A stretch of DNA of 64,000 nt from Diphasiastrum complanatum (taxonomy: Eukaryota > Streptophyta > Lycopodiopsida > Lycopodiales > Lycopodiaceae), in NCBI GenBank assembly GCA_029204225.1, contig CM055107.1, positions 20,021,997-20,085,996 on the forward strand, written 5' to 3'. The notes under the pieces were generated by a model. It did no database searches. It had not been told where the DNA came from and saw only the letters and a program-made list of their open reading frames with translations. Shown here piece after piece: positions 1 through 64,000 of this stretch (within the stretch, counting starts at the first letter, position 1; each line of letters starts with the position of its first letter). The translations under genes were made by a program, and so were the position numbers.

Positions 1-678
1 TGAAGATAAGTACGGGTTCAAAAATTGTTCACCTAACTTGGTTCATCTCATTGCATAGATTTGTTGATTTTTTCTCAATTGCAAGTGTTCGAAGGACACC
101 AACTTTATTTGTTTGCAAGGATTTATCAGATGAGACTTTGTCAGATCTCATGGATCAAGACTGGGATAGTGAGACATATAATGATATAGAATGCCGGATA
201 AAAAAGTCGTCAATGATCTTCCGTTATCATATCGAAAAATAAATGCTCAGTCTCACATTTAGCTATCAAAGATACAAGAAAACTGACAGTACATGGCTAC
301 CACTGGACCAAGACTTCGAACTAAATGGTCACACAGACCGAAAGGAGATAAGCATCATACACAACGAAGAATTTTTGACTATGGTTGAGGTGGAAGAGCA
401 TTGGATGCTTGATTTTCTCAAAACAGAGCTCATGTTATTACAAACCAATCTACCGACTTATCTCACTGTTCATCATCAACGAAAGACTCGTAAGTACTCT
501 ATATTTATTGCCATTTCAAAATAGTACAAAGTAAAGGAAAATGACATAATTCGGCATGTTCACTAATATTTGTATTGTCACAGATGCGAAAAAGACAAGA
601 GTTGGTAACGTGCTGCAAAGATCTACCTACAACAATCACCATTGTGGAAGAACAATAGCTTCAAATAAAGTTCAGTAA
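1..678 (+). pseudogene. 3' part of unrecognised gene, partner of the Ulp1-like gene (copy A)
   Basis: The 5' part lies outside the window. The reading frame from 51 continues to a GT donor at 490 and resumes after an AG at 583; a short last exon follows. Its protein is clearly homologous to the minus-strand frame at 8666-7205 (shared stretches include RRTPTLFVCKDLSDETLSDL and IECRIKKSSMIFRYH). Compared with that copy it has an in-frame TAA at 240-242 where copy B has Gln, and one extra base near 475-480 that shifts the frame so that the expected stop at 656-658 is no longer read. I recognise no domain family. It runs tail-to-tail with the Ulp1-like gene on the other strand, the two expected stops being about 195 bases apart. 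It is probably one gene of a mobile or amplified two-gene unit, decayed here. Confidence 0.6.
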
Positions 679-852
679 AATTTGTGTATAGACAAGTCAT
701 TCAATGAGTGAAAGCCCAAGTTGGGCATCAGTACATGTATTTTGGGCTCCAAAATTCAATAAAATGGAGCAACATTTGATATATAAATGTATATTTTCCT
801 ATCAATTCTATACATTTTTAATCTATATCTGTCATGTGCTATCTATATTTTT

Positions 853-2480
853 CTAATCTTTATTTAGTATAATAACATCATCCGGAGCACCATCACCAAC
901 AGGGGGTGGCTGAAGCCTTGCCCTCGCCAGCATACTCAAGATCATTTTTTGCCTAAATTTGGACATCGGGGCTGATGTGTATTCAGAAAGTCTAAATTGC
1001 AAGATAGAATATTCACATATTAGTTACAGTTAAAGAATTTACAGAATAAAAAAATTAATCACCATTCCAAAACCAAGAATAGATAGAATAAATTACCTTT
1101 GAAATATAAACATCATGTTGAAAGATTAACCACTCAAAAAATAACTTTGCATTATATAAACCACCCATAGCTGAATGAATCATTTTGTTGGGGTGACTAC
1201 AAAAAGTTCAGCACACAAGACATCAATGAAGGAAAACTAGACAATGAATAGAATACATTTAAACGTTGATTTCAAAATAATGATGAGAAGGACAAAATTT
1301 ACCTCCAGACTGATGATCTCCCATTCAGTTGCTTGGGGATTCTTTGCTGGAATATATTTACATATAATCAGCATGATCGAGTCAATATCCTTATGCATAT
1401 TCATATCCGAATTCATCTTTACACAAAAAACTTTAATAACATTATCTACAGATCTATTGACAGAGATCAGATTCAAACTCCAGTGCTCACTGCAAAATAA
1501 AATAGAGAGTCCATTAGCTGCATTTCTGAGAAATATTTCCAATGATAAAGCTATAATAAACAACAAGAAGCATATAAATGGTCTTACTTGGTATGATAAG
1601 GCACAAGCATGTATTTTGTAAGTGGTGTGCATCCACTAAATAGACACTATGACAAGGTGTCGTTCTTCTTCTTAATTGCCTGAAGGAAAAAATTGATGGG
1701 CACCAAAATTTCTTTGCATGAATCCCTTGCAATGTCAAATTGCAAGAGTGTGTGCTATCACAGGATCATTGATAGAAGCCCATCCGTTTTTCAGATCCAA
1801 ACAATCAATAACGCTATAATCTATACTAAAATCAAGTTCCTCTAATCTGAAACAAAATGGAACTCCAATTCTATCTATAGCATCAGATATGTCACTGTCA
1901 AATTTAAGATACTCATCCGAATCTATATATGTATAAAAATTTGTACGAGGAGAAGAAGGAGTGGATGAGAAGTATCTACAGGATTATTCAGAAATGGTCG
2001 TAGTTGTGTTTACAACCGAATCCGGTGTAGTAGTATCTACATTATCAATAGAAGGAGATTTTGGAATGGCGGCCCTCCTTACTTTCTTTGAGGCTCTCTT
2101 GGGGGCTGGCTTCTTCCTAGGCCTCTTGGTAGAGAGGTATGTTCTATCTATTGGATCAGGTCTGGGAGTAGATGGCTCACCCATATGTGATTTTGAGTAT
2201 CTATCTCGCATCCTATATAGTAGTTGAAAAACTTTAGGCATGATTGTAACTCGCTTGGCATGTATGGTGAACAAAAATGAGTTTTAAAAAAAAAAGACTT
2301 TCATAGTCCTGAACAGCCTGCCCTGGCGTGAATCTAACTAAACTGCCGAGATCTTCCCTGGTGATTTGGCGAACAACACGGTAAAATAGTGCTTTGGAAA
2401 TTGGGAGTTTGGCTGACTTCTAATATTTTCAAATATCAGATAGCCACCGGCTGCGATTGCACCTTCTTGTTCGACTGGGA
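853..2480 (-). pseudogene. Ulp1/C48 SUMO-protease-like gene, copy A, decayed
   Basis: Exons read on the minus strand: a degenerate first exon near 2450-2300 (SRWLSDI, LVRFTP), a second from about 2245 (MPKVFQLLYRMRDRY) to 1590, a third at 1489-1303, a fourth at 1196-1097, and a last one ending at the stop at 853-855. The second exon carries a basic tract (TKRPRKKPAPKR) typical of a nuclear signal. The protease part shows VPYHTNEHWSLNLISVN across an intron, which fits the His-Trp motif of C48 peptidases, then a Trp-containing strand (EWEIISLE) and PQQND before the catalytic Cys site. In this copy the Cys codon reads TAT (Tyr), five bases are lost just after it, and the last acceptor is AA instead of AG, so it cannot make an active enzyme. 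The assignment rests on motif order and on comparison with copy B. Confidence 0.6.
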
Positions 2481-2699
2481 GGATTAATTATGGCAAGGTA
2501 GGAGTTGAGGAAGCACCAGCAGAGAAAAAATCTCTCTTTGCCTACTTTCTCCTCTCCATAGAGGTAGTTTGAGGGATATCGGACTTGTGCACAATATGAA
2601 GGAAAAGGGTGTAATGGGGGTCGCAAAGAAGCAATATGTACGGACGACAAAAAATATCGCTTCTGTGTGCAACTAGTATAACTATCATGTCCATGTAGG

Positions 2700-3320
2700 A
2701 TTCAGTATAGTCCTAGTCTTGGACACATGGTACTCCAATAAATCAAGCTGTTAGTTATGCCATGTCATACTGGATGTGACCCGAAAGTAACTAATATCCT
2801 TGTGAGACCCAGAACACACTAAATGGAGTCTAGGCAAGGTATGAGACAGTGTATGCATGTGTACTAGAGTTATCAATAGCAATTTATGAATAGTTGGTCC
2901 ATGCTTAGAACTCTATCCTAGGTGAATCTATGTATAAGGAACTTAGGGCTATGCATGGCTATGTGCCCAAGTTGCTTTTGGCTTCATATATTGAGGTTAA
3001 ACTCGCCCTACTCCTCATTGTGGTCATTGATTCATTGCCAGAGTTTCACTCCACCTTCATGCTTTTTATTCCTTGGCTTGGGGTTGAAGCTTCTAGAGTT
3101 GATTGGTTGCTTCCACTTGGTTGGGTGGTTGCTCCATAGTGTGTTTTCCATTGTATTTTGTCTTCTAAGCAGGATTTTAGGGAGCTTCCCTTTTATTGGT
3201 ATCAGAGCAAGGCTTACGAAGATTGGAGAACATGGAGAAGGGCTACCGTTCGTTGAAATTTCGGATTGGATCATTGGAATTTTCTTCCAAGGTGGATAAC
3301 AAGGGTGCAAGTGGTGTACT
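2700..3320 (+). mobile_element. LTR-retrotransposon remnant: LTR end, PBS and gag start
   Basis: TGGTATCAGAGC at 3197-3208 is the usual primer-binding site complementary to the 3' end of plant initiator Met tRNA. The sequence just before it would be the 3' end of a 5' LTR (left edge not determined, possibly near 2700). An ATG at about 3233 opens a short frame starting MEKGYRSLKFRIGSLEF, which could be a gag start, but it soon meets stops. No protease, integrase or reverse transcriptase follows. It sits in the spacer between the two inverted copies of the Ulp1 unit, so it may have inserted between them. Confidence 0.5.
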
Positions 3321-5275
3321 ATCCCGGTTTCAATTTGCATGTTGCTAAGATCCATTACTCTTGGGATTCTTTGTGGTTTTATGGAGAAGTGTCCTTGAAG
3401 GCTAATTTGTAATGTTTTTTTGGAGCTTTTTCTTGTGTAGATCACATCTTTAGTAGATCTGAATTTTTCAGCAAGTGTACTTTTGTTTTAGGGTTTATTA
3501 ATGATGAAATTAATTATGCATGCCGATTCTTTACAATGATTTATGATTCTAGGCTATGTTTTGGTCAAAATTGCTTGGTTTTTCATGCTTTTTGGCACAA
3601 AATAGGTAGTAAGAACCAAAATCTAGCAAGATCAGACCAATTAGATGATTATAATTCTGTAAATTGGTTTGCATGTGTTAGAGAAAGAGTTGTATGTCAT
3701 GAATTTTCACTTTATTGTGATGAAAAAACCGGAAAATAGCCACAAATCATCATTTTTGCTTGTTTTTTCATAAAATTGGATGGTAGGTGGCGTAATACAC
3801 CATGTAGAGCTTGTAAAGAGGTGGACCAAAGTCTTTTAAATCTTTTCCTGAAGTTAGAACCAAGAATTCCAACAATTGAACTTGTAGGAACTCAAAAAAG
3901 TTAAAAAAAATGACCATTTTTGGTGGGATTTCTATTCATGTAATTTCATATTCTGTGTTTGGATAGCTTCTGTCAATATTAACGGAGTAATGCCAAACCA
4001 GTCAATAAAAAGAAAAATAGTCTAATTTTATTGAAAAATTTGTAATAATAGAATTACATAACTGATTTCATTTCCAGTAAAATTCTATGGTGAATTATAT
4101 TCAAAAAATCAGACTGGTATATTATATATTCAGCCCAAATATAGGACAAAAATGAAAATTTTTAGACGTTTTCTTACAATTATTGATTTCTAAACATTTA
4201 CTAATGTCGTTACGTCTTCTTGGTACCTTAGCTGAAATAGATTTTCAGAAAACTGAAAATTCCAAAGAGGGAAGAAGAGTGGACATCAGAGGGTGTAAGT
4301 GTAATCGAGAAATGTATTTCGCAGTTAGGATTTTAGATAAATCCCAGTAAAGAATTGCTTAATATCGATTATTAATTTCCTGGATAGAATCCATTCAATT
4401 GAATTCCTAACTGATATCTTTGTAACCATTGAGTTATCTGCAGTTTTGGATGTCAATTGTGATGTTAGAAGTGGAATTTGATACATGGATTACATTGGAT
4501 CTACTAGTTGATAGAAGCTTGTCCCTAGATCTGATGCATCGAGAGGGGTTTGAATCTATGTTAATTCTTCTGTTTAAATCATAGGATCAAATGTGGATTT
4601 GTGGTATCTATCTGATAGGCATGCCAGTCATCCGAATAAATGGATTCTCTAGTGTTTTGGAAACAAAAGATAATATTCTATATGGATTATAGGACAGCTA
4701 GATGATCAATGGATCTCTAGAATATCAGATAAGACAATTAAGGATTTTCTGGAAGGAAAAGCTGATGGTATGGGACATCAGGAATTTTGGAAAAGAAATC
4801 TAGGACTGTAAAGATTTGATGATCAATGGTGTGTTTTAGTACCTAGTCGCAATATGGGAAAAATAAAACTGTTTGATCAAATGTGGAGTATTTTGGAAAA
4901 TTTTGAGATTTAATCTAGATCCTAATGTGGTATCTCATTATTTACAAAACCAGAGGCCCTCAAATCTATATCTCGTTTTTTTAATTAATCCTTTACTTTT
5001 TAATAATTTCTTGAATATAAGACATCAGACTATTTATATGATTCTTTCCAGCATGAAGTTATTCTTCCGAAAGACTGTTATGTCATATAAATTATTACTT
5101 GTGTGAATAGACTTGGAATTCAGATAAATTCTAAGGTTAAAATGTTTCAATTTCTTAAACCTAGAATATCTCTGTTGCATAAATAGGTTTCAATGGAATG
5201 ATTGTACTGTCACTCGGATTGAAAATATTTGAAGGAAAAGTCCTGTTTGTAATAGAGTGAATCCTTTAGTGGAAG
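3320..5275. other. non-coding AT-rich spacer between the inverted units
   Basis: I see no gene here. The short open frames at 3536-3739 and 4873-5106 have no family features, splice context or matching copy elsewhere in the window. The stretch may be retrotransposon internal sequence too decayed to read. Confidence 0.5.
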
Positions 5276-5278
5276 CAC

Positions 5279-7010
5279 ATGGATAGGAGAATGCAAACAA
5301 GGAGGGACTTCTTCTCTTCTGGCTCATCCTCAGCCCCTGCGGTTGCCATTACGCCACCCGCTAGACCTAGAACGCGCAACCACAGCAGGTGGCTCTCTGA
5401 GATATGCAAGTATCAGAGATCAACAACTTTGTTGATCCCAAGATCTCCATTCTACCGTGCTGTCTGAAACATAACAAAAAATGATCTCGGACAGCTAGTT
5501 AGATTCACACCCAGTGCTCTTCAGTGCCTTCAGAGGCTGCTAAAGATAACATTAGCTTTTTTTTTTAGGATTCTTTTTTGCTTGCAATCCATTCCAAGAA
5601 AGTCACCATAATGCCCAAGGATTTTTAGCTCCTGATGAGAATGAGGGATAGGTATTTTAGGTTACACGTATCTCAACTTGCTGTTCCTAGACCAACTCCT
5701 CTAGATTGGACTGATCTTCCTACGAAGCGTCCTAGAAAGCAGACAGCCCCCAAGAGAACTCCGAAGAAAGTAAGGAGGGTAGACACCATAGATTTCGTGA
5801 AGCCTAACCTGGAATCCATTGTAGATAACGCTGCTATTGATAATGTTGTAAATATAGCTACATCTATTTTGGATACCCCTTTAATTCCTGTAGATACTAC
5901 ACATCCACCTCCTCCTCCTCCTCCAAATTTTTATACATATATAGATTCAGATGATTATCTTAAATTTGAGAAAGACATATCCGATGCTATAGATACAATT
6001 GGTACTCCTTTTTATTTTAGACTAGATGAACTTGATTTTAGTACTAATTTTAGAGTTCTAGATTGCTTGGATCTCAAAGATAGGCGAGCTTCTACCAGTG
6101 ATCATGTGATAGAGTCCGGGCTTACACTCTTGCAATATGACATTGCAAGAGATTCATCCAATGAGTTGCTGGTGCTGAGTAACTTTCTGCTTCAGGCCTT
6201 CAAGGAGAATAATGACACATTGTCACAGTGTCTGACAAGTGGATTCACACCAACAACAAAATATCTACTCATCCCTTATCATACAAAGTAGGATATATTA
6301 AATGCTTCTTGCTATTTAATGCATTAACATTGGCATTGTCAATGGAAATAGTTCTCGGAATTGCAGCTAAAGAAATTTCAATCTTATTTTGCAGTGACCA
6401 CTGTAGTTTAAACCTGATTTCTATTAAGAGATTTGTAGATAATATTAATAAAGATTTTTGTGTCAAGATGAATTCGGCGAGAAATACGCATAAGGATGTA
6501 GATATATACCTAAGTAAATATATTCCTACAAATGTTCTCCATTCCGTGGACTGGCAGATCGTCAGTTTGGAAGTAAACTCTGTTTTTCTTAATAGCATTT
6601 TGAAATCAATATTCTAATGTAATTGTTTCATTCTAATTCATTCTGTTTCATAATTGATTTCTTGTGTGCTGAATTATTTTGCAGTCACCCCAACAAAATG
6701 ATTCATTCAGCTGTGGGTGGTACACATTATACAACGCAAAGTTATTTTTTGAGTGGTTCAACCTTCAGCTAAGGTAATAAATTTTGTTTATTCTTATTTT
6801 GGAATCATGATTAGTTTTCTATTTTGTTGATGTTTTTGGCCATTACTAATACATGAATGTTCTATTTTGCAGTTTACACTTCCTGAGTACACATCAAGCC
6901 AGGTGTACAGATTTAGACAAGAAATTATCCTGAGTATAGTGGCTAGGGCAAGGCTTCAGCCTCCCATTATTGATGATGGTGCAAAGGATGATGGAGTTAT
7001 ACTAAATTAA
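5279..7010 (+). pseudogene. Ulp1/C48 SUMO-protease-like gene, copy B
   Basis: Likely exons: first from ATG 5279 (RNHSRWLSEI, then LVRFTP) with an in-frame TGA after SPFYRAV; second about 5611-6287; third 6395-6572; fourth 6685-6773; fifth 6873-7010 (stop TAA). The second exon has a basic tract, a run of seven prolines and the strongly conserved FYTYIDSDDYLKFEKDISDA. Exons two and three join in phase to PYHTNDHCSLNLIS, the C48 His region, but here the Trp after His reads Cys. Exons three and four join to DWQIVSLE plus SPQQNDSFSCGWYTLYNAK: Gln oxyanion residue, catalytic Cys and following Gly as in Ulp1 proteases. The residue in the Asp position of the triad looks like Asn (VKMNS) in both copies. 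A TAG near the start of exon two, and a deletion of about 16 bases at the end of exon four that breaks the phase into the last exon, make this a likely pseudogene. Known C48 proteases cleave SUMO; transposon-borne relatives occur in some MULE and CACTA-type elements. Confidence 0.65.
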
Positions 7011-7204
7011 GATCAGAACAAATATAGATAGCATAGAAGAAAAATACATGTATAGAATTCATAGAAAAATATACATTGATATATCAAATGCTGCTCTAGT
7101 TTATGAATTTGAGAGCACATATACATGTATTGATGCCCAACTTGGGCTTTCATTTATTGAATGAAAGAGTGCATACACAGATTTTTACGAAAGTTTATTT
7201 GAAA

Positions 7205-8666
7205 CTATTGTTCTCCCACAATGGTGATTGTTGTAGGTAGATCTTTGCAGCACGTTATCAGCTCCTGTCTTTTTTGCATCTGTGACATGGCAAATATTAG
7301 TAAATGTGCAATTGTAAATAATGACATTTTCTATTATTTTGTTCTATTTTGAAATGGCAATAAACATAAAGTACTTACGAGTCTTCCGTTGATGATAAAT
7401 CTGAAATATGTTGGTAGATTGGTTTGTAATAGCATGAGCTCTGTTCTGATAAAATCAAGCTTCCAATGCTCTTCCACCTCAACCATAGTCAAATATTTCT
7501 CATTATAGATAATGCTTATCTCCATTTGGTTTGTGTGACCATCTAGTTCAAAGTCTTGATCCAGTGGTAGCCATGTACCTTCAATTTTCTTGTATCTCTG
7601 GTAGTAAATGTGAGACTGAGCATCTGCTTTTCGATATGATAACGAAAGATCATTGAGGACTTTTTAATCCTGCATTCTATGTCATTATTTGTTTTACTAT
7701 CCCGGGCCTTGATCCATGAGATCTGACAAAGTCTCATCTGATAAATCCTTGCACACAAATAAAGTTGGTGTCCTACGAACACTAGCACTCGAGAAAAAAT
7801 AAACAAATATATGTAATGAGATAAACCAACTTAGGTGAACAATTTTCGAGCATGTGCTTATCTTCATAGCATTTCTAATATCAATGAGTAGCTTGCGTCT
7901 CAAGGATTCGGAAACAATGCTGTCAGGAGTAGGCCACTCATCACTTTGAAAACTAGGCAATGGAATTGCTTTGAGCTTGCCAAAACTTCCATCTGTTTTT
8001 GGACTTCTTCCTCTGTATTGCAGCTTTCCAATATCAGAGTGAATCACATCTAATATTCCTGCAAGAGATTGTGTGGGCTCTCATTCACTTATGCATGATG
8101 GATATAAATATGAAAGAAAAAACACAATGTTGAAGCATTTAAATCATAATCTGAAGAGCATCAATAAAGAAAATCACCTATGATTGTTGTAGAGTGCATA
8201 TGTTTTAATATACTTACAATTACATTTTTGACAATCATGAGGATTGATATCATGTACTTTGATTTCTGAATGCATATATACATGTTGTACTAAGACTCCT
8301 GATATAGATTGACCTCCTGGGTTAGTCTTAAACTCCAAAATTTTTGCTTTCCAATAAGATTTGTAAGTTATTTTTTGCACTTTTCTTTTGTCGAAAATTG
8401 CCCTTTGATGATGGATGCAGCAATACCCATGAGTTCTTCGTATATTTTGTTGGCTTCCAGTTATCAGCTTCATCTTTCTCATTGTAAAAAATCACAGACT
8501 CGATTGTAGATCTAGGTCTCCTTGCCATTGCTATTCTCAAAGCTTGGGCGCCAAAAATCTCTCTGATATGATACTTAATTTCAATTTTTCGTATCACATT
8601 TAATCTAATGTGAATGCCAACATAGTCACAGTTATCGCGGATACCATATTTTATGTAACTGTACAT
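7205..8666 (-). pseudogene. unrecognised gene convergent with the Ulp1-like gene (copy B)
   Basis: Reads on the minus strand from about 8666 (MARRPRSTIESVIFYNEKDE within the first frame) through frames at 8482-8174, 8047-7697, 7806-7543 and 7525-7379, with a GT donor at 7378 and a last exon ending MQKRQELITCCKDLPTTITI and stop at 7205-7207. It matches the frame at 51-678 but keeps different lesions: relative to copy A one base is missing near 7607, and another shift lies between 8330 and 8480. Comparing both copies gives the probable original frame, in particular the C-terminal CCKDLPTTITI, which copy A encodes out of frame. I see no catalytic motif, signal peptide or membrane segment and cannot name a family. 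Upstream, 8670-9130 is a plausible promoter region shared with a + strand transcript. Confidence 0.55.
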
Positions 8667-9138
8667 ACTATATTCTATAACTGTAACTAGTATAGTTAGA
8701 AAATTTCATTATACTAACCAGCATAGTCAAGTAAATTTAACTTGAGGTATTGACATTGGGCAAATTAGCACGTGTCGGTCAGGAAGAAGAAACCAATGGG
8801 ATACGTCCATGCTGCCCGGACACAAATTTCAAAGTTTTCTATATTGCATTTTGATTTTTTAGTTAATTTGAATTACATTACATAGATTTCAAATCTGTGC
8901 ATTTTGATTGGGCTTGGTGACGGTCGAAACTAAAGAAAAAAAATAAAAGTATCTTTACAAAGGGTCTTTTTGATATTGAAAACTCTTGTAATGTAAGATT
9001 GTGCTACAGGTCGCCTTTCCACACAATGACCTCATGACACGTGTCCAACTGTCAGGTCACACATGTGTAGTTGTACGGACCATTTGGGAGGCGACACGTT
9101 TTGGGTTGACTGTTGACTGACATGTGCAAAAATTTGCT

Positions 9139-9147
9139 TATAAAAGG
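9139..9147 (+). promoter_or_regulatory. TATA box of a + strand transcript
   Basis: TATAAAAGG, a near-perfect plant TATA box, about 230 bases before the ATG at 9371. The sequence before it is rich in ACGTG-type elements (for example gacacgtgtcc near 9037). Confidence 0.5.
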
Positions 9148-9194
9148 CATGCAACCCGATAAATTTTTAATTTTATTTTTTTCGATTTTCATGG

Positions 9195-9360
9195 TATATC
9201 GCTCTTGTGCGTGCTATTTGTATTACATGTTGTTGCTAGTCTTCTACCTACGCACAAGTGCAATATCCCAATGACATTTTCCATACATATCGCTCCTGTG
9301 TGCATTCTTTACAATCTCTTCTTTCCAGTTTGCTTACCTCGTGCACAGAAGCGATATATG
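9195..9360. repeat. four copies of an 18-20 base motif in alternating orientation
   Basis: The motif ATATCGCT(C/T)(C/T)TGTG(C/T)(G/A) occurs at 9195-9213 (+), 9251-9268 (-), 9286-9304 (+) and 9341-9360 (-). Neighbouring copies can pair, giving two nested or sequential hairpins in the 5' leader of the transcript that would start after the TATA box at 9139. A fifth copy lies at 2653-2672 beside copy A of the Ulp1 unit. Confidence 0.6.
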
Positions 9361-9370
9361 TCCGAGACCG

Positions 9371-9550
9371 ATGGCGTTGTCCTCCAGACCTAGCCGTGAG
9401 AGCACCCTAAGTGCATTTCTTACTGAGTTTGGAATTACTGAGAACTTAGACTCCTTTCACACCCTATTTCGCCCTTATCTACATGTTCTCAAGACTGTGC
9501 AATCCAATTCTGAAGTATTTTTTGACCACTATGTTAGATTCAGGGATATA
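9371..9550 (+). CDS. first exon of a possible small protein gene
   Basis: An ATG at 9371 opens 60 codons (MALSSRPSREST at the start, FDHYVRFRDI at the end) running into a GT at 9551 (GTCAGT) in phase 0. It lies downstream of a good TATA box. A second + strand coding island at 12277-12429 begins after an AG in phase 0 and adds 50 codons and a stop, so the two could form a 110-residue protein whose intron contains the whole copia remnant. No family recognised; the length and amphipathic helical pattern are all that can be said. It could instead belong to the neighbouring Ulp1-type unit. Confidence 0.35.
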
Positions 9551-9966
9551 GTCAGTATACATGTGATCTCCATTGGTCTTCTAGTTAAGAATACAGTTTA
9601 AAAATTCAACTGAATCAATCACCACAGCACAACGTCAAGTGCAATAAGACAAGACAACAAAATTGCTCTCCCACAAACTGTATATTCACACTAATCAGCA
9701 AGTACAAAGATAAAGTTACTTAGAAGCACTCAAAGGGCTCGTAAAAGAAAGGACGGCCTAATAATTCTAGAACTGAGCACACGTGGTGCGGTCAAAATTA
9801 GAAAGCTACTTTTTTAACTCTCTCCCTCAATGATCAACGTCTCTCTTTATTTTAAAGTTTACTCTATTCATGGAACATACCTCCATGATAGTATTACAAG
9901 CCAAGGCTTTTTACATAACTAGATCTAAGCCAAGTTTGGCTCTAAAAGTTTCAAACTTCTCTTTAC

Positions 9967-10427
9967 TTAAAGCTTTCGTAAATATATCAGCAACTTGTAA
10001 CAATGTAGAACAGTATCTTCAAATTGTAGTTTTTCATGCACAAAATGATATTTTACCTCAATATGTTTTGTTCTCGCATGAAAGACAGAATTCTTAGCCA
10101 ATTGTATTCCATTTTGGCTGCCAGAGAAAATAACAGTAGGATTTACCTGCTTCATGCCCCAATCTCACATAGCAACTTATGCAGCCAAATAGCTTCCTGG
10201 GTGGTAGAACTTAACACTTTATAGTCGGCTTCTGTAGAAGAAAGAGAAATGGTGTCTTGTTTCTTGCTAGACCATGAAAAACAGCCGCTACCAGAATTGA
10301 AGGCATAACCTGTTGTTGACTTTCTATCATCTACATTTCTTGCCCAATCAGCATCAACATAACCTTGCAATTTAGGTAAAGCACTTTGTCTTTTGTAGAT
10401 CAGCCCAAGGTTAGGTGTACCAGTCAC
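9967..10427 (-). pseudogene. copia RNase H
   Basis: Contains GYVDADWARNVDDRKSTTGY with the first acidic residues, SSTEADYKVLSSTTQEAIW, and, after a frameshift near 10150, PTVIFSGSQNGIQLAKN and HARTKHIEVKYHFVHEKLQ. The Asp expected in the last catalytic motif (FSDSQ in most relatives) is Gly here. It is continuous with the reverse transcriptase of the same element. Confidence 0.8.
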
Positions 10428-10454
10428 ATACCTTAAAGTCCTTTTCGTAGTTTT

Positions 10455-11641
10455 TCAATGGTCCATAGTGGGTGATGACATGAATTGGCTAATCAGACTT
10501 ACAACATAGCAGATATCAGGACGTGTAGTCGTAAGATATATCAAACTCCCAACTAGTTGACGAAATAAAGTAGCGTCAACATGTGCACTATCATCAATAT
10601 GAGATAATTTCTTACCAGCTTCACAAGGGGTGATGGAAGGTATACACTCTGTCATGCGAAATCTCTCTAATATCTCGCGCACATACTTGTTTTGACATAA
10701 CCTAATATCATTGTCAGTTTGCCATACTTTGACACGCAAGCAATAGTGCATAAGATCTAAATTTGTCATCTCAACTTGCTTGCATAAGTTGGCTTTGATA
10801 GAATAGATGAGATTCTCATCATTGCCCGTGATAATGATATCATCAACATAAAGTACAATCAAGGCAATGCTATCTTCATTTATAAGAACATAAAGATTTG
10901 GATTTGAATTTGTTCTTACAAACTCTGAGAAAGAAAGTAATTGTCAATACGTCCATACCATGCGCATGACGCTTGCTTAAGGCCATAAAGTGCTTTGCGT
11001 AGCTTGCATACCTTATGTTCTTGTCTCCTTTTGCCATGAAGCCTTGCGATTGGCCCATGTAAACTTCTTCCTTTAAGTCACCATTCAAAAATGCAGACTT
11101 CACATCCATTTGATCGATCTTCCACCCAAAATGAGATGCTAAGACAATGATAAGGCGCAGCGTAGTCCACTTAGCCACTGGAGCAAATGTCTCTTCATAG
11201 TCATCCTTTATTTTGCTCATAGTCCTTCACTACTAGGCATGCCTTATGCTTTGCTATCATGCCATCTGCATGAAACTTTGTTCTAAACACCCATTTGTTG
11301 TCAATGGATTTCTTTCCAAGTGGTAGATCAACCAACTCCCATGTATCATGCCTGTGGATGGATTCCATCTCTTCTTCCATGGCCCTTTGCCACTCTTTGT
11401 GATCCTTTGCTTCATCAAGGGTTGATGGCTCTCGACACTTCAAAATGTCACTCATTAGGGCATAGTCCACACGATAGCCATCGGGAGACTTCCTTTCCCA
11501 CATTGATCTTCTCACTTCTCCTTGTGTGCTAAATCCTGGTTGAATTAGCTTTGCATCTTTCATGATTTTTTCATACCATTCTGGTATCTTAGACTCAGGT
11601 GATACACTTCGTGGAGAGTATGTGTCCCAAGGAGTGTCCAA
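10455..11641 (-). pseudogene. copia reverse transcriptase
   Basis: The entry region reads DHKEWQRAMEEEMESI, WELVDLPLGKKSIDNKWVF and, after a frameshift near 11210, YEETFAPVAKWTTLRLIIVL with KIDQMDVKSAFLNGDL, the usual catalytic-Asp segment. A second shift near 10870 precedes the active-site YVDDIIITGNDE. The thumb-side motif QLVGSLIYLTTTRPDICY closes the domain. All marks are of the Ty1/copia type; the frameshifts make it inactive. Confidence 0.85.
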
Positions 11642-12262
11642 GTATGTCTCTTACTTCCAACTGGTTTCTCCTTTATTGCTCCTATTGGCAAGTACCTTCC
11701 CCTAGGCTCTTGAATAGGTGGTGTCTTCTCATACTCACCCTCTCGACCTTCGTCTTCGACGTGCATCATCCTATGGAGCATCTTCTTCATCTTCTTCTTC
11801 CAAAATTGTCGGAAGTCTTTTGATGCTTTCATCGCTTGCATGGTCTTCATCTTCATACCTATGTGTCTCATCAAAGATCACATCTTTGCTTATGTGAATC
11901 TTGTTTATTACAGGATCAAAACACCTGTATGCCTTCGTCCTCTCATCATAATCGACAAAGATACACTTGATTGCTTTAGTGTCAAGTTCCTTTCGCTCCT
12001 CCTTTGGCACATGTACATAGGCCCTACTTCCAATGACACGAAACTTGTCGATTTTTGGCTTTATTCCTGTAAATGCTTCTTCGGGAGTCACATTCGGAAC
12101 CGCCACTATAGAGCTCCTGTTTTGCAAGAACGTTGCTGCACTCCACGCTTCCGACCAAAGTGAATCGGTCAAGCCCATTTGCTTCATCATGGAGCGTGCA
12201 CTCTCCATAATAGTCTTGTTTTTCCTTTCAGCTGTGAATTGTCTTTTAATGCTGTGTGGCAT
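11560..12262 (-). pseudogene. copia integrase C-terminal half
   Basis: Begins inside the integrase with the catalytic Glu region (FTAERKNKTIMESARSMM), followed by the LWSEAWSAATFLQNR helix and the GAG/chromodomain-like C-terminal part (FRVIGSRAYVHVPKEERKEL, then KAIKCIFVDYDERTKAYRCF), and an acidic linker of Asp/Glu runs. The two catalytic Asp residues that should precede are absent because the element is truncated. The frame shifts near 11770. Confidence 0.75.
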
Positions 12263-12276
12263 TTCCTCTTACCCAG

Positions 12277-12429
12277 GCGTTGAAAGGCTATAAGAAGCTA
12301 AGCCAGAGGGCTAAGAACAACCTTCCATATGGGAGAGATTGTGACTTCAAGAAAACCTTGCATCACACTATGGATTTCAGTGTATTTAAATGGAGCATTA
12401 AAGAAGTTCCCAACGTTTTATTATTATAG
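12277..12429 (+). CDS. possible last exon of the small protein gene
   Basis: After ACCCAG the sequence reads ALKGYKKLSQRAKNNLPYG and onward for 50 codons to a TAG, with no copia similarity and a Lys-rich start. The acceptor phase (0) fits the donor of the exon at 9371-9550. It stands right at the broken edge of the copia element. Without transcripts this remains an inference. Confidence 0.3.
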   Translation, partial: ALKGYKKLSQRAKNNLPYGRDCDFKKTLHHTMDFSVFKWSIKEVPNVLLL

Positions 12430-13683
12430 TTTGATTCTCATTTAATGTGTTCTAATTTTCTAAACTTGGTGATTTGTCGATACATTTTTTGATAAGTGAG
12501 AACAGACAGAAATAAAAAGCGAGCTTGCTCAAAGAGTAACAAAATAAAAACAAGAAGCTTTTGATATGGGCATATTTGAATGGAACAACGTCTAAGCATT
12601 TACCTCGCTCCACTGAGTTAATTTTGAATATTCTTTCTAGTGTTGCTAATGGATAACTACCTCTAGCGGAGATGGGCAAACAATTCTAGAGGTAAATAGT
12701 TTTTTTACAATGGGGTTGAACAATTATCACATTATTAACAAGTCTGATATCTATTGTATGTTTTTCAATTTAGACATAAATTATTATGAAGGTTCAATAG
12801 GCCATGGTTACTAGCCTGAATTGCTAGGATTTTGACAAATGCTAGAAGTTTTATCCTCTGAGCTCAAAGAATAATGACTCCCTTACTCCATTTCAAATTT
12901 TATTTCAGAATATGGTATGCTTTTATTTTCATGCTAGAAGTATAAAATCTAATAAAAACAAATATTTCAAAATTGTAACTAATTTTTTCTGTTCTTTTTC
13001 ATCCTAAGCAAAGTTCTTTTTGTTTCCAGAGTGCCATGAAAAAAAAAAAACATATTTTGCTTAAGCGATAGTAAAAAAGATACATTTTGAAAGACAAGCT
13101 AATAATAATTTTTTAAAATTTAAATTAAAAAGACCAGACAAAAGGTTGACATGAGGTGTGAAGGTGGTCGAAGAGGACCAAACTGAAATTTATATTTCTA
13201 AAAGTGTTGACGATCATCATGCTTTTACACCGTTGATGAAGAAAATTGCAAATAATTGTCAAAATTCTTGAAAAAAGATCTTACACTGAGCAATTGATAA
13301 GGCTTTCAAATGAAATATTTTTTGAATGATGAATCTACATTCAAATACACAAGGATTTATTCAGTTAAGCAAAGATTTATAGAAGGCACAACTTCTTTAT
13401 TTGGAATGTTGTTGCTTTTCACTCAAATTGATAGTGTATAGAAAGCCTTGCTTAACTTGAGTTTTGCAATGCTAGAATTGAGAATGTCATTTGGTAAACT
13501 CTCAAATAATAGTAGCTTCAATTTTGTGTGTAAATGATCTTTGCTTAGCATAGACTTTATTTTACATTTTGATTTTTGGGTCAATTTCTATAAAATTAAT
13601 TTGATTAAATGATTCTATTCAGTTCTTTAAGTACAACCCAATTATCAAGGAAGCAAGGCTTTGTGAACAAGGCTAACGAAGAA

Positions 13684-13793
13684 GAATATATACCAATAGG
13701 TTATTATTCACACATGTGCTCCACTGTACTATGATGCAGAATATATACCAAGAGGTTATTATTCACTTGACAGCATGTGCTTGTACTATGACG
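13684..13793. repeat. imperfect tandem duplication, unit about 54 bases
   Basis: Both units contain gaatatatacca, then ggttattattcac, then gcatgtgct-like and gtactatga sequence; they differ by several substitutions and small gaps. Confidence 0.75.
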
Positions 13794-13929
13794 TAGTTGG
13801 CCAATCTAATGTTGGCAATCTATTTGAAATATATATTCATTAAGTTTTTACTAGAACATTTTATTCTTAAGGGACCCCAATTTTTGCCCTTATTCCAAGA
13901 GTCTATCTTAGTGAAATAAATAAATAAAT

Positions 13930-13932
<3 letters not shown>

Positions 13933-13961
<29 letters not shown>
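13933..13961. repeat. (CA)n microsatellite
   Basis: About 14 uninterrupted dinucleotide units. Confidence 0.95.
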
Positions 13962-13963
<2 letters not shown>

Positions 13964-15242
13964 ATAGATTTTTTCATTAGCATTGTTGTAATTTTAGTGA
14001 AACAAAATTGGTATTTAATGCGACAATAGTTACCAATTATGAATGTTGGTAATTTTTTAATTAAAAAGAAAATGGGTGTCTATGTTTGACAATGAACGGA
14101 TAAATTAGTTTTTTATTATCTTGTTGTAAAGTTCATCGAAGGCCTTGAAAAAAAAAATTCGACAAGCATTGGGCGATGTTGAATTATTGACTTGTTTGAT
14201 CTGAATGATGTTAATCTTAGTATAGATTGAACATAAGTATGATAAGAGGTTGCATTGAACTTAAGAGTAGCATAAACGTTTTGAACCTTATGCCATCGCC
14301 CAAATGTATTCCGATGCAACTTCAAAGTCCAACAACATAACAATGGTCGAGAACTCCATCTTCCAAAAGGACTTTTCTTTTGAAAATTCACGCCTTTTAA
14401 AACCTTTAACTAAATAATGTTGCCTTCTTGAGTCGTGCAATTATCAAAGTTTACCGTAGATTATAGTAGCTAGTTTTTTTATTTTAATTAGCTCATCTAT
14501 TGAACTACTTAAATTTGCTAAATTGTACCCATTAGAATTAGAAAAAATAAAATTTTCATAAGTATGTTAGCATCTAACTATTTTTACAAATCTCATCCCT
14601 GCCCGCTCCAATGAATTCTATGGTACCTCTGTTGTAAGGTTATAAATTAGCCACATATCGGGTCCTTTAACTCTTGTCAATAATCATGCAAAAATTAGAG
14701 CACCAACAAGATAGATTTCCTATTTCAAAATTTTATGTCAATTCTTCAATTATTGTGATGACCTCCAAGAACACCCTTAATATTCCAAAGCTAAAAGTTT
14801 AGAATCCTACATATATTTTATTAGTCATAAAATTTTTCACGAAATAAAAAATGTATGGGTTTATAAGAAGTCAACATCCTGCAAATGATCTCTGAAGCCA
14901 GATTTTGAGAAAAGTTGCCGATTCAATTCCTGGGCTATGCCAATTTCCGAGCATTAAGTAACATTATTTTTGGTAAAGGCATACAAGTATATCCTCACAA
15001 AATTTAGCCGTCGGTTAATCGATAAAGTCTAGTCTAGGTTTGCAAGTTACAACTGTACATTCACTGTTTACAGTATCTTTGTTTTCCTCGTTGCACACTA
15101 CATTTTTTGAACATGCTCTCAAAAAAACTAGCGCCAAGTGCGTTGCTCTCAATGTGCAACCCCAGGGACACTTCACCCACCCTGCATGACGGCGGTTAAT
15201 CAATATTTCCTGCATGACTGAATACATGGGTTACACAAAGTC

Positions 15243-18200
15243 TTACCAGGATGACATGCTCACAGCGTTGGCAGTTTCACCGGATTTTTGTGATAAAAAA
15301 TAATTCAGGCCATCAGAGTGTAGTGATGATTCGGCAAGCTTGTGAGCCGGTCCTAAAGGATCCGTTCTGATATCCATAGACGAGACTACTACCTGTTTCA
15401 AATTCTCTTGTACTACTCCATGAGTTTGTCTCGAGCTGGGCGTGCTTGCAACAAGACTTTGAGTCTGCAAACTGCCTGATGGAGCAATGGGACATTGCTT
15501 CTTAGAACTTGAATTGAGCTGATCCGTGAGTACAGCAGTCATCATTTTGGAAGTTTGAAGCAGAGCATAGGAGCAGGATGTTTGATCAGATCCCAGACAA
15601 AGCTTTGTCACTGTACCTGTCTTTTCGTTGTCATGCTGTTCGTTGGCAGAAGTCCTTGCTGATTGGTTTTCTTTGCATACCGCGTCCTGTAATTGCACCG
15701 GTCCACGATCATGCATCAGTGAAGCTTCTACCAGAGCTTGGCCTTGGCTTGAGGTTCTGGGCATTTGACCAGAAGGAGCTTCAGTATGTACATGTGTTGT
15801 ATCTCTGAACGCATATCTGATGCTGTCAACGGAAAGGTTGCCACTAACTAGGAACGTACCTGGTTGGGTAATTTCAGGGAAGTACGTAGATGATGATGAT
15901 AATGATGCTATCGCTGAGGGGGGACTGCGAATAAGCTTTTGTTCATTTTGCGTCAATCCCGTATGTCCACCGTTGGAATTTTCAAGCAAGTTGGTTTTGT
16001 GAGCCCGATTGTCGTAGGAAGTCGCATAAGAAACTTCAGATGGCAGAGCCATGGTTCTGGTAGTTTCGGCACCCTTTTGATGGCAGACTGTCGCAGATGC
16101 TGATATAGAGCTAGAGGGAGAAAAACCATCTTCTATACTATGAAGACCGCTTCCCACGCTGGGCCAAAGAAAGCCATTTGGAAGTTGTTGCACACGGGGT
16201 TTACGATGACATTGTTCTTGGCATATGGGCATGCGCATTGAGGCCTGAGGTGACTGCGGGAGGGTTTCACAATTTTGTGAAGCAGAAGCTTGCCCCGTAT
16301 GGTGCAAATTTGGACTCTGAATATTTCGCAGCTGGTTTTGTAGTAGCATCATTTCTGTTGAACGCAGGCTATGGGGAGCTGCCTTCAAGCATTCAAATCC
16401 AAAATTTTGAGGCTGCCCAAGAGAGGATTTTTCCCAAAGATGCGCTGGAGCTGTATGGAAATCTCCATTTGATTGTGTACATAATATGGGTAAGGATGAC
16501 ACTTTAAGAGGAGTTGCTACGGATTGCTGAGTTTGCAGTTTTTTCATTCCAAGCGTTTCAAGGGCAGTGCAAAATTCTTCCTGGGAAACAATGAGGTTTA
16601 ATAAGGTGACTTTATGGACGGTGCACCTTTCTGGATGCGTTAAGATGCCTCTACAGGAACAGTCTACGTGAGATTTAAAACTTGTTCCTTTGACACGATA
16701 ACTTAAACTTTCTTGGAGCAGACGAGTACTATTTGTATGAGTAAGATAATAGAGTTTAATTACACTCCAATACCCGCCTCAACTGCAAGATATTCTAGGC
16801 TAGAGAAGCAATATTTCATCTCCAGTTATACCTTCATTTTGGCGATGATGTTCCATGAAGTCGATAAGTGACTTTCCAAGGTTCTTTTTTCTGTCACGTA
16901 GTTCTCATACCTTGTCAGATTTTCCTGTAACAAAAGATGTCATCGACCTTTATCTAACTATCACATTCTTATGTCTTGTATCCTAAGTACCTTTGCTCAC
17001 TTCTGTTAATTGGATATATGAAGCTAGTACATTTTCCAGTACACAGCCATAGGAGGAGAGAATCCTACTCTATACAGATAGAACATGATACTATGTGGTA
17101 AATATTCCCCATACAGATTCAACACTCTTCAAAAATGTTGCCAAGAAAGAAATTCCTCATAATCCGAGTTGAAGCCAGAAATTTTTCTAGTGCGCACCTG
17201 AGAGAGCTTCTGTACCTCCATATCAAGGTTATCCAATCTTTTCAATATGGAGTCTAACCTGTGAAGCCAGAAACTTGTACTGTGAGTTTGTTGAGTCAGG
17301 ATGGGAAACTTTGCAACAAAAGCCTCAGAAATAGGACCGAACAAAGCCTATTTTGAATTAACTTGACGACCATTTTATACACTACAAGTTAGTGTAGTCT
17401 TCTAGCTTCTACTAAAGTTACCCTTTGCTGTGAACAAAGTTTTCATCGCCTCCTTTTCTCTGGAGATCATCTCGCGTGCTGCTCTCAGAGAATGTTTCGG
17501 GATTCTGTAAAATCATCAGCTAAAAAGCTTGAAATTGCAGAGCATATTGCAAATGTTAAGTTAAGTTAAAACAACGTTAACAACAAAATGCCGACTCTTA
17601 GACTGCATTAATTTAACACTATCTAATGACCGATAAGTTTTAGATCACAGCCCGTTGGAGAGTCCACCTACTTACTTGCATTTGAAAGGTACGCAAAATC
17701 TTTCCGTGATGTTGTTGCTGCTCTTGCACATGGCCAAGAGTTGACTGAATTTCCAACATTTTGAGCTTGATAATCTTCGTAAGAGCATTCAACAACAATT
17801 AGTAGACGCCCATTTACACAGAGCAAGTTACGAAAGGCTTCTCAATTTGATCGAAATGCTCCAAAACTAGCTTCTTGTGAAAGTACTCCACTCTTTATGA
17901 AAGAGCGTGACTGAAATTGCTGGAGCCAGATAGCCTCATCTAAAGCTGAAGATACCTGAAACTGACCCTTCATATCGTCCTCCAACCATTTGTCAGAACA
18001 GTTTTGATAGCCTAGATTTCTTCCGTCAGTCACCGCTTCCAATGTAGCACGCATATCTGTTTGTGATCCTTGCAATTGCCTTGTGATAGATTGCATCTCA
18101 CTACAGTGTCATAGGGAATATATGGAAAGTAAGAATGAAGAGTACAGCTACATATCATCCTCACCGGAAGTTGCTCCAAAAGCTGAAATCACAATTATCT

Positions 18201-21200
18201 ATGTCCTCAAGGTATCTCGTACGTGGATGAACTTTAAAGGTTAATTGTCTTAGAAAAACCAACCTTGACGAACGAAAGAGGTTGATTATCGACGTACCTT
18301 TTCAGTTTTACAACGTCTTCTTTGAGTTGCTTCATTTCCGCAGCTTCAGAAGGGGACATTCCTTTGGTAAATATACACCCACCTCGTTCTGGTAGTTTAT
18401 CGCCGGGTTTCCAACCTGGAGGAGGAATCCAAGAAGGATCTTCGATTCCTGCCATTCTTCTAATTTCCATAAGACTGGCATCCTCGAGCCAGTACTCCAT
18501 AGCTCCGTCTGCATTATGTCTTCGTCTGAATCGTTCACCGTTGCAAACCACAGTGTCAGTCATGTGTTTAAGTAGATGGTCGAGAAGCCCAGTATCTCCA
18601 ATGTGCTTTCTTGCTTCTTCCCGTAATGCAGGTCTCAGAATAGGATTGCCTGGAGCTGCACCTCTCTGATGCATGATGTCGAGAAGTTTGAGCTGGGCGG
18701 ACTTGTATCTGACACATTATAGAATTACATTAGAATTATTTCTTCAAACTTTGAGACAGAATTGTGGTTGAGATAGAGCATGATGCACAGCAATTAGAAT
18801 CTCTCTGGACACTGAAATCTGACAGCAAACCTCACCTTTCACTTGACCATCTTCCTTGCATATCCTTGGGAAGTTTGAGAATATTGGGCTGGGAGCGCAT
18901 ATCAGATCTTTCACGACCACCATTCACAGTTGATGAGTTTGATGGATTCGGTAGAGAAAAAGCTTTCTGCAAACCTGTGGTCTTGGTTAAACTCATCAAC
19001 TTGCTGCGACTTCTTCCTTGCAAATTTTCTTTACCAATTTTATCCCTTTTTCCGTTTTCTTTGTCGTACTCTTTGATTCCTATGTCACAGCTACCTGCGC
19101 TTTGCCCACGACATCTACCAAACGTGGACACTTTTCTTCGGATTCCCCACTGGAATGGTCCTTCATCCTCTTGTACTTGTATAGCATTCACAGTAGCTCC
19201 AATGCCTCTCTCACTTCGAGTATTCATTGTCTCAGGTATAAGCTGCGTTAACGTCTCCGCAGCAGCTTTTATTCCAGCTCCGAGCTCATCGAAGTTGACG
19301 TCTCGATTTTCTGCGCATTCTAAATTGCCCAGCGAGGACACATCCTCCCAGACTGAATTCTTGCCTTTATTTATTTCAGTTTCAAGGATATTGTTTCCTT
19401 CATTATCATCCTTAAAGAAATCTGTAAATTTTAAGGCTTGTGGATTCTTCTGAATCTTGTTAACGTTCCTACAAGAGCCAACAATTTCACTTTGTGAATT
19501 CGACAGGTCTCTTCCTACAGAGTCCAGCAAATATCTGGTTTTGTCTTCTGTGTTCATAATGTCTACAGTGGTTGGGAAGCTCTTAGCAGACTCTTCGTCT
19601 CTCAATAATTTTTCATCTGTTCGAGAAATCTCCACATCATTTTTTTCACTTACAGCTGTCTGCTGACATGGTGCTTCAGAAACTTGAATGGACATACTTT
19701 GGGCGATTCCATATAACTCGTTTTTCTGATCTGCATTATCTTCAGTGAGTATATCTTTAATAAACCAAAAACTTTTAAGATGCCCTTGATGCAAGTACTC
19801 GGTGCACGAAACTGGACGCATCAGAACCCTCTCCGCAGTCTTGGGGCTCATAACAAAATGCTCATCCATATCAGGTTTTGTTCCCATTATTGTTTCTTGT
19901 TGCAACTCGAAGCAGCTTGTTGCAATGACCTCATTTACAGCGCCTTCTCTGCATTGCTTAAAATACATCCTCAGAGAGAGCGTACTTGGAAATTTGACTG
20001 TGACATGCAACTTTGTAATTTCTGAAACCTGAGAAAATTTTCACGTAAGTGTGGGCATTAGACCTAGAGTATATAAATATAGTTTTGCGCAAGCACACAC
20101 AATACATATATATATATATATATATATGTATGTATCTATATACGTGCTAAAAACAATCAGTCGTATAAATATAAGCCTAGTCAAAAGTGATCTACTATGA
20201 ATGCATATAATATAAATAACGTTTTAGCCCGCGGCGGGCCAGCGCTCCCACAGCCATATATTCAAAGCTTCTCTCTCCCATTTAGAGTTCACGCGTTGAG
20301 GCTTGGCCTCTCAACCTTACGTCACTCATTGTGTGGCTGGGCGTAAAACACAAATCGTGTCTTTAAGTTCCATGATGGTTGCATCACGAGGTCTCCGTCT
20401 TTGAATGCGGATTGTCGAGTTATTTTGACCGCAATGGTTTTAAACTTTGAAACTGCATAGGCTTAGGTAAAGCTTCAGACAAATCAGCTACAATTTCACA
20501 ATTTATTATCAAACTATTAATACACGACGCCCCTAAAAAGCAAAGCAGTTTGTGGTTTATGTACTTGGAAAGTGCTGCCGGCCTAAAAAAGACAAATATT
20601 ATAAAAACGATATCCGTCTTATTCCCAACTAATCTGATAGACCAAAAATTCCACAACGCCGAACCTAGCATTCCGAGCGACCTCACGAATCTACGGGATG
20701 AGAAAAGCCTGAATGCTTAGCCCCTAAAAATAAAAATAAGGAAAATAACAAATTTTACCAGCACTCAGAAGTTCGAACTCTGTTTTTTTCTAGCAAGTGG
20801 AATACGGTCAGATCAACAGCGAAATCTATCTTCCAAATGAAAACAAGTAACATGTAGCTTCATAACATAATATTGAATGAGCTATATCTGGATTCAAGAA
20901 GTGGATGCATATGATGCACGTCTAGGAAAGAAAACAACCAATTACTTTTAATGAAGTTGCACCCAAACCATACTGCGGCATGATGATTCTGTTAGGTGAC
21001 ATGTTTTATTTCCTTTCAATGGCTCATATTCAATTGCAACCACAATGTTCCAGCTGGGACATGTAAAAAATCTAGCGTGGTATGAATATCCTGACAGAAA
21101 AGAGTGTGGAATGCTCGTCATTTTTTAAAATTTCTGACATGATAAGCCTCCTCGCATGTTATATCTGCTGATAGCGGTGAGATTCAACACCTGATTCATG

Positions 21201-24200
21201 CTCCAAGTAACCTTGCAAAATCTACCTCAGAGCAACGTGGAAGTAGAGGTGGGAAAGCTGAAAAAAGGGGGCCGTAGACTGACTAGGACTGGCTAACTGG
21301 GGCTTCAAACGAGAAAACTTAGGATAGGCCGTTCCTGACAGCGATAGGTGTCAACCACTTTTGCTGTCAGAAACTACTCAGTTCCAAAACCATTGGTTTC
21401 TAATTGTGACATTCGAAATTGTTGTATTTCCATAAGAGAGAGAAACAACAGTGGACGATGAAACTTATTCCTGATATTTGTTTGGTGATTGTGTGCCAAA
21501 GTAGAACCTGTACATACACGACTGCTTTTGTAGAGCGACTGTGACTTCATTAGTGACAGCACAGTAGTTAAATTTCGGATGAACATAAAGACAACATACT
21601 TATAATGGCTTATAAGTAGCATAAGAGGATATATTAAAGTCCTTGCCCTGACTGGAGCATAACATGTATTTCGACTCCCAAGTGAACATGGTTTAAACTT
21701 TGGTAATGCTTCGGTAAGGTCAATCTTTTAGCTGTCAAATCTGTACAGCTTCGTATCATGCATACTTTCTGTGATAAATTTCTTATTATAAAATTATGCA
21801 TAGCAATCAATTGCATCGTGGTTAAACGTATTATGGTATCTCCCCTTTCTTAAAGTTGTTCATTGATTAACGTATCTTGATTTAGAAGATGCCTTCAGCA
21901 ACAAACATACGATGAGGTCTTGATTTTGAAAAAGATTCCTAGTCCAAAAACTTAGTGGGCACGAACAATCAAGCAGATCTTTGTTCAGAAAGCAAACCAT
22001 GACGACTCGAAGCGATTTCATTTGTATAGGAACTTTTGGTGGGAGGCTTCGATGATCCATTTCGTAGACTACTCCAGATCTTATACAGCCTGCAAAAAGA
22101 AAGGATAGGCCGGATGTCGCTGATATATCACTTCCCTGGGAGTTTTCCATAAAGAATGAAGAAAAAGACAAATTTTCCAAATCTGAGAGTTATTAGTGAA
22201 TATTGCAGTTGTGATATGGATAAAGGTAGCTGATCACTACAGAAATTCGCCAACCACAACACAAAGTATATTAACCATAACGGGTGACACGAATGCACCT
22301 GTCAGCTGGTAAGTTTGTTTGTTTATTGTAGATTCAGCAGTTGCCGGCAGTATGTTCGCTGCTGATAGTGCAAGCGAAGCAATACTTTCACCTTCAGATA
22401 ACCTTACTGGCCTTTTAGGTAATGTCAAATCCATTGGGCATCTCTTCCGCTTTTTCTGCATCGCCGCATCAAAACCTTGCATCTGGAACGAATGATGGGT
22501 TCTATAATCGAATCCGCTACTCGTTTTCGAAACAATTTGCTGCTTGAACTGTTTTACGTACTTTGACAGCTGCACACAATGTTGTTAGAGACCTAAAAAA
22601 GTCTCGAAGTACTGACGTAATGCTCATTGCTCAATCACAAGGAGACTGAACATTGTTTCAATATCTTAAAGACAATAACAAAATAAGATCATGGGCCATT
22701 ACCAGTTCATATGTATTGACTTCAGACATAGTTTTTCTCCAGGTGATGTAATCGATTGAAGGACTGGATCTTTTTGCAGAAAATGTTTGCAGTCCCTCTT
22801 CTAAATCAAGTAAAGCTTGTACGACATCTCTTACGTTTCGTGCTTCTTTGGTTTTGATGATCCATGCCTGATAAAACTTTGCGTCACTTAAAAGTATCAA
22901 AACTGAGTGCTTTCAAAGTTCAAATCACAAATAACCGCATTGCTGCGGCTTTGTATCATACTTATTCGTTTGTATGTAAAACTCGTCATTGGTCAGCAAA
23001 ACGCTTAGAATTGCACATAAAATTATGTTAAAATCGATGAGAGAATTTTGCTCCGCGAGAATATTTAAATCCTAGCTTTGAGAGGCCCATCGACTAGGAT
23101 TATTTTTCAAATCAGATTTGGAGCAGAAAGTGCGTCCAATGGCATTGATTGATGAGCCATTTACTCACAGATCTGGAAGATCTCCAAGAACAAGATTTTG
23201 CTCCTTCCGAAACGGCTTTCTCAATGTTTATGAGTATCTGCTAAATGCGATAGATCGATCATAACAATACATTAAAGCACGTACACATCATCACAATTGC
23301 TTAAAATTACATAAAAGAAACAATAAAATCAATAACAAGAAACCGAGCATTCATCTAAATTGACGCTGGACAAACATGTAAGGGAATTCACCTTTATCTT
23401 TTCCACGACCATTCAAGAGTAGCCAGATATGTTCAAGATAGTCAAATTTTGTATGCATAAACTGACATGTAAACAAAGTTTACCTCCGCAAACTCCATAG
23501 CCAAAGCATCTGTCCCTAACGATGTTGCACCGTGTTCTCGGTCGTTTAACTCGCCAACATGAAGCTCTACGAGTTTTATCAATGGTTATGCAAACTCAAT
23601 AAACTGAAAGCTCCCAAAAGTTCATCTCAAGTTACATGTGACCTTCATCTTCGTCATGTAGGCCGTAAGCTGGCTTCTAAATGACTTGGAGAAACTTAAG
23701 ACAAGAAAAGAAGCCTTACATCTTCAGAAAAACACGTTTCATGGATGAATTAATTATACCACATTTACCTGAATCTTGTATTGGCGTGAAAGTGCCAGTT
23801 TCTGCAGAGTATCTATATTCGCACAGGTAAAGTCTTTCTAGTGCATCAGCCATCTCACTCCTGAATTCAAAAAACATCATGCTCAAGGCTACAGCTCACT
23901 TCTACCCCAGCAGAGCTTTTATAAGAAATTTTTGCTGGATTATCGTACATTGTGTAACTGCAACTTTTTGTCAGCTTAAATGTTAATAATAACGCTGGCT
24001 GGAGTACGCTTGATTCTAGGTTATAGATCGATGCTCATACTTCAGATGCCGCAGCCTGGTTTCTAAGCTCAGAAACTATCCTGGCACCGACTCAAACAAC
24101 CATTTTAAACTGGAGCACGGCGTACCATCTAGTAGCTTTCAGCGCACGGAAGTGGGTCGTAGTGACAATTTTGCATTTAGCCACAACGGAGTCACTCGGT

Positions 24201-25436
24201 TGGCAATCGATGTAATTTGTAACTGGAACAGCTGTGTCAAGGAGGTCAAACTTGGGCTAGAAAAATGAAAATACTGAAGTACTTACTGATACTGTTCATA
24301 ATCTATAGCCTGGCTGAGCCTCAACTGTTACAACTTTCAGGACAAAAATTTACATGCGGACTATGGATATCTACTTGAAGTTCACGCCAGATATGGAACT
24401 TCCAAACCAAATTGAACGAGAACTTCAAGGTAAAAATTGACAAGCTGGATACGATAAACCTCATCTGATTTAGGGCAGGAAGGCGGTTGGTGACGTAGAT
24501 CTTTTGCACGGTAGAACCTGGTCATTGCATTCAAGTGAACGTAAGTTGCTTCTCAATATGGTTAGAAAGCTCATAATGTTTTTGCAACGACGTTAGCAAT
24601 TGAATCTTGCTGCATAAATTTGAAGACTGTAAATTCCAAGTGTTATGTATCATATCGCACTACGAGGATTGGAATCTGGATCAAGATCGGTTTGCGTCAA
24701 CTGCTAGGAGGATGTTATAAGCTTATGTATCAAATGGCCCCAGAATCTAAGATTGCTCTGACAAGATAACATACGTGTTATACTTCTGATATACCAATAA
24801 TTACTCCAATTATCTCACAGCATAATACTTTCATTCTAACGTTTGGTTGGGTGTCCATTAGAGTGTAAGATAATTCAGTAGAGTCATTGTAGCTGCAAAT
24901 GCGAGGATATGAGTACTCGAACCAGCGAACTTGAAGGAAAGTTTTCCCGAAAGAGTCCTGGCATATGTCTTCGATTCGTGCAATATAAAGATCAGCTTGC
25001 GGAGTTGCTGGAAGTAGCAAAATGTGATTACCTGAAAGCAAGAAAGTTTAAACTTTGAACACCAACAGTCATACGGACTTGATCTGCTTTTAACAACGTC
25101 AACATACAAAGCTCTGTATCAAGAGTAGTTTCAACAACGAACATGATATTACTATATATGTCTTTTATCTTTTCTCATTGAATTTCGACTATAAAGAATA
25201 AGTTTATTCGTGAGAAACTTAAAAATTCTGAGACAACAGAAAAATTGTTTCTGATCATGTTCATAACTTTTAATTTAAACGATTCAACGAAACAGTGATT
25301 ATATTCTGGTGTCCATCATACCAGTTGACAAGAATAGACCGTTGCTTGTTTGAAAGGATGCATACTCTGCGGGACTGTCTTTGTTAACATGAGACGAGCT
25401 GGGCCTATTCGTTAGAATAGCTCCGTCGGCCCTCAT
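15243..25436 (-). CDS. DYAD/SWI1/AMEIOTIC1 family meiotic protein with N-terminal BAH domain
   Basis: Model of CDS exons: 25436-25322, 25031-24923, 24517-24460, 24256-24126, 23860-23769, 23566-23484, 23237-23169, 22867-22703, 22569-22299, 22089-21998, 20028-18836, 18708-18298, (18182-18165 optional), 18100-17956, 17774-17676, 17347-17198, 16924-16832, 16580-15243. Every junction keeps the phase, giving about 1540 residues against roughly 600-800 in flowering-plant relatives. Domains: BAH about 39-165; helical WHIM/DDT-like about 197-300; first DYAD block about 366-480 (VVYEMDHRSLPPKVP, SLRVVMVSEITKLHVTVKFP); DYAD core about 790-930 (HIGDTGLLDHLLKHM, ERFRRRHNADGAMEYWLE, PPPGWKPGDKLPERG); coiled coils about 930-1100; Ser/Gln-rich tail. 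The start ATG is preceded in the same exon by an in-frame TGA. In known plants the family acts in the nucleus of meiocytes, setting the meiotic programme and protecting cohesin from WAPL. Weak points: two non-consensus donors (GTTTGC at 21997, GTTCGA at 24922). Confidence 0.85.
17422..17504 (-). other. optional 83-base exon-like segment in a DYAD intron
   Basis: Flanked by TTTTACAG and by GGGTAACT, open in the frame entering from the preceding exon (NPETFSESSTRDDLQ). Its length is not a multiple of three, so inclusion would shift the frame of everything after it; the model works only when it is skipped. Confidence 0.35.
18298..18708 (-). other. DYAD core exon
   Basis: The most conserved exon of the family. 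With the previous exon it gives GRWSSER plus YKSAQLKLLDIM, then GNPILRPALREEARKHIGDT, GLLDHLLKHM, ERFRRRHNADGAMEYWLE, DPSWIPPPGWKPGD and a Lys/Glu-rich helix starting a coiled coil (EMKQLKEDVVKLKR). No in-frame stop and no altered key residue, which argues the gene is functional. Confidence 0.95.
20029..21997 (-). other. large intron of the DYAD-family gene
   Basis: The longest intron (about 2 kb) separates RVVM from VSEITKLHVTVKFP. It contains an AT microsatellite (20105-20128) and a GC-rich patch near 20228-20250, but no gene on either strand. Confidence 0.6.
20105..20128. repeat. (TA)n microsatellite
   Basis: About eleven units within a DYAD intron. Confidence 0.9.
22703..23237 (-). other. 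WHIM/DDT-like helical segment in exons 7-8
   Basis: Exons 7 and 8 join to ILINIEKAVSEGAKSC... and AWIIKTKEARNVRDVVQALL followed by DLEEGLQ and later TWRKTMSE. The spacing of Trp, the Ala/Val heptads and the LE pair resembles the helical WHIM/DDT-associated motifs of ISWI-partner and MBD9-like proteins. This is a pattern judgement; a profile search is needed before naming the domain. Confidence 0.35.
23769..25031 (-). other. BAH domain encoded by exons 2-5 of the DYAD-family gene
   Basis: Joined in phase, exons 2 to 5 give the order of a bromo-adjacent homology domain: GNHILLLPATPQ (entry strand), LYIARIEDICQDSFGKTFLQ, VRWFYRAKDLRHQPP (the RWFYRPED-type core), DSVVAKCKIVTTTHF (the GKC-type strand) and LYLCEYRYSAETGTFTP (the closing FFCRYEYD..TG.F.P motif). 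BAH domains bind nucleosomes or modified histone tails in ORC1, CMT3, SHL and EBS. The domain is split by three introns of 100-400 bases and ends directly before exons that lead into DYAD. Confidence 0.8.
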
Positions 25437-26600
25437 ATTTATAATGAACCAAGTTCGTCTCACAACCTTCTCCGTTCACTTCACACAAACTGAAACAAAT
25501 ACTTAGATATAACTCCGCAGAAAAGGATATTGTGAGCGCAAGTATTCAAACAGCTTAAGATGCACATGAGTCCCTAGATAAGACGACCAACTCAACAGAT
25601 CACAGAGAAATTTCACTTGCAGAGTTTGAATTAGACCAAAACGATCAAAGAACTATCCCTTTCAAATCCTTATGTCTACCCAAACGTATTGAGACAATAT
25701 TACGATTTACTGGTGCAAAGGGGCGCGAGCTGAAAGTTTGTCCCTGGATCTCGTCTTATCCCAAAAATGCTTGAATGTTGAAATAATATTTTTCCATCTA
25801 TCCACCAATAAGCTTGTGACATGTATGTCCGATGTACAGCTTTTCGTGAATTTTATGTATGAATCATAAGGTCGAGATTCAAGTATACTACATACCACAC
25901 ACCGAAAAGAACGTTGTCTGATATAGATATTTATTTGATCTCCGGTAACGTCCGAATGTTATCGAATGACCTGACTACGGATATAGGACATACGTGCTTT
26001 TAATCTGGCTGCGAGTACAGAAAATCATTTAATTTGTAGTCACCTTACCAGTGAAAAACTGGCACCCGATAATATCAGAAATACAATGAAATACGAGCTT
26101 TTTATTTGGCTGGCTTATGCGCACTCTTCAATTTAAAGCTACATTACCCAAAAAAAACCGCTCCGGATACTCTCAAACACACAATGTGAAGAAAAGAGAA
26201 GCTTGACGTGATCGTACAGTCTACTTATCATCCGATGTAATTCCTGGCTTGAAATTACATTGGATCTAAAGGATTACAGCTTTCAGAAACCCGATATCTG
26301 TAATGTGGATTCCTGCTTTGTGTTCGTAGTCCACGTTATGAGTCTATCGTCGATCATCCACATCTCTAAGACTCAAAACCCAACCTAAGTAAATGGCTGG
26401 CTTCTATTGTTTAAGCCGAGCAACTTTAGAGCGTAAAACAGACCAAAAATCTAGTCATCTATCAGTGCATGCATATCAGCATTGCAGTCAGAAAAGCTTT
26501 TTCTTGCACACGCAGGTGATCATAATAAGGAAGGAAGGTGGCAGTACGCGAGGGAGGAAGATCAGCAGCACAAGATGATGATATCATGTATGCAGCTCCT
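25437..26600 (-). promoter_or_regulatory. upstream region of the DYAD-family gene
   Basis: Contains a likely 5' UTR acceptor (TTTGTTTCAG ending at about 25490) just before the first coding exon, so at least one non-coding exon probably lies further upstream. No clear TATA box is assignable. The short frames here are unsupported. Confidence 0.35.
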
Positions 26601-26884
26601 GCTGCGCTCGCTACGACGATGATGGATGGAAACACCTCCAATTGTAATGCATTATTGTATTGCGACGTAGCGATCTTCGGAAGTCAGTCAGTTGCGTTTA
26701 ATGTTTCGTCGATTTCACAAAAATAATAATCCATCTCACCTTATTCCATTTTTCTGCTTTTTCGTGGACAAGAGAGAGGCGTCTCCTCCTCCCCCGATAT
26801 GTGCGCCCCCTTTTTTTTTTCACAAGAAAAAAAAAAGAAGTAAAAATGGATATTGCGATACCAAAGGCCCGTTTCTTGGCCCGT

Positions 26885-26908
26885 CCCCCCCCCCCCCCCC
26901 CCCCCCCC
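26885..26908. repeat. run of 24 C
   Basis: An uninterrupted C homopolymer (G on the minus strand), preceded by T and A runs at 26812-26835. Likely length-variable and able to form G-quadruplex or i-motif structures. Confidence 0.9.
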
Positions 26909-27182
26909 AAACCTATTCTTTTGCAAAAAAATGCAATTAAAACAAAAGAAAACCTTTGCACTTGGCCATTATGTGGGGGAAGGGCTTGAGCACCTCAAGG
27001 CTTTTGCCCTACTCGCAAGGAATATCCCAAGGTTGAAGGCCCTGAACCTCCAGGCCCTTCCTCCCCACAAAACATTGATTTAGTCGTCTCTAGATCCCAT
27101 GCTTCCTCTCCTATGTATGCATGAGATCCTATTGAAATTTTTACTCTCCTCCATTCCATCATTTGAATTTGAAATTGCTCTT

Positions 27183-27262
27183 GTGATTGACCAATTGAGG
27201 TTGAGTTACCAGCTAGTTGCTCCTGTGATTGACCAATTGAGGTTGAGCTACCAACTAACTAG
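27183..27262. repeat. tandem duplication, unit about 42 bases
   Basis: TGTGATTGACCAATTGAGGT and the following ~20 bases occur twice in a row with few changes. Confidence 0.8.
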
Positions 27263-27682
27263 TACGTCAACTTGCAAAGCAATTCACCTAGGTACAAAAG
27301 ATCACCTTGAGTTGGCCCTACATGGCAAATTAGGGCCCCTCTCTAATCCCACCTCATGTGTCACATGGTGGCAAATTAGCCTCAATTGACAGAAGGGCAA
27401 GGGCTTTCTTTTAAACTTTGGATCAACAATAGCTCTTTATTCTCAACGAGGGGCTTGCTAGGCTCTCCAAATATGAAACTTTCCTAGTGTGCATTTAACC
27501 AAAACCCAATAACGCCATTAGGTGCATCTACAAAAAAGTAGCGATGTGGTTAGAAACCTCTTCCAATGCCATTCACTTGGTGTTCTTCTCTTTTACTGCA
27601 CAAAACCACATCATTCCACTCATGCAATTGCACAAAGTGCTAGCTCTAAAGGACTTGTCATTATATTTATTTGAAGATATAC

Positions 27683-29083
27683 TTATGATTGTTGTGGCCT
27701 AGATTCAATTTTTTCTTCTTTAAAAGCACATGCATGGTTGTTTCTTATGTTCTTTGTTACAACTCTCTCTAACAAAAGGGCATCTGCATCTTGTTCATCT
27801 GTCACTGGTGGCAAATCATAGTACTGTCTTTCCAAAACTTCATAGCCGACATGATCATCATTGGACATAGTCCTACTCTCCTCAAATCTGACATCTCTCA
27901 CTGTTTTCACAGTGTTCGTGTCTGGCACGTAGACTATGTAGTATGACAAATTGTTGTCATAACCTACCAAAAATCCCTATTCAGCATTCTCATCAAGCTT
28001 CTTTCGAAGCTTATCAAGAATATGTAAGTTGCACAACCAAAGATTCTGATGTGAGACAGGTTGGGCTTTTTACCCCACCATAATTTATGTGGTGTCGTGT
28101 GAGGGACACCAGACTTACCTGTCCTGTTCTGGATGTATGCAGTTGTAGCTACTGCTTCAGCCCATAGTACCCTTGGAGACTTTGAGTAGGCCATCATGCA
28201 TCTGGCAGCTTCCATCAGGGTCCTATTCTTCCTCTCTGCAACACCGTTGTGCTGCGGTGTGTAGGCTACAATCCTTCTGTGAATGATACCATGATCATTG
28301 CAGAAGTCAGTGAAGTGATTTGAGATGTATTATTCGCCACCTCGATCTGTCCTGATCTGCTTCAATTTGTTGCCTGTGCATCTCTCTGCCTAATTCACAT
28401 ATTCTGTGACTTTATCAAGTGCTTCAGATTTATTCTGAATAAAGTACACTCTGGCAAATTTACTATAATCATCAATGAAGGTTATGTAATATTTCGAGCC
28501 TCCTATTGAGATCACATTGAAAGGCCCACATATGTCAAAATGCACTAACTCCAGAATCTTGGTCGTTTTGTAGGAGTCTTTAACAAATGGAGTGCGTGAC
28601 ATCTTACCCTTCAGACATGCATCACAGATGGTTGCACTGGTTGCATTCGAGATGCTGACCCACCCCTGTTACTGCTCCATGATGGCTTGCTTGGTAAATT
28701 GCCATTGAGTTCATGTGGCATAGTCGTATATGCCACAGAGTGTCTGGCGAATCATCATGAGTCTGATGCACTTGATCTGCAGACAGGCGTACCTTCAAGT
28801 GATATAGATTACCTTTCCTTCTGCCTTGAGTGACCAGGGTACTGGTACTGGCATCAATAACGTTGCATGCTTCGTCAGAAAACATCACACGCATCCCTGC
28901 ATAAGCTATCCTTGCCACAGAAAGCAGGTCCTGCTGCAGTGTAGGCACGAACAAAATGTCTTGGAGCCGTCTGTCTCTGCCATTCGTGTTGAGCCATAGT
29001 GAACCAAAACCGTTCACTTGATGTTTGGATCCATCTCCAAGAACAATGAATCTTGAAGGATCTACACTTCTAAAATCAGACAT
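27683..29083 (-). pseudogene. copia protease-side, GAG-pre-integrase and integrase fragments
   Basis: The frame at 29083-28622 has FRSVDPSRFIVLGDGSKHQV and DTLWHIRLCHMNSMAIYQAS (GAG-pre-integrase). The frame at 28602-28390 gives LVHFDICGPF and YYITFIDDYSKFARVYF, the two catalytic Asp segments. The frame at 28215-27964 continues after the Glu region (MEAARCMMAYSKSPRVLWAE) into KLWWGKKPNLSHIRIFGCAT, and 27970-27683 gives VGYDNNLSYYIVYVPDTNTV. Several frameshifts and stops separate these, and the DSGA-type protease site itself is lost, so the copy is inactive. Confidence 0.8.
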
Positions 29084-29447
29084 AATTCATCTTGATGTCA
29101 CGAAGTGTGAGGTGGCTCCTGAATCTAGGATCACCTCATGTGTGTCAGATGTTGACGCTGCACACACATCTTTTCAAATGTAGGCGGTCAAACAATTTCT
29201 GTTCGATCTCTCTTCGGCCATTTTCGAACTCTCAGGCTCCTCGACATAGGATGAACTATTGTTGTTCTCCTGTCTGTTCTATGCTGATTTATTCCTCGGG
29301 TTCAGGCGACAATCCATGGCTGCATGACCCTTCTTATGGCAGCAAATACATTCAATTTTTGGATTGAGCCAGCATGAATACTTGGCCTCCTAGATCTGAT
29401 AGCTTCTTGGCTACGTCAGACTATGACAAGGTAGGCTCTGATACCAC

Positions 29448-30352
29448 TGACGACAATTGCGAACGCAAAAAAGACGCGAAACAAAACAATTCGAACGGAT
29501 TTAAGATATAATTGCTGATCATTGCTAGTTGTATCATTCCTACAGTCCTCCAGAAAGTAGTCAGGCACTGCTGATCTACGTTCTAAATTAATACAATATT
29601 CAACAAAATTCAAACCAAAGTGCAAAATTAAATGAACAAGTGAATCAAACACACAATGGCAGACACGAATTCATTCAAGATCAGACAAGATAAGAGTGAT
29701 ATGTGCGCAACAACTACAAAATCATCTATTGACTTTTCTGATTCTTCAAGCACTGCATGCAGATCCACGCAGTGCGTTGGCGTGAGAGAAATATAGTTCT
29801 CCCACGAATTCGTGTCTCGCTTACTAGCGGACTTCGGGATCTACAGATCCTATGCAAAAAATTGTCTCGCACGCAGGTGGACTCGTAGTCTGTATTTTCG
29901 TCTTCTTGCTTACTAGCATTAGACTTCTTCATAGTATATCATGCATCAACCAGAAGGTATGTAGTTGCGTCGTGTAATTTCTAGATTAGATTGACTAAAC
30001 ATCTACAACTAATCACGAATCACAAGTGGAAGATTAGCCACAGCCTAGAGTGTATCTGCTGATGTCATGATATCAGATCAGATATTTGTACTTCTTGGTA
30101 CTTGCATGATCTTGCTGGTCCTTTTTGGAGCATGAGGGCAGAAAATGTCGTAACGTTTTTCGCATCGCCAAATCTTTTGCATTCGTGTCTTCTCGTCAGG
30201 GTGTTCGCGAACATTTTCGCTTCATGTCTTTTGACTTTCGTGTTCACGAACTTTTTCGTCAGAGCGAGGGCTGAAAGCTATCAAAGCTTTGTTAATAGAA
30301 ACGTTTTGTTTCTTTAGAACTTCCAACATATGTTTAGTTAAATGCCCTCCAA
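29448..30352 (-). repeat. 5' LTR of copia element I
   Basis: Bounded on the inner side by the PBS and on the outer side by the shared ATGCCCTCCAA (TTGGAGGGCAT in element sense). Diverged from the LTR of element II by many substitutions and length changes, so the two insertions are old. Confidence 0.6.
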
Positions 30353-30359
30353 AGGTCTC

Positions 30360-32080
30360 CATAAGAATCGAGGCTGAATACACAATGTTATCATGAGTGA
30401 TGCCTTTAACCAATAAGCTAACTATAAGTGGGGTGATAAATCCATTAGTTAGTTCAATGAGTGCCTAGTCTAAGTGGGCCCCTTCTTCTATGCATGGCAA
30501 GTATACGTGGCCCATTTTAATCAAGTTTCTAAAGACATTTTCACCAAGTATAGTGAGCATAAATGTGTGGAGAACGTTAAGGTACGAATGAACCACACCG
30601 TGAACTTGGTGAAAAAGTCACAAATTTTTATTCCTAAGCAAAAAAAAATGGTGAGGCAAATCACTTCTTACAACTATAAATTTTTTAGTGAGCCTCCTTT
30701 TGTGACAATTAATCTTCGTGTGAATCGCGACTGGCGGGCCGGTAGGCAGCTGTTCATGTGGATCGCGAGTGGCAGGCGATTCCTTTGTAAATGCCACATA
30801 GTATGCAAGCATAAAAGCCATGATGTTGCTTTCGACACTCAAGATTTTGCTCACATCTCAAATATGGCTCTTTTAGCTATTGGTCTTCAATGACTCCAAT
30901 AGTAAAATTGTCAAAGGAAACATCTCTTTTCCAAGCTTTGCCAAGTTCAATATTGTTAAGCATATTTTTCCATCCCTTAACTTACAATCTAAGAATTTAA
31001 TGGCTTTACCAATGAAAGACTTAAATCTCTCTTTTTTTTGGATTAAAAGCCCTTTACCTCTTTCCTTTACTAGTTGACAAAGTTGAACAGAATACCCTTA
31101 GCCACTAAAACCATATGGTTTTTTAAGCTTATCACTTCTCAAGAAAGGAACCTCTCATCTTGAATCCCTACGGCCACCTCTTTCCTTATCAAAGGAGATA
31201 ATATCTTTCACTAACTTGCCTCTCACTTCTCTTTTTGCATAAGTATTTATATTTCTCAAATCATCCATCTCAACACTTAACATCATTCTCAAACTTGTTT
31301 CAAACCCCTCCAGATTTGAAAACTCTCTCAAGACCTTGCCTCTCTACTTTACTATAACCTTGACTTGGAACCCCCTCTCCACTTCCATTTCTTCAATGCA
31401 AAATGGGCTTGCTATAATACCAAACATCTCTGGAAGAAACTTTTTGAAAACCTCAACAAAACACCCCATACTAACCAAAAGACCTTTCGTTTTTATATCA
31501 TTTTGCATTATCTTTCGTCGATGTCTAAATGGTTCTTTGCCATGTTGGTCAAGGTGAGACTCATCAATCACCTTCTATAGTTGCTTGTTGCTTGTTGGCT
31601 CCCCTTGTGAAAATAGAATATTATCATAAGGAGTACTTTTTTGTTGATGCTAAATATGCCCTTACTATTTGATTGATTGTAAAGGTATTGTTAATTCAAT
31701 CTTGGGATGTTATGCATATTTCATAAACATAATAAAAAACTACTTGTTTTATCCCATGATTTGTAGCATGGTTGATAAGAGCTTGGCTTCATGGTTTACC
31801 AACCTAGGTTTGAGTGCCATATGCACAATTGAGGATATCTTCTACCCTCGTGTGGTCATTGTTTCTCTTGGAAGAAGGATCGATGCTTTGAGGCTTGTTA
31901 ATGCTTGGACAAAAGTTGAAAGCTTGACCGATGCTCTTTCAGGCCTTGTTGTTGTTTGGACTGACATAAATGTTGTCCTTTGGGACTTTGTTGTTGCTTG
32001 GATGAAAGTTGAAGATCATCCTTAAGAATTGAATTTTCATTTGCTAAAGGAAATTTGAATGTTGCTCTTTGTGGATGTCA
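30360..32080. other. unassigned repetitive-looking region
   Basis: Open frames at 30474-30893, 31344-31571 and 31669-32025 show no family motif, and opposite-strand frames overlap them. The AT-rich, Ser/Phe-rich translations look like decayed retroelement sequence. I assign no gene. Confidence 0.4.
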
Positions 32081-32139
32081 GCATTGCTTGTCTCTATGTT
32101 CTTTATCTGAGCAATTGCATTCTTACCTTTTCACCTAGC

Positions 32140-32666
32140 TGATACGAAACTCTCCTTCAGATGTCGTTCGCGCACGCTTGTTTTCTTGTGTTCGTACTCG
32201 GGCCGGGGCTTGGTTGTTGGCATGTCCAGCTCTTTCTCATTTGTGTATGTCTTTTGAGTTCTTCTTGGCAGCAATCCGTCTAAGGTTGGGTCTCCCTCAT
32301 CCGTCATTAGCTGGAATTGTCAAATGTTCTTGTGGTCATGCTTTGGACTCTTTGGGCACGCATCTTTTGAGATGTCCTTCTGGTGGTGATCGGATATCTT
32401 CACATGATACTATTCGAGATGTGGTTGCTACAATCGCTTTTGAGAGTGGTTTCCATGTCCTTCCAGTTACTACGTCACAATTCTCTCGTCAACGTGTTGA
32501 TCTTGTCCTCTCCAAAGATGGTGTTCTAACTTTGGGTGATGTGGTTATTGTTGATTTGACTGGTCCTGATCTTCTACAAAGGACATCTACCACTCAAGGA
32601 GCAGCGGCCAATCACATGGCTGTTGACAAAGAACGCGAGTATCGGGATCGGTACCCTTGCTATTGA
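32140..32666 (+). pseudogene. non-LTR retrotransposon ORF, C-terminal end with zinc finger and restriction-like endonuclease
   Basis: The frame reads RARLFSCVRTRAGAWLLACP, then AAIRLRLGLPHPSLAG, a zinc-binding motif KCSCGHALDSLGTHLLRC (C-x-C...H...C), HDTIRDVVATIAFESGFHV and RQRVDLVLSKDGVLTLGDVV. The VDLVL...GDVVIVDL part fits the PD-(D/E)xK-like restriction-like endonuclease placed after the reverse transcriptase in R2-, Dualen- and related elements. The reverse transcriptase itself is absent and the frame stops at YPCY, so this is a 5'-truncated 3' end, as usual for LINE insertions. No poly-A tail is obvious. Confidence 0.6.
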
Positions 32667-33322
32667 GACTTTAGAATTGAGGAGATATAAGGTAAAATAT
32701 TTATTTATCTTTTGCTGGTTTAGGGTTTAGATTGCTGAATAGCTTAGTGCATTGCAGGCTACGTCAGACGTTTGGGGTAAGCCACGTGGCAGTCACACAG
32801 CCAGTGCCAACAGTCGGTAATGCGTTGGAGGACAGATACGGCAACATCGTTAGAAAGTGAGGAGTCCACGTTTGGGCCCCAGCGTTTCACTCACCCCATT
32901 CCAGTCGTGAAATCCCAACATAATATAACAAAACAAAACAAAAACAAACCAAATCACGATTGTGATGGCTACGTCTAACGGCGTCTGCCTCTGCGTCTAG
33001 TCGCATTCAAAGGTTCGGTCCTTCGTTTAATTTCGAATTAGGCGCGGCCCGCGGGGGGGGCAGGCAGGCAGAGGGAGCTGTGCAAAACGATACTAAAACT
33101 GTAATATACTAAATATCAAGGATGACGTTTTATCTCTAATAATAGAATGAAGCAAGGAATGAATGTACACACACTCAATTTGTATACGTTAGCGGGGCCA
33201 AAATCCAAATCTGTCCGAACCAAGTTTGAAGTTGATGTAAACGATGTATTTTCATAACATAATAATGTGCTCTTGGTTTTCGAAAAGGGTTCGAACTTGG
33301 GATGTTCTTTGTACATGCCTAT

Positions 33323-33382
33323 GGCCTCCCTAGATTTAAGGCCTCACGCCCAAGGGCCTGAGGCCTTAAATCTGGGAAGGCC
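33323..33382. repeat. inverted repeat with 24-base arms
   Basis: Left arm 33323-33346 (GGCCTCCCTAGATTTAAGGC...) pairs with right arm 33359-33382 (TGAGGCCTTAAATCTGGGAA...) with two or three mismatches and a 12-base loop. Confidence 0.85.
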
Positions 33383-33576
33383 CGAGAGCGGGGGCCTTCC
33401 CCGGCGTAAAGCTCCTAAATTTTTTTTGAGGCTCTCGAAGTTTCTAGATTTACTCGTTTTTTACTACTCGCCATTTTTTCTTCCTCCTTTGTCGTGCTGG
33501 CTATGGAGATCCTCGTTTTTTACTATACGTGTTTTTTTCTTCCTTGTTAGCTATTGATGTTGTTCTGAAGGCGCAG

Positions 33577-33715
33577 GAGCTCATGAAGGAGTGATGGAGC
33601 ACTATGGTTCTATAGGAGCACTATGGAGCACATGATGTTTTTTGAAGGAGTGATGGAGCACTATGGTTTTGTAGGAGTGTTGCGGTTCTGTATGGGTTTG
33701 AAGGAGTGATGGCAC
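33577..33715. repeat. short tandem repeats around GGAGTGATGGAGCACTATGG
   Basis: The phrase aaggagtgatggagcactatggtt, with variants, occurs about three times at spacings of 55-60 bases. Confidence 0.7.
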
Positions 33716-34339
33716 ATGGTTGTGTGAGGAGAGCATGAGTTGGAGTAGTAGTGATGATGCGCGTTTTACTGTATGTTTGCTGAGGGTAGTTTGCTGAGCA
33801 TTTATTGTTGTTTATGTAGGTGTCACCATTTGTTGAGATACTTTTTATTCCTTTATGAGATCGTTGATAGTTTTATTTACATCTTTCCTTCTAAGTTTCC
33901 TGGTTTTGATTCAAGCATTTCGTTTTGAACAAGGTTTCCAATGATTTTGCTTTGAACAATGTTTCCAGCATTATGTTTCTAGTTGAGTATGGTCTTCATA
34001 GATGTTGACTGTGAGGATGGAGGGATTTGTTGTCCTTCTTTTGATCTCTATTTATTTGACGATAATAATGAATTGGAAGATGTTGCTCCTATGGTGCACG
34101 TTGTTTGTGATGCCTCTCTGTCCACTGAAGCAAATGTTGTGGATTCTTCCCCTCTGCTTTCCTCTGGTCCTATTTTTGAAAATGTGTGTTTTAATGATTG
34201 TGGTACTGATAATGTGAATAAATATTGTGTTGTTGAAAGATGTAGAATTTCTCGTTTTAGAGATATAGATCTAGTTGAGCTTAATAATGTGAATAGTGGT
34301 GGTCGCCATAGTAGTAAGCATGCTTAAATGTGTGCTCGG

Positions 34340-34505
34340 ATGTGCATAGCTTCTCTCGAGAATCTAATGGAGGTGCAAATTACTATGTATCTTATATAGA
34401 TGATCATTCAAGATATGCTTGAATTTACCTTTTGTCTCACAAAAGTTTGGTGTTTGATTCATATGTAAAGTTCAAAACTCTAGCTGAAAATCAAACACCT
34501 ATCTA
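34340..34505 (+). pseudogene. copia integrase core fragment
   Basis: Translates as SRESNGGANYYVSYIDDHSR then YA, a stop, and IYLLSHKSLVFDSYVKFKTL, the segment around the second catalytic Asp of copia integrases. The 114-residue frame just before it (33983-34327) may be an upstream part of the same element, but I recognise no domain in it. Confidence 0.6.
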
Positions 34506-34523
34506 CAATTCCAAGAGCAAATA

Positions 34524-34893
34524 TTAACTTGAAAAATGGATCTTTAGCCAATTAGCTATGCACTTGGATGATGGCACATGATGAAGTTGTACCTCCTTGG
34601 ATTGGACCTTTTCCCTCACAAATTGATGAGCTATCGCATTATGCTTTGTTCTAGCATGGAAGATAGGATTTGAAGCAATTTTTTGAGATGCTTCATTGTC
34701 ACAATTTAAGTACTCTCTTGGCACTTTTCCAATGATGCATCAAAGGACCTTGCATATGCTGACTTAACTTGCTTACACAATAACTCAAATCTGATCTAGT
34801 GATTGTCAAATAGATTAAGGAACCTATAAGCTTTCTAAAAAGTGTGATGTCCTCAAAGAATGCTTCATCTGAAACTTCAACAACTTGCTCCAT
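34524..34893 (-). pseudogene. copia reverse-transcriptase/RNase H fragments
   Basis: 34893-34699 reads FRKLIGSLIYLTITRSDLSY (the reverse-transcriptase/RNase H linker) and 34724-34524 reads NPIFHARTKHNAIAHQFVRE (RNase H C-terminal region). The part in between, including the VDADWA and SSTEAEY segments, is deleted. It lies on the opposite strand to the integrase fragment beside it, so the two come from different insertions or a rearrangement. Confidence 0.7.
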
Positions 34894-34899
34894 AGGGGT

Positions 34900-37690
34900 G
34901 TACTCTAACCTATCTATGAATAACTGATAACTCTGTCTGATGCACTTTTGCTAATAAGCAGTAAGCGTTGATAGCAATATTCATAGTAGATTCAGGTACT
35001 TGATATCTATCATTCTTCATTCATCATGTGAATATCTTATAATGATAAACTATTTATACTAATGTGGAATGCTGCTTAGGCTTATCCCATTAGGGCAACT
35101 AATTAGGTCGTAGGTCGCAATTGGAGCTTAGCCACAATGCGCTATCATCCATCCAATGAGGACTTCTTGGAAATTCACTCGCTAAATCTACAAACTTCTA
35201 TTCCAAGTATGAACTTAAGAAGTCCTAGAATTTTTTGATTTTAGGACAATGATTTATTGTACTAATCAATCTACAAGAGTTATTGATTTCCAAATCAAAG
35301 GATTCATCAAGTTTTATTAACTAGATCTTGATCTAGATGCAAATCTCTAACTATTTAGCAAGATCAATAGATGTAACACCACAAAACTAACAAGGGCGGT
35401 CTTACACGTGTGGAAAGCAGTCACTGTACGGACTGTGACCAGAGAGAAAAGTACTAAACTTATTTGATAGCTTACAAGCATAAAATCACAAAACAAATGT
35501 GTAGATCTCAAGCAAATTGCTAGAATGGACATCTCTCATCAACTTCTCATTATATTTGGTGATATCTTTATGGATCGAGTACATGAACAACCTTTAAACT
35601 GGTCTAGCAGGTCGTCACACGTGTGGGGAGTGCCACATCATGTAAATCCACCAATGGGAGCAAGATATGCTCATAGATCAAAGTTGACTTATCCTACTAG
35701 CTAGAATCCAAATGCTAGGCTTTACAAAAAGTGGGAGGTACATCTTATCTAGTACATCCTATGTACATCTTATCTAGTACATCCATATCCACACCTGTGA
35801 ACATCATCTTGACATGTGGGAGCATTTACTCATTCACATGGAAGTGCAAGCTAATTACAAGGAGTTTGACCAAAATGACTTTTTCCAAGATTCTACTCAA
35901 AAGTCAAGTTCACACTTGTGTAGATTGATCTAAAATGAATATAACTCTATACAAGTACTTTTCCTAAATCCTTTCACACATGGGAATAGGCTCCCGACAT
36001 GTGAGATCTCAAGTTTAACATATTACATCAAGTTGGAAGTGACAATTTTAACAATAGAGTCTTCAATTCCATCACTAAGAAAATCATAGTGAGTAGGGAT
36101 ATTATTTTTTATGAAGGACACTAGCTTGGAGGTACACACATATTGGCAGTCAGGGGTGATGGAAGTGTGAAGTGGTGCCAGGTGGAAGCCATTGGACAAG
36201 ATAGCGGACTTGCATTGGACGAACTGTGTGTGGGACACATAGAAGATGAAGAATGGGTCAGTAATCACACTTTGGAGAATCTTGGTGAGTGTGATGATTT
36301 TGTGCTTTTGTAGTCGGTAAGTCATTTTGATCAAGTCATTGTAGTTGTGGAGCAGTGTACTAGGTTTGTCATTAGGGAGATACACTTCAACTGCCAGTTT
36401 GGATAAGTCAAGTCAATTTGCCATATCAGTATTGCATCAGAGACATAGATTCCAGTTATGACAGGGTGCAGATCGTTTGGTTTGGGCCATGGAAGATCTC
36501 ACATGTTCACTTGGAAGGATATTGGCATGCACAATTATGTGAGGGGACTTGATGGTGGCTTTGGAGTTCACATCTCAGTGTATTCTCAAGAAATGGTTTG
36601 AAATCATTCATAGGTATGGCTTTGGAGCCAGCTTGGGTGCAGGATGACATGGGATGATCATTAGGGAGCAGCTATCTCATATTGGAATTGAGTCATTGGA
36701 CAAGACTTACAGGGGTGATTCATGATGGAATCAGAAAGATGCAATCACAAATGGGCCAAGTGTGAAGCTTTGGGAGCCAGTTCTAGGTTGGAGAGCTGAT
36801 GGAGATCGCACGATTGGTTGTGATCGGCGGGCAAGCACCATGATGGGTGTTTTGCTAGCGATTTATTGGAGGGGACACTGATGGCAAGGACTTCAGGATG
36901 TGCTCATTTGGGAGTACATGTTGGCATTACAGCAGGGGGCCAGTCATTGGCATTGGCTTCGATGGGGAGGCATCTACCATCATGGGCATGGATAAGCTAC
37001 TTATAGCATTCATGCATTTGGCTGTATTTGCAAGAGTCTAGGTTGGTACAGGTGTTCGAACCTGTATGGTTCGGATCCACAGGTGGTGAGATCAGAAAGC
37101 CTAGAGTAGATCACTATTGGGATTTTGTGGCGACAACACAGAGGTGCAACGGAATTTTCTATGCATGTAACTACATCTATCGGATTCAGACAGACAATGA
37201 TAAATTGAAGTCTATCTTACTTGATCAATTTCAAAGCTGCTAATCTAAACAGTCGATTCCATAGCCATGCACAAATTACTTTAGTTTTAGATTTAGCTTT
37301 GCGAAAGCGATTTAGATATGGTTATTAGAGCGACAGATCAAACACTGCTATCAGTCATATGAAACGATTCAATTTACAAGTAAGTCTATCTTTGAGCATG
37401 AATCTATCTGACAATAAAAATGAAATGAGCATTCAGCATACACAACCTAGATTATTGGAACTTTGATAAATTAGTCATGTAGAAAATACAATCTGAATAC
37501 AGATATAGGTGCATTCTTTCTGAGACAATACTCTGTGATAACAAAGAAAAAAAAACACCAGTGTGTTCAGAATGACCAATTGATTGTGATGAATTAGATA
37601 AATCAGCTAACCGAACAATTGATAAGTTGCTAGATATGTACACATGGCTAACTAATTCTCTCTGTTCAAATCTCGACTGAGTCTCTCTGT
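34900..37690. other. decayed repetitive DNA without a supported gene
   Basis: Holds several CACRTGTG-like palindromes (35403, 35616, 35815, 36000). The longest frame (36385-36023, minus, 120 residues) shows no recognisable domain. An LTR-like character is possible, but no PBS or polypurine tract was found. Confidence 0.4.
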
Positions 37691-37695
37691 TACAA

Positions 37696-38090
37696 TCTTG
37701 ACCATTTGATTATTACAGGAAATAATGAGAGCTTAATTGACGAAATAAAATCAGATCTTTCCAATGCTTTTGACATGAGTGATCTAGGATTGATGCACTA
37801 TTGTCTTGGCATTGAAGTATGGCAAAAGGAAGACATGGTCTTTCTTACACAAAGCAAATATGCATGAGATTTGCTTTATAAGTTCAATATGCAGGATTGT
37901 AAGCCTTTGAGTACACCTATGGATGTCAACATGAAGCTTACTGCATATAATGAATATGAGAAAGTGAATGCTTATTTGTATAGACAGCTGGTGGGTAGTT
38001 TGATTTATTTGACACACACACGACCTGATATTTCTTGTGTTGTTGGTGTTGTTAGTCAATTTATGCAAGATCCTAGTCAAGCAGTGGATC
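37696..38090 (+). pseudogene. copia reverse transcriptase fragment
   Basis: Reads LIITGNNESLIDEIKSDL, LGLMHYCLGIEVWQKEDM, a TGA at 37866-37868, then FNMQDCKPLSTPMDVNMKLT and RQLVGSLIYLTHTRPDISCV. This is the part from just after the YVDD box to the RNase H linker. The 5' half and the RNase H are missing. Confidence 0.75.
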
Positions 38091-38484
38091 AGAAGTGCGA
38101 CAGTTACCAACAATGCAAGTTCAAGGTGGACCAAATAACTACAATGCGCAATAGAACATAATAGTAGTGTAGACACAAAAATGCACTCAGATAATAATCA
38201 AAACTGAGTACAAGAGCTTGAAGCTAGTGCAAATCAGTGGGTGCTAATTAGTCTTCAACTGAGTTCGTTGATGGCTAACTTACAAACTCAAAAACTGAAC
38301 TTGACTTTTTACAACATAATGCCTGTAGGATGATAACCTGATCAGAGTGCTAACTCTAGTAGATCTTCCTTGATGATTGGAAGTCAATATTCAAATTTAC
38401 CTACAATATACACAAAATTAACAACACTCAAAATTACATACATACTTAATCCCATTACTCGTGATAAGATTCAAACCTTCTTTA

Positions 38485-38710
38485 AAACATTTGAGAATAT
38501 TCAGATGCACTACTTGTGCTCATGTCCCAAAGGACAACAGAAAGAAATTAGATAGGCATTCTTTCAAGACCATTTTTGTTGGCTATTGCACTTCTGATGG
38601 AATGTAAAGACTGTATGATATAGGCACTTGTAAAGTTTTTACTAACAAGGATGTGACTTTCATAGAAGATCAATTAAGTGATTTGAAGGGCAAGGACCAG
38701 ATGTAGTCTA
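38485..38710 (+). pseudogene. copia integrase C-terminal fragment
   Basis: Translates as KHLRIFRCTTCAHVPKDNRK, FKTIFVGYCTSDGM, a stop, and RLYDIGTCKVFTNKDVTF, the usual end of copia integrase. It lies downstream of the reverse transcriptase scrap although integrase precedes reverse transcriptase in copia, so the order is rearranged. Confidence 0.7.
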
Positions 38711-38799
38711 CAATTTCTACCTCGACAACTGAACCTTCTCGAAAGACAATTTCTATTTATTTCTGTAGTCACCCAATACAGTGAGATCTAGAAAAAGAA

Positions 38800-41160
38800 G
38801 AAGAAACAACCGACTCAGCCAACACAAAGTCATGCTCGGGCCTCCCAAACCTCTCGCTATTTGGGCTTTCTTTTTCTTTCTCCCTTCTCTTTGTGCTATG
38901 CAGGTTGAGGTGGGGTTGATGCTCCTAGCATTCGGACCCTATGCTACAAAGACGACACAACATCCACGCCCTAAAAAACATTCTAAGCCCATCTAGCTGA
39001 TTTGGGAGAGGCCATTTCGTGAATGTTTGCACCTAGTCGCGTTCTCTACACCATTTGATGTGCCCCCAATCACGTTTTCAGCCACTCTCATCAGTTTTGC
39101 CTCTTTCTAGACCCTAGAGCTACGTGTTCAGCAGGGGAGCACCAACGACCATCACACAAAAAAAAAATTTATTTTCAGCAGGGGAGTACCAATGACCATT
39201 AGTTCTGCCAGAGGGAGAGCATTCAACAACCTTCTTCCTGATCTATTTTTTGCTTGTTGTTTGTTGCTTTGTGCTTCTTCCTTATCTATTTCTTGCTTGT
39301 TGCTTTTTTTGCTTTTTACTTTTTCCTGATCTCTTTCTTGCTTGCTACTTCCCACACCAAAAGGTTGCTAGAACTCACGTACCACTGATGGAGGTCTGAA
39401 TCTTGGGTTCTTCATCAAATTCTCGACATCATTTTTTCCATTTGCATCCCACGAATATCTGCAGCCCACGACACTTATTGATTAACATTTTTTAGTGTTT
39501 TCCCATCAGTGTTTTTCATGCACATCTCGAGTCTTTTCAAGTTTTTCAGCGTTTTCCCATCAACATTTCCTATAGAGTTTTTGAACACCAAATGGAGGGC
39601 TCATGCATTGTATCTTGTATGTGGTGAAGGACGCCGTGACTGATTTGGGAGGAGACAAGCTAGCCAAACCTCGCAGTAGGATCGGCTTGCATGGTTTTTC
39701 CAATGATACTGCAGATTGCCGCACCCAACAGAATAGGTCCCAGATACGTCCTTATCCCAAGTATGAACTTATTTTTTACCACTTCTTGATCATTTGCATG
39801 TACTGACTGGAAGTAAATGCGGCTCGGAAGTAAAGCTTGGCCATCATTAGATGTGCATCTTCTTATTGCAAAGGTTGATTTAGGTCCAGCTTTATGGGTG
39901 GTAGCCCCTTATCCCAGTAGCTGTAGTGCAGGCATCCCAAAGGGAGCCAGGAACCACGACTTAGCTTCCCAGCCTTCAACTCTTGCCATCCAAACCCACT
40001 TGACATACAAGCAGCCAACTCTCCAACAACAATCAGACTTAACCAACTTGAAGTTCCGAAAACCAACATTGAGATCAAAACTGGCGCCATGCCAGATCGG
40101 GGGTCCCGATGTGGGTGACTTCTCTCCAAGCAAGCCGCCCGACATACATCAAACTTAACCAACTCGAAGCTTCATTACAAATGAGTAACATCCATTCCAA
40201 GCAAGCGGTCTGACTTACATTAGACTTAACCAACTGAAAGCTTCGTCATAAGCGCTGGAAGCCAACTTGGCGCCACGCCAAACTGGACAGCCATAAACAT
40301 GCACCTTCCACCCAAGCAAGCCATCCAACTCAGCCGACAGGTTAGAGCTCGTTCCCTAAGAGCTTAACCCATTCACGTTCATGCAAGGAACACTCAGAAC
40401 CACAAGCCGCGACAAATATGGAGACAACCAGTTCCTGGACCAAATGGTCCCGACAGCATACCACTGGTGCCACGGACCGAATGGTCCCGACGGCATACCG
40501 CTGGCGTCCCGGGATACGACCCTCAGCTACGTGCCAACTTAAAAATTTTGAAGCGGCCTTACAACTGGTGCTTTACCGAACACTGAAACCCAGAAGGTAA
40601 TCAGAGTCAGTTTGAGGAAAATCCCACTTTATTGATAAATCTGAGAAGGTTACATTTCAAGTGTGTGACCGACCTAGTCTCCGGGGAGCTGGCATGCCAA
40701 GGCGAGTGCCAGGATAACATTCCAGCAAGGGAGGCTGAGACTTGGTTGGACCCTGAGTCGCAACCCGCACTCCCCTATAGTATTAGGGGGATTCGGCACC
40801 CCCCCTCATAGCAAGTACTCTACCCAGGCTGGCACGTTTTTCTCTCTCTAGAATTTTCTCTCTCTAGAAAGTCATTTTTTCTCTATAGAATTTATTGATC
40901 CCCAGGCTTCCTTTAATCATGCCTAGATCGTGTGAGGTGATTGCACATCGATCTGAGCTCTCTGGACTTCGCTAGAACCGATCAAAGATTTTCAGCCATA
41001 GGGACTTGGCGCCGGCTGGATTTTGGTCACAGTGGCGCCTGGGAGCGGCGCCGACGCTGTTGGCGCCGGGAGCAGCAGGGGCGCTGCTGGCGCCAGTGGC
41101 ACTGGAAGTAAAGCTTGTAAAGGTAGCTTTACAACATCCACCCCACCTTTATAAAATCTG
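38800..41160. other. repeat-rich non-coding region
   Basis: Contains a 46-base spaced duplication (agcaggggagcaccaacgac at 39132 and 39178), a pair of units of about 70 bases at 40129-40260 (paired aacttaaccaactcgaagct), a repeated caaatggtcccgac phrase near 40440-40500, and a GC-rich patch with five GGCGCC sites at 41008-41095. Its 3' part (aaaatcccactttattgat near 40620) resembles an LTR or transcript end. No gene supported. Confidence 0.45.
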
Positions 41161-43560
41161 ATGTCCTCATCAGATGTCAGATTAAAGTAAAGGTGTCTCC
41201 CAATTAAAATAACTATACATTTAAGCTACTTGGCACAATACTCAATTTACTGGCCACTTTTTATTAACATTGAAGCTGGCACACCACAAGTCGGATGTGA
41301 GAAATTGGCAAAAATCTAGCTTGGTATATTTTATGATAGAAGTTTGTAAGTGAATCTCACATGTGTGGAGGATGTTCCCACGTGTGGAGAATTGTAAAGT
41401 AAATCAAAATGTTTGATATAGGGGTCTCATAGAATTTCATAGTCAAGCATTTAGATGTAGGATGTTAATAGGGTCAAATTTGGCATAGATGGCAAATTAT
41501 CCATTTCCACTTGTAATGCCACTATTGAGCCAAAATAGAGTAGGAGGCCAAACTTGTTCCAATTAGAGTGTAGACAACTGCAATGCTTTTGTTTGATGAA
41601 GTTTAAGAGGTCCAATAGGTTTTAGAGGTGGAACCATGTGTGGTCCAATAGGAATTTGAGATGTGCTTGAATATAGTCCAATAGAATTTAGAGGTGCATG
41701 GATCAATGGTCCAATAGGATTAAGAGGTGGCAAAGTGTGATCCAATCATAGTTAAGCATAGTGGTAGCTCATGAATCTACTAGTATCATTGTACTCCTCA
41801 TTTTGGATCTAATTGATTTGATGATTTCATGGATTTTGTGAGTTATTGGATTTCTAGCTTTCTCTCTCTACCCGAGAGCTCATGATGCATTTTCTCTCTC
41901 TACCTTAGGAGAGCAGCTTGTTTTTACTTAGATTATTTTTGAATACTTCCCGGACGTGTGAGTGAGAGTTGGAAGTGATTGAATGCATGTAGTAGTGTGT
42001 TTATGCCATAGGATCTAAGATTGATCTTGAATCTCAATCTAGTCTTGATCTTGGTGCATCTACACACCTTAGAAGATCACAAGTACATGTAGTGGATAGT
42101 CCACATGTGTGAAATTCAACATCGGAGGCTCAGCTCTTTACACTGAAAAAATACATAACCTGAAAATATCTCTTTGTCTGGGAAAAGCGTAGATTTTATA
42201 TCGCTTACGTAAAACCCAAGAACCTTATTAACTGGTGATAGAGGCCTTTCTGTGAAATGTTCGCCCCTGTCGCTTTTGACTTTTTGACTTTGGAACTCCT
42301 TTGACTCCTGATTAGTCCTTGATGCACTTTGTGTTGAGCACCCTGAGCTCCAGATTTGATCAGTTCCGCACAGGTATCAAGGCTCCATGAGCCAAAGGAT
42401 TTATCGTTTGATTGCCTACTTTATGGTCCACTCCGTGCCTTGTTGCTTCTGCACCTTGATTTCTCTCCTTGTCCCAGCCTGATCTTGATACTTTTCCTTT
42501 TTGGCTCTTTAAGGTAGGCAAAGATTGAGTACTCCGCAATGCACCTCTCACTTAGCTTGAAATAGCTCTTTGAATCAGCCTAAACGTAACCATTGACCTC
42601 GTGGAGAGCCAAAGGGTCGCACCAATTTGATCCGCATATGAACTATCTCTTCGCGTTTGTTTGAAGCACCATGTCCTCACAATCAAAACAAGAAGTGTAC
42701 ATCGAGCTTGGCTTCAAGTAGCTCTCTTTGAATCAAACACATGCACCCAGAGTTTGCACTAGTCTAATCTCAACACAAACTGTCCCTTAGCGTCCGTTCG
42801 AAATACCAAGTCTCTCATGCAAGACTCAACTTTCACAGTTCGTTCATTGATCAGCTGTCTTACACGTAACACAAGCCAACGTATTCATATGTTTTCTCAT
42901 CATTGCTGGTCCAGAGAAAGCCTATAACAAGCTTTCTTTTCCACAACAAAAACTTATCAACTTATTAGGTCCAAAGTTCGCCAGTCTCCTCGTGTGAGTA
43001 TGGCTAGGTCACCTTGAATTTGCCCCCGTTTTGATCAACTTTCATTCAAAATTTGCCCCAAGAGAGAGGTGTGTGTGTTAGTTCCCCCTCCACTTATAAA
43101 ATCAGCTGATCGGACTTAGAGTAGAGTTCTTCGGACAAAAAGCCTTTCCAACACTTTGCTTCCCATCTGCTAGGATTATGGCTCGATACAACTTGTTGCC
43201 AATCTCTGAAGAGGATCCTAATCTTTCCCCTTTGAGGAAAAACCCAACTGATACTGGATATCACCCTTGCTCAGTGAGTTTCAGTTCCGAAGGTGGCTGT
43301 CCCAAATGAAGACCAACTGAACCATAGAAGATCTCCCCTGAATTTGCCCTTTCCAACTTTTGACTTCTTGCTTGCGTCTGGTGGGCGTTGTCGCAAATGA
43401 AACTAACCCAAGAAATAGGCTAGCCATCCATCCTTTGCAAACATTGAGTCATTTCGTTGTCGTTCACGTGCAAAATCACATTGTCTCTTTCTTGTATCTC
43501 AAAAATTCCTGAAAAAAAAAAAAAAAAAACAAAGCACCTTTGCCAAATATTAATGGACTA
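41160..43560. other. non-coding region with a possible LTR end
   Basis: The segment 41870-42125 ends in cacatgtgtgaaattcaaca and resembles the sequence before the PBS at 63322, so it may be an old LTR. A 43-codon frame from 43178 (MARYNLLPISEEDPNLSPLR) has no recognised relatives. No gene is supported. Confidence 0.35.
41606..41755. repeat. tandem repeat, four units of about 35-45 bases
   Basis: Each unit carries GTCCAATAGRATTTAGAGGT or a close variant. Confidence 0.75.
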
Positions 43561-44026
43561 TCTAGAATAATATCATTTATATCATAATGGAATAAAAAAA
43601 TAGTAAGGCCATCACTAAGACACATTGCAAATGTTTAAAACTCAATCTTGTATAGTTCAATTTATGAAATATGCAATTGTCTTTGTTATCCTTATATTTC
43701 CAAAACAAGATTTAGGAATAAAAAACTCTCGACAACATTGACATGGTTGATAAAAAATAAAATCTTGTATCATGGATGTACTATCAAATATGGTTTGATT
43801 AAACTATCCAAATTAGATGCATGTGAGATAATGGATACATCTTGTAAAACTAGCTGCATCTACGCATATATTGTTCTCAAGCTGTCACGTATGAGCTTCA
43901 GTGTCTTTTTTTTCATACATGATGGAAAGAAACTTTAGCAAAAAACACTTTTGTTAATTAGCAAATGGATAGAAGAGTGATGGTATCAAGATTGCCATGC
44001 TAAAAAGAACTTTGAGTGTGTGCTTG

Positions 44027-44155
<129 letters not shown>

Positions 44156-44159
44156 TTCA

Positions 44160-45480
44160 TGGATCATATTTGTCAAATATATAATTGACTAGATGATCTC
44201 TTTAATTCAAGCTCCAGTAGTTGATATATGTGTTGAGTTTAGAAGAAAATACAAAACGTGATTTCGAGTGAGAGAGATAGAAAGAGCTCTCATTCATGGA
44301 TCTTGACGAACTTGTTATGGATATTTCATTCTACAGATACCTCTTCACAAGTGTGATTTTTTTAACTTGAAAAGCAAGCTCTAACAAAGATTCTCTAAAC
44401 ATAACCATAGATGGTAATTTGGGTTTACCAAAAGAAGCATTCACAATTTTGTTACAAGGAAATTTTGCAATAGGAAGGTCATTTTAGGCACTACGGGTCA
44501 CTTCAAATAGGTCTACGAAAACTTTCGGCTAATTGAAAGTTGTACATAGAATTATTCAACAACTAAACTGTTTGACATGTAAATTGCCTCGGAACGGCAT
44601 TCTGGACACCTGTGTTTTGGAACATGGGAACACTGTTCCAAAAAAAAAACTGTGAATTTTTTTATCGCAGGCAAGGACAAATTTCATGGGTAGGCCATTG
44701 CTACAACCTCCTTTCCATTGTTCTAAGAATACTTTTATCAACATAATGATAAATTTGGCTTCAACAAATGATTTAAGTAGGAGTAATTATTCGATTTGGG
44801 AAGCAAATGAGGTGAATCATGCAAATTATTCGAGCAAAATTTTAAAGAGATTTAAAATGCTAAAGGGCTACAAATGGAGATCGAGATTACAAACCACAAA
44901 CTTAAGCTGGTTAATTCAAAGAGGAAAGTTCTGAAATGATCAAAAAGCTTCATCTAGCAAAAAAATAGAAGCATGAATAGTTGAATTGTGATATCAATAA
45001 GCAGTATATTGTAACAGAAAATGTGATCACCAAAAAACACATGATTTTGGCCTTTTTAGCCAATATAACTTGATTTAAACTATATGTACAAGCTATATGA
45101 TTGTAATATTGAAACCAGTCAACTTCTTCAAAGTTTGGAGTCGAACATCATTTCAAATGTCAATGGCAAGGGGGGGAAATGGTAAAATTAGATAAAAGTT
45201 TGTAAGTACATGTCGACATGATGAATCAGCTCCTGCAGACGCCAATTTGCTCTTGCAAATTTGCTCCTCACAGTTCCAATAAGCTCCTACGCTCCTACAA
45301 ATCTGCTCCTCATAGTTTCAATAAGCTCCTTCGGACTCCAATCACCTCCTGCAAACTCAAATCATCTCTTGCATACTCCAATCTGCTCTTGCAAATCTGC
45401 TTTTAACATTGGCATGCTGAAAGAAGCCTGAAATGTGTTGTGGGATGCTTGAAAGCTCGTCAATAATGGGAGCATTATGG
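44160..45480. other. non-coding region before the methylase-like frame
   Basis: No supported gene. A diverged tandem repeat at 45223-45410 (variants of AGCTCCTGCAAACTCCAATC) precedes a possible first exon of the next gene. Confidence 0.4.
45223..45410. repeat. diverged short tandem repeats (GCTCCT...CCAAT)
   Basis: About eight units of 20-25 bases, each with CTCCT or CTCTT and CAAT or CAAAT. Confidence 0.7.
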
Positions 45481-45483
45481 CTG

Positions 45484-47329
45484 TCCAGCAAAGCCAATTG
45501 GGGGACACTCCACAGTGGATACAAAGTGGACGGTATGTCTATTTTTTGTTATTTGATTATAAGGGCTTTGTTTTGTGTTTTCTGAAATTTGTAGATTAAT
45601 GCTATTAAGTATGTAATGTATGTTATTTTACTATGTAAATTAATCCTTTTGTCTAATGTCTTGTGTAGGAATTTATTTTTACGGTCAAAGTAATAGTGGA
45701 AAAAATGATCATTAAGCATGATATGCATATGATCTTTTGTGAAAGATCTTTGTTCGATAGATGGATTACAATCATGGACAACTATGTTGCTGGACAACTG
45801 GCAGGCATTACTGGAAATTTCTGTTTGTTGCGTTTTAAAAAAGACGGTGACAAAATACAAGCCGACGGAACCACACCTCTCAGTGCTAGTTTGTTTCGTT
45901 GTATTCAAGGTTTGATGGAAGCTGAAATATACAAGATACAAGATCAAATCCTTCGAGGTAAAATTCTTTTGAAGAGAATAAAAACTCTAAAAGACCACGA
46001 GGACATGGAGGATGTTGCTCTCAAGTACAAATATAACTGGGTTTTGAAAAGTGCCATATGTGACCATTTGGGAAATCTTTCGGGCAATCAGAACTTAGTG
46101 TATGACGAAGTAGAGAGAAAGTATGGAATACAAGAAGGTACATACAAAAAAATGTACAATTGTAGTGCTGAGTGGATGAAAAACGCTATCAACAAAACAA
46201 AAAAGAAAGCAGAATTGCCAAAAACTATGCAAACAGACTTCCGATTGGCCTATTCTAGGGTGTTGGAATACAACAATGCACTCTTGAAAAACCATGGAAA
46301 ATATGTAATGCTGGACCTATGCTATCATGTTTTACAGAAGTGGTTGCAGCTTGTGGCAACGGCAACGACATCGGCTTGGTTATCTTAGATACAACCTCAC
46401 AAGGAAAAGATGTCGAATGGACAACAGAGTCATTTAAAAGGTTGGTTGATTGTATTGTGAATATCCACTCAGGTGATTCATATGTTCTTATTGTGTTTGT
46501 TCCATATGGTCCTTCGTTGTATCACCTAGAAAACACCTTGAAACACATAGTAGGTTTATTTTCTATACAATATGGATCATATACCAAGGGAAACATGCAT
46601 ACCAAAAAGTATATTCTCAGTCATGATCTTTGTATAGTTATGGCATACATATCCAAGACAGAAGAAAAGAAAGATTGGAAAGGTTTAATAGATATTGGTG
46701 GCAATCAAATGTCATCCATTATCTACTAGGAAGTTGAAGATGATGCTGATGAAGACACTATGGCCGATGCGGAGTTGTTGGAAGAAAAATCAAAAGCTAC
46801 AATTTTTGATAAGCCAATTCTTTATGAACAATGCCACCTTGTTGGAGGAGGAATAAGCAAATATCCTAAGGATCATCAACTGTATGTCAATATAATCTCT
46901 TCGTTTTGTCCCAAAGGAAAAGTGGTAATTGATGTTTATACTGGAGGATATGGTATGAGAGAAGCATTACGAAATGAAAGAAATACAATCACCTTTGTAA
47001 ATAGCTCATGTGAAAAAGATTTTCTTCAGGGCTATTGTTCTATGATGGTTGATGTTCTTTCAAAAGTCAAAATTTTTTATAGAAGCGCAAGTTTGCACAA
47101 GGACCTCAATAAGGATAATGTCACAATAGATGATGCACAGGAAAAACTTTTTGAAGACTTTTTGAAATCATTGGATCAAGCATCACAAGATCTCCAAGTT
47201 TACGATATCCAAAAAGATACTTTGTATGAAGATCCAAATATCAATGCTAGTAGAGAATTTTCTATGGGGGCCAATATACCTATGGGCATTTCACAACAAT
47301 CACTACAAGAAGAACATGTAGATACATAG
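45484..47329 (+). pseudogene. DNA N4/N6-methyltransferase-like protein with altered catalytic motif
   Basis: A possible first exon (GCPAKPIGGHSTVDTKWT) ends at the GT at 45533 and joins in phase to the exon from 45670. The frame at 45696-46388 gives about 200 residues without a known domain, then shifts to the frame at 46319-46729: IGLVILDTTSQGKDVEWTTE, followed by SYVLIVFVPYGPSLYHLE, resembles motif IV and the next strand of amino-methyltransferases (usual DPPY reads DTTS). After a TAG at 46727-46729 the same frame continues: LYEQCHLVGGGISKYPKDHQ, then GKVVIDVYTGGYGMREAL, like motif X and the SAM-binding motif I (D-x-F-x-G-x-G). This IV-then-I order is that of beta-type enzymes. The DTTS change would remove activity; the stop and the frameshift suggest decay. 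Confidence 0.5.
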
Positions 47330-47700
47330 TTAGCGGGATCTACGATACAAGACAAAATAAATTTTTTTTTGATTACGTTGTTTATGTTCAATATTTTCAT
47401 TATATTGGACAAGGATGATTATTTGAATTTGTTTTTTGAGCTACAAGATTAAAATTCACTATTTGTTAGTTCAATTATTGTTGGTTTCTTTAAAGTATTA
47501 ACTTGACTTCTTGTCCTTTATAATACACGTAGCACTTTGAATTATAATTTTAACTATACATTCTAAAATTTCACAAAGTTAAAAATCACAATTTGAATGA
47601 TCTTTTAAAATTTACTTGGTAGTTTATAGGTTTTATGATTTATTTTTGTAAATATGATATTACTCATGTTTTGATATATCGCTTTAAATATGTTTTTCAG
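47330..47700. other. spacer between the methylase-like and phosphatase-like frames
   Basis: AT-rich, with a polypyrimidine tract and AG at its end (47699-47700), so it may be partly intron or the 5' leader of the second frame. Confidence 0.4.
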
Positions 47701-48604
47701 CTTCAAAAGACCAGATAACATGTATATTATCTTAGATCTAAATGGCGTTCTTTTAAAACGATGGGACAAACATCTTGGCTTGAGAAATATTCACAAATTT
47801 CAAGGAAAGTGGATACAGCTACGCCCAGGATGGTTGGAGTTTCTTAACAAACTTTTATCATTGTTTAAAGTTGGAATTTGCTCAACAATGGCTTACAAAA
47901 ATATTTTGAGCACATCAAGCTAGGCACAAAATAGCATTGTTTATGATATAGGGCAAGGAGAATTGCTATCAACAAAAAGATATTATTAGACCAGATAAAA
48001 ATAATGTTATTGCTGACTTCAAACCTTTGTGCTTTGTTTGGAAACATTTTTGTTCAGACTTAGATAATCATAATAAAATATTAGTCGACGACTCACCATA
48101 CAAAGCATGTATGAACAATCCATTCAATTGTATTTTTCCAGAAACATTTGATGGATATAATGATGACAATTACCTCAATGATGTGTTGCGGACATATTTG
48201 GAGAGATTGAAAATGACTTCTGATGTTCAAACATACATCAAACAAAATCATATCGGTCAATGGCAAGTTCATGAGAATCACTCCCTTTATGGTTATTTGA
48301 GACCTGTGATTGAAAAATTTCTTCGCTATGTCAAAGTGGTGTTTCACTAGACGTTGCAGTATCAGAAGACCAAAGCAAAGCAAATGTCCAGTCCATATAC
48401 GAGGAACTTGATGCCGAACAGATAGACCTACTATATGGTATTGCATTGGTCTATCCTTACTGGAATTCAAAGATAATGTCATGAGGTGAAGCACTTACTT
48501 TTGCAATGCATTTGGGTTTGAAGAAAGAGCAATTTTCCGAGCAAGATGCAAGAGATTATATCAAATCTCTTGTGTTCAGGTGGAAAAAAGAAACGGGAAC
48601 TTGA
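47701..48604 (+). pseudogene. FCP1/NIF-type HAD phosphatase-like protein
   Basis: After TTTTTCAG the frame reads RPDNMYIILDLNGVLLKRWD: the LDLNG box is the HAD motif I (DxDGT/V type with Asn in the second Asp position). KWIQLRPGWLEFLNKLLSLF and VGICSTMAYKNIL follow as in NIF domains (W-S-S-M variant). The frame breaks near 47921 and resumes as FKPLCFVWKHFCSDLDNHNK and ILVDDSPYKACMNNPFNCIF, the VDDSP box with the second catalytic Asp pair, then a YLERL helix. After a stop at 48348 the first frame resumes for about 84 codons (SEDQSKANVQSIYEELDAEQ, WNSKIM, TGA at 48482, GEALTFAMHLGLKKEQFSEQ) to a stop at 48602-48604. These enzymes dephosphorylate Ser/Thr, for example on RNA polymerase II. It follows the methylase-like frame by about 370 bases on the same strand. 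Confidence 0.55.
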
Positions 48605-49030
48605 TTCCACTATCGAAGTCACCAACTTGTGTGTGCGCAAACATTGCCAACTATTTCAAATTTGATATCTTATTCATATGAGCTTCACAAATGATTTGTG
48701 TTTTGTGCAATGTACAATATTATAGTTTTCAAATAAAATTTCCAATTTTTACATGCAAAGTGTTGTGGATATGTTCTTTTAATAGATGAGTTAAATCTAT
48801 GTTATTTCAAGGATTTACACAATCAATCCTCCATGAAAAAAACTTCTATCAATTACGTTATTTGTTATTTAGAGATAAGAATTTTGTATTATTATTTTCA
48901 TTAAACTTGAATTATCCTAAGGAAAGACAATGGAAAACCATTTGAGAAAAGGAAATCACAAGGAGGAACTATCATCTCTTACATTTGTTTCATTGTTCTA
49001 AAGTTTACATGATGAACTACAAGTGTTCAG

Positions 49031-50755
<1,725 letters not shown>

Positions 50756-50760
50756 GATGC

Positions 50761-50984
50761 ATATTTGGATAGAATGTGCATGCACTGTGTGGAAACTAAT
50801 CATTGATTAGTCACATGTACATAATGCCATTTTAATATCACATGTACATACTGCCATTTTAATATTAATACATATTAATATTGACTTACAATAATATTAA
50901 TACACGCAATCTTGATAGTATGTACATGTGACTAGTCAATGTATGACTAGTTTCCACATGATGCATGCACATTCTATCCAAATA
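50761..50984. mobile_element. MITE-like foldback element
   Basis: Arms of about 63-68 bases: 50761-50823 (ATATTTGGATAGAATGTGCA...) and 50914-50984 in reverse complement are nearly identical, with an AT-rich centre that itself holds two catgtacata...gccattttaatat repeats. No coding capacity. The target duplication is not clear. Confidence 0.7.
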
Positions 50985-50999
50985 TGTAATATTGATATT

Positions 51000-53400
51000 A
51001 ATATTTTTTTTTTGAAAAACAAATTTAGACAAACTTTTAGGCAAAAGGTCATCCATTTAGATAATTTCTGCTCCAAAAGTTCATCCAAATCTTTGGATGG
51101 TATTGTGCTCAAAGAAGGTGTTATAAATAACAAAGAGCAATTAAAAAAGCGCTCCTACACAAAATAGAATGTTCTTTAAAATTTTTCTTTAAGGTTAATG
51201 CTACCAATTTTTTATTTTTAGGTAAAACCTACTACCACTTTCTTTGATATCTCTTAACTTTTGGAAAGGAGGCCCTCACACTTTTCATTGAAGGCAAAAT
51301 CCAAGTAGGACCTTTGGGCTCGCATAGTGGGCCTTGGGATCAAGTTTTGGAATTTGAAAGGCAACCCCTCCTTTCAATATAGCATGCCCAACTATTGTTC
51401 ACTCATCGGCCATGACTTGTTCAATTTTGATTTGCCTTCCCATGAAAAGCTCTTTTTTTTTTGCCTTTCGTTTCAACATTTGAATTGGGAACATGTTGTT
51501 TGACCAATATTTTGAAATTGGGTTAGTCAACATTTAAACTACTGAGTTATGATGTTTGTTACATAATTCAAATAAGATTACACCTACAATAGTTAGCATT
51601 TGCCAAAATGATAACATTTTGAATATAACTTTGAAAAGCCTTGTAACTCAAAAGTGCAAAATGAGTTAAAACAAAAAAAACCTTAGATTCGCTTCTAAAT
51701 CCCTATGAGAATTGTCCTTTTCATTAAACTCCAATCTCCAATCTTTGAAGTTCAAGGCTTAGTAGACACAATGGGCTCTTCCCTCAACCAACAAGAAATG
51801 TTTTCAAGGACACAAATCAACTATAGATCTTCAATTGTAGATACTTTCAATGATGTTTGTGCCTCAAAAAGTTCTTGGTTGTCAAATGGAAAAAAAAAGG
51901 GTGTAAACAACAATGAGGTCTGTATACAAAGTTCAACAAAGTCAATATTATAAAGACAATGACACCATGCTATTAACATCACTTCCCCATAACCAGCAGG
52001 ACATTTTTTCGCAATGTAGATTATGTTGACAATATTATTGGCATCAAAAAGTTCATGGTTGTCAAATGAAAAGGAAAAACTGTAAACAACAATGAGCTCT
52101 ACAAAAAAAAATCGGCCAACAACGTAAAGGCAATGCAATCATATTATGTATATGACTCATCCATCAACCAACAAGACACTTATTTAAAGACACAAACCAA
52201 CTAAGCTATTCAATTGTAGTTTATTTCAGTAATGTTATTGCCCTTGAAAACTTCTTGGTTGTCGAATGAAGAATAAGAATAGCATAAACAACAATGAACT
52301 TTACAAATAAAACAAAAATCAATAGATTCAACAACATAAAAGCAATGACAACATAATAAAAACTCTAACACCTAAACTATGAGCAATTAAAAATAGACCA
52401 AACAAAAATTGCGACTCTTGAATTGTTCTTAAAACATGTTTAACAAGCATATAGATTCGTTTCTATAAAAGGATCTTCTTGATATTTGAATACACAAGAA
52501 CAAAAAAACAAAAAAGCCGACAAACTTAGATGATCACAAGGGAATAGTCAAAAGAATGTTGACATATCAAATTGTTATGAAGAAATCTTAGCAATCAAGA
52601 AACTATTTTAATCTTGCCACAAATTTATTAGTGGCACTCATAAACACTTCTCATCATTTAATGATTTGAAATAGACATTTGCATACATAAATACAATGTC
52701 ATACGAACCATCCCATGGTGGTGAGCACTTAGAATTAGTGAGCACGTAGAATGAGGAGCTAGATTGAAGCAACAATTCATTCAAGAATCAAAAGCTTGCT
52801 TCAATCAACAATTTCTTAGTAGTGAATAGTTGAGAATGAGTTAAGACTCGAGCAACAAGCTTCAAAGAGCAATGAGTTGCAATATGTGATTTATTCTTTC
52901 TCTTTATCGAATTGACGATTTACTAATGTGGCTTAAGCCTCTAGAGAATAGACTCTAGTGTGTGTCTCCATTTTGAATGATGAATCTAGAATCTTGATTT
53001 GTGGTCTCAAGAATTTTCAATCTTGATTTGTGTGTATTTGTAATCATGGCAACTTGCAAGTAATATGATAGTTGATGCAATTTAAGACTCCTTGGTGATC
53101 ATTTTCCAAAGCCCATGTGACAAGTTTGGTGGAGCAACTTTATATGAGTCATGCCTTTGAAAACATGCCACTTGGTTTACTTGTCAAAATTAGAGAATGT
53201 TTGTGATTATTTAAGTGGATAAGACGAAAAAAGATGTACAGTATAGCCTTTTTAATATGCCTCTTTAAAAAAAACCTTTCAGTTTTTTATGCCTTTTAGT
53301 GGTGGTGTGGCATATTTTCATTTTAGCATTCACATGAGGAGGTGTATATCTCCCTCCCTTACACACCTTTGAGAGGCAGATTCCCAATAACCACTTCAGT
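51000..53400. other. non-coding AT-rich region with long tandem units
   Basis: Contains the diverged tandem array at 51783-52370. Short frames (51705-51953, 52138-51821) only read through the repeat units. No gene supported. Confidence 0.5.
51783..52370. repeat. three diverged tandem units of about 190 bases
   Basis: Each unit has CAACCAACAAGA or a variant, a gacacaaa.caactat segment, ttcttggttgtcaaatg and taaacaacaatga; units start near 51786, 51990 and 52163. Confidence 0.75.
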
Positions 53401-53591
53401 TGACAAGAAGTTGAATTTGCGTTTGGCTTTCTCTGATATTAAGAATAGGACTTCAAATGGCAATGCTAAGGGCCTAAGGCTGGTGGGAGTACTTTGTTAT
53501 TAGCTCCCATGGCATAGCATAGCAGCCTAGGAGTGCCGAAAACTGGAGGCTTTGCAAATTGCAATACATACATACATAATAATGTATGTAT

Positions 53592-53626
<35 letters not shown>

Positions 53627-56600
53627 ATACAAATGGTAGTAGAACTAATTATTAAGTATTAAGGACTGATGAGGGAGGAGGTGTGTGTGGTGCTCTAGAG
53701 TCTAGACCGACTCCCTAACATATATTTATATAACAAACAGGAGGAGGAACAAACCGTGAACAAACGTGTCACGTTGCCCACCCAGTCAAAAATTTCAATC
53801 AAAACGCCACACCTCATCCTTTGCCAATCATTTTGCTTTTCAGCAGCAAACACAAGAATCAAGAGAGAGGGAGGCTCAGAGGCTGGCAGCTGCAGCACAG
53901 GTAGGCAGGCAGGGGAACCTCAATGCCACCTTTTACTCTCATTCTCAATCCATCATCCACAAGGCAAATCGCCCACTGCACTTCGACTTTATAGTGTACA
54001 ATGTAAACTATTGTCCGTATGACTCGTATCAATTCGTACTGTACTTTGGGCTGTGCGAATGAAAATGAGCGAAAGCTGCAAGAAGATGCAAGGCGGATGA
54101 TTTGGACGTGCACCGGCCGACAGCGAGCGATTCTCAAATTCACGTATGATGAAAGGTGGGTGCTAGACTGCTCCATATGAACCGTGATATGAGAACAGAG
54201 GAGGCCCGAGGGGTGTGGATTCTGGAACAGTGTGGAAGAATCAGGATGTGAGATCCGGAAGACAAGAGTAGCTCAGTACTAAGTAGCACTGCAGCGGCTA
54301 CATCCCTGCTGCATGAATGAATGATGAATGAATGCTGGCTGCTGCAAGCTTGTATTTCGGCGTGGAGAAGAAAGGACTGTACTGTGTCAGCTTCCGTGGG
54401 CGAGGATGGAAATCGTTAACTTACTTAACACTCATCCACTTAACTTTCATTAATGGCAAGTCTAAGAAGATTATATATTGTCAAATTCTTCATGAAAGTG
54501 TTTAGTTACATCATCTTACACATTGCATTCTTTGAAAATGAAGTACAAGCTCTTGCATAGACTCTCCTTGCCATTATCACAACCCATCTCAAAAATCAAT
54601 ATTGGGATATCTAGCCTACACTCTAACACCCAACCAATCAATCTCGGTCCATATATTCTAGACCATAGCATTTAACATGTTCGCAATACCAATCATCAAT
54701 ACTTGTTTTATGTTAAAACTAAAAACGTGTGACCATACTCTAACTATTTCAGTTGCATGCTACCTTTCAAATAAAAGTAGCTTCAAACATTTTGTACCCA
54801 GTTGATATCAAGAGCCCTAACACTGCTGGTCTGGAAACTTGTAAATAGTGCTTAGATTGATACATGATTGGTATGAAATTTTTTTATATAGGCAGTAGGA
54901 CTCGACTAGTTTCATAATAGAGAAAATCTTTCATTGCCACGACCCTGCTGGTACGAGTACCCAACGCCAGCAACAAACCCCCATGTGGCATGGCTTGCCA
55001 AAATGTTTTATGATCATTAGTAGAAGTCAATTTTGTTTCCTCATAACAAAAAACAAATAAACTCACCTAATATTTACATGAACAATGTTCTTCTTCTTCC
55101 TAACAAAAATGTACTTGGGTATGTAGTATCTAATCTATGGCTAGTTTTTCACAAGAAAAAAAAAAGTGTACTTGGTTTTTTATACATTAGAAACTTAATC
55201 TCCAAATTTTCATTTCCACTTCATTTATGGAGTTTTAAGTATCGAACATATACTAGTCTCTTGCCATTATTCTTCTTCTCTATGTCAATCTTATTTTAGT
55301 ATTCTTTGGCATATCATACTATGACTCAAATATTTGCTTTGGAATAGAGATATAAGTAGTTTGTCATAGACTATTGTGTAATGCCCTTGTTAGTATTGGT
55401 GGTTGAGGCTTTCGAAATTTCTTCATTAAAGATCGTGTTCTTTTGATTCATCCACTATTCAAAAGATACATCAATATTGCAACATTGTAAAGCTCTTTTT
55501 ATCTTGTATACATCTAGCTTTGGTATAGCACATCCTCTATTTAAAACCAAGCCCATCTTTGACAAGATTATTTGTTATGGTGGTAGTTACCTTTTTTAAA
55601 AGTCATGAAATGCTCAAGAACCTAACTTAAATTCTTATTAAGCTCTTCCTTATTCACTTGGAATTTTTCTAACAAACTTGTCGACACTGAATCTATCTAG
55701 TTTTTAGAACGATCTCAAACTCTCCTCTTTATTTGTGACACCCAAATAGCTAGGAAAGGCATAAGTAGCTTTGGTCACAATCTTCCTTTGACACAAATCA
55801 TAATATCTCTTTTGCCTTCCTTTAAAGAAATTCTTTACATAATGTCTCCTTAATATGATATTAGTTTGTCATCCCTTTTCTCTTGTGGACCTTGAAATTG
55901 CAGTCCTATTCCCAGGTCACTAATATATGCATTTTCTATGGCAATGAAAGGTACAACTATACCTTTGAGTTCTCAATCAATGTGGAATGTAGATTATCCA
56001 TAAATCCTTAAATGTCCCACTTTAGATTCATAAAAAATATCTCCCACCACAATGATAGTAACTAGTTGTACCATCCCATCATAATGAAGGAGAACCTTTT
56101 TCTTACTTGCTCATGCAGTGCAAATCTTTAGCTTTGCATCATTTACAGATATCACTGTCCATCCTTGCTTCCACCCTATTCAATTGAAGCCATTCTTCTT
56201 GTTGACTACCCTTTTCACATACCTACTCATAGCTTTCTTTGGCATTGATGCAAACTAAATTTTTTGTGGACTATCTAGATAATATTTAGTCATAGAATTT
56301 TTGAGGGAAATGTTCTTGCCATATTGGTATTGGGATTTATACATCATGCTCTTAGACATTTGAATATTATTTAGGACAATTTTAATATGTGGAGTTTCGC
56401 TTTTGAAGCTGAGATCTATAGTCATATGTTTGGGCCTCCATGCATGGTGTGCCACATTAGCTCATAGTATAGAAAGTACTTCCTTTTGTATAAAATGATA
56501 TCTTATCTTTCAAATGGGTTTGCTTTTCAGCATGTGTGACAAGACTGACCTCATCAAAATTTCTAGAACATTGTGCACAGATTTCTGTCAAATCTTAGCC

Positions 56601-56780
56601 ATAGATTTGGCCATAGATTAAAGAGCAATCAAGAAGAGAAATGGTGGATGAAACTCCATCCACAAGAAGGTGCGGGATCTTACAGTCCATTTTTCATTTG
56701 CCACAAAGTGTTGCACATAAAACTTTTGGAAAGATACCAACTACTTGCTCTATAACATTATTGTGTCTTACATTAACATC
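53400..56780. other. non-coding region including a TG microsatellite
   Basis: (TG)n at 53601-53627. The segment 53690-54420 is richer in G and C and could be a promoter or 5' leader remnant, but overlapping frames on both strands (53756-54062, 54176-53859) show no domain. 54430-56780 holds nothing I can support. Confidence 0.45.
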
Positions 56781-57046
56781 AAAATTAAGTACTCATCGAA
56801 TTTGATGCCTCTGATTATCTTCATTGTGTTTGTCTCTGGCATATAGACTCTTTAGTATGACAAATGATTGTCATATCCTACAAGGTATCCTTGTTCTGCT
56901 TTCTCATCAAGCTTCTTTCGAAGCTTGTTAGGAACATGTGCATATGCTGCACATCCAAAGATTCGAATATGAGTCAGATTGGGTTTTCTACCCCACCATA
57001 ATTCGTGTGGTGTTGTATGAGGAACACCAAATTTTCCTGTCCTATT

Positions 57047-58308
57047 CTAAATGTAAGCAGCTGTAGCTACTGCTTCAGCCCACAACACTCTTCGAGCCTT
57101 CGAATAGGCCATCATGTACCTAGCAGCTTCCATAAGAGTCCCGTTCTTTCTTTCTGCAACATCGTTGTGGTGCAGTGTATAAGATGCAGTTCTTCTGTGA
57201 ATGATTCCTCGATCATTGCAAAAATTAGTGAATCGATTTGAGATGTATTCTTCACCAATCTGCTTCACCTTATTTCCTGTGCATCTTTTTGCCCAATTCA
57301 CATACTCTGTGAATTTGTCAAATGCTTTTGATTTATTGTGAATGAAGTAGACTCTGGAAAACTTATTGTAATCATCAATGGTGATATAATATTTCAAGCC
57401 TCCTACTGAGATCATGTCGAAAGACCCACAGATGTCTAAATGTACTAGCTCCAAAATCTTTGTTGTTCTGTAGGAGTCCTTGACAAAAGAAGTACATGAC
57501 ATCTTACTATTATACATGCAACACAAGTCATCAAAGTGGTTGCATTCGAGATGCTCACCCCTGTGATTGCTCCATGATGGCTTGCTTGATATAGTGCCAT
57601 TGAATTCATATGGCATAGTCTCTTGTGCCATAGAATATCTGATGAATCATCATGGGTTTGATGCACTTGATCTGTAGATAGGCGTACCATCAAGTGATAC
57701 ATGTTGCCTTTTCTTCTACCTTGAGTAAACAGTGTACTGGTGCTTGCATCAACAATATTGCATGCTTCGTCTGAGAACGTTACACGCATCCCTGCATCAG
57801 CTATTCTTGTCACTGATAGCAAGTCCTGCTGTAGTGTAGGCACAAACAGGACATCTTCGAGTCATCTGTCTTTGTCGTTTGTGTTGATCCATAGTGAACC
57901 AATATCATTCACTTGATGCTTTGATCTGTCTCCAAGAATGATAAATCTTGATGGATCTGCACTTCGAAAATCAGACATGATCCGTCTTGATGTAATGAAG
58001 TGTGAGGTAGCTCCTAAATCAAGGATTACCTCCTGTGTGTCAGATGTTGATACTGCACACATGTCTGCACAGATGTACGCGGTAGAATTTCCGTGATTTG
58101 ATCTTTTTTCGCCCATCTTCGAGCTCTCTAGTTCATCGACGTAGTAGGACGAACTATTATTGTTCTCTTCTCTACTTTGAGCTTGTTTGTTTTTTGGGTT
58201 CTGGCGGCAGTCCATGGCTGCATGACCCTTCTTATGACAGTGGATAGACTCAATTTTTGAGTTTAGCCAACACAAATCAACAGTATGTCCTTCGCGCTTG
58301 CATCTCAC
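57047..58308 (-). pseudogene. copia gag end, protease, GAG-pre-integrase and integrase
   Basis: 58308-57862 carries the zinc knuckles and the protease segment; the active-site triplet reads DLGA instead of DSGA. 57843-57445 gives RADQ-type LWHKRLCHMNSMALYQASHH. 57631-57047 is integrase: LVHLDICGSFDMISVGGLKY, TIDDYNKFSRVYF and the Glu region NDVAERKNGTLMEAARYMMA, so all three catalytic acids are present. Frameshifts near 57860 and 57600 and the protease change make the copy defective. Confidence 0.8.
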
Positions 58309-58309
58309 G

Positions 58310-59095
58310 CATATCTTCTTATCTCCATTATGTTGTTTCAGCTTTACTTTATTCTTTTATTTGCTTTTGCTGGCTCCTTCTGCTTGCTGGTCTCGATCCT
58401 GCTTTCGATCTAACTCCCTCTTAGGCTTGAGTTGCTTCTTAGTCTTCTCTTTGTTGTTGTAGAGGGTTTGGTCAGAAGCATCCTTGTGATCAAGGTGCTC
58501 TCGAGCTTTGACTTCTTCTCGAATCTCGACAATTGCTTTTTCAGTGTCATAGCTGGATCCTTTGCTAGCAGTTTTCTGGTTGGAAGGATCTTGGTAAAGC
58601 TCTCAACAAATAGGTAAGTTGCTTCTCTACTGATAGTGCATTTTCTACTCCAGAATTATGTAATGAAAGGAACAGATCCTTCATCTTTATGATAAAGGAA
58701 GTGAGGTCTTTGCCATCCCATTACAGATTTGTCAACTGATCTTCAAGTAGCATGATCTGACTGCATGATTTTGTCTGAAATCTTGTGAGTAAAGTGTCCC
58801 ACACCTCTTTTGCTTTAGAGAGTGTAGCTAGGTCAAGAGTCAGGCTATCCTTGATGGATGATGACAACACGGCTACTAGCTTGTCATTCTTCTCTCTCCA
58901 TTAGCGTAGCTCCTTGCTTGTAGTTGTAGGCATCTCCTTCGTGCCATCTACCCAAGGAAATAATCCTTCTCCCTTTAGTATAAGAGAGGTCTTGACCTTC
59001 CATGCTAGGAAGTTAGATCCTGATGAGTCGAGAATTGTACAGATCTTTGATTGTATACTGCTTATTGAAGCCATTGTTGTAAATTGTGTTCTCAC
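58310..59095 (-). pseudogene. copia gag
   Basis: Starts near 59074 (MASISSIQSKICTILDSSGS) and reads SNFLAWKVKTSLILKGEG, then, after a stop, NDKLVAVLSSSIKDSLTLDL and EVWDTLLTRFQTKSCSQIML, the typical copia gag (UBN2-like) helices. Several stops interrupt it. Confidence 0.75.
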
Positions 59096-59186
59096 TCGTT
59101 AATGGTTCTTTGTCTTGAATGCTTAGCCTCCTGGATCTGATAGATTTGTGGCTATGTCAGACTATGATAGGCTCTGATACCACTGA

Positions 59187-59860
59187 AGGAAATAGAAAAA
59201 TTGTGCAAATCTATCAGGCTCTATAATGAAACGAAACGAAAGTAGACAAAATGAAGCGAAGCAAAGTGAAACTTGAATGAGCTTTGATATTGCTAAAGCG
59301 AAGTAATCGCGAAGCGAAACAAAACGCGAAGTGAAAATAGTTGTGAACGAAATCAATTCGGATGGAGTTCGAATATGATTGTTGGTCACTGCTTGCTATA
59401 TCATTCTTACAACCCTCCAGAATGTGTATTCTGTATTTTTTGTCTATCTGTAGATGTTTGATGCGTCTAGAAAATGTGTATATTTCACGAACATTTTTGT
59501 GTCACTTAACATTCCTGATCAGACAAATTAAACATCTATAACTAATCATGGATTACAAGAGCAGTGGATTGGGCACATCCTAATGCTCTTCTGCTGATGT
59601 CACCATATCAAATCAGGGATTTATACTTCATAGTACTTGGTTGATCTTCCTGGTCCTTTGGAGCACAAAGTGTTTTGTGTCGCGAACATTTTCGTTTTGT
59701 GTCGTGTCGTGTTGTTTGCGAACATTTTTGTTTCATGTCTTTTCATCAAATTGAGAGTTGAAAGCTAGCAGAGGTTTGGTAATAGAAATGTTTTGTTTCT
59801 TTAGATTGGACATGAGGGCATCTTGTTTCACAACAAGGAAGATATGCCCTCCAAGATTTT
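59187..59860 (-). repeat. 5' LTR of copia element II
   Basis: Inner edge set by the PBS; outer edge set by ATGCCCTCCAA shared with the LTR of element I. A block of about 30 bases between 59806 and 59840 is not present in element I. Confidence 0.6.
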
Positions 59861-60254
59861 GAGTTGATTTCCTCCAATGCCTCTAAAAATCCCTCCAAGG
59901 TGCCTCTCCTCCAATGTCCCTAAGACCCTACCAAAGTAGACAATCAAAGTGGCCTCAAGAATTTACCACCCAACCATAGTTAGATCCAACTTTAGAATGA
60001 TCTCCATCCTAAGTATATACCTCTTTTCTAAGGTTTTAAAGTAGCTTCCACAATTGATATAGAGAATAGTGTCCAAATTGGATGCTTTACTATTTCTTAC
60101 ATCAATTTTACACATGAAGATATAACTAGAACATGAAGAATCAAATAGATTGTAAATGAGATGATTCCACCATGCTTCCAACTCTGAACTCTCTGGAAAA
60201 TAACAACAAACAAACAATAAATTTGAGTAATTAACACCTTAGGCCCCCTTGCTT

Positions 60255-60345
60255 TGGTTCTCCTTCGATGGATTGGTCTTCTTTTTGTAGCATCTTGAGG
60301 AAAAATATCCTTCCTTGCCACAAAGGTTGCACTTAAGATCTTTAC
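60255..60345 (-). pseudogene. gag zinc-knuckle fragment
   Basis: KDLKCNLCGKEGYFSSRCYK fits C-x2-C-x4-(H)-x4-C with Tyr in the His position. It is an isolated scrap just outside the LTR of copia element II. Confidence 0.45.
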
Positions 60346-60699
60346 TTGCCTTCAATAGGATGCCACCTATTGATGCCATGCGAATAAAAACTTGTGATAT
60401 GATTGTACAAATGTAATTTGTGACTCTCAAGAGACTAGATTTGAACATGTTCAATAATCTAGAAGGATCTACAAAAGACCTAGCTCACAAACCTAAGAAT
60501 CAACCTTCACACTAATGATTAGTCACTTGGAAACTTTGCTTTGATCACTAAGACAAAAACACACAATTTTTTAATCAAATCACAAAAGAAATCAGATCCA
60601 AACAAATTTTAATTGACTCTTTCTTTTGAGAGTTGAAATGGAAATGAAAAGATTTGACACCTATATTTTTCTTTTCACTTGACTAGTTCTCTCAACACT

Positions 60700-61030
60700 T
60701 GAGATTCTTGAACAAAAGATGGGTTTTGTTTCAAAACACATGAAAATCAAACTTAATCACTTCTCTTGGACTCACTCTTGACCCAAATAATCTCACTCTT
60801 GAGATTTAGAATGAATTTGATTTGATTTGACAACAAACTATACCACCAATTTTCACAAAACATAGGATCTACTCTAGATCACTCAAACTTGACATGTACA
60901 TTTGATTGAAACACATAAAATTAAGATCCAATCACCCCTTTTGGAATCCCCAAAGAATCTCACTCTTGAGATTTGGAATGGATTTGTAATAGTTTGATAA
61001 CAACCTATGTCAAGGATTTTTCACAAAGCT
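60700..61030. repeat. two diverged tandem units of about 185 bases
   Basis: Both contain AATCTCACTCTTGAGATTTR and tttgataacaac/ttgacaacaaac segments in the same order. Confidence 0.75.
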
Positions 61031-61373
61031 TAAAAATTAGACATCTAGAGATTCACAAAGATCCCTACCATGCATTAATACTCAAATATGGACTTATTGC
61101 GTTCAAAATAATGTCAGTGTGTATGTATGCTACTCTGCCTTATCATTCTCTTTGATGCTGATTTCTTATAGATTTGTCTGAACTATTTGTCGCTCTACAA
61201 TTAACAGTCATTAGTCTTTGTGTTTGTCTAAGTAATCGACCCTATCAAGAAGTCAAATCCAAGTAGAATCAGCTGAGTCATTCAACTTGACACTCTGAAT
61301 GAACTATTACAACCTAGCAACGTGGATTTATCAAAGGTTGTCCTTCTAGCAATAGTTGTAGTTTAGTTGAGGG

Positions 61374-61506
<133 letters not shown>

Positions 61507-61509
61507 GAG

Positions 61510-62150
61510 GGCACGTGGTCGGAGGGGAAGGTAAGGAGAGGATGGAGGAAAAAATGCTAGGGAAATAGAAGTAGGAGGGGCACGCAAAGAAAGGGGAGAA
61601 AGCTTTGTTATCTTGCATGGAAAGGAGCAGGGATATAAGCGAAGGGCGAGGATAGGAGGAAAGTATTGCAAAAATTTGGGTTTTTTCAAAAAGAAAATGT
61701 TCGCTTGTGTGGGTGTAGCCCAATGCATGCAAGGATTTGTTTTTTTTTTAAAAAGGTTGAAAATTAAGAAATAATAAATAGATTTCTTTTCAAAAAACAT
61801 TAGAAATCACCTGGTGGGTACCGCCACTCAAGTGCCATATGGGTCAGCTAAGACAATGAAATTATGTAAAGAAATAAAAAAAAATCCACGCAAATTTAGA
61901 TCTAAAAATTTCAAAAAAGTTTAAACTAAATCATAATCATTTATTTCACGTGAATTAGGCATGTGAGACCTAGCAAGGTGTATCTTAAGGCTCACTTTCA
62001 TAAAGGAGGAAGAGGAGATGGAGCTCCAAGTTCTCTCAATTTGAAAATGCGCCAAAAGATCCTTCAAAATGATGTTTCTTGCCTACTTATAGACAAATTC
62101 CATGTCTATTGGAAAGTTCCACTTCAATACTATTGTCTTCTTCTATCTCT
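61510..62150. other. non-coding region
   Basis: Purine-rich, then AT-rich. The minus-strand frames here exist only because of the repeat. No gene supported. Confidence 0.5.
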
Positions 62151-62159
62151 CTTCTCATG

Positions 62160-64000
62160 ATATTGGAAATCCTAATGTGTAGAATGCATATAATCTTGTT
62201 GTACTTGATTCCACACATGTGAAGTTTAGTGTATAGACTGTTGTAGTATGGATCAGATTGTTGATGAAATGAGATGTGGATTCAAACTAGTGGCAAAGAT
62301 CAATAGATTCATTTATGACATTATGGATCTGATTTTTCACATAGTATTGGAGTAGGTTATAGGCTAAAAGTTCGAGTTTGTGCCAAATCAATCAAAAGAT
62401 TTGAGGGCGCCACTAAATCTAGCGAGAGATAGAGTGGATCCTTGATCAAATCAAGCAATTTCATTTGTAAAAGTTTGATCTCATGCTCATTTTAGGTCAA
62501 GTTGATTGGAAGTAGCTACTTTTTAGTTCTATTGATTGCATCAATGAGATAAAAGTTGCACATGGGGGATAGATATGCATTTTATTAAAATCTATATCAA
62601 GTTTGCTAGTTTTTATATAGATTTTGTGAAAAAATCAGATCCAAAACATGCTTAATAGATCAACAAGATCTCAGCCACATTTGGATGCACATCTAGAAAT
62701 AGCTAGAAGATAGAAATCACTACTTTATGCATGCTAGAACTTAGAAATGCATGATGATGTGATCATAAACACTTAAATACAGTAAGTGTGAGATTAGTAA
62801 AATAATATCTTCCTATCTCGAGTTTTGGGGCCATGCCTATGTTATTTCCATTTTAAACTTTATTGTACATAAAGGTATGTGAATTGAGCACATAACCTTC
62901 TAGAATAGGTTGAGTTTGAGTTAGGTAGATTCAAATTTGATGTCATGCAAAAGTTTAGTTTACATGCAATGTCATTCAATATGCATGCATGCAAATGCAA
63001 AGAAGTTTTCATCAAAGAAGTTTTCATGATCTACACATGTCTAGGCAATTTTGAGAGGTGACATGCAGTACATGCAATATCCATGCATGCAGTTATACAT
63101 GTGGATCCCTGTTAGTTGAGTTAACTAAGTTAAGTGGACTTTCCATGCAACTCCACTGTAGAGATTCGAGAAGTTAGTTTTTTCAGTCTGATGTATGCCA
63201 TTGTGCTCTTGCCTTAGATTTTTCAAGTAATCTGTTCTTTGATCAATCTTGTGCAATCACAAGACCTTAGTAAGATCGTGTAAGGTGTGTGGTGAAGTTC
63301 ACACGTGCTAAAAACTTCACATGGTATCAGAGCTTCATGCTTTAAAGAGGTGAGGGTGTATACATCATAGCATTAGTGCTTTTGCTTGCAGGAACTCGGA
63401 TATGGGAGAGGAATCCAAACTCGCTGACAAACAAGCCATCTATGGATCATAAGTGGACCAAATCAATACTAATCTGCTTCAGCTGAGCCTTGTACGGACA
63501 TAGAGCTCACACGTGTGAAATCAGCCCTCTTTGTTTGAGTGCTAAGTTATCAAGGAATGACCCAAATTTGATGTTCTATAGCTTGTTGGATAGGTATTGA
63601 AGAGTAGAATGTGTTGCTCGAGTTTCTAAATGAAGAGTTTTAGGCAATCAAAGAGTTTGGGAGAGTACTCATCTCTTGTGATATGCCAAAGTGAGCACAC
63701 ATCAGTTCTTTTCACAAATTTCTTGAATATTCATTATCAATCAAGTAGAATTGGATAGAAGTGAGTGTTGTGAGGTCTTAGACTTTTTATTTCACACAAA
63801 ATATTGTGTATGAGTTGAAAGTAAGTTCCTAGAGAGTTTATCAGTTCTTTGAAACTCGTGGGAGAGATAGACTTCTTACTTGCATGTGCTTCATTTCTAT
63901 GATTGAAGCAAGATCCAAATTCAAGATAGATTGATTTTTTCAGTAGAGATCTAGATCTCACATTCTGTTGCTAGATTTCATAGGTTGCATCAACATTATA
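62160..64000 (+). mobile_element. LTR retrotransposon start: 5' LTR end, PBS and leader (cut by window)
   Basis: TGGTATCAGAGC at 63322-63333 is an initiator-Met-tRNA primer-binding site. The preceding sequence would be the 5' LTR (left edge not determined), ending gttcacacgtgctaaaaact... An ATG at about 63402 (MGEESKLADKQAIYG) may start gag but meets a stop early. Nothing further can be read before the window ends. Confidence 0.5.

Follow-up and report, generated by a model that had tools for sequence, protein, structure and literature searches.

In Arabidopsis, the meiotic protein SWI1 (also DYAD) has been shown to bind PDS5 and to antagonise WAPL, thereby keeping cohesin in place during meiosis (PMC6465247). 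The same report assigns PDS5 binding to the first 300 residues of the protein, a region described as having three conserved domains and no clear motif, and documents residual SWI1 on the chromatin of rec8 mutants, from which its authors infer that other factors are involved (PMC6465247). For the family member OsAM1, a coiled coil has been stated (PMC4578934). Histone contact has been described in other plant proteins: in H3K27me3-reading BAH domains, a Tyr-Trp-Tyr cage is accompanied by one His and one Asp residue (PMC7718874, PMC6013494), and land-plant SCC2 carries a histone-binding PHD finger that meiosis requires (PMC7304647). Outside plants, the face of the nucleosome is bound by the BAH domain of yeast Orc1, a domain that also plays a part in meiotic prophase (PMC6602975).

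The gene described here comes from a clubmoss and, judged from its sequence, is a land-plant gene of the DYAD/SWI1/AM1 type; its predicted product begins with an N-terminal BAH domain, continues through a linker, and ends with the DYAD regions. No report of a BAH domain in a DYAD, AM1 or SWI1 protein was found among the papers listed by the literature searches, a result that is not proof of such a domain being unpublished.

The gene and its exons

The window, meaning the whole stretch of DNA analyzed, comprises 64,000 nucleotides (C16:20021997-20085996), and genome-wide searches covered the 1.74 Gb assembly of 5176 contigs to which it belongs. A gene of 17 exons was rebuilt on the minus strand, running from an ATG at 25436 to a stop codon ending at 15243 and encoding a product of 1548 residues; these outer bounds are the same as those in the preliminary description of the locus. 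All 16 introns are of the GT-AG type, phases agree at every junction, and the frame remains open through to the stop. Included here are the three phases on which the preliminary description had laid most weight (22299/22089, phase 1; 21998/20028, phase 0; 18836/18708, phase 2), each of which was recovered unchanged. Upstream of the start codon, an in-frame stop is found at a distance of 14 codons with no ATG in between.

Splice sites were scored with hand-set weights and ranked among the sites of the same strand. By this measure many sites of the gene fall within the top few per cent, including the donor of exon 1 (25322-25436, with the start codon at 25436), which is in the top 2.0%. Weak donors are those of exon 2 (top 31%) and of exons 6 and 9 (top 15-16%), and weak acceptors those of exons 5, 6, 12, and 13 (top 23-44%). 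In all eight upstream exons (exons 1-8), the model frame has a higher codon score than the other two sense frames, with an antisense frame outscoring it in exons 3 and 6; among exons 9-17, another sense frame scores better in exons 9, 13, and 14. The codon scores of exons 1-8 sum to +34.8 bits, which is only about two standard deviations above random open frames (mean -15.6, sd 24.7, maximum 76.0), and codon support is therefore modest.

Other features of the window include remnants of LTR retrotransposons on the minus strand at 10455-12268 and 27964-29086, in which RVT_2, SH3_retrovirus, and Pol_BBD lie on broken frames, the matches at 27964-28329 being below their cut-offs. Two long open frames of 239 and 199 aa at 45669-47329 (plus strand) have no Pfam match at E 0.01, and long CT-type simple repeats at 48946-49356 (plus strand) and 61346-61806 (minus strand) read as runs of Ser and Leu.

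The DYAD/SWI1 portion

The query for comparison was a working version of the Arabidopsis SWI1 sequence, not a database entry, the features of which were checked against PMC6465247. This working sequence contains 639 residues, with RxxL at positions 306 and 559 and five RxxL motifs from residue 300 onward, and its length and RxxL sites agree with the real protein as presented in that paper (PMC6465247). Two stretches of the clubmoss product align with it: residues 380-496, encoded by exons 9-10, at 33% identity (E 5e-14), and residues 801-1009, spanning exon 10 to exon 13, at 41% identity (E 2e-46). Both the conserved N-terminal region of DYAD/SWI1/AM1 proteins (IRxGxxYExD ... RVVMVS) and the core in exon 11 were therefore found against the working sequence. 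The first stretch starts at SWI1 residue 35, two codons into exon 9 (21998-22089), and because the match starts at this exon, residues 1-378 of the product can be regarded as an added N-terminal module.

Exon 10 (18836-20028) encodes the N-terminal DYAD region followed by a less conserved stretch, and exon 11 (18298-18708) encodes the core, within the 41% stretch. Open frame and phases define exons 12 (17956-18100), 13 (17676-17774), 14 (17422-17504), 15 (17198-17258), and 16 (16832-16924), and exon 17 (15243-16580) is the last of the gene model and carries the stop codon. The profile search for the DYAD family that had been suggested earlier came back empty, as no matching model for this part was found in Pfam or NCBIfam. 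The fold predicted for exon 11 alone is poor (pLDDT 54.3, pTM 0.33), and a peptide string from the core was found in none of the papers searched. A Pfam scan of the working SWI1 sequence at E up to 10 returned no BAH domain and two weak, unrelated matches, which for this one sequence agrees with the earlier statement that flowering-plant members lack a BAH domain.

A divergent BAH domain at the N-terminus

On the basis of profile matches, exons 2 (24829-25031, first half of the domain, with an uncertain 3' end), 3 (24126-24256, its middle), and 4 (23769-23860, its end) are identified as encoding a divergent BAH domain. Comparison of the joined protein with the Pfam BAH profile (PF01426), proposed in the preliminary description, succeeded in extent and fell short in score: the match is nearly full-length, covering residues 37-177 and profile positions 4-120 of 121, but amounts to 26.4 bits with a query of 942 residues, 27.1 bits with 378 residues, and 29.2 bits with the domain alone (E about 1e-6), so that none of the three queries reaches the curated cut-off of 30.8. 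A genome-wide six-frame search with the same profile returned 18 matches, and the locus of exons 2-4 was not among them, as can happen when one domain is divided among three exons.

A second profile was built in-house from 11 other BAH domains of the same genome. With it the domain scores 24.8 bits, whereas the top score among 2000 shuffles (1646 scored) is 11.8, and hhalign aligns the two with a probability of 95.8%. Since the exons had been picked with a BAH domain in mind, the in-house profile was also run on every stop-to-stop fragment of the window (2078 in total); exon 2 has the highest score (15.4 bits), exon 4 comes second (5.1 bits), and exon 3 seventh (3.9 bits). Exons 2, 3, and 4 cover profile segments 13-62, 62-88, and 94-110, that is, in gene order and on one strand. 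Taken singly, exons 3 and 4 would be at chance level; it is the shared order and strand that carry weight, and the collinear match along the whole length of the profile goes beyond chance. The earlier observation that BAH exons precede the DYAD exons on the same strand is thereby borne out.

The best pairwise matches of the domain are those of the genome's own BAH domains that we label EBS-like, and relative to the other BAH domains of the genome it has an insert of about 24 residues. Among solved chains compared by sequence, none reaches E 0.001; polybromo, SHORT LIFE (SHL), and EBS lead at E 0.012-0.051, and the next is an unrelated kinase at E 0.24. Exons 2 and 3 can be joined in frame in 16 ways, and for the 10 of the 16 listed the BAH score is 24.4-26.7 bits. 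As many joins keep the score, the loop sequence modelled at this junction is provisional.

The remainder of the N-terminal module is encoded by exon 5 (23484-23566) and exon 6 (23169-23240), both with weak acceptors, exon 7 (22703-22867), and exon 8 (22299-22569), which closes it; exons 5, 6, and 7 were placed by phase and open frame. Together, exons 5-8 (22299-23566, minus strand) encode a linker module with AWIIKTKEARNVRDVVQALLDLEEGL. This linker has no Pfam match with E up to 10, occurs nowhere else in the genome, and is possibly an undescribed plant domain.

Of the five residues that mark H3K27me3 readers, alignment to solved chains indicates that Y54, W75, and D123 are kept, and that E77 and Y121 sit where the readers carry Tyr and His, respectively (PMC6013494, PMC7718874). 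With two of the five differing, the domain lacks the full residue set of the H3K27me3-reading BAH subfamily and specificity for H3K27me3 is not predicted; the residues give no support to a role as H3K27me3 reader. Likelier targets would be unmodified tails, the nucleosome surface, or a histone state other than H3K27me3. The same substitutions, together with the score below the Pfam cut-off and the insert, would suit a gene that is fused as described and whose BAH domain is degenerate, serving a structural purpose only and binding no histone. Against such degeneration stand the three residues that are kept and the example of the second BAH domain of PBRM1, which still binds histones with an atypical cage (PMC10425938), and we consider it a real possibility, though a somewhat doubtful one.

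Copies and relatives

When the 340 residues encoded by exons 2-8 were searched against the genome, seven matches were returned with E up to 1 (20 candidates scored), all of which are these seven exons themselves; the module was thus found at this locus only. The exon 11 core has 17 matches in the genome, one of them being the gene studied. Eight of the other places were examined, with those on C4065 excluded: L017 (C13), L020 (C1), L022 (C20), L025 and L027 (C4), L028 and L029 (C5), and L030 (C1339). According to tblastn and blastn, these are copies of parts of 17955-20909, an interval holding exons 10-12 together with some of intron 9. Stops interrupt the matched pieces in seven of the eight places, the piece at the eighth (L027) is a fragment only 26-30 residues long, and intron 10 is retained in several copies. 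These sequences indicate that a piece of the DYAD gene has been copied repeatedly in this genome and that the gene studied is the sole intact gene of the DYAD/SWI1/AM1 type found in it, the copies on C4065 lying outside the comparison.

In 15 stretches that cover the eight places and 6 to 25 kb of their upstream sequence, no exon of the module was found at E under 0.05; a match of L023 to exon 4 (32% over 25 residues, E 0.075) was taken as chance. Because the copies are partial, they are uninformative about the junction between exons 8 and 9, and their use as a test of it was rejected for all eight. As to arrangement, C20 contains four partial copies in tandem at about 2.14 kb, and the three core matches on C4065 (L013-L015) have the same spacing. 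No relatives were found in the viral and genome contig collections searched, which include no plant collection.

One gene or two

The decisive junction is intron 8 (22090-22298), whose 209 bases accord with the length of about 210 given earlier for the intron before the first DYAD exon. The exon 9 acceptor ranks second among the 4160 AG sites on the strand, and the join of exon 8 to exon 9 is the highest-scoring of 66 in-frame joins at 10.6, with a donor at 22392 nearly equal at 10.5. Reading onward from exon 8 leads to a stop at 22237; ahead of exon 9 the only ATG in frame lies at 22150, from which the frame is open into exon 9, and 86 bases separate that stop from this ATG. The fusion is favored by the continuous phases, the rank of the exon 9 acceptor, the 86-base gap, and the restriction of the module to a single locus. 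On these grounds the sequence itself supports the fusion of BAH and DYAD parts put forward in the preliminary description: we place the probability of one fused BAH-DYAD gene at roughly 0.8, and the two halves very probably lie in one transcript.

One gene might also give rise to two products, a long BAH-DYAD protein and a short DYAD protein, through an internal promoter near the ATG at 22150 or through other exon 8 donors; the presence of that in-frame ATG and the near-equal score of the donor at 22392 are consistent with such a scheme, which we nonetheless judge unlikely. Two neighboring genes, a BAH gene ending at the stop at 22237 and a DYAD gene beginning at the ATG at 22150 and unspliced at exon 9, would fit the stop met on reading through exon 8, the frame open from an ATG at which a DYAD protein could start shortly upstream of exon 9, and a SWI1 homology whose start exactly at exon 9 also suits a gene boundary there, but this arrangement is highly improbable and was rejected as the main reading, as it would have to accommodate gene end, promoter, and leader in just 86 bases, leaves so highly ranked an acceptor unexplained, and runs counter to the agreement of phases across exons 8 and 9, the top place of their join, and the lack of any further copy of the N-terminal module in the genome.

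Predicted function and origin

For the fused BAH-DYAD gene, homology suggests that the DYAD part probably works like Arabidopsis SWI1, binding PDS5 and opposing WAPL in early meiosis. The BAH domain, in turn, would add a contact to nucleosomes or histone tails, giving the protein a second means of staying on chromatin in addition to cohesin; for such tethering we see a chance slightly short of even. The domain could supply a cohesin-independent contact like that of the residual SWI1 in rec8 mutants (PMC6465247). How SWI1/AM1 proteins reach chromosomes is only partly explained, and a natural version bearing a BAH domain names a second anchor that can be tested. Tentatively, DYAD might have begun as a chromatin reader. 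In that case, a BAH-DYAD protein of early land plants would have linked cohesin protection and entry into meiosis to the state of chromatin, and the line leading to flowering plants would then have lost the BAH domain and kept recruitment through cohesin and PDS5.

Comparison with known systems

Among described proteins, Arabidopsis SWI1/DYAD (639 aa), alongside which the AM1 proteins of maize and rice are named, resembles the clubmoss protein in the parts encoded by exons 9-10 (33%) and exons 10-13 (41%), as judged from the working SWI1 sequence. The two differ in what comes before: in that sequence, which has no BAH match, 34 residues precede the homology, whereas in the clubmoss protein there are 378 residues that include one. 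With the plant BAH-PHD readers EBS and SHL, the clubmoss protein shares the BAH fold as judged by sequence, and EBS-like domains are its best pairwise matches; unlike them, it has no match to a PHD finger, lacks the cage Tyr and the specificity His, and has a 24-residue insert. The BAH domain of PBRM1 (polybromo) is, jointly with SHL, the top-scoring solved chain (E 0.012), and, like the clubmoss domain, has a Tyr at the position of the His; PBRM1 itself is a subunit of a remodeller, and its similarity to the clubmoss domain is only weak. Land-plant SCC2 likewise regulates meiotic cohesin and has a histone-binding domain of its own (PMC7304647), but it is a cohesin loader with a PHD finger rather than a BAH domain, and the likeness is offered as an analogy, with no homology claimed. 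Alongside the PHD finger of SCC2, the clubmoss BAH domain would be a second histone-contacting domain within a plant meiotic cohesin regulator (PMC7304647).
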